From assembly GCA_017430985.1 (NCBI GenBank), contig JAFRLZ010000034.1:1-42529 (forward strand): a stretch of 42,529 nucleotides of DNA, written 5' to 3'. The notes under the pieces were generated by a model that worked only from the letters and a program-made list of their open reading frames with translations, was not told the origin of the DNA and did no database searches. Of the stretch, positions 1 to 42,529 are shown one piece after another. The DNA comes from Oscillospiraceae bacterium (lineage in GTDB: Bacteria > Bacillota > Clostridia > Oscillospirales > Oscillospiraceae). The position numbers and the translations under genes are program-made. Within the stretch, counting starts at the first letter, position 1, and each line of letters starts with the position of its first letter.

Positions 1-1095
1 CCCGACTACCGACATATCGCCCACGAAGATATTCCAGAGCTGCGGGAGCTCGTCCAAACGCAGCTTGCGGATCGTCCGTCCGATCGGAGTGATCCGGTCG
101 TCCTTGTCGCCGGTGCTGAGGCGCGCAACGCCGTCCTTTTCCGCGTCCACACGCATGGAGCGGAACTTGAGGATCTTAAATTCCTTTCCGTCCTTGGTCA
201 GGCGCGTCTGTTTGTAAAAGGCCGGACCGCCGTCATAGAAATGGATCGCCAGGCCAGTGACCAGCATGACAGGGCTCAGCAAAATAAGCGCCAGGCCGGA
301 TGACAGGATGTCGAAAGCGCGCTTGATGATCGCGTATTCCGGGTTCAGCACCTTGCGGTTCACATACAACACCGGGGAATCAAAGGAACGTACATGAACG
401 GCCTCCTGCATGATCGCGTCACCGACATGGGGAAGAAAGAGGCCGTGGATGCGGTTTTCTTTGCAGTATTTCAGGATCCCGTTGCGGCAGCGGGAGTTCA
501 CGCCGGCGACGAAGATCGCGTCATAACCCTCCAGATGCTCCTGCAGATCCGTGAAGGAACCGTCGTACTGCAGTTCGTCTGTGATCTCATACAGGCGCTC
601 CGTCGGCTTTCCTCTGATTGTGCCAAAGCGCTGCTTGTCCAGCTGATTGCGATAGACCAGCAGCGTTTTTCTTCTCGGGTTGAGCTTGAAGTAATACAGG
701 CTCACAAAATACGACCAGGCGACGTCCAGCACAAGCTGAAGAGCAAGCATGGGAATAAAGATCCATGGGTTTCGAAAATGACTCCAGCTGATCGAAACGG
801 CAAAGTATATGATTACAATGCTGAAAAACTGGGAGAGGATCTGCCCGAACACCAGTGCGCGGATCCGCGAATAACCGAGCATATAGGCGTTATAGGTCCG
901 GTTGAACCAAAACAGCAGCAGCGCATAGCCGCCCGCGACGAAATAGTTGTAGCGGAATCCGACTCCTCCCAGTTCGGTAAGGCTTGGATACCGGAACAGC
1001 AGCCAGGCGACGAAAAACAGCGCAACCGACACAAGCAGGTGCAGCAGCTTCATCCAAAGCAGTTTATATGTGTTTTTTTCATGACGCCAGTCCAT
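1..1095 (-). CDS. Polyprenyl glycosylphosphotransferase (priming sugar transferase), 3' end cut by window
   Basis: The enzyme transfers a sugar-1-phosphate from a nucleotide sugar to undecaprenyl phosphate at the inner face of the membrane and so starts exopolysaccharide repeat-unit assembly. The frame is open from 1095 to base 1. It shows four hydrophobic N-terminal segments, a soluble middle, and a fifth hydrophobic segment followed by the family signature: KQTRLTKDGKEFKILKFRSM, then a DELPQLWN stretch, then GDMSVVG at the edge. The start at 1095 is chosen because GGGAG lies 8 bases before it; an in-frame ATG at 1110 lacks such a site. It is the last visible gene of the minus-strand capsule operon, 254 bases after the LCP gene. 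The sugar cannot be told from sequence. Confidence 0.93.
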   Translation of the reverse strand, partial: MDWRHEKNTYKLLWMKLLHLLVSVALFFVAWLLFRYPSLTELGGVGFRYNYFVAGGYALLLFWFNRTYNAYMLGYSRIRALVFGQILSQFFSIVIIYFAVSISWSHFRNPWIFIPMLALQLVLDVAWSYFVSLYYFKLNPRRKTLLVYRNQLDKQRFGTIRGKPTERLYEITDELQYDGSFTDLQEHLEGYDAIFVAGVNSRCRNGILKYCKENRIHGLFLPHVGDAIMQEAVHVRSFDSPVLYVNRKVLNPEYAIIKRAFDILSSGLALILLSPVMLVTGLAIHFYDGGPAFYKQTRLTKDGKEFKILKFRSMRVDAEKDGVARLSTGDKDDRITPIGRTIRKLRLDELPQLWNIFVGDMSVVG

Positions 1096-1349
1096 GCTCT
1101 CAACTCCCATTTTCGCAGCCCTTGCCGCACCGCGATTATGCCGTATATGCTTTTTTCACGTCTTTCCCCGACATGCGTCAGTCTTCTCTCCAAACTTTGC
1201 CGAAAGTGCATCCGTCAGAGAAAACTCACGCAAACCGCGGAATATCTCGGTTTAGTTTGCAAATACTGGTCTGAATTGTTGTTCTCAAAATGCAAAACTG
1301 CAGCCGAAGGATGCCGATGCAGCCCCCGACTGCTTGTTTCCTGGCATGT
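1096..1349. other. Intergenic gap inside capsule locus
   Basis: This 254-base gap separates the LCP ligase from the priming transferase and is much less GC-rich than its neighbours. I see no reading frame with a ribosome binding site on either strand. A CATAAT-like -10 on the minus strand near 1133-1138 has no good -35 partner, and the hairpin near 1290-1315 is imperfect. It may hold a secondary promoter or an mRNA processing site, but nothing can be called. Confidence 0.4.
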
Positions 1350-2378
1350 TCAGCCAACTTCCTCACAGCGCCTGAAGAACAGGCGGATCACCAGCTCCTG
1401 AAGAGCCGCGTCATCTGTGTGATATTCCATGAAGCGTTCGCCCTTGACCGCCTCTCCTGCAACGGTGTGGATGGTCGTAAAGCGGTAGTCCTTCATGCGC
1501 TCGGACAGGTTGGACAACTGCGTGGTCGTCAGGTCCGAAACGCTGTAATCAGAAAGGCTGGAGGCCAGCCGCCGGCCGAAGCTGTCGCTGCTCCGCAGCT
1601 GCTCGGACAACTGCCGATAGAGCGCATAAATGTACTCGCGCTGCCGGTTCATACGGCTCAGATTGCTCTGATCGCCGACGCCGCCGCGCGAGCGGACGAA
1701 GGTCAGGGCCTGCTGACCCACGAGCCGGACGTCTTTCCCCTGCTCCAGCGCAGGATCGACGGCGGAAAAATCATCGTCGACATGGACCGTCACGCCGCCC
1801 GCCAGATCGTTGAGCACAGGGATCGCGTCCATGGTGATGGAGAAATAGTGATCGATCGGAATATGATACAGATAATCGGAGACAGCCTCCAGCGTGTTGC
1901 GGCAGCTGTCCTTGCCGCCGCTGCCGTAGGTATGCGCCAGTGCGATCTGCGCTTTGACGGTCCCGAGCCGTTGGCCGCCGATCCCCAGGCGCTGGATCTC
2001 CGTCATGGTGTCCCGGTTGATGTGGACGGCGCAGCTGCTCTCCGAGGACTTGTCCACGACCATTAGAAAGATGAAATCCGCCTGCTGGTTGTTGATATAG
2101 GCCTCCGGATCGCTCAGCGTATCCGTGAATTTGTCGAGTCCGAGGATCAGATAGGTCTCGAGATCGTCTCGCAGCCGATAGCTCTCTCCCTGATAAGTGA
2201 CCGTCAGGCGGCCGGGGATCTCGTCTTCCGTCCCGGCCGCCTCAACGGCTTCCTTTTCTTGCTGGGAGCGTTCCCACTGATGTATCCCGAAAAAGCCCCC
2301 TCCGATCGCCACCAGCAAAAGGATGGCGATCAGAGCGGGGCTGCGTTTCTTATGCCCTTTTTTGCTTGCGCCGGGCAT
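1350..2378 (-). CDS. LytR-CpsA-Psr (LCP) family glycopolymer ligase
   Basis: LCP enzymes move undecaprenyl-linked glycopolymers onto peptidoglycan outside the membrane, so this protein probably fixes the capsule made by the operon to the wall. The 342-residue product has a basic N-terminus, one signal-anchor helix at about residues 15-31, and an extracellular LCP domain. The INRDTM segment and the VRSRGG...DQSNLSRMNRQ segment match the Arg/Asp residues that bind the polyprenyl pyrophosphate in the family. It begins 10 bases after the surface-protein stop and has no clear Shine-Dalgarno, so coupled translation is likely. Family assignment is firm; the exact polymer is inferred from context. 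Confidence 0.93.
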   Translation of the reverse strand: MPGASKKGHKKRSPALIAILLLVAIGGGFFGIHQWERSQQEKEAVEAAGTEDEIPGRLTVTYQGESYRLRDDLETYLILGLDKFTDTLSDPEAYINNQQADFIFLMVVDKSSESSCAVHINRDTMTEIQRLGIGGQRLGTVKAQIALAHTYGSGGKDSCRNTLEAVSDYLYHIPIDHYFSITMDAIPVLNDLAGGVTVHVDDDFSAVDPALEQGKDVRLVGQQALTFVRSRGGVGDQSNLSRMNRQREYIYALYRQLSEQLRSSDSFGRRLASSLSDYSVSDLTTTQLSNLSERMKDYRFTTIHTVAGEAVKGERFMEYHTDDAALQELVIRLFFRRCEEVG

Positions 2379-2387
2379 GCGGGGAAA

Positions 2388-3017
2388 TCAGGCCTTGACC
2401 TTGCGGCTCTTGGTGAAGAAGTAGCCGGCGGCGATCGCGAAGACCGCGGCGGCGACGACGAAGCCGATGGAGACGGTCTCGCCGGTCTGCGCGGAGGTGG
2501 CGGGCTCGGCGGCGACGATGATCGCGTAGGCGCCCAGCTCGTCGATGGAGTAGCTCAGCTCGTTGTCCTTGACCTCGGCGTCGACCCAGGTCCACTCGCC
2601 GTCAACATAGTGGAGCAGCGCGACGAAATCGTCCAGGAACTCGTCCTTCATGACGATGCCGACAGGGAAGCTGACTTCCTGGGTGGCGCTGATGTCGAAC
2701 AGGTCGCTCGCGGCGACGCTCTTGTCGCCGGCGGCTTCCTTCAGCTCAGCGTTGACGCCGGCCAGCTCGGGAGCCTTCCGCAGAGAATCGAAGGCCTTCT
2801 CAAGGTTCTCCTTCTTGCTGTCGTCCAGCTTCTCGCGGTCGATGTACGGGGTGATGACGATGATGCCGCTGGCGTCGTTGCCGTTGGCGTCCTTCGCGGA
2901 GGAGAGTTCGGGCGCGCCGGCGTTGGCGACGCTGTTGATGAAGTTGTCGGCAAAAGCCGCGGCGGAGAGGCTGACCAGAAGCATGACGGCCAGCAGGAAT
3001 GCAAAGATCTTTTTCAT
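2388..3017 (-). CDS. Small surface protein with QTGE-type C-terminal sorting signal
   Basis: The 209-residue protein has a signal peptide (KK, then a hydrophobic run ending AAAFA), about 150 residues of acidic mixed sequence, and a C-terminal sorting signal: SAQTGE, a hydrophobic helix of about 20 residues, then KSRKVKA. This is the layout of a sortase substrate, with a QTG-type motif in place of LPXTG. The next gene upstream is a class B sortase, which makes it the likely substrate. The middle recalls small clostridial wall-anchored proteins of unknown role. The start at 3017 is chosen because AAAGGA lies upstream; the frame extends to a TTG at 3035 that overlaps that site. Confidence 0.85.
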   Translation of the reverse strand: MKKIFAFLLAVMLLVSLSAAAFADNFINSVANAGAPELSSAKDANGNDASGIIVITPYIDREKLDDSKKENLEKAFDSLRKAPELAGVNAELKEAAGDKSVAASDLFDISATQEVSFPVGIVMKDEFLDDFVALLHYVDGEWTWVDAEVKDNELSYSIDELGAYAIIVAAEPATSAQTGETVSIGFVVAAAVFAIAAGYFFTKSRKVKA

Positions 3018-3059
3018 GGTGTTTCGTCCTTTCAAAAAAGTAATAACAAAATCTATATG

Positions 3060-3836
3060 TCAGCTGATCTCATAGATCAGCCTGGCAACAACGATGAAGC
3101 GCTGGAGTTCGTCTGCGATCAGGCAGGTGGAGAGCACCAGCAGGTGGTCATCCTCCGTGATCTCCGTGGAATTGTCATAGATTCTTGCGAAGGAGTGGAC
3201 CTCCGAGACGCGCTCTGCGAAGGCCGGGATGTCACTGGCATCGACGAAGCGGCGGTAGTAGTTCAGGATATGCAGGTCGCTGAAGGGCGTTGCCGCGAAA
3301 ACCTGAAAATGCAGCTCCCGCGTCGGCGTATAGACGATGATCTCGTCCAGATTGCGCAGGCTCTCCCATGAGGCGTAGAGCTTTTCCAGCTGACCGAACA
3401 TCTCGCCGGAACGCATCCTGTGCCCGTAGATCACCGTTACGGGATCGGCAAACAGTGTATCGTTGTAAAGGTACTCTGTGAACAGGCAGCCGTTTTCGTC
3501 GACCTGACGGTCCACGCTGTGGACCAGATAATAGTCGTTGTCTCCCCGAACGCTCTGCAGGACCGGGTGATTGATCTCCGTTCCCGGGATATAGATCCAC
3601 GCGTAGATGTCCTCGTTGAGGGCCTTCAGCGCTTCAAAGTCGATCGGGCTGACATACTCTTCCGGGATCTCCGCCTCCTCGTCGTGCAGCAGCGTCACCG
3701 ATTGCTCGGCGATCGCCTCCGTTGACTCGCGCACCAGCGCGGGACTCCTCGGCGAAGAAGCAGGCAGGCTTTTCACAATACAGAACGCACATGCCACGAG
3801 GCAGGCGATCCCGGCTGCGAAGTAACCCCTTCTCAT
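3060..3836 (-). CDS. Class B sortase
   Basis: Sortases are membrane cysteine transpeptidases that cut a C-terminal sorting motif and join the protein to the wall or to another protein. The 258-residue product has an N-terminal signal anchor (about residues 5-23) and a sortase barrel with the expected residues: His139 in VIYGHRMRSG, Cys238 in LVLSTC and Arg246 in RFIVVAR. The insertion between the His and Cys strands and the overall length fit class B. It lies between the CpsB phosphatase (7-base gap) and a protein with a QTGE sorting signal, so both are probably expressed with the capsule genes. The start has a GGAAAG-rich site upstream. Confidence 0.93.
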   Translation of the reverse strand: MRRGYFAAGIACLVACAFCIVKSLPASSPRSPALVRESTEAIAEQSVTLLHDEEAEIPEEYVSPIDFEALKALNEDIYAWIYIPGTEINHPVLQSVRGDNDYYLVHSVDRQVDENGCLFTEYLYNDTLFADPVTVIYGHRMRSGEMFGQLEKLYASWESLRNLDEIIVYTPTRELHFQVFAATPFSDLHILNYYRRFVDASDIPAFAERVSEVHSFARIYDNSTEITEDDHLLVLSTCLIADELQRFIVVARLIYEIS

Positions 3837-3843
3837 ACGATAT

Positions 3844-4545
3844 TCAGCTTCTTTCCTTTCCGAGGATCATGTCCCCAAGAGTATCGATCTCTTCCAGATA
3901 CTTTCGGCCAAGATGCTTTTCGATCATGGCCCGCGCCTCGCCCATACGGGGCGGGCGGCTCGTCGTGTTGTGGCAATCGCTGCCGAGAAGATGGATCCGC
4001 CCCTCCTTCAGCAGACGCAGCGCCTTGCGCCGCGTCTGCAGCGGGAGGAAGAAATCCGCGTTGGCCTGCATCAGCACGCCCTCCGCCAGAAAGTCGTCCC
4101 ACACGAAGGCCGGCTGCTGATAATAATAGCGTTCGATGTGCGCCAGCAGCAGAGTGAAGCGCCCCGAGCGCGCGATCTCGCGGACCTCGCGGATCATATA
4201 CTCGCTCCACGCGCTGAAAGGCATTTCCAGAAGCAGGAGGTCCGTCCCTTCCAGGCAGAGCTCCGGCAGCTTCTCCATACGGCTGACGCCGGGGAAGTAC
4301 AGGACCTCCGCGCCCAAGAGGATCCGCGGCGCGGTCTCGTCGAGCTCGGCCGTCAGCCTCTCCCAGGCCTCCTGCCGCCGCTGCAGATACCGCTCCGGCG
4401 TGCGCTCCATGGCGTAAAAGTGAGAGGTCGCCGCGACGGTATCTGCGCCCTGAGATCTGAGCGCTTCGAGCATCTGCCGGCTCATCGCCGCATCCTTGCT
4501 GCCGTCGTCGATGCCGGGGAGGACATGGCTGTGAAAATCGATCAT
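3844..4545 (-). CDS. CpsB/YwqE-type tyrosine-protein phosphatase (PHP domain)
   Basis: This metal-dependent phosphatase removes phosphate from the tyrosine tail of the CpsD kinase and so sets polymer length and output. The 233-residue product carries the PHP-family metal ligands: DFHSHVLPGIDDG at the N-terminus, a TSHFY segment near residue 60, HIERYY in the middle and GSDCHN near residue 190. Its ATG overlaps the stop of the kinase gene by four bases, which suggests coupled translation. Kinase, adaptor and phosphatase together form the standard Gram-positive phosphoregulatory module. Confidence 0.95.
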   Translation of the reverse strand: MIDFHSHVLPGIDDGSKDAAMSRQMLEALRSQGADTVAATSHFYAMERTPERYLQRRQEAWERLTAELDETAPRILLGAEVLYFPGVSRMEKLPELCLEGTDLLLLEMPFSAWSEYMIREVREIARSGRFTLLLAHIERYYYQQPAFVWDDFLAEGVLMQANADFFLPLQTRRKALRLLKEGRIHLLGSDCHNTTSRPPRMGEARAMIEKHLGRKYLEEIDTLGDMILGKERS

Positions 4546-5399
4546 TCGGATTTCTCTTGCCCGTCCGCCGGATCATCGTTGGAGAGCGGCGTGCTCTCCT
4601 CGGCCGTGGCCGCGCGGAAGGCCTTTTCATTTTTCCCGCCGGAGCGGCTGTCGGCGTAACCGTAGCCGTAGCCATAGCCGTAACCATAGCCGTAGCCGTA
4701 GCTTTTGCTGTAGTGCTTGTAGGTGCTCCCGCCCACGGCGGTGTCGGTCATGACAAAGCCGAGGATCTTGGCGTTGAGCTTGTGGACCTGGTACATGCAG
4801 CTGTTGAGTTCGCGGCGCGCGGTGAAGTTCTCGCGGACCACGACGATCAAACCGTCCGTCCAGGGGGAGATCGCCAGGGCGTCCGTAACGATCCCGACGG
4901 GCGGGAGGTCGATGATGATGACGTCAAAGACGTCGGCATAGCGCTCCAGAAGCGAGCGCATCCGCTCGGAGCCCAGGAGCTCGGAGGGGTTCGGCGGGAT
5001 ATCGCCGGCTGGCAGCACATACCAGTTCCGGAAGAGCTTGGAAGGCCGCACGCACTCGTTCTCGCCGCTGAGGCCGGCCATCAGGTTCGACAGGCCGGGC
5101 GTCCCTACCATGCCCAGCTTGACCGCCACGCTGGGCAGGCGCATATCCGCGTCGATCAGCAGGATGTTTTTGCCGGATTCCGCGAAGGTGTAGGCCAGGT
5201 TGACGGAGGTCGTGGATTTGCCCTCGCCGCGCACCGAACTCGTCACGCCGATGATCTGGCACTTTTTATCGGCCAGCGCAAAGTTCAGATTGGTGCGCAG
5301 CAGCTTGTAGGCCTCGGCCGCCGCGAAGGACAGCTCCGGGCCGATCATGCCCTTCTGCTGGCGCGGGGTCTTGGCGACGGCGTCGTTTTTCTTGGACAT
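4542..5399 (-). CDS. CpsD/CapB-type bacterial tyrosine kinase (BY-kinase)
   Basis: The cytoplasmic kinase autophosphorylates on a C-terminal tyrosine cluster when stimulated by the membrane adaptor encoded just upstream. The 285-residue product has the BY-kinase motifs: Walker A around SSVRGEGKST (Lys61), Walker A' LLIDADMR (about 80-87) and Walker B VIIIDLPPV (about 160-168). The tail holds ten tyrosines between residues 227 and 248, eight of them in an unbroken Tyr-Gly alternation. Its start overlaps the adaptor stop by one base and its stop overlaps the phosphatase start by four. The low-complexity tail is encoded by a hexanucleotide repeat (see repeat entry). Confidence 0.96.
   Translation of the reverse strand: MSKKNDAVAKTPRQQKGMIGPELSFAAAEAYKLLRTNLNFALADKKCQIIGVTSSVRGEGKSTTSVNLAYTFAESGKNILLIDADMRLPSVAVKLGMVGTPGLSNLMAGLSGENECVRPSKLFRNWYVLPAGDIPPNPSELLGSERMRSLLERYADVFDVIIIDLPPVGIVTDALAISPWTDGLIVVVRENFTARRELNSCMYQVHKLNAKILGFVMTDTAVGGSTYKHYSKSYGYGYGYGYGYGYGYADSRSGGKNEKAFRAATAEESTPLSNDDPADGQEKSE
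4657..4702 (-). repeat. Tyr-Gly hexanucleotide repeat in kinase tail
   Basis: The minus strand reads TAY-GGY units in tandem, giving eight tyrosines alternating with glycine. Tyrosine and glycine codons vary at the third base, so the tract is not a perfect repeat. It is still short and periodic enough that slipped-strand gain or loss of six-base units would change the number of phosphorylatable tyrosines without shifting the frame. Confidence 0.8.
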
Positions 5400-6169
5400 C
5401 AGGCTACGCCCCCTTTCTTCGCTTTCTCGGAGGCTCCGTAATATCCGTATTTGCCGTACTTGCCGGAGCCTCTGGCTGTCAGATCGGGGATCGAAGCCAG
5501 AAGCGGCTCGTTGAAGTTCTGCAGGATGTAATCCTCGTCGTGGATCACGTCGTCAAAGAAGCTGATGATCAGAATGACCGCGCTGCACAGCACGGCGCCG
5601 AGCAGGAAGCCGATGGCCGCGTACTTGGTGTAGCTGGGTGAGACGCGCGCATGCGGCGTGACCGCATAGTCCACGACCACGACCGAGCTGTTGCTGACGA
5701 TGTCCGAGATCTTGGCCGGCAGGATCGTCGCAATGACGTTCGCGAGGTTTCGCGCCTCCTCGGGGTTGGTGGAGCGGACCGTCACCTGGAACAGGCCGGT
5801 GGAATTGACCGCCTTGGCAGAGACCATCTGCCGCAGCTGCTCATAGGTGTAGTTCACGCCGCTCTCTTCGATCACCTGTTCCATGTTGGCGCGCGACTGC
5901 ATGATCGCCACATAGGTATCGACCAGATCGGCCGCGGCGTTCAGCTCGCCGGTGCTGATGCGCACGGCGCTGCTGAGCGAGAAGGTGCTGTTGTTGACGT
6001 AGAAGAGGGCGTTGGCTTCATATTTCGGCGTCACGAACATCCGCGCGTAGAAAAACAGCAGCACAGCGCCGATCATCGCGACGATCAAAATCAGGACGAT
6101 ATATTTCCATAGGAGACGGAACACCTGCAGAAGGTCGATCGTCAGTTCTTCGTCTGTTTTCTTTCCCAT
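5399..6169 (-). CDS. CpsC/Wzz-type chain-length determinant and kinase activator
   Basis: This membrane adaptor of the polysaccharide co-polymerase family activates the CpsD kinase and controls chain length. The 256-residue protein has two transmembrane helices (about residues 22-44 and 172-197) around an extracellular domain, the short Gram-positive form of the family. The cytoplasmic C-terminus ends with a Tyr/Gly/Lys-rich segment (GKYGKYGYYG), unusual because the tyrosine cluster normally belongs to the kinase alone. The stop overlaps the kinase ATG by one base (TGATG). Confidence 0.93.
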   Translation of the reverse strand: MGKKTDEELTIDLLQVFRLLWKYIVLILIVAMIGAVLLFFYARMFVTPKYEANALFYVNNSTFSLSSAVRISTGELNAAADLVDTYVAIMQSRANMEQVIEESGVNYTYEQLRQMVSAKAVNSTGLFQVTVRSTNPEEARNLANVIATILPAKISDIVSNSSVVVVDYAVTPHARVSPSYTKYAAIGFLLGAVLCSAVILIISFFDDVIHDEDYILQNFNEPLLASIPDLTARGSGKYGKYGYYGASEKAKKGGVA

Positions 6170-6214
6170 AAGTCGTTCTCCATCCTCATTCGGCTGTCAG
6201 ACGCGCTTTGTCCG

Positions 6215-7258
6215 TCAGGAGCCGATCTGCCACTGATCGTAGAGCTCGCGGATCTGCTCGTCCAGCGCGGCGATCTGCGCGTCCAGCTCCTGCTGTTTCT
6301 CCAGGAGCTCGGCGGCCTGTGCGTTTTCGCTGCTCTGCAGCTGCACGTGCATCTCTTTGGCCTTCTCATAGGTGCAGGGCCGGATCAAGGGCTTTTCCAG
6401 CAGCTCCTCCGTGCTCTCCGTTTCGGCGTAGAGGCCGCCGTTCTGCACGACGCCGATCTCCTCTTTTTCCAGCATATCCGCCCAGGAATCGAGCACCGCC
6501 GTGAACGCTTCCTTGTCAAAGGCGTCCCAGAGATTGCTGAAGCTCATCGTATACGTCAGGTTCGCGCCGTCCGTGCGGGAAAGGAGCTCCATATCGGCAT
6601 TGACACCGGTATAGTTCCAGGGCATGGCGACCGTGTACCAGAATTCGCCCAGCGGATCCGTCACGCTGACGGCGCGGCCCGTCTCGCCGGGCAGAACGAC
6701 CGTCGTCACTCCATGCTCCCGGAGGATGTCGAGCATTGTTTCGCTGTATGTATTGTCGGGGAAATAGATCGCTGTGGGTCTGGTCAGACCGTCGCGGTCC
6801 AGGAACGCCTCCATCTGAACGAGCCAGCTGTTCAGGCTGTAGCCCTTCTCATAAACGTAGCAGTTGCCCCATCCGTCCTTGATCAGGTGCTGATACTGTT
6901 CGGGGCTGATCTGATGATGGCGCCCCGGATACTGGGCAATAGAGAGGCCCACGACCCCAACGGTCCCGTGATCGCGCATCACCGGGTACACGTCGGAAAA
7001 GAGCTTGGCGTCCAGTTCGCGGAATAGGATCTGCACGCTGGCAGGATCGCGCATCATCAAAGCGTAGTCCGAATCCAGCTGCTTCCGCTGGACGGCCAGC
7101 GCCTCCCGCTCCCGCTGGAGCGGCTCGACCTGCGTATACAGCTCGCGCATCCTGGCGTTGTCCTGCCGGTCGAAGCGGAGCAGATACCAGCCGCCGGCCG
7201 CGATCAGAAGCAGGACCAGAAGGATGGCGAGTATTCTGATGATTCTTCTCAATGTCAT
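6215..7258 (-). CDS. Membrane-anchored protein resembling a degenerate NodB-fold deacetylase, with C-terminal coiled coil
   Basis: This is the first gene of the capsule operon; GGAG stands 9 bases before its ATG. The 347-residue product has one N-terminal signal-anchor helix (about 8-27), a charged helical stretch (30-65), a globular region, and a Gln/Glu/Leu-rich predicted coiled coil at the end (about 300-345). The globular region follows the order of polysaccharide deacetylase (NodB) domains: a DVYPVMRDHG segment, a strand, SPEQYQHLIKDGW, then AIYFPDNTYSETMLDILREHG. The His-x3-His metal motif that normally follows the GW-like turn is missing, so it is probably not an active deacetylase. 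The fold call is by eye; the role is unknown. Confidence 0.6.
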   Translation of the reverse strand: MTLRRIIRILAILLVLLLIAAGGWYLLRFDRQDNARMRELYTQVEPLQREREALAVQRKQLDSDYALMMRDPASVQILFRELDAKLFSDVYPVMRDHGTVGVVGLSIAQYPGRHHQISPEQYQHLIKDGWGNCYVYEKGYSLNSWLVQMEAFLDRDGLTRPTAIYFPDNTYSETMLDILREHGVTTVVLPGETGRAVSVTDPLGEFWYTVAMPWNYTGVNADMELLSRTDGANLTYTMSFSNLWDAFDKEAFTAVLDSWADMLEKEEIGVVQNGGLYAETESTEELLEKPLIRPCTYEKAKEMHVQLQSSENAQAAELLEKQQELDAQIAALDEQIRELYDQWQIGS

Positions 7259-7381
7259 ATATCGTTATCTCCGTCGTTATAAGATGATGGGACGCGCCGC
7301 TTCCGCCGCTGAAATCCATCGAAAAATGTCGGGTTCAGACGCCTTCGGGCATAGTCCGCGACTTTAATGCAATCATGTTTG

Positions 7382-7410
7382 ATTATATCACGCTGCTTCA
7401 AATATTACAA
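7382..7410 (-). promoter_or_regulatory. Promoter of the capsule operon
   Basis: On the minus strand TTGTAA (7405-7410) is followed after 17 bases by a consensus TATAAT (7382-7387). It lies about 125 bases before the first capsule gene start, leaving a moderately long 5' leader. No operator repeat is evident next to it. Confidence 0.75.
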
Positions 7411-7593
7411 GGATAGTTTGTCGTGCAAATCTCATAATATTTGGAAAATGCGCCCGTTTTGTTTTGAGTGAAACCGCCAAGTTTCGCCGCGCCCTATCGA
7501 ATGGCTCGCCATGGAGCAGCGAGGGCGAGCTGTCGGCCTTTCCCGTCTGCACGGCAGTCCGCCGCGAAATCCGCCTTCTTTCGTCTTTTTCCG
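7411..7593. other. Divergent intergenic region, possible dispersed element
   Basis: The 397-base space between the divergent capsule operon and the DUF5058 gene contains two outward promoters. Between them is a stretch of about 150 bases (roughly 7440-7590) with strong coding-like bias but no ribosome binding site. Its minus-strand frames read QNGR/GRGETWRFHSKQ-like and AVQTGKADSS-like strings. I recall similar strings as short annotated 'hypothetical proteins' scattered through gut clostridial genomes, so it may be a dispersed intergenic repeat and not a gene. The recollection is unverified. Confidence 0.4.
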
Positions 7594-7622
7594 TTGCAAT
7601 CCGCCGGGATCTGATTTATACT
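7594..7622 (+). promoter_or_regulatory. Promoter of the DUF5058/M20 gene set
   Basis: TTGCAA (7594-7599), a 17-base spacer and TATACT (7617-7622) form a good housekeeping-type promoter, 34 bases before the ATG at 7656. An AAAGGGG ribosome site follows near 7642. Confidence 0.75.
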
Positions 7623-7655
7623 TTTTCATAAGTTATTCGTAAAAGGGGCGTTGAT

Positions 7656-8408
7656 ATGAATATTCTTTCACAGCTCAACAGTCCCGTGATCTATCTGATC
7701 TGCGGGATCATCGTGCTCTTCGTCGCGCTGGTGTGCGTGGTCTTCGCCGTGCGCGCCTACCGCGCCGGCAAAGCCATCGGCATGGACGTGACGAAGATGA
7801 AGCGCACCATCGTGGCCAGCGCCACCTTCGCCGTACTGCCGAGCGTCGGTATCCTTCTCGGCGTCATCGCACTCTCGGGCAGCCTCGGCACGCCGTGGCC
7901 CTGGCTGCGGCTGTCCGTGATCGGCGCGCTGCACTACGAGACGCAGGTGGCCGAGGCGGCGGCCGAGGCCGTCGGACTCGGCGGGCTCTCCGCCTCGCTG
8001 ATGACCGCGAAGGCCTTCACGACCATCGCGCTTTTGATGAGCGTGTGCATCATGTGGGGCATGGTGTTCTGCCTCTTCTCCCTCAGGAAATACTCCGCGC
8101 GGCTGAACAACCCGAAGCCGCGGGCGGAGGGGAAGAAAAAAGGCCTCGCGCTCGCGGGCTTCGGCGACGTCGCCATGACGGCCATGTTCATCGGCCTCGT
8201 CTCCGCCTATCTCGGCAGCTACGTCGGCACGCTCGTCTCCGGCGGGAGCTGGCTGCCGCTGGCCGTCGCCCTTGTGGGCGCGGCGGCGATGGGCCTGTTC
8301 ATCCTGATCCGCGAGAAGAAGGACGCTGCCTGGATCGACAGCTTCTCCGTCGCCGGCAGCATGCTCATCGCCATGACGGCCGCGATCTTCCTCGGGAAGC
8401 TCGCATAA
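7656..8408 (+). CDS. DUF5058-like integral membrane protein
   Basis: The 250-residue protein is mostly hydrophobic with about six predicted helices: around residues 13-33, 52-75, 83-95, 120-142, 168-190, 198-216 and near the end. I recognise it as similar to the DUF5058 family of clostridial membrane proteins, whose function is not established. No enzyme motif is visible. It is the first of three closely packed genes, followed after 12 bases by another membrane protein and then an M20 peptidase. The set suggests uptake or export of a substrate linked to the peptidase, but this is inference. Confidence 0.75.
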   Translation: MNILSQLNSPVIYLICGIIVLFVALVCVVFAVRAYRAGKAIGMDVTKMKRTIVASATFAVLPSVGILLGVIALSGSLGTPWPWLRLSVIGALHYETQVAEAAAEAVGLGGLSASLMTAKAFTTIALLMSVCIMWGMVFCLFSLRKYSARLNNPKPRAEGKKKGLALAGFGDVAMTAMFIGLVSAYLGSYVGTLVSGGSWLPLAVALVGAAAMGLFILIREKKDAAWIDSFSVAGSMLIAMTAAIFLGKLA

Positions 8409-8420
8409 GGAGGTGCCGAA

Positions 8421-9128
8421 ATGAACGACGAAAAGAAACAGGCTCTCTACGAGCAGTATCTCCGCTCCACCCACCGCTTCGGGCGGCTCGCCAGCGTCCT
8501 CACGCTCGCGCTGCTGCTCGGCGCGCCCTTTGTGATTGGCGTCTATCTGCAGGCGATGCCGGACCTCGGCGCCTTCGCGCGCGGCTTTCTGAGCATCGGC
8601 CTCGTCTATCTCGTCAGCTGCATTGCCGAATACCTGATCTATGTGCCCATGCTCGGCGCGGGCGGCAGCTATCTGGCCTTCATCACGGGCAACCTCATCA
8701 ACATGAAGATCCCCTGCGCGATCAACGCCCGCGACATCGTCGGCGCGAAGTCCGGCACGGCGGAGAACGAGATCATTTCCACGCTCTCCATCGCCACCTC
8801 TTCGCTCGTGACGATCGTGGTGCTTTTCCTCGGCGTGCTGCTGCTGATCCCGCTGCAGCCCTTCCTGCAGTCCCCCGTGCTGCAGCCGGCCTTCGACAAC
8901 GTGGTGCCCGCGCTCTTCGGCGCCATGGCGTACAAATACTACCGCGGCAACCTGAAGGTCGCGGTCTTCCCGCTCGTCATCATGTCGCTGCTGTTCATCC
9001 TCGTCCCCTCGCTCACGGGCTCGACGAGCTTCATGATCATCCCGAGCGGCGCGATCGCCATCGGACTGGCCTACCTGTTCTTCCGCAGGGAAAACGGCAG
9101 GCTCTCTGAAACGGAGGCGCAGAAATGA
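8421..9128 (+). CDS. Integral membrane protein, partner of DUF5058-like protein
   Basis: The 235-residue protein has a short charged N-terminus and about six hydrophobic segments, with a conserved-looking central loop (GNLINMKIPCAINARDIVGA). I do not recognise a named family with certainty. AGGAGG precedes the ATG. Its stop overlaps the start of the M20 gene by four bases (ATGA), so the three genes are translated as a unit. Two different multi-pass proteins side by side may form a two-subunit transporter, but no ATPase or binding protein is present. Confidence 0.75.
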   Translation: MNDEKKQALYEQYLRSTHRFGRLASVLTLALLLGAPFVIGVYLQAMPDLGAFARGFLSIGLVYLVSCIAEYLIYVPMLGAGGSYLAFITGNLINMKIPCAINARDIVGAKSGTAENEIISTLSIATSSLVTIVVLFLGVLLLIPLQPFLQSPVLQPAFDNVVPALFGAMAYKYYRGNLKVAVFPLVIMSLLFILVPSLTGSTSFMIIPSGAIAIGLAYLFFRRENGRLSETEAQK

Positions 9129-10564
9129 GCGTCGTCGGATGGATCCTTCTGGCGGTGCTGGGCGTCCTCGTCCTGCTGCTGCTCATCGCGCTCGTCCGCA
9201 CGCTACTGAGTGGCGCGCGGCGCGCGGAATGGAAAGCCCGCCGGGAGCCGGAGCGCGAGGCGCTCTATTCGGAAAAGCTCTCGCGCATGGTGCAGGTCGA
9301 AACCGTCTCGCGCCGCGGCGCGGTGCAGCGGGAGAAGTTCCTCGCCTTCCACGCGCTGCTCGCGGAGCTCTTCCCGCTCGTGCACGAGCGCCTGGAAAAG
9401 ACCGAGATCGACGGCAACCTGCTCTTCCGCTGGAAGGGAAACAGCGACGAACGCCCGGTCGTGCTGATGAGCCACCAGGACGTCGTCCCGGCCGAGGGCG
9501 AATGGCTGCACGAGCCCTTTTCCGGCGATATCGCGGACGGCAAGGTCTGGGGCCGCGGCAGCGCGGACACCAAATGCTCGGTGATGGCCTTCTTTCAGGC
9601 GGTCGAGGAGCTGCTGGCCGAGGGCTATGTGCCCGAGCAGGACGTTTACCTCAGCTCCTCCTGCACGGAAGAGATCGGCGGCGACGGCTGCCCCAAGCTC
9701 GTCGAGGAGCTGAAACGCCGCGGCGTCAGGCCCTTTCTCGTCTGCGACGAGGGCGGCGCCATCGTCGAGGAGCCCATCGGCGGCGTGAAGGGGCATTTCG
9801 CCATGATCGGCGTGCTGGAGAAGGGGCAGGGCAACCTGCGCGTCTCCGCCCGCTCCAACGGCGGCCACTCCAGCTATCCGCCGAAGAACTCCCCCATCGC
9901 GCGGCTCTCCGCCTTCGTCTGCGACGTGGAAAAGCACAGCCCCATGCATGCAGACTTCGAGCCGGAGGTCGAGGCCATGTTCGGCACGCTCGCGCCCTAC
10001 GGCCCCTTCGCCTACCGGCTGCTCTTCGGCAATCTCTGGCTCTTCAAGCCGCTGCTGAAAAAGCTGCTGCCCGCCATCTCTCCGCAGGCCGCCGCCCTGC
10101 TGAAGACCACCGTGGCCTTTACCATGCAGAGCGGCTCCGACGCGACGAACGTCATGCCGCAGGAGGCGACGCTCACCATGAACCTGCGCTACATCCCGCA
10201 TCAGAACCGGAAGGCGAGCAACGTCGCCCTGACGCGCATGGCCGAGAAGCATGATCTGAGCGTGACGGTCCTCGACGCTTACAACGCGCTGCCGCCCGTG
10301 AAGATCGACAGCGCGGCCTACCGTCTCGTGGAGGATGTGATCGACGAGGTCTTCCCGGGCCTCCCGAAGTGCCCCTATGTGATGACCGGCGGCACGGACG
10401 CGCGTTTTTATCAGCAGATCTGCGACGCCTGCATCCGCTTCTCTCCCGTCGTCTACGGGCCGGAGCAGATGAAGGGCATGCACGGGCTCAACGAGAACGT
10501 CGACAGCTTCTCGCTCCCCGGCGCGGTGGATTTCTACAAGGCCGTCATCCGGCACAATCAATGA
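9125..10564 (+). CDS. M20 family metallopeptidase, membrane anchored (CPS1/PM20D1-like)
   Basis: The family hydrolyses amide bonds of peptides or N-acyl amino acids with a two-zinc centre. The 479-residue product begins with a single hydrophobic helix (about 3-28), then the catalytic domain: SHQDVVPAEGEW (His ligand and Asp), WGRGSADTKCS (bridging Asp), SCTEEIGGDG (catalytic Glu and Glu ligand), VCDEGG, and MHGLNENVDS near the C-terminus (last His). The dimerisation lid lies between. Length and the W-x-HEPFSG context fit the CPS1/PM20D1 subgroup better than dipeptidases of about 400 residues. The helix suggests the enzyme sits at the membrane beside its two membrane neighbours. The substrate is unknown. 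Confidence 0.92.
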   Translation: MSVVGWILLAVLGVLVLLLLIALVRTLLSGARRAEWKARREPEREALYSEKLSRMVQVETVSRRGAVQREKFLAFHALLAELFPLVHERLEKTEIDGNLLFRWKGNSDERPVVLMSHQDVVPAEGEWLHEPFSGDIADGKVWGRGSADTKCSVMAFFQAVEELLAEGYVPEQDVYLSSSCTEEIGGDGCPKLVEELKRRGVRPFLVCDEGGAIVEEPIGGVKGHFAMIGVLEKGQGNLRVSARSNGGHSSYPPKNSPIARLSAFVCDVEKHSPMHADFEPEVEAMFGTLAPYGPFAYRLLFGNLWLFKPLLKKLLPAISPQAAALLKTTVAFTMQSGSDATNVMPQEATLTMNLRYIPHQNRKASNVALTRMAEKHDLSVTVLDAYNALPPVKIDSAAYRLVEDVIDEVFPGLPKCPYVMTGGTDARFYQQICDACIRFSPVVYGPEQMKGMHGLNENVDSFSLPGAVDFYKAVIRHNQ

Positions 10565-10570
10565 TACAAA

Positions 10571-10599
10571 ACGAGCGCTCTGTTGAACAGGGCGCTCGT
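10571..10599 (+). terminator. Stem-loop after the M20 gene, overlapping next promoter
   Basis: ACGAGCGC (10571-10578) pairs with GCGCTCGT (10592-10599), and the inner CTG/CAG extends the stem, leaving TTGAA as the loop. It sits 7 bases after the M20 stop. The following TTTATGC is only a weak T-tract, so termination may be partial. Confidence 0.6.
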
Positions 10600-10611
10600 T
10601 TATGCTATGAT
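10583..10611 (+). promoter_or_regulatory. Promoter of nucleoside hydrolase/PfkB kinase genes, -35 within the terminator loop
   Basis: TTGAAC (10583-10588), 17 bases, then TATGAT (10606-10611). The -35 lies in the loop and distal arm of the upstream hairpin. The coding start at 10643 follows a GGGAGGA site with a 7-base gap. Confidence 0.6.
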
Positions 10612-10642
10612 GGAAACAGAAAAAACACGGGAGGACGCGCGG

Positions 10643-11593
10643 ATGGAAAAGAAAAAGATCCTTCTGGACTGCGACCCGGGGCACGACGACGCCGTGGCGA
10701 TCATGCTGGCGGCGGGCGCCCCCTCGCTGGAGCTTCTTGGCGTCACGGTCGAGTCCGGCAACCAGACGCTGGAAAAGACCGTGCGCAACACCTGCCGCGT
10801 GCTGCAGTGGATCGGCCGGGAGGACGTCCCGGTCTACGCCGGCTGCGACCGGCCGATGGTGCGCGACAAGCTCACGGCCGGCGATATCCACGGCGAGACG
10901 GGGCTGGACGGCCCGGTCTTCCCTCCGCTGCGCAAGCAGCCGGAGAGTGAGCACGCCGTATCCTTTCTCATCCGCACGCTCCGCGCCTACGAGGGAGATA
11001 TCACGGTGGTCACCACCGGCCCGATGACGAACCTCGCCATGGCGCTGCGGCTCGCGCCGGAGATCGCGGAAAAGATCCGCCGGATCGTGCTGATGGGCGG
11101 CTCCTGCACCAACGGCAACGTCAGCCCCGCGGCGGAGTTCAACATCCTCGCCGACCCGGAGGCCGCGCACGTCTGCTTCACCGCCGGGCGGCCGCTCACG
11201 ATGGTCGGGCTCGACGTGACGCGCCGCGTGCTCTGCACGCCGGAGGTCGTCGCGCGCATGGCGGCGCTCGACACCTGCGCCTCCCGGCTCTTCGTCGATC
11301 TGATGGGGCATTTCTGCCGCACGCAGAAGGCGATCTTCGGCTGGGCGGGCGGCCCGCTGCACGACCCCGTGACGATCGCATATCTGATCGACCCCGCCGT
11401 GCTGACGACGCGGCCCATGAACGCGCAGATCGACCTCAGCCGCGGTCCCTCCTACGGGCGCACCAACTGCGACGCCTACGACTACCTCGGTCTCCCCGCG
11501 ACGGCTGACGTGGCCGTGGACATCGACGCGGAGCGCTTCTGGGACCTCGTGGAAGAGGGCCTCGCCCGCTATGGGAAGGAGGCGCAGGCGTGA
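10643..11593 (+). CDS. Inosine/uridine-preferring nucleoside hydrolase (IUNH family)
   Basis: The enzyme cleaves ribonucleosides to base plus ribose. The 316-residue product opens with the signature DCDPGHDDAVAIMLA, whose aspartates hold Ca2+ and the ribose. It also has MGGSCTNGNVSPAAEFNILADPEAA and HDPVTIAYLIDP, all typical of the family. The start at 10643 is set by GGGAGGA 7 bases upstream; the frame continues back to a TTG at 10583, but that would lie inside the promoter. The four-base overlap with a ribokinase-like gene suggests that the released ribose is phosphorylated by the neighbour, a salvage pair. Confidence 0.95.
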   Translation: MEKKKILLDCDPGHDDAVAIMLAAGAPSLELLGVTVESGNQTLEKTVRNTCRVLQWIGREDVPVYAGCDRPMVRDKLTAGDIHGETGLDGPVFPPLRKQPESEHAVSFLIRTLRAYEGDITVVTTGPMTNLAMALRLAPEIAEKIRRIVLMGGSCTNGNVSPAAEFNILADPEAAHVCFTAGRPLTMVGLDVTRRVLCTPEVVARMAALDTCASRLFVDLMGHFCRTQKAIFGWAGGPLHDPVTIAYLIDPAVLTTRPMNAQIDLSRGPSYGRTNCDAYDYLGLPATADVAVDIDAERFWDLVEEGLARYGKEAQA

Positions 11594-12501
11594 AGGTCCT
11601 CTGCTTCGGTTCGCTCAACATCGACTATGTCTACCGCGTGCCGCACTTCGTCGCGCGGGGCGAGACGCTCGCCTCCGCCGCGCTCGAGGTGTTCAGCGGC
11701 GGCAAGGGGCTCAACCAGTCCGTCGCCCTCGCCCGTGCGGGCGCGAAGGTCTTGCATGCGGGCGCGATCGGCGCGGAGGGGCGCTTCCTGCTCGAGGAGC
11801 TCGCCGCCGCGGGCGTCGACACGGCGCTTGTGGAAGTCCTCGACGGCGTGCGGACCGGCCACGCCGTCATCCAGCGCGACGAGTCGGGCGACAACTGCAT
11901 CCTGCTCTACGGCGGCGCGAACCGCGCGATCACCCGGGAGCAGATAGACCGCACGCTTGCGCGCTTTTCAGCCGGGGACGTGCTGCTGCTGCAAAACGAG
12001 ATCAGCGAGGGGCTGTACGCCGCGCGGCGCGCCGGAGAGCGCGGCATGCGCGTCGTGCTCAATCCCTCCCCGATGGAGGAGAGCCTGCTGCCGCTCTTTG
12101 CGCTGGCCGACACGCTGCTGCTCAACGAGGTGGAGGCCGCGCAGTTTCTCGGTCTGCCCGCCGACGCCGCGCCGGAGCTGCTGATCGACGGCCTCCGCCG
12201 CCGCCTGCCCGAAACTGAGCTCGTGCTGACGCTCGGCGCGCGCGGGGCAGTCTATGCCTGCGGCGATACGCTGCTGTGTCAGCGCGCCTTCCCCGTCCGC
12301 GCCGTGGACACGACGGCCGCGGGCGACACCTTCACCGGCTTCTTCCTCGCCTCCCGCCTCTCCGGCGCGGACGCTCCCGCGGCGCTGCGCCTCGCCTCCG
12401 CCGCCGCGGCCCTGGCCGTGACGCGGCCCGGGGCCGCGCCCTCCATCCCGACGCGCGGGGAGGCCGAGGCCTTCCTGTCGCGCGCCGAAGCAGACTGCTG
12501 A
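11590..12501 (+). CDS. PfkB family carbohydrate kinase (ribokinase-like)
   Basis: The 303-residue product has the two PfkB signatures: an N-terminal GGKGLNQSVALARAG segment (about residues 37-51) and the C-terminal DTTAAGDTFTGFF segment with the catalytic Asp (about 238-250). The opening GSLNIDYVYRVPHF is ribokinase-like. Paired through an ATGA overlap with a nucleoside hydrolase, it most plausibly phosphorylates ribose released from nucleosides. Other PfkB substrates, including the nucleoside itself, cannot be excluded. Confidence 0.92.
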   Translation: MKVLCFGSLNIDYVYRVPHFVARGETLASAALEVFSGGKGLNQSVALARAGAKVLHAGAIGAEGRFLLEELAAAGVDTALVEVLDGVRTGHAVIQRDESGDNCILLYGGANRAITREQIDRTLARFSAGDVLLLQNEISEGLYAARRAGERGMRVVLNPSPMEESLLPLFALADTLLLNEVEAAQFLGLPADAAPELLIDGLRRRLPETELVLTLGARGAVYACGDTLLCQRAFPVRAVDTTAAGDTFTGFFLASRLSGADAPAALRLASAAAALAVTRPGAAPSIPTRGEAEAFLSRAEADC

Positions 12502-12512
12502 AGGAGGCCGCC

Positions 12513-12716
12513 ATGGAGCCCACGCCTCTGGACCTGCTCCCGCCCGTGATCGCGCAGTCGCTGCGCCGCTATCTGAGCTATCACTGGGGCACGAGCCTCA
12601 TCCTCGCCCTCGTCAAGCGCCGTCACGGCGTAAAGCTCTCGCACCGCTGCGTGGACAATCTGCGAAACGGGACGAACTGCACCGAGCGCTGTTGGGAGCA
12701 CTGCGTTCTGAAATAA
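12513..12716 (+). CDS. Small Cys-rich protein of unknown function
   Basis: The 67-residue frame starts 5 bases after a perfect AGGAGG, 11 bases after the kinase stop. This makes it a credible gene although the open frame extends further upstream inside the kinase. The C-terminal third has a C-x9-C-x3-C-x3-C pattern (CVDNLRNGTNC, then TERC, WEHC), which could bind a metal. The N-terminal part is amphipathic with no signal peptide. I do not recognise a family. Confidence 0.6.
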   Translation: MEPTPLDLLPPVIAQSLRRYLSYHWGTSLILALVKRRHGVKLSHRCVDNLRNGTNCTERCWEHCVLK

Positions 12717-12719
12717 TCC

Positions 12720-12748
12720 TTGCCCGCCGCGGACGGATGCGGTATACT
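12720..12748 (+). promoter_or_regulatory. Candidate promoter for the anchored hypothetical protein
   Basis: TTGCCC (12720-12725), 17 bases, then TATACT (12743-12748), 30 bases before the ATG at 12778. The -35 is only a fair match. Confidence 0.5.
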
Positions 12749-12777
12749 GAAAGCAATAACAAAAGGAGATGCTTGAG

Positions 12778-13383
12778 ATGAAAAAATGGCAGATCATCGC
12801 GCCCCTCTCTCTGGCCGCCGCCGGCGGCGTCGTCGGCCTCGTGCTGATGAAAAAGAAGGCGGCGGCTCCCGCCGCCAAGCCCCAGAAGGCCGGCAAGAGC
12901 GCCCCGGCGAAGAAGGCTCCCGCCAACGAGAAGGTCGGCAGCTACAGCTTCGTCTCCGGCTATCAGGACGCCGCCACCATGGAGCTGACGCTCCGCTATG
13001 ACGCCGACCGTTTCGGCTTCCGCGTCGTGGAGGAGGACTTCCTCTCCTACTCCAGCGATTCGCACGTCGCGCTGCTGGAGGGCGAGGACTTCAGCCTGCA
13101 GCTCGAGTACGCCGCCTACTACTCCGGCGAGGACTTCGCCGGGCACACCGAGGCCGTCCGGGAGAAGCACTCGTCTCTCGCACCCGCCGTCTACGGCGCG
13201 AACGAAGGCATCCGCTACTTCGAGGGCGACAACGTCTGCTTCTGCTTCCCCGTCGACGCGCACAGCTATGTGCTCATCACGGCCGTGAAGGCCAAGGGCA
13301 ACGACGATCCGCTCTCGGCTCTGCCGGATTACGAGGACATGAAGGACATCCTCGGCAGCATCCGGTTTGCGAAAGTTGGATGA
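12778..13383 (+). CDS. Membrane-anchored hypothetical protein
   Basis: The 201-residue protein has an N-terminal hydrophobic helix (about 7-25), an Ala/Lys/Pro-rich linker (to about 50), and a C-terminal globular domain of about 145 residues rich in acidic and aromatic residues. I do not recognise a family. The start at 12778 is preferred to an ATG at 12769, because GGAG at 12765-12768 directly abuts the earlier ATG but stands 9 bases before the later one. It appears to be a single-gene unit between its promoter and a strong terminator. Confidence 0.8.
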   Translation: MKKWQIIAPLSLAAAGGVVGLVLMKKKAAAPAAKPQKAGKSAPAKKAPANEKVGSYSFVSGYQDAATMELTLRYDADRFGFRVVEEDFLSYSSDSHVALLEGEDFSLQLEYAAYYSGEDFAGHTEAVREKHSSLAPAVYGANEGIRYFEGDNVCFCFPVDAHSYVLITAVKAKGNDDPLSALPDYEDMKDILGSIRFAKVG

Positions 13384-13393
13384 GGCTTCCGAC

Positions 13394-13435
13394 GAAAAAA
13401 GGACTCCCGTTTTGCGGAACGGGAGTCCTTTTTTC
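13394..13435. terminator. Bidirectional intrinsic terminator between convergent genes
   Basis: The symmetric stem AAAAAAGGACTCCCGT ... ACGGGAGTCCTTTTTT has a short loop. T-tracts on both strands serve the plus-strand anchored protein and the minus-strand anti-sigma gene, which converge here. Confidence 0.95.
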
Positions 13436-13446
13436 GTATCCGGGCC

Positions 13447-14409
13447 TCATGCGGCACGGTCTGTTCTCCGCTGGAGGAGCGCGAGATACGCGAGCGTGAA
13501 CAGCGCGCAAAAAGCTAGCGTCTCCACGGCGATCATCAGCAGGTCACGCAGGAGGAAAAAGCTCGTCGTCTCGGTTCCTTTGACGCAAAGCTGCGCGAGC
13601 AGATACGCCAGCGGCGCAAAGCAGAGCTGCCGAAAGACGCCGCCCGCCTTCTTCTTCCGGAACGCGAGCCAGAGGATCGCCAGCAGGGCCGCCAGCCCCG
13701 CGGCGATCAGCGCGTAATAGGCCAGCGCCAGCCTTGGCAGGATCTGCGCGCCGCCGTTCATCGGCCCGCCCCAGAGAAGCTGCTGCTCCGCGCCGAAGCC
13801 GTAGATCACGCGGTCGGGCACGGGACAGAACACGTCCTTCACTTCTCCGCGCAGCAGGGCCTCCTGGGCCTCAAGGTCGCTGTGGGCAAGCTCCGGACTC
13901 GTGCTGTAATACTGCAGGTACAGGGTCAGTTCGCCGCTGTCTTCGTCGTAGACGAATTCCGACTCCACGCCGCTGACTCTCGGATTTCTGTCAATGACGA
14001 GCGCCTGCCCGGGATACGCTGTCTGCCAGTTTTCCGGATCATAACCGCTGCCGTTCGTGTTTTTCGGGTCTCCGGGTTCGAGCCCCTCCACGCGAAGGAG
14101 CCCGACGTTGTAGGCCAGAGGTTTTTTGGCGTCGGCGCGGGCAAAAAGCGCGAACAGCACTACGAACACCGACAGCGCGGCGATGAGCGCTATCCGCAAC
14201 CGCCGGCGGCGCAGCTCCTTTTTCAGCTTTTTCATCGGCGCGGTGCTCTCCGCCGCGGGCGCTTCCGGCTGCCGCAGCGTCTCCAGCCTCTGTCGGCAGG
14301 CCTCGCAGCTCTCCAGATGCTCCCGCACCAGCGCGGCGCTCTCCTCCGAGCACAGGCTGTCCGCGTACAGCGGCAGCAGGTCGTTGACGACAGAACAGGA
14401 CAGCTTCAT
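13447..14409 (-). CDS. Anti-sigma factor with zinc-finger (zf-HC2) domain, membrane bound
   Basis: The 320-residue product starts with a zf-HC2 anti-sigma domain: KLSCSVVNDLLPLYADSLC, then EHLESCEACRQRL with the His-x3-Cys-x2-Cys ligands. A membrane helix follows at about 75-95, then an extracytoplasmic domain of about 120 residues and three or four more hydrophobic segments at the C-terminus. It would hold the ECF sigma factor at the membrane until a signal releases it. The start at 14409 has AGGAGG 7 bases upstream and overlaps the sigma stop by four bases. The extra C-terminal helices are more than the usual single-pass design. The signal is unknown. Confidence 0.88.
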   Translation of the reverse strand: MKLSCSVVNDLLPLYADSLCSEESAALVREHLESCEACRQRLETLRQPEAPAAESTAPMKKLKKELRRRRLRIALIAALSVFVVLFALFARADAKKPLAYNVGLLRVEGLEPGDPKNTNGSGYDPENWQTAYPGQALVIDRNPRVSGVESEFVYDEDSGELTLYLQYYSTSPELAHSDLEAQEALLRGEVKDVFCPVPDRVIYGFGAEQQLLWGGPMNGGAQILPRLALAYYALIAAGLAALLAILWLAFRKKKAGGVFRQLCFAPLAYLLAQLCVKGTETTSFFLLRDLLMIAVETLAFCALFTLAYLALLQRRTDRAA

Positions 14410-14894
14410 GGTGTGTCCTCCTTTTTCCGAATTTGATCTCTTGCGCGGTGATAGACGACGCAGGCCCAGTTGTCCGTCTTTCCGAACAGCGCCCCGATCT
14501 CCCGAAAGCCGAGCTGGGCGAAGACGCGCAAGGAAAACACCTCGCGGTAGGGCTCCGGCAGCTCGTGGATCGCCCGGTGGAGCCGCAGGCTCTCGGCGCG
14601 CTCGATCGCCCGCTCCTCCGGCCCGGCCGCTCCGTCGCTCTGCTCGGCCAGCGTTTCCAGCTCCTCCGGTTTTTTCTTCCTCTGCTCCGAGAGAAAGCGG
14701 TTCCTGGCGATGGAACACAGCCAGGTCTGCACGCTGCTCTCGCCGCGGAAGCCGTCGATCGACTGCAGCGCCTTGAAGAAGGTCTCCTGCGTGAGCTCCT
14801 CGGCCTGCTGCTCGTCCCGGGTCAGGGAGAGCGCATAGCGATAGACCGGATCGAAATACTGCCGATAGATCTTCTCAAAGTCCTGTTCGCTCAT
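14406..14894 (-). CDS. ECF-type RNA polymerase sigma factor
   Basis: The 162-residue product has sigma region 2 (FDPVYRYALSLTRDEQQAEELTQETFFKAL, about 13-44, with WLCSIARNRFL) and region 4 (LPEPYREVFSLRVFAQLGFREIGALFGKTDNWACVVYHRARDQIRK, about 112-157). Regions 1 and 3 are absent, as usual for extracytoplasmic-function factors. It is followed by its anti-sigma gene with a four-base overlap and preceded by a promoter of the type such factors recognise, which indicates autoregulation. Confidence 0.95.
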   Translation of the reverse strand: MSEQDFEKIYRQYFDPVYRYALSLTRDEQQAEELTQETFFKALQSIDGFRGESSVQTWLCSIARNRFLSEQRKKKPEELETLAEQSDGAAGPEERAIERAESLRLHRAIHELPEPYREVFSLRVFAQLGFREIGALFGKTDNWACVVYHRARDQIRKKEDTP

Positions 14895-14915
14895 GCTCTC
14901 CCCCCTCTCTGTCTG

Positions 14916-14944
14916 TTAGACGCGCGGAAAATCAAAATCTTACA
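14916..14944 (-). promoter_or_regulatory. Candidate ECF-type promoter upstream of the sigma gene
   Basis: On the minus strand TGTAAG (14939-14944) is followed after 16 bases by CGTCTAA (14916-14922). This spacing and the CGTC core match promoters used by Bacillus SigM/SigX-like ECF factors. It would place the transcript start about 15 bases before the sigma ATG. Confidence 0.65.
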
Positions 14945-14952
14945 TAAGCGGC

Positions 14953-14986
14953 AAAAAAGCCCCGATGCGAGACATCGGGGCTTTTC
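14953..14986. terminator. Intrinsic terminator after glycerol kinase (bidirectional shape)
   Basis: AAAAGCCCCGATG pairs with CATCGGGGCTTTT around a five-base loop. On the left flank, a minus-strand T-tract follows the stem, about 15 bases after the minus-strand kinase stop at 15001. Confidence 0.92.
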
Positions 14987-15000
14987 GGCTTTTGCGCTTC

Positions 15001-16573
<1,573 letters not shown>

Positions 16574-16595
16574 CCGTCCCCCGCCGTATGGCGCA

Positions 16596-16626
16596 AAAAG
16601 ACCGGGCTCGCGAGAGCCCGGTCTTT
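16596..16626 (-). terminator. Terminator of the HMA-ArsR unit
   Basis: AAAGACCGGGCTC and GAGCCCGGTCTTT form a stem with a GCGA loop. It directly abuts the ArsR stop at 16626, and a minus-strand T-tract follows (CTTTTTGCGC). Confidence 0.93.
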
Positions 16627-16940
16627 CACTCCAAAATGTGGTCCATGCCCTGGCCGATGATGGTGCGCACATGCTCGTCGGCGAGCGAGTAGAACACGCT
16701 CTTGCCCTGCCGGCGGCTCTTGATCAGCTTGCTGCGCTTGAGGATGTTCAGCTGGTGGGAGATCGCCGACTGGGTCATGTTCAGCGCGGCCGCCAGATCG
16801 CAGACGCAGAGCTCCGCCTCAAAGAGCACGAAGAGGATGCGGATGCGCGTGCTGTCTCCGAAGACCTTGAACAGCTCCGCCAGGTCCATCAGCTGCTCCT
16901 CATGCAGCCTCACGCTTTCGCAGCATTCGTTTTTGTCCAT
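16626..16940 (-). CDS. CadC/SmtB-type ArsR family metal-sensing repressor
   Basis: The repressor leaves its operator when it binds metal ions. The 104-residue winged-helix protein carries residues of both classical metal sites: Cys-Cys near the N-terminus (NECCES) with ELCVCDL in helix 3 (the Cd/Pb/Zn thiolate site of CadC), and D-x-H-x10-H-x2-E in the last helix (DEHVRTIIGQGMDHILE; the helix-5 Zn site of SmtB/CzrA). TQSAISHQLNILKRSKLI is the recognition helix. The start at 16940 has GGGGAG upstream; the frame runs further back without such a site. It is cotranscribed with the HMA protein from a promoter overlapped by a matching operator. Confidence 0.93.
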   Translation of the reverse strand: MDKNECCESVRLHEEQLMDLAELFKVFGDSTRIRILFVLFEAELCVCDLAAALNMTQSAISHQLNILKRSKLIKSRRQGKSVFYSLADEHVRTIIGQGMDHILE

Positions 16941-16960
16941 ACCGTCTCCCCGCCCTTTGC

Positions 16961-17179
16961 TCAGAGATAGATCTCGCAGTCGTCCTCGACCTTTTTGCAG
17001 TTTTTCAGCACCTGCTGCATGACCGCCTTGGGATCGGCGCCCTCGGCGAATTCCACGCTCATCTTCAGCGTCATGAAATTGACGACGGCGTCCTTCACGC
17101 CCTCCGTCTTTTTGGCCGCCTGCTCCATCTTGTCGGCGCAGTTGGCGCAGTCCACTTCGATCTTGTAGCTCTTTTTCAC
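16961..17179 (-). CDS. Stand-alone heavy-metal-associated (HMA) domain protein
   Basis: The 72-residue protein is a single ferredoxin-like HMA domain with the metal-binding pair in VDCANCADKM (residues 10-17). The layout resembles the N-terminal domain of Cd/Zn P-type ATPases or a CopZ-like chaperone, with extra cysteines late in the chain (NCKK, DDCE). The start is a GTG at 17179 with AGGAGG 8 bases upstream; the nearby ATG at 17187 runs into a stop within three codons. In many clostridia the domain and an ArsR gene precede a cadA/zntA pump, but here the unit ends in a terminator and no pump follows. Confidence 0.9.
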   Translation of the reverse strand: MKKSYKIEVDCANCADKMEQAAKKTEGVKDAVVNFMTLKMSVEFAEGADPKAVMQQVLKNCKKVEDDCEIYL

Positions 17180-17198
17180 GGTCGCATCCTCCTATCAT

Positions 17199-17222
17199 TT
17201 GAACAATCGTTCATATGTTCAA
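17199..17222 (-). promoter_or_regulatory. ArsR-family operator of the HMA-ArsR unit
   Basis: TGAAC-AATC-GTTCA (17200-17213) matches the TGAAC-N4-RTTCA imperfect palindrome of SmtB/CadC-type operators. It is nested in a wider perfect inverted repeat, TTGAACA ... TGTTCAA (17199-17205 and 17216-17222). It begins just downstream of the -10 and covers the expected transcript start, so a bound repressor would block the promoter. Confidence 0.85.
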
Positions 17223-17226
17223 GTTC

Positions 17227-17254
17227 ATTATACACGCTCGCGGCGGATTGTCAA
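17227..17254 (-). promoter_or_regulatory. Consensus promoter of the HMA-ArsR unit
   Basis: TTGACA (17249-17254), 16 bases, TATAAT (17227-17232) on the minus strand: both boxes are perfect, the strongest-looking promoter in the window. Confidence 0.9.
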
Positions 17255-17498
17255 GAGGAAAGATCGGCAAAGTATGAGCTGACCGGGGATAAAGCTCCTC
17301 CCGAAAAGGGCTCGACGCGTCAAGCGGCCCTGCCGGGGCATGTTTGCAGCCAAAACGGGGAGCGGGCTGCGCCTGCGGCCCGGGATGAAGGCTGTCGCCG
17401 CAGGCGGCTGAGGGGTTCCCGCCGTCCTGCGGCCCCTCCGCCTCGCTGCGCTCGGCACGTCTCCTTGCGGGGGAGGCTTTATCAACTCGAACAAATCC
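17255..17498. other. Gene-free GC-rich spacer with palindromic segments
   Basis: No gene is supported in these roughly 245 bases; the minus-strand frame through it has no ribosome site. Several short GC-rich inverted repeats occur, such as GGGCTGCGCCTGCGGCCC near 17366, and a pair of related CCTCC/GGAGG blocks near 17444-17478. This is the look of a REP-like intergenic element. Confidence 0.4.
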
Positions 17499-17535
17499 AA
17501 GCGGGAGCTGTGATCACACAGCTCCCGCTTTCGTT
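17499..17535 (-). terminator. Hairpin after the GLUG/Ig-like protein gene
   Basis: GCGGGAGCTGTG (17501-17512) pairs with CACAGCTCCCGC (17517-17528) around ATCA. It lies 8 bases beyond the minus-strand stop at 17544. The better T-tract is on the plus strand (TTTCGTTTTTT), while the minus side reads TTGGATTTG, so strength on the relevant strand is uncertain. Confidence 0.6.
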
Positions 17536-17543
17536 TTTTGATT

Positions 17544-19007
17544 TCACGGCCGGCCCGTGAACAGGTCCCGCAGCCATTGGATCAGGCTGTATTTGACGGT
17601 GACGGTGCAGCTGTCGCGGCCGTAGCCGTCCTCCGTCTGCACGGTGATGAGCGCCGTGCCCTTCCCGACCGCGCGCACCAGACCGTTTTCGTCCACCGTG
17701 GCCACAGTCGGCGCGTTGCTGCTCCAGTGCAGCGCGCGGCCGGTGGCGTCTTCCGGCAGCACCTCGGCGTTCAGCTGCAGGCTCTCGTCATAGTACAGCT
17801 CGAGCTTCCGTCGGTCGAGGCGGCAGCTGTCGACCCGGATCAGCGCCGGGAGCGGCCGCTCGTCGAGCAGCTGGTCGCAGACCGAGCAGCGCAGCTGCTC
17901 CTGTCCTTCGCTGTTCACCGTCGGCTGGATGCTAACCTGCCAGTCGCCGGGGATGTGGCAGGGCGGCGTGTAGCTGTCCACCCAGCTGTAGCCGCAGTTG
18001 CGGCAGGTGTGGCGGGTATAGCCCCAGGTCGTGCAGCCGGAGGGCGTCACCTCGTCGAGATGGTCCGGGACCGCGCATGTCTCCGGCGCGAGCACCGTGC
18101 TGTAATCCTTCGTCTCGCGGCGCTCAAAGTCGTTCCGGTTGCCGAGATAGCGGTAGGGCATCTGCAGATGCTCGCCGAAGGTCGCCGCGCAGTAGGCGCG
18201 CCGGTCGGGGTTGTCCTCGAAGAAGCTGATGAAGCCGCTGATGTAGTTGTTGGCCATGGACTCCGGCGTAAAGCTCATGCCGCAGTGGTAGTACATGCCC
18301 ACGAGCCCGCCGTTGTGCACATAGCCGTGGCAGGAGTCGTAGCCGCGGATCGCCACCGTGTTGCGGTCGATGTTGGCCAGGCCGCAGGCCAGGATGCCGC
18401 CCATGAACTCCTCGCAGCGGCTGTTGAAGTTGCGGTCCTCGAAGAAGAGCTCCACGTCCGCGCTGCAGTCGTACACGCTGCCGCAGCCGTAGCCCGCGAT
18501 GCCGCCGACGCCGACCATGACGCCGGTGCTGACCATGCGGATCTGTCCGTCGACCGAGCAGCGGATGATGCTGCTGTGGTCGATGTATCCGGCCAGGCCC
18601 GCCGCAAAGCAGTGCTTCGACACCTCGACGTCCACCAGCACGCCCTTGAGATGCAGGTCGGTGATCTGCGCGTCCTCCACCGTGGAGAAAAGCCCGGCGA
18701 AGACCGTGTCGTAGGCTTTGAGGTTGCCGTCCTTCGTCGTGCGCACCTCCGAGCCGTAATCGGTGACGGTGAGGTTATAGAGCGTGTAGCCGCCGCCGTC
18801 GAGCTGCCCCTTGAAGGGGATGGGCGTCCAGACGACGCCGCTCATGTCGATATCCGCCTCCAGGCGGAATGCGCCCCAGGGGTTGCTGCGGATGGCGAAC
18901 ATCCCCTCCGCGTCGCGGATCGGCGTCACGCTCGGTTCGGCCGCGGCCGCCGCGCACAGCGGCCAGAGCAGCAGCAGGATCAGCAGAACGGATAAGACTC
19001 GCTTCAT
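17544..19007 (-). CDS. Secreted GLUG-repeat protein with CxxC motif region and C-terminal Ig-like (Big2) domain
   Basis: The 487-residue protein has a signal peptide (KRVLSVLLILLLLWPLCAAAAA). A beta-solenoid region of about 70-230 follows with GLUG-type turns (FAGLFSTVEDAQ, AAGLAGYIDHSS, VGGIAGYGCGS, MGGILACG, NGGLVGMY). Next are a Cys-rich stretch (CTTWGYTRHTCRNCGYSW, about 320-345, and CSVCDQLL) of a kind seen in clostridial secreted proteins, and a bacterial Ig-like group 2 domain at about 400-475 (LHWSSNAPTVATVDENGLV). No sorting signal or C-terminal helix is present, so it is probably released or loosely held. The start at 19007 has GGAG 8 bases upstream. Confidence 0.85.
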   Translation of the reverse strand: MKRVLSVLLILLLLWPLCAAAAAEPSVTPIRDAEGMFAIRSNPWGAFRLEADIDMSGVVWTPIPFKGQLDGGGYTLYNLTVTDYGSEVRTTKDGNLKAYDTVFAGLFSTVEDAQITDLHLKGVLVDVEVSKHCFAAGLAGYIDHSSIIRCSVDGQIRMVSTGVMVGVGGIAGYGCGSVYDCSADVELFFEDRNFNSRCEEFMGGILACGLANIDRNTVAIRGYDSCHGYVHNGGLVGMYYHCGMSFTPESMANNYISGFISFFEDNPDRRAYCAATFGEHLQMPYRYLGNRNDFERRETKDYSTVLAPETCAVPDHLDEVTPSGCTTWGYTRHTCRNCGYSWVDSYTPPCHIPGDWQVSIQPTVNSEGQEQLRCSVCDQLLDERPLPALIRVDSCRLDRRKLELYYDESLQLNAEVLPEDATGRALHWSSNAPTVATVDENGLVRAVGKGTALITVQTEDGYGRDSCTVTVKYSLIQWLRDLFTGRP

Positions 19008-19038
19008 GGCCTCATCTCCAGATACGATTTCTGCTCGT

Positions 19039-19067
19039 ATTATAAAACGATATTCGGCGGATTGCAA
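19039..19067 (-). promoter_or_regulatory. Promoter of the GLUG/Ig-like protein gene
   Basis: TTGCAA (19062-19067), 17 bases, TATAAT (19039-19044) on the minus strand, 31 bases before the ATG. Confidence 0.8.
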
Positions 19068-19145
19068 ACAGGAGTTTGGCAAGATGATCGTCCTTGTCCG
19101 GTCAGGGGCAGGCCCCTCCCCCGAGGCCCCGGACCGACCGCTGCA

Positions 19146-19183
19146 AAGGCCCCTCCCCGTATCGCACGGGGAGGGGCCTTGCG
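19146..19183 (-). terminator. GC-rich terminator-like hairpin after the giant-protein operon
   Basis: AGGCCCCTCCCCGT pairs with ACGGGGAGGGGCCT around ATCGC, directly after the stop at 19185. The minus-strand tail (TTTGCAG) is short. A related GGCCCCTCCCCC block stands at 19110-19120. Confidence 0.65.
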
Positions 19184-19184
19184 T

Positions 19185-19601
19185 TCATAACTCGATGATC
19201 TCGCCCTCGTCCTCGCCGGGCTGCGGCGTGGGCGCTGGGCTCTGATCGGCGGGAGGGTCGGCCGGCGGGTCCGCGGGCGGATCAGCCGACGGGTCGGCCG
19301 GAACTTCCGCCGTGGGCTGAGCGGGCGGCTGGGCCGGCGGCTGCGAGGCCGCGGGCGCGGCGGGTTTCGCCGTCTCCGTCGGGGCTGTCGGAAGCTCCAT
19401 CAGGACCTCCTCGTCCGTCTCCGCCGGAGTTTCCTCCGGCGCGGGCACGGTCGTTTCCTCCGGCGCGGTCGTCTCGACCGGGAGCGGCGTCTCCGCAGGC
19501 GCGTCCGACTCTGCCGGGGTCCGGAGGCGCAGCAGCACCACGGCCGCCAGCGCCGCCAGGACCAGGAGGCCAATCAGAAGCGGAATGGTTTTCTTTTTCA
19601 T
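19185..19601 (-). CDS. Pro/Ala/Thr/Glu-rich membrane-anchored protein
   Basis: The 138-residue product has KKK, one hydrophobic helix (about residues 5-24), and then an extended low-complexity segment of Pro, Ala, Thr and Glu. It includes repeated PAETP/PEET units and later PADPPADPPADP repeats, ending in the acidic EDEGEIIEL. It looks like a wall-spanning stalk with the N-terminus in the membrane. No enzyme domain is seen. It follows the 35-residue peptide gene by 5 bases; a GTG at 19610, overlapping that stop as GTGA, is an alternative start. It is the third gene of the giant-protein operon. Confidence 0.75.
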   Translation of the reverse strand: MKKKTIPLLIGLLVLAALAAVVLLRLRTPAESDAPAETPLPVETTAPEETTVPAPEETPAETDEEVLMELPTAPTETAKPAAPAASQPPAQPPAQPTAEVPADPSADPPADPPADPPADQSPAPTPQPGEDEGEIIEL

Positions 19602-19606
19602 GTGCT

Positions 19607-19714
19607 TCACGGCGTGGGAATGTCGATCGGCTCACCCTCGTTGGAGTCGGTGATGACGTCCTCGACGGCGAAGCGGATCAGCTCGATCCGCAGATCTTCA
19701 TACGCTTCTTTCAT
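19607..19714 (-). CDS. 35-residue peptide coupled to the giant LRR protein
   Basis: The ATG overlaps the stop codon of the 2219-residue protein (GGATGA), and the stop overlaps a GTG of the next gene (GTGA), so it is embedded in a coupled operon. The peptide begins MKEAYEDLRIELIRFAVEDV and continues with ITDSNEGEPIDIPTP. It is strongly acidic with no signal peptide. I recall similar clostridial peptides of about 35-50 residues sharing a pattern like E-x3-F-x-x-EDVIT-x-S followed by a Gly/Pro-rich tail near secreted proteins, but cannot verify this. Function is unknown; a leader-plus-core precursor or a small regulator are both possible. Confidence 0.6.
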   Translation of the reverse strand: MKEAYEDLRIELIRFAVEDVITDSNEGEPIDIPTP

Positions 19715-22700
19715 CCCGGCCAAACCTCCCCGAAATTGATATTCGCAGCCTTTGCGTACAGATACAGGGCTTTGCCCAGCTCCTCGTGGCCGGGCCTCGT
19801 GCCGTACCTGGCCAGGAGCTGCGCGTAGCTCAGCGCGCTGGCCGTGACGGTATAGGTCTTTTCACCGTCCGTGACGGCGAAGGTATGCGCGTCGTCGAGC
19901 TTCTTCGCGGCGATGCCGGTCACGGTGAGATAGTACCGGCCGCCGCTCTGCCGCAGCTCGGCGGGCGACCCGTCGATGGTGTAGCTGTAGTCGCCGGGCT
20001 GCCTGCCGCTGCTCGCGTCGAAGACGAAGTAGACGCGGATGGAGTTGTCGGTCTCGAACATGACGGACATCTGCGCCTTCGTAATGCCGGTCGGCAGCTC
20101 GCCCCCGATCTGAGCGGCGAAAACGTCCAGCATCTCGTAGGTCACGGCGTTCACGGCGGCGCTCGTCGCGCTGCTGCCGGTGCCGAAGTAGCTCACCGCC
20201 GCGGCGCCGTAATCATCGAGGGCGGCCGCGAGGGCGCGCATCTCCGGCGTGGAGCCGCTGACCTCCATGGTCTCGGCATAGTCGTTGAGCGAGAAGGGGA
20301 AGCCCGCGGCCGTGCAGTCCTCGCCGCCGGCGCTGAGCGCCGCGGGCGTGCCGTCGGCGTGGAAGACGCGCAGGCGGATCTCGCTCTCGAAGAAGCGCGG
20401 CAGCACGCTGTAGTAGAAGCAGGTGCAGGCCTCATCTTTATAGGTCCCGGCCACGCCGTCGGACACGAGGCTGCGGCCCAGCTCGTTCCCCGCCGTGTCG
20501 AAGAAGCCGAGGTAGGCTCCCTCTTCCGCCGCGAGGCTCGCGGGCACGTTGGCGTAGTACTTGAGCTTCGGCACGTCGTCGAAGACGAGGCTCAGGGCGC
20601 GCAGGACCGTGCACTCGCCCACGTTCTCCACGCCGGTGACGCTGATCTCGGTCTGATCCTCGGCGCTGACCGCGAAGTAGATGACCTCGCCCTCGTTCCC
20701 CTCGCCGTTCTGGACGCCGGGGACGGGCGGCTCGGTCGTCCATTCGAGCGCCTGGGCGTTCCCGCTGCCGAGCCAGATGCCGAAGCCGCTGCCGCGGCAG
20801 TAGCCCACGCCGATGGTGAAGGAGAACCAGACGCAGCCGTGGTCGTAGATCAGGAAATAGCCGCGGCCGTCGCCGTTGTCGTAGCTCTGCGCGTGCGCCG
20901 CGTCGAGCTCGAGGATCTCGCCCTCGTCCTCGAAAGCCGCGGGGGCGATGGTGTAGCCGTCGGCGCCGCTGAGCGCGGCGAGGTCGACGAAGGCCTTGTA
21001 GCTGATGTCGATGACGAGGCGGTTGTTCGCCGCGTCCAGATAGGGCTGGCTGTAGACGCCGTTGCCGGCGAGCTCCGCGGCGCTCTCCTCATAGTGGAAG
21101 CAGGCCGCGTCCGCAGCGGTGAGCTGGTGCTCGACCTCGAAGTTCCAGCGGTTGCCCTGCGCCACGAGCCTGTCGGCCGCGTTGCAGACCGTGATCGAGC
21201 TGCCCTCGGTCAGCGCGCTTTCGACCCAGAGCTCGATATCCTCGGTCTCGGCGCCGCTGAAGAGATCGACCTTGCCGATCCGGACCAGGCCGCCCAGGGA
21301 GTAGATGCCGCCGAAGAGGTCGATGATGTTGTCCTCGACGCGGCAGTCTATCAGCACGCAGTCAGACACCTCCAGGCGTACACCGGTGCCGTTGCCGGTG
21401 ATGACGCAGTCGTTCAGGCGCATCGGGCCGCTGGTGATCCACTCCGACAGATCGGCTGCCAGGCCGACAGCGATATCGGTGTTCGTGATGCGGCAGTGGT
21501 CGAGCACGCAGGGCTCCGTGCTCACGCTGGCGACGCCGTCGCCGCAGTTGTCGATGACGACATTTCTGAGCGTCGCCGCGCTGCGCTCGCTCACCCAGAC
21601 GGCGCGGCCGCCCTCGAAGCCCGTGATGCTCAGGTTTTCCAGCGTTAGCGGCTGCTCGTAGGCGCCCGTGCGGCCGTCGTGGACGGCGTTTTGCGCGCCG
21701 CCGCCGATGAGGTCGACGCCGTTGACGCGGAGCGAGCCGTTTTCGTCACCGCCCAGAATGAACAGGCCATAGTCGCCGCTCGTAAAGGTGATGGAACTGC
21801 TCTCCGCGCCGGGCGCGGGGCAGATCTCGACCGCGCCGCCCGTGATGGTCAGCGCCCCATCGAGCGTCACATCCCCGTCTACATAGACGAGGAAGGGATC
21901 CTGCGGCGCGTTGCTGCCGACGACGCGGACCTCGCCGTAGCTCTCGTCCTCCTGCAGGGTGAGGTTGGCCGCTGTATCCCGCTGCAGGACGACGACGTTA
22001 TACTCGATAACGATCTCCTCACCCTGGCCGTCGTACCCCATGCGCTCGCGTGTCTCCAGCGCAAGCAAGGCGGATTCGAGGCCGCCGGTCGTTTCGGCCG
22101 CGCTGGGTTCATAAATCAAACAATCCACATCAGATTGAGATATCTGATAGGAATAGACCTCGTTCATCCCATCCCAGGGAGGCACGGCAACGAGTTCGTC
22201 GCTGCAGTTCGTCAGCGAGACGGGGCCGCTGAGCGGGCCGTCGATCATCAGCTCAATGTAGCGGGAACTCGCGCCGGAGCCGCCGCTGCGGTTCGTAAGG
22301 TCGATCGGGCCGATCTGCGGCGCGCCGCTGATGTGCAGTGTGATGGAGACGGTGCCGAAGTCGTTGGTGTTTTCCTGCACGACGCCGCCCTCAAGGTAGA
22401 GATCGCCGATAACCGGATAACAGCCGCTGTCGAAGGCGACGCCATTGTTTTCGATCGTGCCGCTCAGGAGCGTGCAGCTCCCTTCCTCCCAGTGGAGGGC
22501 GGTAGAGCAGCCGCTGACCGTCGCGCCGTCGACCAGGATGTCCGCGCTTTCGTGGGCCTGGACGCCGTAACGACAGCCGGACAGGGCGCTGCCGCCCGTG
22601 AGGGTGAAGGTGCACATACTGAATTCGCCTGTGCTCGCCAGAGCGTTGCCGAGGGCGCTGCTGATCGACGTGCCGTCGAGCGTGACGCTCTCGGCGTTGT

Positions 22701-25700
22701 CCGCGGCTGCGACGACGGAGACGAGCTCCGCTTCGCTCGCGTCAATGCTCAGGCCACGCAGGACGAGGCCGCCGTCTGTCGTCAGCAGGGCCTCGCTGTA
22801 GGGCAGATTCGCGGCGGGGCTGAGCGAGCCGGGCAGGTCGTCGTCCGAGACCAGCTCGACGTAGCCGCTGAAGCGGATGGGATTGCAGAGGGTGACCGCG
22901 CCCTCGACCGTGATGATGACGGGCTGCTCGGGATCCTGGCTGCCGGTGACGCGCGCGGCCGTGATCTGCTCGCCGTCGTGCCAGACGAGCGCGTCGCTCA
23001 GCGTGCGCTCGACCCGGATCTCCGATCCGCTCAGCACGAGCTCGACGTCGCTGATGTTGCCGCTCTGCTCGGCGTCGAGGTCGTAGTGGAAGCAGTCGAC
23101 GTCGGACTGCGTGATCGCGTAGGAGCCGAGGCCCGCGGCCAGCACCTCGCCGTTGTAGCGCGTGACGTTGATCGTCCCGCTCAGCGCGCCGGCCACCTGG
23201 ATCGGCGGCACCTCGACGACGCAAGAGCTCATGTCGAACAGGCCGATGCTTGTGCTGCCTGCGACGATGAACTGGCCGCCCTCGTCGGCGCTGTTGACCG
23301 CGCAGTCGACCAGGCGGGCGTTCGATTCTTCCAGGCCCGTGGCCGCGCCGCTGAAGCTCGTCCGCTCAAGCTGCAGGGTATAGGGGCCGCTGCGCACACC
23401 GAACTGTGTGCAGTCCGTGAAGCTGCAGTCGGCGGCGCGGAAGATGAGGCTGGGGCTTGCCAGGTGCTCGGGGTCGACAAGGTCGACGCCGCGCTGGCAG
23501 CCGCTGAACGAGCAGCCGCTGAGGCGGACGGCGCCACACGGATTGGAATAGACCGTGAGGCCCTTGCCGACGCCCGTAACGCTCACGCCGGACATATCCA
23601 GCGAGACGAGGTCGCTGTTGAGCGCAACGGCGGTCAGCGCTCCGGCCGGGCCGGAGGCCGCGAACGACACGTTCCGGATGCTCACGCAGCCGGAGACGAG
23701 CAGCACGGGAGCGGAGCTGGTGTGGTCGGTCAGACGGCCGTCGAAGCCGGACTGGGAGACGAGGAGCCGGCCGGGCTCCGTCTCGTCCGGGACGATCTCG
23801 ACATAGCCGCCCGTCAGCTCGACGTGGCCGGTGATCGTCACGTCGCCCTTGACGGTGATGCGCACGGGGTCCTCCGCCGTGCCGCCGACGATGCGCGTGT
23901 CGCCGACTGTGCAGTTGTCCCACAGGAGGTCGTTGGACGCGAGGTTCTGGTCCTCGCCCTGGGGCTCCTCGGCGCAGTGCACCGTCGCGCTGAAGAAGGC
24001 GGCCTCCGTGTCGCCGATACCCCAGGCGTGCGTGGCCATCAGCGCGTCCCACTCGTTCTGCGTGCCGCCGAACCAGATGTCCGTCAGCGCGCTGCAGCCC
24101 GCGACCGCGCGGTCACCGATCTGCGTGACGCTTGCCGGGATCGTCAGATCGGTCAGAGCGTCCATGCCCATGAAGGCGCAGTCGGGGATGCTGTCGGTCC
24201 AGGAATAGGCATAATCGTAGGGATATTCTCCGAGCGGTCCGGCGCTCTGCAGCAGCGGGCAGCCGCCCGCGGCGGAGCCGTCAGAACCGTCGTTATAGAA
24301 GATTGAGCCAAAGAGCATGCCGGGCGTGCCGTACAACTCAAAACCCTGCAGCGAGGCGCAGTTGCCGAAGGCGGCTCCGCCGATCTGCGTGACGCTCGCC
24401 GGGATCGAGATGGCCTCAAGCGCGGAGCAGCCGCAGAAGGCGCAATCGCCGATTCTCAGTAAACCGCTCGGGAGGAAGACGATCTCCATAGCCGTGCAGC
24501 CGCAGAAAGCGTAATTGTCAATGTTCGTCACGCCGTTCGGGATTGAGACGGCTTCGAGCGCCGTGCAGCCGGAGAAGGCGTATTGGGGGACGACGTTGAT
24601 CCCGTTCCCGAACACGACGGTGACGATCTGATCTTTATAGTTTGCCCAGGGGATCTCGTCGGCGCTGGTGTACCAGCCGAGCCAGCTTCCGTCGGAGAAG
24701 GTCAGGCAGCCTTCGCTGTCCAGCGTCCAGCTGCAGTCGCCGGCAAAGCCCTCTGCGACGACCGTGGGGCTGTTGGAGGCGGCATAGTGCCAGCTTGCGC
24801 TGAAGAAGGGGTTGTTGCCCTCCGTGCTCCAACCGCCCACGACGGCGGCGCGCTCGTCCTCCGTGCCGGTAAAGGTCACGTCGGCCAGAGCGTTGCAGCC
24901 GTCAAAAGCATAGTCGCCGATGCTCGTCACGCTCGCCGGGATCGTGAAGCTGGTCAGGCTCGTGCACCAATAGAAAGCCTGTTCGCCGATGCTCGTCACA
25001 CCAGTGGGAAGCTCGATCGTAGTCAGGCCGGAGCAGTTTTGAAAAGCACAGACGCCGATGCTCGTCACGCCCGCCTGGATCGTGACCCCGGTCAGCGCTG
25101 AACAGTTCATGAAGGCGTTGTCGCCGATGCTCGTCACGCTCGCCGGGATCGTGAAGCTTCCGCTCTTCCCATTGGGGCAGAAGCGGAGCACGGTACCGTC
25201 GGCGGAATAGACCACGCCATCGATGCTTTGGAAGTTCTGGCTTCCGGCGGCGACCTGGATGCTTGTCATATTGGGGCAGTCAAAGGCGTTGCCGATGCTC
25301 GTCACGCTCGCCGGGATCGTGAGGCTGGTCAGGCTGCTGCAACCCATAAAGGCGCAGTCGGCTATTTCCTCCAGGCCCTCTGGGAGCGTCACGCTCTGCA
25401 GTGCCCTACAGAAGCCGAAGGTCGTCAGCCCGATCTGTGTAACCCCAGCCGGAACCACAATCTCGCTCAGTGACGAGCAGTTGACAAAAGCACAGTCGCC
25501 GATCTGCGTTACGCTCGCCGGGATCGTGACGCCCGTAAGAGCGGAACAGCCGTAAAAGGCCGATTCGCCGATGCTCGTCACATCCGCCGGAATCGTATAG
25601 CTCCCGCTCATGCCGGCGGGGCAGAGAATCAGTGTCGTCTCAGTCTTGTTGAACACGACGCCATCGACGTCCATATAGTTGGGATTGTTTGGGTCGACCG

Positions 25701-26370
25701 TAATGCCTGTCAGGCTCGTGCAGGATCTGAAGTTCTCGCCGAGGCTCGATACGCTCGCGGGGATCGTAACACTCGTCAGCGAAAAGCACTGATCGAAGGC
25801 ATAGTCACATAGGCCCGTCAGGCCCTCGGGCAAGCTGAGGCTGACGATTCGCTGGGTATAAGTTGGAACCCAGGGGCTGCTCGTCATTTCGCCTGAGCCC
25901 TCGATGACCAGCGCGCCGGTATCGTACAGAGTCCAGGTCAGATTATCGCCGCAATTGCCGGTCTCGACGACCGTGGGGCCGTCGCCGTTCCGGCTCGGCT
26001 CGGGATTGGACTCTGGCTCGGGATCGGGGGCAGGCTCCTGAATCTCGAAGCGCGCGGCGACGGTCACGTCGATGGAATCCTCCGTCACCGTGACGAGCTC
26101 CGTGTCGCCCTCGGAAAAGAGCTGTGTCTCACCGACGAACCAGCCGACGAAGACCTGACCCTCCGGGGCCTCGGGGTCGGCGGGCTTGACAAGCGTATCC
26201 CCGTCCTTCACGAGCTGCGCTTCGCCGTAGGGCTCGCCGTCCACGGTGAAGGTGTAGCTCACCGTTTTGGGCGCGCCGGGCTCGTCCCCCTCCGCGAAGG
26301 CGGCGGCGGGCAGCAGCGACAGGCACAGCGCCAGACACAGCAGCAGGGCCAGTCCTTTTTTCAGACTCAT
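19711..26370 (-). CDS. Giant secreted protein: InlB-like repeat, BspA-type LRRs, parallel beta-helix
   Basis: The 2219-residue product has a signal peptide (KKGLALLLCLALCLSLLPAAAFA) and a bacterial-repeat/InlB-like module at about 35-110 (VGWFVGETQLF). A Glu/Pro linker leads to BspA-type leucine-rich repeats at about 138-790 (units like SLTSVTIPASVTSIGDYAF) in two blocks, each opened by a WTL-x3-G-x-L module. A region of about 800-1770 with right-handed beta-helix character follows (VTITGHVELTGG, LRNVVIDNCGDG), then a mixed C-terminal part ending NFGEVWPG. No sorting signal is seen. Such proteins usually adhere to host or community partners. The start at 26370 has AGAGG upstream; the frame extends to a TTG at 26379. 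Confidence 0.9.
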   Translation of the reverse strand: MSLKKGLALLLCLALCLSLLPAAAFAEGDEPGAPKTVSYTFTVDGEPYGEAQLVKDGDTLVKPADPEAPEGQVFVGWFVGETQLFSEGDTELVTVTEDSIDVTVAARFEIQEPAPDPEPESNPEPSRNGDGPTVVETGNCGDNLTWTLYDTGALVIEGSGEMTSSPWVPTYTQRIVSLSLPEGLTGLCDYAFDQCFSLTSVTIPASVSSLGENFRSCTSLTGITVDPNNPNYMDVDGVVFNKTETTLILCPAGMSGSYTIPADVTSIGESAFYGCSALTGVTIPASVTQIGDCAFVNCSSLSEIVVPAGVTQIGLTTFGFCRALQSVTLPEGLEEIADCAFMGCSSLTSLTIPASVTSIGNAFDCPNMTSIQVAAGSQNFQSIDGVVYSADGTVLRFCPNGKSGSFTIPASVTSIGDNAFMNCSALTGVTIQAGVTSIGVCAFQNCSGLTTIELPTGVTSIGEQAFYWCTSLTSFTIPASVTSIGDYAFDGCNALADVTFTGTEDERAAVVGGWSTEGNNPFFSASWHYAASNSPTVVAEGFAGDCSWTLDSEGCLTFSDGSWLGWYTSADEIPWANYKDQIVTVVFGNGINVVPQYAFSGCTALEAVSIPNGVTNIDNYAFCGCTAMEIVFLPSGLLRIGDCAFCGCSALEAISIPASVTQIGGAAFGNCASLQGFELYGTPGMLFGSIFYNDGSDGSAAGGCPLLQSAGPLGEYPYDYAYSWTDSIPDCAFMGMDALTDLTIPASVTQIGDRAVAGCSALTDIWFGGTQNEWDALMATHAWGIGDTEAAFFSATVHCAEEPQGEDQNLASNDLLWDNCTVGDTRIVGGTAEDPVRITVKGDVTITGHVELTGGYVEIVPDETEPGRLLVSQSGFDGRLTDHTSSAPVLLVSGCVSIRNVSFAASGPAGALTAVALNSDLVSLDMSGVSVTGVGKGLTVYSNPCGAVRLSGCSFSGCQRGVDLVDPEHLASPSLIFRAADCSFTDCTQFGVRSGPYTLQLERTSFSGAATGLEESNARLVDCAVNSADEGGQFIVAGSTSIGLFDMSSCVVEVPPIQVAGALSGTINVTRYNGEVLAAGLGSYAITQSDVDCFHYDLDAEQSGNISDVELVLSGSEIRVERTLSDALVWHDGEQITAARVTGSQDPEQPVIITVEGAVTLCNPIRFSGYVELVSDDDLPGSLSPAANLPYSEALLTTDGGLVLRGLSIDASEAELVSVVAAADNAESVTLDGTSISSALGNALASTGEFSMCTFTLTGGSALSGCRYGVQAHESADILVDGATVSGCSTALHWEEGSCTLLSGTIENNGVAFDSGCYPVIGDLYLEGGVVQENTNDFGTVSITLHISGAPQIGPIDLTNRSGGSGASSRYIELMIDGPLSGPVSLTNCSDELVAVPPWDGMNEVYSYQISQSDVDCLIYEPSAAETTGGLESALLALETRERMGYDGQGEEIVIEYNVVVLQRDTAANLTLQEDESYGEVRVVGSNAPQDPFLVYVDGDVTLDGALTITGGAVEICPAPGAESSSITFTSGDYGLFILGGDENGSLRVNGVDLIGGGAQNAVHDGRTGAYEQPLTLENLSITGFEGGRAVWVSERSAATLRNVVIDNCGDGVASVSTEPCVLDHCRITNTDIAVGLAADLSEWITSGPMRLNDCVITGNGTGVRLEVSDCVLIDCRVEDNIIDLFGGIYSLGGLVRIGKVDLFSGAETEDIELWVESALTEGSSITVCNAADRLVAQGNRWNFEVEHQLTAADAACFHYEESAAELAGNGVYSQPYLDAANNRLVIDISYKAFVDLAALSGADGYTIAPAAFEDEGEILELDAAHAQSYDNGDGRGYFLIYDHGCVWFSFTIGVGYCRGSGFGIWLGSGNAQALEWTTEPPVPGVQNGEGNEGEVIYFAVSAEDQTEISVTGVENVGECTVLRALSLVFDDVPKLKYYANVPASLAAEEGAYLGFFDTAGNELGRSLVSDGVAGTYKDEACTCFYYSVLPRFFESEIRLRVFHADGTPAALSAGGEDCTAAGFPFSLNDYAETMEVSGSTPEMRALAAALDDYGAAAVSYFGTGSSATSAAVNAVTYEMLDVFAAQIGGELPTGITKAQMSVMFETDNSIRVYFVFDASSGRQPGDYSYTIDGSPAELRQSGGRYYLTVTGIAAKKLDDAHTFAVTDGEKTYTVTASALSYAQLLARYGTRPGHEELGKALYLYAKAANINFGEVWPG
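24125..25780 (-). repeat. Tandem LRR-encoding DNA repeats
   Basis: The plus strand shows a recurring GTCACGCTCGCCGGGATCGT-like unit at about 24129, 24387, 24926, 25132, 25302 and 25507, with weaker copies near 25576 and 25748. It encodes the xVTIPASVTxIG core of the BspA-type repeats. Units are spaced about 69 bases apart or at multiples of it, as expected for 23-residue repeats. Several copies are identical over about 25 bases and could recombine. Confidence 0.8.
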
Positions 26371-26574
26371 CACATCCAACCTCTTTTCGATCCGTGTTAC
26401 GTTTTTTCAGCCGGGATAGTATGTATACTTTTACACTTTATGGTAACACGAAAAGCCCGTCGCCGCAAGCGTTTTTTACAGATTCCGCCGCGTCGGCGGG
26501 AGGGGCAGGCCCCTCCCCTGCGACGTGTGACATAGGTTTTCCCCGCAGGGGCGAGCTGTGCTCGCCCGTCCGCT
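26371..26574. other. Intergenic region with GC-rich inverted repeats
   Basis: This 204-base region holds two hairpins: GGGAGGGGC-AG-GCCCCTCCC near 26498-26517 and GGGCGAGC-TGT-GCTCGCCC near 26548-26566, close to the stop of the GT2 gene. Neither has a T-tract on the minus strand. A TATACA/TACTAT-like box near 26418-26428 (minus) may be the -10 for the giant gene, but no good -35 at standard spacing was found. Confidence 0.45.
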
Positions 26575-27675
26575 TCATCCGAGCCACTTTCGCCCGCCGA
26601 GGGCGCGGTAGAGCCGCCGCGCCGCCCGCCAGAGCGGCCGGGGCACAAAGCGGCGGCAGCGGTCCTTGACGCGTAGACGGCGCGGCGCGAGCGGCGGCGG
26701 ACCGGGCTCCGGCCGCGACCACTTCTCCGCGCCAGCGGGGAAGAGCATGGGCGTCCGGCGGAACTTCTCCCGGATGCGCTCGTAATTCGCCTCCCACTCC
26801 GGCTTCGGGTGCGCCGCCTGCGAGGTGTCGGCGTTGAGCCAGAGGCGGTAGAGCCCCGTGAGATACGGGACGTCGGTCACGCCCGCCAGCGGGGCGAGAC
26901 GCATAAGATAGTCCCAGTCCTCGGTCGTGCTCAGGCTCTCGTCGAAGATCAGGCCCCACTCCCGGAACCAGACCGTCGGGAAAGCCAGGCCGAGCAGCGG
27001 GCAGAGGTTCACGTTCAGCTGCCGCGCGAAGTGGAACGGCGCGCAGCACTCGGCCCCGGGCGCGGCCGCGGAGCGCAGGCCGCGCCCGTCGGGGAGGAGC
27101 TCCCACTTCTGCGTGGCCACCCAGGCGTGCAGGATGCGGCCCGGCGCGCGCCCGGCGGCGCTGTGGAAGCGTTCCACCCAGTCCTCGAACACGAGATCGT
27201 CGTCGTCCAGAACCGCCGCCCAGGCGCCGCGGGCATGAGCAAAGCCGAGGTTCAGCGGCGCGGTGCGGTTGCCGCCCGCGAGCTCGAAGAAGCGGATGCG
27301 CTCGCGCAGGGAGCGCGGCAGCTCCTCCAGACAGCGCAGCAGCTCCTCCCGCCCCGGCTCGTCCAGGCGGTGCCCGATCAGCAGCAGCTCAAAGTCCTCG
27401 TCCGTCTGCGCGGCGAGGCTCAGCAGCATGTCCCGCAGCCTGTCCGGGCGGCGGCCCTGCGTGCGTGTGATCACGCTGAGAAAGGGCCGCCGCCCTTCGC
27501 TTTCCGCCTCCGCCTCGACGATGGGGCGATAGCGCTCGGCGAACAGCCGTTCCGGTTTTTCCGACAGCTCGTTCAAATAGCGGATATAGTCGCCGAGGCC
27601 GCCGCCTCCGCCCAGAGCTTCGGCGTTTCGCGCCAGGCGGCGCAGCTCCCCGGCGAGCGTTTTCTCTTCCGGCAT
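26575..27675 (-). CDS. Family 2 glycosyltransferase (second GT2, operon end)
   Basis: This GT-A fold transferase would add a sugar to the exported polymer. The 366-residue product has a helical N-terminus of about 80 residues, then the GT2 domain: FLSVITRTQGRRPDRLRDMLLSLAAQT (about 80-106), NLGFAHARGAWAAVLDDDD (with the metal-binding acidic cluster, near 170), and a downstream DESLSTTEDWDYLMRLA (near 265). The start at 27675 has GAGGAG 6 bases upstream; the longer open frame lacks a site. It is the last gene of the second polysaccharide operon. Confidence 0.88.
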   Translation of the reverse strand: MPEEKTLAGELRRLARNAEALGGGGGLGDYIRYLNELSEKPERLFAERYRPIVEAEAESEGRRPFLSVITRTQGRRPDRLRDMLLSLAAQTDEDFELLLIGHRLDEPGREELLRCLEELPRSLRERIRFFELAGGNRTAPLNLGFAHARGAWAAVLDDDDLVFEDWVERFHSAAGRAPGRILHAWVATQKWELLPDGRGLRSAAAPGAECCAPFHFARQLNVNLCPLLGLAFPTVWFREWGLIFDESLSTTEDWDYLMRLAPLAGVTDVPYLTGLYRLWLNADTSQAAHPKPEWEANYERIREKFRRTPMLFPAGAEKWSRPEPGPPPLAPRRLRVKDRCRRFVPRPLWRAARRLYRALGGRKWLG

Positions 27676-27685
27676 GGTCTTCTCC

Positions 27686-28585
27686 TCAATAGCTGTAGCG
27701 CATCGCGGCGCAGCCCCAGCCGACGAAGCTCGCGACGCGGTGCTCCGCATCGAGCCTGTCCGGCAGGCGGCCCGCCGCGCGGCGGCGCTCGAAGGCGGCG
27801 GCCGCGGCGCGCTGCTCCGGCGTCCCCCCGGCGTAGAGCTCCAGCAGCCGCTCGAGCCGCTTGGGCCGCGACCACTTCCAGCTCAGCAGCAGGGCGCTCT
27901 CCGCTGCGTAATACCGCTCGGCCTCCGTCGCCTCCCAGCGCGCCTTCGCGTCGAGATGTTTGGGATGGCAGACCGGCGCGTCCGGGCAGTAGCGCAGGAT
28001 ATGGCCCGCCAGACGCAGCCGCCAGGAGAGGTCCACGTCGTCGCCGTAGAGGAAAAAGCTGTCGCTGTCGAAGCCGCCGACTTCCCGGAACGCCCCGGCG
28101 CGCAGCAGCGCGCAGGCCGTCGCGCTCCAGGGCGTCTCCAGGCTGCGCTCGTCGTAGACCTTGGGGTGCTCCAGCGGGAGCTGCCGGGCCTCGGCCAGCG
28201 CCGTGCCCGGCAGGCGCAGCGCCGCGTGCAGCGCCGTCAGCGAGCGCGGCGCGAGCAGCACGTCGGGGTTCATCACGAGCAGGAGCTCCGCCGCGCCGTC
28301 CTCAGCCAGCAGATCGTGCCCCAGCGCGGAGCCCGTGTTGCGGCCGAAGAAGCGGTATTCGAGCTTCAGCTCGCCCCCCAGGCGCGCGGCGAGCGCGGCG
28401 ATCTCCTCCGGCGTGAACAGGGGCTCCGGCGAGGCGTCGCCCCAGCGGAGCGACGCCTCGCCGAGCAGCCCCGCCCGCTCCCGCTCGACGCGCAGGGCGT
28501 TTGCCAGGTATTCGGCGGCGCGCGCCAGGGCTCGCTTGTCATTTTGATACAGCACAGACTGTGCCTGCAGAGCCGGTCGTTCCAC
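27686..28585 (-). CDS. Family 2 glycosyltransferase (rhamnosyltransferase-like)
   Basis: The 299-residue product has GT2 features: VLYQNDKRALARAAEYL near the N-terminus, ELLLVMNPDVLLAP with an NPD variant of the DxD motif near 110, FREVGGFDSDSFFLYGDDVDLSWRLRLAG near 190 (the usual acceptor-side motif), and a late ALLLSWKWSRPKRL helix. The GTG start at 28585 is chosen for AAAGGAG 7 bases before it. This makes the gene overlap the epimerase end by 47 bases in another frame. The opening strand is slightly shorter than usual for the family. Confidence 0.85.
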   Translation of the reverse strand: MERPALQAQSVLYQNDKRALARAAEYLANALRVERERAGLLGEASLRWGDASPEPLFTPEEIAALAARLGGELKLEYRFFGRNTGSALGHDLLAEDGAAELLLVMNPDVLLAPRSLTALHAALRLPGTALAEARQLPLEHPKVYDERSLETPWSATACALLRAGAFREVGGFDSDSFFLYGDDVDLSWRLRLAGHILRYCPDAPVCHPKHLDAKARWEATEAERYYAAESALLLSWKWSRPKRLERLLELYAGGTPEQRAAAAAFERRRAAGRLPDRLDAEHRVASFVGWGCAAMRYSY

Positions 28586-29441
28586 GGCAGTTCTCCTTTG
28601 CAGCTTCCCCGGCGGCGGCCAGGATCGCGTCGATCTTGCGGCGCGAGCCCCAGACGGCCCCGTCCGGGCGCTTTTCCGGGTAGGCGCCGTAGTCCAGGCG
28701 GATCGGCAGCCCACGCTCGCGGATGAAACGCTCCGCGCGCTCGCCCAACGGCTCGGGCCGGCCCGAGCAGCACTCGATCACGCCGCCGATCCTGTCCTGC
28801 AGGACCGCGGCGGCGATCTGCCCGGCGAGCTCCCCGACCTCGATGAAATCGAAGCGCCGCCGGCCGCTCGTGAAGGGGAAGCTCGTCTCCCCCCGCTCCG
28901 CCGCCCGCAGGATGCCGGTGAAGACCGAGCGGTTGTGCTCGTCGTCGCCGGTGATGTAGTAGGCGCGCAGCCATTGGAAGAGCGCGCCGTGCTCCTCGCA
29001 CAGCAGGCGGCCCGTCCGGCGCAGCGCGGTCTTGGCGATCCCGTAGAGCGTGTCCGGACAGCCGACGGAGTCCTCCCCGATCTCTCCGTCAAAGCCGCCC
29101 AGCTCGTGCATCGTGCCCATCACGGCGAGCTGCCGCAGCCCGCCGCGCAGCATGTCCCGCAGAAAGACGTAGTGCTTCGGCAGCTCCAGGATATGCGCGT
29201 CGGAGCCGTGCCGGAAGCCGTCCCGCCAGGCCAGATGCAGGCAGACGTCCGGCTCGCCGCAGTCGCGGAAGATCGTGGGCGAGCCGCTGAAAAAGTCGAG
29301 GTCCAGCCGCTCGGCGCGGCCGTCCGCCGCCTGCGCGTGATGCGCCGGGATCAGCACCCGCGCCCCGGCGTCGCAGAGCGCGCGCACCGCGTGGCGGCCG
29401 ATATAGCCGCCCGCGCCCGTCACGAAGACGGTCTTGGTCAT
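28539..29441 (-). CDS. NAD-dependent epimerase/dehydratase
   Basis: The 300-residue short-chain dehydrogenase of the extended type begins with the Rossmann motif VFVTGAGGYIGRHAV and carries the catalytic Y-x3-K in DTLYGIAKTALRR (about 137). It probably modifies a nucleotide sugar used by the flanking glycosyltransferases. It lies between a GT4 gene (44-base gap) and the GT2 gene it overlaps. The exact sugar reaction cannot be stated from sequence. Confidence 0.9.
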   Translation of the reverse strand: MTKTVFVTGAGGYIGRHAVRALCDAGARVLIPAHHAQAADGRAERLDLDFFSGSPTIFRDCGEPDVCLHLAWRDGFRHGSDAHILELPKHYVFLRDMLRGGLRQLAVMGTMHELGGFDGEIGEDSVGCPDTLYGIAKTALRRTGRLLCEEHGALFQWLRAYYITGDDEHNRSVFTGILRAAERGETSFPFTSGRRRFDFIEVGELAGQIAAAVLQDRIGGVIECCSGRPEPLGERAERFIRERGLPIRLDYGAYPEKRPDGAVWGSRRKIDAILAAAGEAAKENCRGTTGSAGTVCAVSK

Positions 29442-29484
29442 TCTCCTCCCCCCTCGGCACAGGATATGCCGCGGGGGGACAGGC

Positions 29485-30540
29485 TCAGAACAGCGCCTGC
29501 AGCTCGCGCAGACGCTCGGCGTCCAGCGCCGCCGCGTCCAGCGGCTCGCGCCGTTTCGGGCTGTAGGCCGCCATCGCCGCCGCGAGCGAGACGGCGTTTT
29601 TTTCGCATACGACGGCGTGATCGCGCAGATCGAGCAGCTCGTCGCTGACGGGCGCGGTGGTGATCAGCTCCCGGCCGAGCGCGAGCGCCTCCATGCAGAC
29701 AAGGGGGAAGCCCTCGTGATCCGAGGCGAGTACGAGGCAGTCCGCCGCGGCCAGCCAGGGATAGGGGTTCGGCTGCGCGCCGCAGAGCGTGACGCAGCCG
29801 TCCAGCCCGCTTTCACGGACATAGCGTTCGCAGTCGCCGCGCGCCGGGCCGTCGCCCACCAGCAGCAATCGGAGATCCCCGCGCTCCGCGCGCGCCATGC
29901 GAAAGGCCGTCAGCAGCCGGTGCAGGCGCTTCTGCCGCTCGTCGAGACGGCCGAGGAAGAGCAGCACCGTCTCCCCCTCTCCGCGCCGGAAGGGGCAGGG
30001 CTCCGCCGCGAGTTTTTTCAGCCGCGCCGCGCCGACGAGGTTGCCGACGACCGCCGTCCTTGCCTCAAGGCGCGGCTGCAGACGCAGGAAGGCCGCGCGG
30101 CTCTCGCGGGAGACGAAGAGGATGCGGTGAAACCATCCGGCCCGCAGGCGGCGGAAGAAGGCCTGCTCCTCGCGCTCCGAGCGGAAGACGAGGCTGAAAT
30201 CGTTGTGGACCCAGAGGCAGGCCCTGCGCGAGGCGAGGCGCGCCATGCGGCTGCCGGGGAGATCGTCGGTGCAGAAGGCGCAGGAAAAGTCATAGCGCCG
30301 CGCGTGCCGGAGCGCCCAGAGCGCGAGATGCGCGGCGTTGTGCAGGCGGCGGCCGGGGCGGGAGCGCGGCGCCTCGCACAGCGTCACGCGCGCGTCGAGC
30401 TCCGGCAGCAGCGCGCCGCGCCGCGCCTGCAGGACGAGCGTGAGCGCATAGTCCGGCGCGAGCGCGTTGAGCAGGTTCACCAGCGCCCGCTCCACCCCGC
30501 CGATCTCCAGGTCCCGCGCGAAGAAGATCAGGCGCTTCAC
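29485..30540 (-). CDS. Family 4 glycosyltransferase
   Basis: The 351-residue product has the GT-B fold of GT4: an N-terminal IGGVERALVNLLNAL, a central LLFLGRLDERQKRLHRLLTAF, LLLVGDGPARGDCERYV, CGAQPNPYPWLAAADCLVLASDHEGFPLVCMEALALG (with the E-x7-E-like donor motif), and a C-terminal helix. The GTG start at 30540 overlaps the stop of the ABC ATPase (GTGA) and has GGAGG 7 bases upstream. It probably adds a sugar to the polymer exported by the neighbouring ABC pair. Confidence 0.92.
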   Translation of the reverse strand: MKRLIFFARDLEIGGVERALVNLLNALAPDYALTLVLQARRGALLPELDARVTLCEAPRSRPGRRLHNAAHLALWALRHARRYDFSCAFCTDDLPGSRMARLASRRACLWVHNDFSLVFRSEREEQAFFRRLRAGWFHRILFVSRESRAAFLRLQPRLEARTAVVGNLVGAARLKKLAAEPCPFRRGEGETVLLFLGRLDERQKRLHRLLTAFRMARAERGDLRLLLVGDGPARGDCERYVRESGLDGCVTLCGAQPNPYPWLAAADCLVLASDHEGFPLVCMEALALGRELITTAPVSDELLDLRDHAVVCEKNAVSLAAAMAAYSPKRREPLDAAALDAERLRELQALF

Positions 30541-31304
30541 AGCTCCGCCTCCCCGCTCTGGGCGGCGCGGTAGGCCTCGCAGACCTCCGCAGACGGGCCG
30601 CTCAGCCGCAGCCGCCCGTGGTCGAGCCATAGCGCGCGGCCGCAGAGCTTCCGGATCGACTCGAGCGAGTGCGACACATAGAGCACCGTCGTCCCGCCGC
30701 GGATCATGGACACCATCTTTTCCTCGCTTTTGGCCTGAAAGGCCAGATCGCCCACAGCCAGGATCTCGTCCACGATCAGGATCTCCGGCTCGACGACCGT
30801 GGCAACCGAGAAGGCGAGCCGCGCCGTCATGCCGGAGGAAAAGTTCTTCACCGGCACTTCCAGGAAGTCCCGCAGCCCGGAAAAGGCCACGATCTCGTCA
30901 AAGCGCTCAAGCAGGAAATCCCGGCTGTAGCCCATCACCGCGCCGTTGAGAAAGATGTTCTCCCGCGCCGTCAGCTCCGGGTCGAAGCCCGCGCCCAGCT
31001 CGATCATCGGGCAGACGCTGCCGCAGACGCGGAGCTGTCCGCCGCTCGGCTTGTAGACCCCGGCCACCAGCTTGAGCAGCGTGGATTTGCCCGCGCCGTT
31101 GCCGCCCACGAGCCCGACCACCTCGCCGCTGTCCACCCGGAAGGCCACGTCGCGCAGCGCCCAGAACTCGCTCCGGCGGCCGCGGCCGCGGCGTGCGGGG
31201 TCCAAGAGGTCCACGAAGCCCTGCTTGAGCGAAAAGCCTTTTTCGATCCCCAGATCGAAGCGCATGCCCAGCCCTTCGGCGCATATCATGGGTCCGCCCA
31301 TCAC
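30537..31304 (-). CDS. Polysaccharide ABC transporter ATP-binding subunit (Wzt/TagH-like)
   Basis: The 255-residue ATPase has Walker A GLVGGNGAGKSTLLK, the NFSSGMTARLAFS signature, Walker B EILIVDEILAVGD, and the switch His in YVSHSLESI. The unusually long N-terminal strand region before Walker A and the IELGAGFDPELTARENIFLNG segment are typical of O-antigen/teichoic-acid exporters. No C-terminal carbohydrate-binding domain is present, so coupling to polymer structure is not of the long Wzt type. AGGAGG lies 7 bases before a GTG at 31304; an ATG three bases later is equally possible. Confidence 0.94.
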   Translation of the reverse strand: MMGGPMICAEGLGMRFDLGIEKGFSLKQGFVDLLDPARRGRGRRSEFWALRDVAFRVDSGEVVGLVGGNGAGKSTLLKLVAGVYKPSGGQLRVCGSVCPMIELGAGFDPELTARENIFLNGAVMGYSRDFLLERFDEIVAFSGLRDFLEVPVKNFSSGMTARLAFSVATVVEPEILIVDEILAVGDLAFQAKSEEKMVSMIRGGTTVLYVSHSLESIRKLCGRALWLDHGRLRLSGPSAEVCEAYRAAQSGEAEL

Positions 31305-31315
31305 CGTCTTCCCTC

Positions 31316-32110
31316 CTACATGTAGTAAACGAATTCGTCCTGTTTCCTGCGGAAAACGGCTGCCCCGAGCCAGAGCGTCAGCCCCGCCGAGAGCGCGCAG
31401 GCGGCGAAGCTCAGCGCGCCGGGCGCGCGGCCGGTAAAGATGATCTGCCGGGCAAAGCTGATGTACTGGCAGAGCGGGTTGAGCCGCAGGAGCCTTTCAT
31501 ACAGGGGATCTCCCAGCATAGACAGATCCCAGAACAGCGGCGTCAGATACATCCACAGCGTCAGCGCCACGCCGTAGATATACAGCATGTCCCGCACGAA
31601 GACCGCGGCGGCCGCCAGCAGGAAGCTCATCCCCAGCGTGAAGGCGAACAGGCAGACGAAGGCGTAGGGCAGCAGCAGATGCGCCCAGTTCAGCCCTGTC
31701 CCCGTCAGCAGGATCACCGCATAGAGCGGCAGGAGCGTCAGCAGGAAGTTGATGCCGACGAAGAGGCATTTCGTCAGCGGGAACACATATTTCGGCACAT
31801 AGACCTTGTTGAGCAGGCTGAAGTTGGCCAGGATGCTGCTCATGCTCAGGTTCGTCGCCTCGCTGAAATAGTTGAAGAAGGTGATCCCCGTCAGCAGATA
31901 CACGGGGTAGCTCACGCCGGGGATCTCCGCGCGGAAGACGTGGGAGAAAACGACGGCCATGACGCTCATGGTCAGCACCGGGTACAGCAGGCTCCAGAGC
32001 ACGCCGAGCGCGCTGCGCTTGTACTTGACCTTGAAATCACGGCTCACGAGCTGCCGGATGAGGAAGCGGTATTTGTCCAGCGATAGCCGGATCTGTCGAA
32101 GCAGGCGCAT
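31316..32110 (-). CDS. Polysaccharide ABC-2 type permease (Wzm/TagG-like)
   Basis: The 264-residue protein has an amphipathic N-terminal segment with the RDFKVKYKRSALGVLWSLLYPV motif of ABC-2 exporters, then six predicted helices. With the ATPase encoded 11 bases downstream it forms the channel that carries a lipid-linked glycan across the membrane. It is the first gene of the second polysaccharide operon and is preceded by GGGGGAG. Confidence 0.93.
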   Translation of the reverse strand: MRLLRQIRLSLDKYRFLIRQLVSRDFKVKYKRSALGVLWSLLYPVLTMSVMAVVFSHVFRAEIPGVSYPVYLLTGITFFNYFSEATNLSMSSILANFSLLNKVYVPKYVFPLTKCLFVGINFLLTLLPLYAVILLTGTGLNWAHLLLPYAFVCLFAFTLGMSFLLAAAAVFVRDMLYIYGVALTLWMYLTPLFWDLSMLGDPLYERLLRLNPLCQYISFARQIIFTGRAPGALSFAACALSAGLTLWLGAAVFRRKQDEFVYYM

Positions 32111-32130
32111 GGCTCTCCCCCTTTCCGCAT

Positions 32131-32159
32131 AGTATTCTGCCCAGGATCTGCCTTTTCAA
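32131..32159 (-). promoter_or_regulatory. Candidate promoter of the second polysaccharide operon
   Basis: TTGAAA (32154-32159), 17 bases, AATACT (32131-32136) on the minus strand, 21 bases before the permease ATG. It is a modest match, adjacent to and divergent from the LOG-gene promoter. Confidence 0.55.
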
Positions 32160-32162
32160 CCC

Positions 32163-32191
32163 TTTACAGGCCAAGGGCTTTTCGGTATAAT
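32163..32191 (+). promoter_or_regulatory. Promoter of the LOG-family gene
   Basis: TTTACA (32163-32168), 17 bases, TATAAT (32186-32191), 30 bases before the ATG at 32222. Confidence 0.85.
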
Positions 32192-32221
32192 GCCTGTAAT
32201 GACGGAAAAGGCGGTGCGGAA

Positions 32222-32797
32222 ATGAAGATCTGTGTGTTCGGAGCGTCCGGCCATGAGCTGGACCGGGCCTATTTCGACGCGGCGGCGGAGCTCGGAAGGC
32301 TCCTGGGCCGGCAGGGGCATACGCTGGTTTTCGGCGCGGGCGACCGCGGCCTGATGGGGGCCTGCGCGCACGCCGCGGCGGCCGAGGGCGCGGAGATCAT
32401 CGGCGTCGCCCCGCGCTTCTTCGACGAGCCGGGCATCCTCTATCAAAGCTGCAGCCGCCTCATCCTCACCGAGACCATGCGCGAGCGCAAGGCGCTGATG
32501 GAGGAGCTGGCCGAGGCCTTCATCGTCATGCCCGGCGGGATCGGCACGCTGGAGGAATTCTTCGAGGTGCTGACGCTCAGGCAGCTCGGCCGCCACAGCA
32601 AGCCCATCGCGCTGCTCAACACCTGCGGCTGCTACGACGCGCTGCTCACGCTGCTGCAGCGGACGGCGCGCGAGCGCTTCATGAGCGCGGACTGTCTGTC
32701 CCTGTTCGCCCTCTGCCCGGACCCCTCCTCCGCGCTGGCATATGCCCTGCAGCCGCAGGAGCCGGTCCGCCGTTCTCTGCGGGACTATACGAAATGA
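32222..32797 (+). CDS. LOG family protein (TIGR00730-type nucleotide phosphoribohydrolase)
   Basis: The 191-residue Rossmann-fold protein carries the family motifs MRERKALMEELAEAF and PGGIGTLEEFFEVLT (about 99-118). In characterised members these bind and cleave a nucleoside 5'-monophosphate to base and ribose 5-phosphate. The first glycine motif reads FGAGDRGLMG, close to the usual GGGxxGLMG. Bacterial function beyond this activity is not well defined. It is a single-gene unit with its own promoter and terminator. Confidence 0.9.
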   Translation: MKICVFGASGHELDRAYFDAAAELGRLLGRQGHTLVFGAGDRGLMGACAHAAAAEGAEIIGVAPRFFDEPGILYQSCSRLILTETMRERKALMEELAEAFIVMPGGIGTLEEFFEVLTLRQLGRHSKPIALLNTCGCYDALLTLLQRTARERFMSADCLSLFALCPDPSSALAYALQPQEPVRRSLRDYTK

Positions 32798-32801
32798 TGT
32801 G

Positions 32802-32837
32802 AAAATGCCTCTCTGTCACGGGACGGAGAGGCATTTT
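32802..32837 (+). terminator. Terminator of the LOG-family gene
   Basis: AAAATGCCTCTC pairs with GAGAGGCATTTT, ending in TTTTATT. It begins just after the stop at 32797. Confidence 0.92.
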
Positions 32838-32862
32838 ATTCCATGCGCGCGGCCGCCGGGTA

Positions 32863-32891
32863 TTGAATTGGAATGGGATCTTTGGTATAAT
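32863..32891 (+). promoter_or_regulatory. Promoter of the recJ-rel unit
   Basis: TTGAAT (32863-32868), 17 bases, TATAAT (32886-32891). The transcript would start near 32898, too close to the ATG at 32904 to allow a ribosome site, which supports the later recJ start at 32940. Confidence 0.8.
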
Positions 32892-32939
32892 AACTTATTA
32901 AAAATGAAAAAAGATAATAGAGAAGAAAAAGAGACGCTT

Positions 32940-34943
32940 ATGAAAGAGAAGATCTGGCAAATCCCCTACGTCCGCCCGGCGCCGACGCAGGCGCTGCGAG
33001 AGCTGGGCTGTCCGCCGCTGCTGGCGCTGCTGCTGGCCGCGCGCGGGGTCGAGAGCCGCGAGGCCGCCGCCTCCCTGCTGTACGGCGGCAGCGAGACCCT
33101 GCACGATCCCCTGCTGATGAAGGGCATGCCCGCCGGGGCCGAGCGGCTCCGCCGCGCCGTCGAAGCGGGCGAGACGGTCGCCGTCTACGGCGATTACGAC
33201 GTGGACGGCATCACCTCGACCTGCCTGCTCACGGAATACCTGCGCTCTCGCGGGCTGTGCTGCATCCCGTATATCCCGGACCGCGATGAGGAGGGCTACG
33301 GGCTCAACCGCGCCGCCGTGGAGGCGCTGCGCGCGCAGGACGTGAGCCTGCTCATCACGGTGGACTGCGGCATCACCGCGCGCGAGGAGGCCCTCTACGC
33401 CGCCTCGCTCGGTATAGACGTCATCATCACCGACCACCACGAATGCGGCGGAGCCGGTCTCCCCGAGGCCGCCGCCGTGATCGACCCCAAGCAGGAGGGC
33501 GACGCCTACCCGAACCCCTATCTGGCCGGCGTGGGCGTGGCGCTGAAGCTGGCCTGCGCCTGCGAGGGCGCGGCCGAGCCCGTTCTGGAGCGCTATGCGG
33601 ACCTTGTCGCCGTGGGCACCGTGGCGGACGTCATGCCGCTCGTCGGTGAAAACCGCTATCTGGTGCGGCGCGGCCTGGAAAAGCTGGCGAAAGACCCCTG
33701 CCCCGGCATGGCCGCCATGCTCCGTGAGGCCGGGATCGACGAGAAAAAGATCAGCGCCGCCTCCATCGGCTTCGGTCTGGCGCCGCGTCTGAACGCGGCC
33801 GGGCGCCTCGGGCAGACGGAGATCGCCCTGCGCCTGCTGCTCAGCCGCGACCCGGACACGGCGGCCGACTGCGCCGCCGAGCTCTGCCGCCTCAACCGGC
33901 AGCGCCAAAGCATCGAGACGGAGATCTGGCAGGAGGCCAACGACCTGCTGGCCGGGCAGACGCCGACCGAGCCCATCGTGCTCTCCGGCGAGCACTGGCA
34001 TCAGGGCGTGATCGGCATCGCGGCCTCCCGCCTGGCCGAGCAGTACTCCCTGCCGGCGATCATGATCTGCCTCAACGGAGACGTGGGCAAGGGCTCCTGC
34101 CGCAGCTACGGCGGCTTCAATCTGTACGAGGCGCTGAGCGCCTGCTCCGAGCATCTGATCGGCTTCGGCGGGCATTCGCTGGCCGCCGGGCTGAACATCC
34201 GGCGCGACAAGCTGGAGGACTTCCGCGCGGCGCTCTGCGCCTACTACCGCGAGCACAGGCCGCAGCCGCAGCCGGAGGTGCAGTGCGAGCTGCTGATCGC
34301 CGACCCCGCGCTGCTGAGCCTGGATAACATCCGCGCCCTGGATCTGCTGGAGCCCTGCGGCAGCGGCAACCCCCGCCCCGTGATGTGCCTGTCCGGCGTG
34401 ACGCTCGAGAGCATGTCGGCCGTGGGCGGCGGCAAGCATCTGCGGCTGCGCGTGCGGCTGCGCGGCGAGAGCTTCGACGGGATCTTCTTCTCGCATACGG
34501 CCGAGGAGCTCGGTCTGCGGGAGGGGATGGCGGTCGATCTGGCCTTCACCCCGCAGCTCAATGAGTTCCGCGGGCAGACCACCGTGCAGCTCCTGGTTTC
34601 GGCGGCGCGGCCGCACGAGCCGGACGAGCTGTGCGGGGCGCTCCTCTCCGGGCAAAGCGGGGTCCTTTGGGCCGCCGCGCCCTGGACGCCGGCGCGCGCG
34701 GACTTTGTCCGGGTCTGGCGCAGCGTCGAGGCCGAGGGCTTCGCCCTCGCCGCCGACACGCCCGGCGTGCTGGCCCAGCGCCCGAGCGGCATGGAGCCGG
34801 AACGCTTCTGCCTGTGTCTGGCCGTGCTGCGCGAGGCCGGGCTTCTGAGCGGCGAGGGGCCGCTCTACGGCGCGGCCGCCGCGTCGATCGACGGCAAGGC
34901 CGATCTCGAGGCGACTGCGATCATGCGCGCGCTGCGGCAATGA
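32940..34943 (+). CDS. recJ: Single-stranded-DNA-specific exonuclease RecJ
   Basis: RecJ degrades single-stranded DNA 5' to 3' in recombination and mismatch repair. The 667-residue product shows the DHH phosphoesterase motifs: VAVYGDYDVDGITS (about 81-94), LITVDCGITAREE, and IITDHHECGG (about 162-171). The DHHA1 region follows with HWHQGVIGIAASRLAE and GFGGHSLAAGLNIR. A C-terminal OB-like domain and about 100 further residues complete the protein, which is near the usual size. ATG 32940 is preferred to an in-frame ATG at 32904 because of promoter position and an upstream purine-rich site; the open frame extends to 32742. Confidence 0.95.
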   Translation: MKEKIWQIPYVRPAPTQALRELGCPPLLALLLAARGVESREAAASLLYGGSETLHDPLLMKGMPAGAERLRRAVEAGETVAVYGDYDVDGITSTCLLTEYLRSRGLCCIPYIPDRDEEGYGLNRAAVEALRAQDVSLLITVDCGITAREEALYAASLGIDVIITDHHECGGAGLPEAAAVIDPKQEGDAYPNPYLAGVGVALKLACACEGAAEPVLERYADLVAVGTVADVMPLVGENRYLVRRGLEKLAKDPCPGMAAMLREAGIDEKKISAASIGFGLAPRLNAAGRLGQTEIALRLLLSRDPDTAADCAAELCRLNRQRQSIETEIWQEANDLLAGQTPTEPIVLSGEHWHQGVIGIAASRLAEQYSLPAIMICLNGDVGKGSCRSYGGFNLYEALSACSEHLIGFGGHSLAAGLNIRRDKLEDFRAALCAYYREHRPQPQPEVQCELLIADPALLSLDNIRALDLLEPCGSGNPRPVMCLSGVTLESMSAVGGGKHLRLRVRLRGESFDGIFFSHTAEELGLREGMAVDLAFTPQLNEFRGQTTVQLLVSAARPHEPDELCGALLSGQSGVLWAAAPWTPARADFVRVWRSVEAEGFALAADTPGVLAQRPSGMEPERFCLCLAVLREAGLLSGEGPLYGAAAASIDGKADLEATAIMRALRQ

Positions 34944-34994
34944 GTTTTTTCTCTCCGGGATCGATTTGACATCTTTCTTATAGAGGCGGGCAAG

Positions 34995-37244
34995 ATGGAA
35001 GAGAAACAGGAAAACAAGATCACGGCGCATCAGCTTCTGGATCCGGACGTGATGTACGCCGCGCTCGAGGAAAAGCTGCGCGCCGGCGGGCACGCGGCCG
35101 AGCTCGAGCGCATCCGCGCGGCCTACGACACGGCCAAGGCGGCGCACGAAGGGCAGAAGCGCAAGGACGGCTCGCCCTATCTGACGCACTGCGTCGCGGT
35201 GGCGGAGATCTGCGTGGACTTCGGTCTGGACGCCGATTCCGTCGTCTCGGCGCTGCTGCACGACGTGATCGAGGACACCTCGATGACCTACGACGACGTC
35301 GCCAGGCAGTTCGGCGCGGTCGTGGCGGACATCGTGGACGGCGTGAGCAAGCTGACGCGCGTGCAGTATACCAACATCGAAGACGAGCAGATGGAGAACC
35401 TGCGCAAGATGCTCATGGCCATGGCCAAGGACATCCGCGTCATCCTCATCAAGATCGCCGACAGGCTCCACAACATGCGCACCATGGCCTATCAGTCCAC
35501 GGACAAGCAGCGCAGCAAGTCGCTCGAGACCATGGAGATCTACGCGCCGCTGGCCCACCGGCTGGGCATGCAGCGCGCCAAGTGGGAGCTCGAGGATCTG
35601 TCCCTGCAGTATCTGGACCCCGAGGGCTACCGCGAGATCACGCAGTATCTGGAGCAGAAGATGCCGCAGCTGGAATCCTTCATGTCCTCGGTGGAGGAGA
35701 GGATCCGCGCGCGCCTCAACGAGGAGGGCATCAACGCCTCGATCTTCAGCCGCATCAAGCACGTCTACAGCATCTACCGCAAGATGTACGCGCAGAAGCT
35801 GAGCATGGACGGCATCTTTGACCTCTGCGCCTTCCGCGTCATCGTGGACACCATCCCCGACTGCTACAACGTGCTGGGCCTTATCCACGACATGTTCAAG
35901 CCCGTGCCCGGCCGCTTCAAGGACTATATCTCCACGCCCAAGCCCAACATGTACCAGAGCGTGCACACCACGGTCATCGGCGGCGAGGGCATCCCCTTCG
36001 AGGTGCAGATCCGCACCTGGGACATGCACCACACCGCCGAATACGGCATCGCCGCGCACTGGAAATACAAGATGACCGACGGCGGCAACTCCCTGCGCTC
36101 CGGCGACGAGGACAAGTTCGCCTGGGTGCGCTTCCTGCTGGAGAGCCAGCAGGAATCCGACGCGCAGGACTTTTTCCACAACCTCAAGATCGACATGTTC
36201 GCCGACGAGGTCTTCGTCTTCTCGCCGAAGGGCGACGTCATCAACCTGCCCGCCGGCGCCACGCCCATCGACTTTGCCTACATGATCCACTCGGACGTCG
36301 GCAACCACATGGTCGGCGCAAAGGTCAACGGGCGCATCGTCACCTACGATTACACGCTGCAGAACGGCGATATCGTGGAGATCCGCACCTCCAAATCCGC
36401 CACCGGCCCCAGCCGCGACTGGCTGAACGTGGCCAAGAGCGGCTCGGCCCGCACCAAGATCAAGCAGTGGTTCAAGAAGGAGCGCCGCGAGGAGAACATC
36501 GTCCGCGGGCGCGACATGCTCGCCGACGAGCTGCGCCACAACGGGCTGACGCTGGACGACGTGCAGGACGAGGAGATCCTCGCCCCGATCCTCAAGCGGC
36601 TGTGCTACGGCTCCGTGGACGATCTGTACGCCGCCATCGGTTACGGCGGGCTGACCGCCACGCGCGCGGCCAACCGCCTGAAGGACGAGGTGGCGCGCAG
36701 CGCCAAGACCGAGAAGAAGACTGCGCTGGACAAGGTCTCCGAGGCCGCCGAGCGGCGCGAGCAGCAGGCGGCCAGGCGCGAGGTCAAGGCCGTGCACGGC
36801 GTGCTGGTGGCCGGGCTCGACAACTGTCTGGTCAAGTTCTCCCGCTGCTGCACGCCGGTGCCCGGCGACCCCATCGTCGGCTTCATCACCCGCGGCCAGG
36901 GCGTCTCCATCCACCGGCAGGACTGCCAGAACTATCTCAAGCGCCCCCGCGGTCCCGAGGAGGACGGCCGCTGGCTCAGTGTCTCCTGGGCCAGTCAGAT
37001 CACCGACAGCTACACCACCTCGCTGGTGCTGCTGGCCAAGGACCGCTCCGGCCTCGTCATGGATATCGCCACCGTCCTCAACGCCCTCAACGCCAAGGTG
37101 CGCACGCTCTCGGCGCGCGACACGGGCGGGCAGGCCGTCGTCCACATCACGCTGGAGGTCCGCTCGCTCGCAGAGCTGCGGACGATCATGGGCCGGCTCG
37201 CCGGCGTCCCCGGCGTGCGCGAGGTCAACCGCAGCGGATCGTAA
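34995..37244 (+). CDS. rel: Bifunctional (p)ppGpp synthetase/hydrolase (Rel)
   Basis: This is the stringent-response enzyme. The 749-residue product has a complete HD hydrolase domain (THCVAVAEI, LLHDVIEDT and IKIADRLHNMRTM, residues about 50-160), the synthetase domain (FDLCAFRVIVDT, FKDYISTPKPNMYQSVHTTV, EVQIRT, about 240-350), TGS (VFSPKGDVINLPAGATPIDFAY, about 407-465) and a C-terminal ACT domain (TSLVLLAKDRSGLVMDIATVLN, about 675-745). Both catalytic halves look intact. It sits between recJ and dtd, a common Firmicutes order. TTGACA occurs at 34966-34971 upstream of the gene but has no clear -10. Confidence 0.97.
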   Translation: MEEKQENKITAHQLLDPDVMYAALEEKLRAGGHAAELERIRAAYDTAKAAHEGQKRKDGSPYLTHCVAVAEICVDFGLDADSVVSALLHDVIEDTSMTYDDVARQFGAVVADIVDGVSKLTRVQYTNIEDEQMENLRKMLMAMAKDIRVILIKIADRLHNMRTMAYQSTDKQRSKSLETMEIYAPLAHRLGMQRAKWELEDLSLQYLDPEGYREITQYLEQKMPQLESFMSSVEERIRARLNEEGINASIFSRIKHVYSIYRKMYAQKLSMDGIFDLCAFRVIVDTIPDCYNVLGLIHDMFKPVPGRFKDYISTPKPNMYQSVHTTVIGGEGIPFEVQIRTWDMHHTAEYGIAAHWKYKMTDGGNSLRSGDEDKFAWVRFLLESQQESDAQDFFHNLKIDMFADEVFVFSPKGDVINLPAGATPIDFAYMIHSDVGNHMVGAKVNGRIVTYDYTLQNGDIVEIRTSKSATGPSRDWLNVAKSGSARTKIKQWFKKERREENIVRGRDMLADELRHNGLTLDDVQDEEILAPILKRLCYGSVDDLYAAIGYGGLTATRAANRLKDEVARSAKTEKKTALDKVSEAAERREQQAARREVKAVHGVLVAGLDNCLVKFSRCCTPVPGDPIVGFITRGQGVSIHRQDCQNYLKRPRGPEEDGRWLSVSWASQITDSYTTSLVLLAKDRSGLVMDIATVLNALNAKVRTLSARDTGGQAVVHITLEVRSLAELRTIMGRLAGVPGVREVNRSGS

Positions 37245-37291
37245 CGGGAGAATCGAGTTTTCATTTCAGCTTTTAGTTTTAGGAGAGTTCT

Positions 37292-37735
37292 ATGCGAGCT
37301 GTCATTACGAGAGTCAAAAACGCCCGGGTGGAGATCGGCGGCGAGGTCGCCGGTCAGATCGGCGCGGGCTTCCTGGTGCTGCTGGGCGTCCGCCGGGACG
37401 ACACGGAAAAGGAGGCCGACAGGATCGCCGACAAGCTCTGCGGCCTGCGCGTTTTCGAAGACGAAAACGGCAAGATGAACGTCAACCCCGCCGACGCGGG
37501 CGCGCAGCTGCTCATCATCAGCCAGTTCACGCTTTTTGCCGACTGCCGCTCGCGCCGTCCGGGCTTTTCCCTGGCCGCGCGGCCGGAGACGGCGATCCCT
37601 CTCTACGAGCGGGTGATCGCGTTCTGCCGCGAGCGCGGCTTCACGGTGGAGACCGGGGAGTTCGGCGCGGAGATGCAGGTCTATTCGCAAAACGACGGGC
37701 CTGTGACCATCATTCTGGATACGGAGGACCTGTAA
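37292..37735 (+). CDS. dtd: D-aminoacyl-tRNA deacylase
   Basis: The enzyme removes D-amino acids wrongly attached to tRNA. The 147-residue product is full length, with the VITRVKNARVEI opening, the LLIISQFTLFAD motif (about 71-82) and the NDGPVTI motif near the C-terminus (about 134-140), both of which line the active site. AGGAGAG precedes the ATG. It stands between rel and an MBL-fold hydrolase in one operon. Confidence 0.96.
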   Translation: MRAVITRVKNARVEIGGEVAGQIGAGFLVLLGVRRDDTEKEADRIADKLCGLRVFEDENGKMNVNPADAGAQLLIISQFTLFADCRSRRPGFSLAARPETAIPLYERVIAFCRERGFTVETGEFGAEMQVYSQNDGPVTIILDTEDL

Positions 37736-38347
37736 ATGCTCATCAAGACCCTGCCCGTCGGCCAGCTTGAGACCAACTGCTACATCGTCACCGACGAGGC
37801 CTCGCTCTGCTGCGCCGTCATCGACCCCGGCGACGAGAGCAACACCATTCTGGATTATCTGGAGGACAATCATCTCCGCTGCCTCGCCATCCTCCTGACC
37901 CACGGGCACTACGACCACGTCGGCGCGGCAGAGGCCGTGGCGGAGGAGACGGGTGCGACCGTCTACATGCACCGCGCGGACGACACGCACGGGGAGGACC
38001 CGCGCCGCCCCTATACGCTTCCGGAAAAGGGCGAATACTACGGCGACGGCGACGCGGTGGAGCTGCCCGGCCTGCGCTTCGAGGTGATCGCGACGCCCGG
38101 CCACACGCCCGGCGGCGTGACGCTGCGCTGCGGCGAGGCGCTCTTCACCGGCGACACGCTGTTTCGCGGCAGCTGCGGGCGCACCGACCTGCCCGGCGGC
38201 GACATGGACGAGGAGCTGATGAGCCTGAAAAAGCTCTGCGAGCTGCCCGGCGACTACGAGGTCTACCCCGGCCATATGGACAGCTCCACGCTCGAGCGCG
38301 AGCGCAGCTTCAACTACTACTGCCGGATCGCGAGGGCACAGGCATGA
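37736..38347 (+). CDS. MBL-fold hydrolase (glyoxalase II-like)
   Basis: The 203-residue metallo-beta-lactamase-fold protein has the THGHYDHVG metal motif (about 59-67), TPGHTPGG (about 121-128), the bridging Asp in FTGDTLFRGSCGRTDLPGGD (about 137-156) and a final VYPGHMDSST His. These fit the short YcbL/GloB2-like subgroup with an uncertain natural substrate. Its ATG directly follows the dtd stop. Confidence 0.93.
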   Translation: MLIKTLPVGQLETNCYIVTDEASLCCAVIDPGDESNTILDYLEDNHLRCLAILLTHGHYDHVGAAEAVAEETGATVYMHRADDTHGEDPRRPYTLPEKGEYYGDGDAVELPGLRFEVIATPGHTPGGVTLRCGEALFTGDTLFRGSCGRTDLPGGDMDEELMSLKKLCELPGDYEVYPGHMDSSTLERERSFNYYCRIARAQA

Positions 38348-38715
38348 CGAAGGACTATCTGGACTTTGCCGAATGGCTCGATATCGTGCTCGCGCCGGAG
38401 CTGCCGGAGGGTATCGCCGCCTTCTGCTTCAATCTTTATGAGGACGCCGAGGATGCGCATCTCTTCGCCTTTCAGCTGATCGGCGCGCCGGGCTACGACC
38501 CCCTGCTGCCCGACTGGGCCTGCGAGGAGCTCTACAGCACGGGCGAATATCTCTTCCTCCGCCGCTCCCTGACCTGGGAGAGCTGCCTCGAGGAAGGCGC
38601 GGCGCTGGTCAGGAGCTATCTGGAACTCGGACTGTACCGCGCGAAGCTGCTCGCCGCGAAGGCCGTCGCCATCGGCTTTGTCGACGGCGACCTGCTCACG
38701 ATCCGGGAGGCTTGA
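38344..38715 (+). CDS. Conserved-looking hypothetical protein
   Basis: The 123-residue acidic protein begins in the stop codon of the MBL gene (ATGA overlap). It contains no membrane segment or signal peptide. The mixed alpha/beta pattern with many Trp/Tyr/Leu residues (LPDWACEELYSTGEYLF) suggests a compact cytoplasmic fold. I do not recognise a family. It is the last gene of the recJ-rel-dtd unit and ends before a strong terminator. Confidence 0.8.
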   Translation: MTKDYLDFAEWLDIVLAPELPEGIAAFCFNLYEDAEDAHLFAFQLIGAPGYDPLLPDWACEELYSTGEYLFLRRSLTWESCLEEGAALVRSYLELGLYRAKLLAAKAVAIGFVDGDLLTIREA

Positions 38716-38741
38716 GCGGAAGCGCTCCGTCTCAAAGCGCA

Positions 38742-38776
38742 AAAAAAAGGAACCGCATTTCTGCGGTTCCTTTTTT
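38742..38776. terminator. Bidirectional terminator, copy 1
   Basis: AAAAAAGGAACCGCA pairs with TGCGGTTCCTTTTTT around a TTTC loop. It serves the plus-strand operon and the convergent minus-strand lipase gene. A near-identical copy stands at 39807-39842. Confidence 0.95.
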
Positions 38777-38792
38777 ATGTTTCAGTCAGAGA

Positions 38793-39569
38793 TCAGTAGG
38801 GCAGGCCGAAGTAATTGGGTGCCTTAAAGAAGGCCCGCGTTTTCACTTCAAGGATGAGCTTCATGTTGCCGCCCTTGTTGCCGAGAACATCGTAGGAATT
38901 CCAAACCGAGCTCCGATAGCTCTCCGTGTGAGCCTTCGTCGCCAAAAAGCCGGATCTTTCGGTTTTCAGGCTGATGATCGCATGGATCGGGAGGATGAAG
39001 GTGTTGACCGACAAGTAGGGGACAACATCAGCTTTGTCGCCGAGGCGGCAGGTTTTGCCCTCCTGCAGGCCGGCGGAGATGAGCGGAGACCCAAAGGTGA
39101 CCGTGTTGAGGATGTTATAATTGGACTTAAGCTTCGAGCTGGCCGCGAGCTGCTGAGCAACCATGCCGCCGAGACTGTGGCCTGCAATAATCAAGTTGGA
39201 ACCCTTCGGAACAGCATTCAAAACCGCAGCGGAAGCACTGTCAAGAAGGGGGTTCGTGAGGTTAAGGCCGACCATGATATCTGTCAGAACATTCGTGGCT
39301 TGATAAGCGACATTGTCAGTTCCGGAGAGCGTTACCAGATAGACGGTTTTTTTGCTCAAGCCATACTTATCCTGAAGCGTAGCCCTGGTAATCATGATCG
39401 GTCCTTTCGAACCGCCGTTGTAGCCCTGGCAAACATAGTTGTAGAGATCGGGAGCATTCGCCAAAGTTTGTGTTGTGGAAGCCGCGAACGCGGTGACGCC
39501 GCCGGCCAAGGTGGCGATGATCAGGACGATGGCCAGCAGCTTGGTCGTAAGCCTAAGCGTTTTCTTCAT
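38793..39569 (-). CDS. Secreted class 3 lipase-like alpha/beta hydrolase, paralogue 1
   Basis: The 258-residue protein has a signal peptide (KKTLRLTTKLLAIVLIIATLAGGVTAFA) and an alpha/beta hydrolase core. The nucleophile elbow is IIAGHSLGGMVAQQLA (Ser132); Asp181 in KADVVPYLS and His214 in KAHTESY are good candidates to complete the triad, and all three are conserved in the neighbour. The order and GHSLGG motif fit class 3 lipases, though fatty ester specificity cannot be confirmed. AAGGGG precedes the ATG. It has its own promoter and terminator and shares the GLPY C-terminus with its paralogue. Confidence 0.88.
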   Translation of the reverse strand: MKKTLRLTTKLLAIVLIIATLAGGVTAFAASTTQTLANAPDLYNYVCQGYNGGSKGPIMITRATLQDKYGLSKKTVYLVTLSGTDNVAYQATNVLTDIMVGLNLTNPLLDSASAAVLNAVPKGSNLIIAGHSLGGMVAQQLAASSKLKSNYNILNTVTFGSPLISAGLQEGKTCRLGDKADVVPYLSVNTFILPIHAIISLKTERSGFLATKAHTESYRSSVWNSYDVLGNKGGNMKLILEVKTRAFFKAPNYFGLPY

Positions 39570-39654
39570 TTTAGATTTCCCCTTGCTTTATTACATATCT
39601 GCGGCTCCTGCCATGGATGCAAGCTGTTATGGCCGCAAAACAGCTATTATAGAA

Positions 39655-39683
39655 ATGATAGCATGGAGTCCGGTTTTTGTAAA
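39655..39683 (-). promoter_or_regulatory. Promoter of lipase paralogue 1
   Basis: TTTACA (39678-39683), 17 bases, TATCAT (39655-39660) on the minus strand. The -35 is preceded by GGAAACA-T, a feature shared with the promoter of paralogue 2. Confidence 0.7.
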
Positions 39684-39697
39684 ATGTTTCCGGACTC
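39666..39697. promoter_or_regulatory. Inverted repeat flanking the lipase 1 -35 box
   Basis: GAGTCCGG (39666-39673) and CCGGACTC (39690-39697) form a perfect 8-base inverted repeat with the -35 hexamer in the 16-base centre. This is a plausible operator. It is not conserved in the paralogue 2 promoter. Confidence 0.5.
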
Positions 39698-39806
39698 TCC
39701 TTTTTAAAAATGTTTATCTGCACAAATCGTCTGGTTTTTTTTGGTCACTTTGCCAATGGGAAAATGGCTGCTCATGCTCCTGAAAAACGCGAGGCAGAAT
39801 TCAGCG

Positions 39807-39842
39807 CAAAAAAGGAACCGCATTTCTGCGGTTCCTTTTTTA
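39807..39842 (-). terminator. Terminator of lipase paralogue 2, copy 2 of the hairpin
   Basis: The AAAAAAGGAACCGCA ... TGCGGTTCCTTTTTT hairpin is essentially the same as the one at 38742-38776. It stands 18 bases after the stop of the second lipase gene at 39860. Confidence 0.95.
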
Positions 39843-39859
39843 TGTATTTTGATCGAAAA

Positions 39860-40666
39860 TCAGTAAGGCAGGCCAAGGTAGCAGGGGGCATAGTAGAACT
39901 GCTCGGTGTTCAGCTTGAGTTCGATCACCTTTTTGCCGTTCTTGTAGCCAAGAACGTCATAATCTTTAAAAAGATCCGTTCCGTAGGCCTCGCAGTGCGC
40001 TCTCGTGCGCTCGCTGATCGAGGTGCCGTAGCCGCCGCCGCTGACTCTGTTCAGGCCGGCCAGGGCACGGATCGGGGTAATGAGCGTGTTGGTGGAGAGG
40101 TAGGGAACATAGTCCAGCTCATGGCCGAGGCGCTGGATGCTGCCCTCACGGAAGCCGGCCGCGATCAGCGGAGAGCCGAAAGTAACCGTATTGAGGATCT
40201 TATATCTGGCTCTGAGTACTGGGTTCGCTGCAAGCTGCTGCGCGACCATGCCGCCGAGGCTGTGTCCGGCAAGAACGATGTTGGCATTTTTCGGGACACG
40301 GCCCATAATCGCAGCGGTAGCTCTGTCAAAGTAGTCGTTCGGGAGATTGGTACCAACCTTCAGGCAAGTCAAAAGATTGGTGGCCTGGTACTTGACATCG
40401 ATCTGCAGGCCGGCAAACGTAACCAAGTAGATGGACTTCTTGCCAATGTTGTTATTCTTGTTCTTCAGCGTGCCTTCCGTGATGATGATGGGGCCCTTTC
40501 CCCCTTCACTGCGGTAGCCCTGATGCAGATAGTTATACAATTCCGGAGCATTGTCCAGTCTTGCATCCGTCCATTTTGCCGCAAACGCAACGGTGCCGCT
40601 GATCAGAGTGGCGATGATCAGGACGACGGCCAGCAGCTTGGTGGTGAACTTCAAAGTTTTCTTCAC
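39860..40666 (-). CDS. Secreted class 3 lipase-like alpha/beta hydrolase, paralogue 2
   Basis: The 268-residue protein is a clear paralogue of its neighbour. It shares the signal peptide (KKTLKFTTKLLAVVLIIATLISG), NAPELYNYLHQGY, the nucleophile elbow VLAGHSLGGMVAQQLA, LDYVPYLS (Asp), RAHCEAYG (His), KDYDVLGYKNG and the GLPY end. It differs mainly by short insertions in the N-terminal half and before the His segment. The start is probably the GTG at 40666, with GAGGAG 9 bases before it and alignment with the paralogue's ATG; the ATG at 40672 is too close to that site. Its own promoter and terminator make it an independent unit. Confidence 0.88.
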   Translation of the reverse strand: MKKTLKFTTKLLAVVLIIATLISGTVAFAAKWTDARLDNAPELYNYLHQGYRSEGGKGPIIITEGTLKNKNNNIGKKSIYLVTFAGLQIDVKYQATNLLTCLKVGTNLPNDYFDRATAAIMGRVPKNANIVLAGHSLGGMVAQQLAANPVLRARYKILNTVTFGSPLIAAGFREGSIQRLGHELDYVPYLSTNTLITPIRALAGLNRVSGGGYGTSISERTRAHCEAYGTDLFKDYDVLGYKNGKKVIELKLNTEQFYYAPCYLGLPY

Positions 40667-40751
40667 TATCATACTCTCCTCGTCTTCAATACTTATCCCC
40701 GGTTCTCGTCACTCTCGCGTGACCCGTGGCCGCAGGATAGCTAGTATAGTC

Positions 40752-40780
40752 ATCATAGCATAGGGAAAAGAAAATGTAAA
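40752..40780 (-). promoter_or_regulatory. Promoter of lipase paralogue 2
   Basis: TTTACA (40775-40780), 17 bases, TATGAT (40752-40757) on the minus strand. The sequence just upstream reads GGAAACC-T, as in paralogue 1, so promoter context was duplicated with the gene. The leader is about 80 bases. Confidence 0.75.
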
Positions 40781-40854
40781 AGGTTTCCTTTGTTAAATTC
40801 TTGATATGTATGATTGCACAAGTTTATTGCCGTTTTTTAGTCTGTTTTTTACAT

Positions 40855-40882
40855 AAAAAGTTCAGAAGTTTGTATCAACTTC
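40855..40882 (-). terminator. Possible terminator of the HAD gene
   Basis: GAAGTT (40865-40870) pairs with AACTTC (40877-40882). On the minus strand the stem is followed by TGAACTTTTTATG. The stem is short and the T-tract offset, so this is tentative. A longer imperfect GC-rich stem lies at about 40886-40915. Confidence 0.45.
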
Positions 40883-40917
40883 CGCCGACCGCGCGGATCG
40901 TTCTCCGCTCGGCCGCG

Positions 40918-41559
40918 TCACGCCAGCAATAGCGTCTTCAGTTCCTCCAGATCCTCCGCGATCGCAGCCGCTCCGGCTCGCTCCAGCTCGCCCGCGGCGG
41001 CGTAGCCCCAGCGTACGCCGAGGCAGGGGATGCCGCAGCGGCGGGCGCCATCCACGTCGAAGCGCGTGTCGCCCACCAGCACCGTCGACGCCGGGTCGGC
41101 GCCGCAGTCGGCCATCGCCCAGCTCAGGACCTGCCACTTTTCGTTGTCGACCACGCTCGGGTCGCTGCCGCGCACCACGTCGAACTTTTCCCGCAGACCG
41201 GAGCGCTCCAGCAGGAGCTCCGCGAGCGGCTGCGGCTTGGAGGTGGCGACGCCGACGGTCTTCCCCGCGGCGCGCAGCACGTCCAGCAGTTCCGCGATTC
41301 CCGGGAAGGGTCGGCTCTCGTAGACGCCGACCGGGAGATAGCGCTCGCGGAAATCCGCGATGGCCCGCAGCGCCTCCGCCTCGCTCAGACCCGTGTATTC
41401 CATAAAGGAAAACTGCAGCGGCGGCCCGGCAAAGCGCCGGAGCTCGCTCAGCTCGGCGTCCCTCCCCTGCCTGCGCAGGGCGTACCGCACCGATTTGGCG
41501 ATGCCCTCCACGGTGTCGAAGACCGTGCCGTCAAAATCAAAGAGGATCGTCTGATACAT
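40918..41559 (-). CDS. HAD family phosphatase (phosphoglycolate phosphatase-like)
   Basis: The 213-residue product has the four HAD motifs: ILFDFDGTVFDTVEG (motif I with nucleophile Asp, about 5-19), VATSKPQ (motif II, about 109-115), the Lys in NEKWQVL (about 145-151), and VLVGDTRFDVDGARR (motif IV, about 163-177). A helical cap (about 20-85) places it near Gph/PpaX-type phosphatases. The substrate is not fixed by sequence. The start at 41559 has AAGGTG about 7 bases upstream; the open frame extends far back without one. Confidence 0.92.
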   Translation of the reverse strand: MYQTILFDFDGTVFDTVEGIAKSVRYALRRQGRDAELSELRRFAGPPLQFSFMEYTGLSEAEALRAIADFRERYLPVGVYESRPFPGIAELLDVLRAAGKTVGVATSKPQPLAELLLERSGLREKFDVVRGSDPSVVDNEKWQVLSWAMADCGADPASTVLVGDTRFDVDGARRCGIPCLGVRWGYAAAGELERAGAAAIAEDLEELKTLLLA

Positions 41560-41580
41560 CGTTTCACCTTCCCGTGGAAC

Positions 41581-41610
41581 ACTATAATATGGGCCGGCGG
41601 CGTCTGTCAA
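41581..41610 (-). promoter_or_regulatory. Candidate promoter of the HAD gene
   Basis: TTGACA (41605-41610), 18 bases, TATAGT (41581-41586) on the minus strand, 22 bases before the ATG. Confidence 0.65.
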
Positions 41611-41658
41611 TCCCGCCGGGCGGGCATAGAATGGGAAAAAGGACATCGAGGTGACGTC

Positions 41659-42529
41659 ATGTCGACACAATACTTTCTCGGAGCCAATTCCAAGGGCGGC
41701 TTCGTCTCGCTCTACGAAGGCTTCGCCGCGGCGCCGGGCGACCGGCTGCACATCGTCAAGGGCGGGCCCGGGACCGGCAAATCCGGTTTCATGCGGCGGA
41801 TCGGGGAGGCCGCGGAAAAGCGGGGCTATGCGGTGGAATACGTCCTCTGCTCCGGCGACCCGGGTTCCCTCGACGGCGTTTACATCCCCGCCCTCCGGCA
41901 GGGCTGGGCCGACGGCACCGCGCCGCACCGGCTGGAGCCCTCGGTCTTCGGCGCGGCTGGAGATTATGTTAACCTCGGCCGCTTCTGCCGCCTCCCGTTG
42001 GGCGATGCGGACGCGGCGGAGACGCGGCGCCTCACGGCCGCCTATCAGGCGCAGTATGCGCGCGCGTACGCCTTTCTCGACGCGGCGGCCGCGCTGCGGC
42101 GGGGCTGCCTGCCGCAGCTGTGGGAGGGCGAGACGCGCGTGTACGCCGAAAAGCGGCTGCGCGCGCTGCTGGGCCGGTTCGCCGCGGCGCGCGGCGCGGG
42201 AGCGCAGACGAGGCGCTTTCTGAGCGCGCTGAGCTGCAGCGGCGAGCTGCGGCTGTGCGAGGAGATCGCGCGGCTCTGCCCGGCCGTTTACGAGCTGGAC
42301 GACGAGCTGGGGCTCGCCGCCCCCGCGCTGCGCTTCGCCGTCGAGGAGGCCAAGCGGCGCTCTCTGGATGCCGTCGTCTGTCCCTCCCCGCTCGACCCGG
42401 AGGAGATCGAGGCCCTGCTGCTGCCCGGCACGGGGCTGGCGCTGCTGCGGGGCGGCTGGGGCGTTCCGGGCGCGCGGCACATGCGCCTCGACACGCTCGT
42501 GCCCGCCGAGACGCGCCGGGCGCTGCGCC
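41659..42529 (+). CDS. P-loop ATPase-like protein, 3' end cut by window
   Basis: The frame opens at 41659 with GAGGTG about 6 bases upstream and stays open to the window edge (290 codons). A Walker A motif, VKGGPGTGKSGFMRRI, lies at about residues 33-48, following an opening (FLGANSKGGFVSLYEG). I recall this opening in a family of clostridial and bacillar ATPases with two P-loop domains (PRK06851-like). The middle is Ala/Arg/Leu-rich and helical. No transmembrane segment is seen. The function of the family is not established, and the second half is missing here. Confidence 0.75.
   Translation, partial: MSTQYFLGANSKGGFVSLYEGFAAAPGDRLHIVKGGPGTGKSGFMRRIGEAAEKRGYAVEYVLCSGDPGSLDGVYIPALRQGWADGTAPHRLEPSVFGAAGDYVNLGRFCRLPLGDADAAETRRLTAAYQAQYARAYAFLDAAAALRRGCLPQLWEGETRVYAEKRLRALLGRFAAARGAGAQTRRFLSALSCSGELRLCEEIARLCPAVYELDDELGLAAPALRFAVEEAKRRSLDAVVCPSPLDPEEIEALLLPGTGLALLRGGWGVPGARHMRLDTLVPAETRRALR

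Follow-up and report, generated by a model that had tools for sequence, protein, structure and literature searches.

We confirm as a real gene, above chance, a 35-codon open reading frame that lies between the genes for a 2219-residue secreted protein (the giant) and a Pro/Ala-rich membrane protein (the stalk) in a 42,529-nt stretch of an Oscillospiraceae genome (the window). Judged from sequence comparison, the likeliest role of its product is that of a leader-type precursor with maturation in trans. We consider it probable that the peptide belongs to a RiPP-like pathway in which residues 1-21 would serve as leader, an HprK-like kinase would act on the precursor, an S26-type protein would remove the leader and an ABC transporter would export the core. 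A sequence-only reading of the window had offered precursor, assembly factor and regulator as possible roles; the first fits the data best, the other two less well. The HprK/PqqD/S26/ABC machinery, a lasso-type leader and a tail common to adjoining stalk proteins are findings beyond that reading.

The window gene and the EDVIT family

Coordinates and translations (Table 1) agree with the sequence-only reading that the frame sits between a 2219-residue surface protein and a Pro-rich membrane protein, that its ATG lies in the stop of the giant (ATGA; giant 26370-19711, minus) and that the peptide, MKEAYEDLRIELIRFAVEDVITDSNEGEPIDIPTP, is acidic (10 D/E versus 3 K/R). The peptide's own stop had been placed over a GTG of the next gene. 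An in-frame GTG is indeed present there (GTGA; ORF 19610-19185, 141 aa), but that gene could equally begin at ATG 19601 (138 aa, MKKK..), and the overlap may therefore not be functional. In the giant, a beta-helix region accompanies BspA-type LRR_5 repeats (PF13306, E 1.3e-101), and the C-terminal domain is common to other peptide-adjacent surface proteins. While its LRR_5 repeats liken the giant to BspA-type LRR surface proteins, the peptide and the stalk set the unit apart from them, as Pfam holds no family for either.

Table 1. Features of the window in and around the 35-codon gene
Feature	Coordinates	Strand	Basis or remarks
35-aa precursor-like peptide (EDVIT family)	19607..19714	minus	ATG..TGA, paralogs, profile, logo
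Ribosome-binding-like GGGGAGG	19725..19731	minus	10 nt 5' of the peptide ATG, within the giant's final codons
Secreted giant, 2219 aa	19711..26370	minus	ATG 26370; signal-like N-terminus, LRR_5, beta-helix, C-terminal domain
Pro/Ala-rich stalk	19185..19601	minus	N-terminal membrane segment, low-complexity linker, C-terminal tail GEDEGEIIEL
Secreted protein with Big_2 (Ig-like) domain	17544..19007	minus	next same-strand gene; membership in the unit uncertain
Predicted leader, residues 1-21	19652..19714	minus	logo of 164 distinct members and lasso numbering (PMC10368454)
Predicted core TDSNEGEPIDIPTP and stop	19607..19651	minus	S24 = +3 in lasso numbering
Tail motif NEGEPIDIP	19616..19642	minus	likeness to the C-termini of stalks that follow congener giants; first among 175 peptide tails

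Other minus-strand genes of the window include a separate wall-anchoring pair (3060-3836 and 2388-3035), one member being a sortase-domain protein (PF04203, 7e-13) and the other a small protein whose match to the LPXTG anchor is marginal (PF00746, 5e-4). Tandem secreted lipase-like alpha/beta-hydrolase paralogs are encoded at 38793-39569 and 39860-40672 (Lipase_3, 1.1e-5 and 2.6e-5), and at 16626-17198 the frame of an ArsR-family regulator is overlapped by that of a small heavy-metal-associated (HMA) protein (16961-17179).

With the single peptide as query, five paralogs were found in the same genome (E 6.6e-6, 6.2e-4, 0.0018, 0.024 and 0.39) on contigs C36, C38, C20 and C61, the last holding two. 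All six copies align on a single motif with common E, F, DV, T and S columns and differing ends; their E-values against the 17-member profile given next are better than with the single query, that profile itself including them. A profile of the six copies matched in 12 of 150 genomes of the taxonomic family and a 17-member profile in 69 of 295 genomes of the order (own genome included in both counts). The profile search of order genomes with neighbours recorded, which the sequence-only reading had suggested, thus finds the frame recurring.

The constant part of the family reads YxxPx[MLI]E[IV][IV]xFxxED[VI]ITxS and is followed by variable tails. In a logo built from 164 distinct members, after 171 of 175 peptides had satisfied the anchor, Y stands at 87%, followed by P at Y+3 (65%), M/I/L at Y+5, E at Y+6 (87%), F at Y+10 (81%), D at Y+14 (96%), V/I at Y+15 (98%), I at Y+16 (75%), T at Y+17 (75%) and S at Y+19 (93%), and at the two positions after that no residue exceeds 31%. 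The matching residues of the window peptide are Y5, L8 (Pro in most members), I10, E11, F15, D19, V20 and I21. Leu or Met replaces this Pro in all six own-genome copies, the machinery-adjacent one included. A conserved leader-like part and a variable putative core, as in RiPP precursors, are both present, and within a single genome the cores vary from paralog to paralog. In the logo, the tail tests, the covariation analysis and the motif counts, duplicates of a tail or protein entered only once; 100 of the locus contexts were hand-picked from profile and kinase matches, a few of them for a nearby kinase.

Summed over 19 non-overlapping related pairs, pN was 0.116 versus pS 0.512, which points to purifying selection, although choosing pairs with a protein identity of 70% or more biases pN downwards and some of the pairs are paralogs within one genome. 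One pair (L171) gave dN 0.10 and dS 0.09. The sequence-only reading would have abandoned the gene had the frame lacked conservation or the substitution ratio been near neutral. Neither was the case at the family level, but a search for orthologs of the window peptide for dN/dS returned no close one; the closest giant C-termini, nine in number, reach 37-41% identity and have no adjoining peptide.

Genes of the putative maturation pathway

The paralog on contig C38 lies directly upstream of genes for an HprK-like P-loop protein, a PqqD-type RRE (PF05402, 2.3e-11), an S26-like protein and an ABC exporter. Similar gene orders occur elsewhere, with the kinase at locus L012, with PqqD, S26 and ABC at L014 (no kinase was seen there) and with kinase and PqqD at L019, L052 and L062. 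Since the own genome has one kinase match and one RRE match, both on C38 and thus on another contig than the window, the window copy, if used, would be served in trans. The linkage of recognition and modification genes to a precursor, typical of RiPPs, is therefore found for the window copy only elsewhere in its genome.

Peptide and kinase co-occur strongly. Among 295 genomes, 63 have both, 6 the peptide alone, 23 the kinase alone and 203 neither (P-value 1.9e-37, a statistic that ignores phylogeny); the kinase is found in 63/69 peptide genomes versus 23/226 others. A table restricted to a single genus, which limits the effect of phylogeny, gave 16, 3, 2 and 40 genomes in the same order (P-value 6.4e-10), that is, a full-type kinase in 16/19 peptide genomes versus 2/42 others, where full-type means a best E < 1e-60, a threshold chosen after the scores were known. 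With any kinase match the single-genus table became 17, 2, 10 and 32 (P-value 2e-6). No peptide was detected in 23 of the 86 kinase genomes, and 4 of the 69 peptide genomes had neither kinase nor RRE. In the best 80 of 583 confirmed kinase loci, a same-strand PqqD was present in 64, S26 in 57, an ABC protein in 38 and the peptide in 32; on either strand the peptide was seen in 34 of these 80 at the threshold used.

The components are assigned with unequal strength. The only PDB match of the RRE/PqqD profile at E <= 0.01 is TbiB1 (2.8e-5), a lasso RRE. SMxP, HR and GD motifs are invariant in 24 S26 proteins, the first supplying the catalytic Ser motif of S26, and these proteins match signal peptidase I and SEC11 (PDB 4nv4, 0.003; 7p2p, 0.0049), while every NCBIfam score is below cut-off and Pfam gives no match. 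The putative kinase is the weakest assignment of the machinery: it scores under every curated cut-off, and its best PDB match, PEPCK, is weak (E 0.02).

Further genes accompany some of these loci, as judged by BLAST clusters in the best 80 kinase loci and by a scan of 145 neighbour genes from at most 59 kinase loci (3 of 148 genes were left out). An NTP_transf_5 nucleotidyltransferase (PF14907) is found in 14 of the 80 loci and among 12 of the 145 genes; a search of the own genome gave none. Five of the 80 loci contain radical-SAM genes, and Pfam Radical_SAM matches 7 of the 145 genes. The best NCBIfam match of the one member scanned is to a radical-SAM/SPASM RiPP maturase, at 143.6 bits where the cut-off is 525. 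All four radical-SAM loci with a detected peptide have cores with at least two Cys, versus 0/30 other peptide loci (P-value 2e-5), and such pairing of putative Cys cores with a radical-SAM enzyme is the pattern of RiPP precursors. No radical-SAM gene was seen beside the C38 machinery.

Two individual loci deserve mention. In Faecalibacterium prausnitzii APC923/51-1 (L249, 5914-8795), a kinase and a radical-SAM-cluster gene accompany two EDVIT peptides whose cores differ; one core contains four Cys. Four tandem peptide copies stand directly before a kinase in a MAG labelled Synergistaceae (L247, 715-1336), a label that may be wrong.

In the pathway that we propose, the window peptide would be co-translated with the giant, and its residues 1-21 would be bound as a leader by the PqqD-type RRE. 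The HprK-like kinase may act close to the boundary of leader and core, with the near-invariant Ser24 (+3 in lasso numbering) as its likeliest target, after which a SipW/Sec11-like S26 protein would remove the leader and an MsbA-like ABC exporter would secrete the core. The window peptide would thus be an orphan precursor, made together with the giant and matured by the enzymes of C38.

Peptide tails, anchored stalks and upstream genes

At some loci, peptide tails resemble the C-termini of adjoining stalks. Among the matches listed are EGDNGTGWG in both proteins (L105) and the pairs NMTDKG/NMTEKG (L178), EDYNPSKPYETPEDTLD/EDYDPNAPLILPEDVL (L190), ELPFVPAE/ELPFVPAF (L250) and IELPIIPV/IELPIITV (L097). 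For 35 peptide-stalk pairs drawn from 175 peptides, the mean tail score was 20.5 versus 13.9 (sd 0.72) and was reached in 0/1000 shuffles; the stalk rule (anchored N-terminus, low-complexity linker) had been set after the first examples, and the test was thus not blind. Individually, 8 of the 35 pairs lie above the 95% null and 6 above the 99% null, and 27 are not above 95%. The window's own pair (NEGEPIDIP / EDEGEIIEL) scores 22, under its 95% limit of 24. A stronger check comes from nine congener stalks (L293-L301), found independently of the peptide, which follow homologous giants with no adjoining peptide and end in SEGEAFMIG, NEGEVIPIQ, NEAEPLAF and similar sequences. Against these tails the window peptide ranks first of 175 (24.9; mean 12.4, sd 2.25, next 18.8).

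The likeness extends in weaker form to the comparison with every next gene (mean 12.9 versus 10.86, 0/500 shuffles; 3/58 pairs above the 99% null), and for the tails of upstream genes (97 pairs) the mean of 10.9 versus 10.16 is within the shuffled range (largest shuffle 11.0). A C-terminal LPx[VILQM][PT] motif, chosen after the stalks were inspected, is present in 16/97 stalk-like genes versus 1/1005 other genes, and in 7/175 peptides versus 44/13272 other small ORFs. The correlation of stalk tails with the giant's C-terminal domain was rho 0.17 overall (31/2000 permutations) and 0.06 (529/2000) once L293-L301 were removed. Since the tails do not follow the domain outside the congener set, docking of the tail onto it is offered as a hypothesis only.

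Shared tails would also suit an assembly factor, that is, an unmodified peptide whose tail copies the docking tip of the stalk and acts as a placeholder or competitor for the giant in export or anchoring, with the leader-like part merely folding against a partner. Congener giants followed by stalks with similar tails and no adjoining peptide agree with such a role. However, it leaves unexplained both the lasso-type leader likeness of the constant half and the peptide's tracking of kinase and RRE, and the missing link between stalk tails and the giant's C-terminal domain outside one family weighs against it as well. We therefore judge it unlikely.

A matured precursor, our preferred reading, could make use of the same likeness: its core is similar to the C-terminal end of the stalk (membrane- or lipid-anchored) that such operons encode, and core and stalk tip may share a surface partner. 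Extended to the whole family, this leads to a picture that we advance tentatively and hold to be improbable as a whole, namely a widespread clostridial RiPP-like class serving surface-protein assembly, not antibiosis. In this picture, a linear core bearing a phosphate would imitate the end of a stalk anchored to wall, membrane or lipid, with C-terminal tips such as ELPFVP, DGDIxLPEVP and NEGExI. It would leave the cell in step with each giant adhesin and compete for, or pre-occupy, the partner of the stalk, which would decide between retention and release of the giant, and a single set of enzymes would serve many orphan precursors of the genome.

The peptides mostly follow genes for secreted proteins. 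We located 109 peptides in 103 of 105 loci, and 95 of them have a called same-strand gene ending at most 300 bp upstream. By our own hydropathy rules, which were used for signal-sequence and stalk calls instead of a published predictor, complete upstream genes have a signal-like start in 50/66 cases versus 93/314 other genes; the median length is 763 aa versus 321 aa. The statement in the sequence-only reading that clostridial peptides with an EDVITxS core recur beside secreted proteins is thereby upheld, for a conserved family whose tail varies. An ORF-based count gives 97 of the 109 peptides a complete upstream ORF; as only 31 of these ORFs carry the giant's C-terminal domain, the peptide associates with secreted proteins of several C-terminal types, not one. 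The gaps behind these 31 are -17, -4, twenty-eight of 3-39 nt and one of 167, so the strict translational locking that the sequence-only reading saw in the window, with an overlap in 2/31 cases, is not supported as a conserved trait.

The ATGA overlap, the ribosome-binding-like site inside the giant's final codons and the short gaps in most copies behind giants could reflect a regulatory or leader ORF, whose translation would couple the giant to the stalk and whose product would have no role. Amino-acid conservation across families, low pN/pS and the position of the peptide before kinase genes in other genomes make this very unlikely.

Comparison with lasso peptides and other known systems

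Lasso leaders carry YxxPxL at -17 to -12, and in bsf, a kinase-containing lasso system, Ile stands at -2 and the kinase phosphorylates Ser3, with the RRE speeding phosphorylation (PMC10368454). When the Tyr of the EDVIT family is set at -17, V/I (98%) falls at -2, Thr follows at +1, and position +3 is taken by the near-invariant Ser. By analogy, the window peptide is predicted to be cleaved after DVI (I21) and to carry a phosphate on Ser24. The family keeps the spacing of a YxxPxL-type leader, with the Pro in only 65% of members and in none of the six own-genome copies. According to the same paper (PMC10368454), replacing Y(-17), P(-14) and L(-12) jointly with Ala leaves phosphorylation in bsf in place and only partly reduces cleavage; hence the YxxPxL match is no proof of RRE dependence.

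Asn_synthase gave a single match in the own genome (81% complete); it spans 36 of 354 positions, scores 21.8 bits against a cut-off of 21 and is on contig C87, outside the kinase locus. No cyclase-sized match was found in this genome, nor any match to the transglutaminase-type B2 family (Transglut_core3, PF13471). Both families are outside the 25 most matched in the neighbour-gene scan, each with at most 2 of the 145 genes from at most 59 kinase loci. Because the own genome gave neither a cyclase-sized nor a B2 match, we do not claim membership of the lasso peptides. Lasso cores have Gly, Ala, Ser or Cys at position 1 and Asp or Glu at positions 7-9; position +1 of the predicted EDVIT core, as placed by the inferred cleavage site, is Thr in 75%.

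A true lasso-peptide precursor would explain the YxxPxL-like leader, the closeness of PqqD to the lasso RRE TbiB1, the HprK-like kinase, the ABC exporter and the PF14907 nucleotidyltransferase of some loci. It would, however, need a cyclase acting in trans that the own genome, as far as it is complete, did not yield, and the scarcity of both enzyme families beside the kinases and the predicted Thr at +1 also count against it, leaving it extremely improbable. That the ORF is spurious, as its shortness and the want of any Pfam or NCBIfam family at E 1 or better might suggest, is refuted at the family level by paralogs, family-wide profile matches and purifying selection in relatives, and we give it practically no credence.

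Phosphorylated lasso systems with an HprK-type kinase include paeninodin, pseudomycoidin and bsf of Bradymonas (PMC8498205 and PMC10368454). They share with the EDVIT loci a YxxPxL-like leader, a discrete PqqD RRE, an HprK-like kinase, an ABC exporter and, in many cases, a nucleotidyltransferase; bsf also agrees in its residues at -2 (Ile/Val) and +3 (Ser) (PMC10368454). Parts of the EDVIT machinery appear related to these systems (PMC8498205 and PMC7533575). Unlike them, the own genome has an S26-type protein in place of a cyclase-sized or B2 match and several orphan precursors, some EDVIT precursors lie behind surface-protein genes, and tails are common to peptides and stalks.

An HprK-related kinase together with a PqqD-type chaperone is also known from the NCBIfam systems HPr-rel-A and SynChlorMet (ScmC), and TIGR04352, TIGR04353 and TIGR04249 are among the best NCBIfam matches of the EDVIT-linked machinery. 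All of these matches are nevertheless below cut-offs (TIGR04352, 16.2 of 200 bits; TIGR04353, 22 of 35). With the radical-SAM/SPASM RiPP systems (TIGR04463 relatives) the family shares such a gene in 5 of the best 80 kinase loci, with Cys-rich cores in 4, but most EDVIT kinase loci have no such gene. A search of the open-access literature found no cyclase-free set combined with S26, orphan precursors behind surface proteins and tail sharing, and no relevant description of the LPFVP tail motif or the EDVIT motif letters; the papers returned dealt with lasso peptides, other RiPPs or unrelated topics.

If the precursor reading is true, nearly a quarter of the sampled order genomes (69/295) carry precursors of a maturation system that is related to phosphorylated lasso peptides and makes no lasso. 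Pfam has no model for the window peptide, and none of four peptides scanned reached the cut-off of an NCBIfam model. Among the best 80 of 583 kinase loci, kinase and peptide occur together in Faecalibacterium prausnitzii and in several MAGs with the label Ruminococcus. Many precursors lie behind large surface proteins and some have stalk-like tails, which would then tie peptide modification to gut-bacterial surface architecture.

The genus of the own genome also holds longer members of 128 and 162 aa (L281 and L283), in which an EDVIT-like start is followed by a far longer tail.
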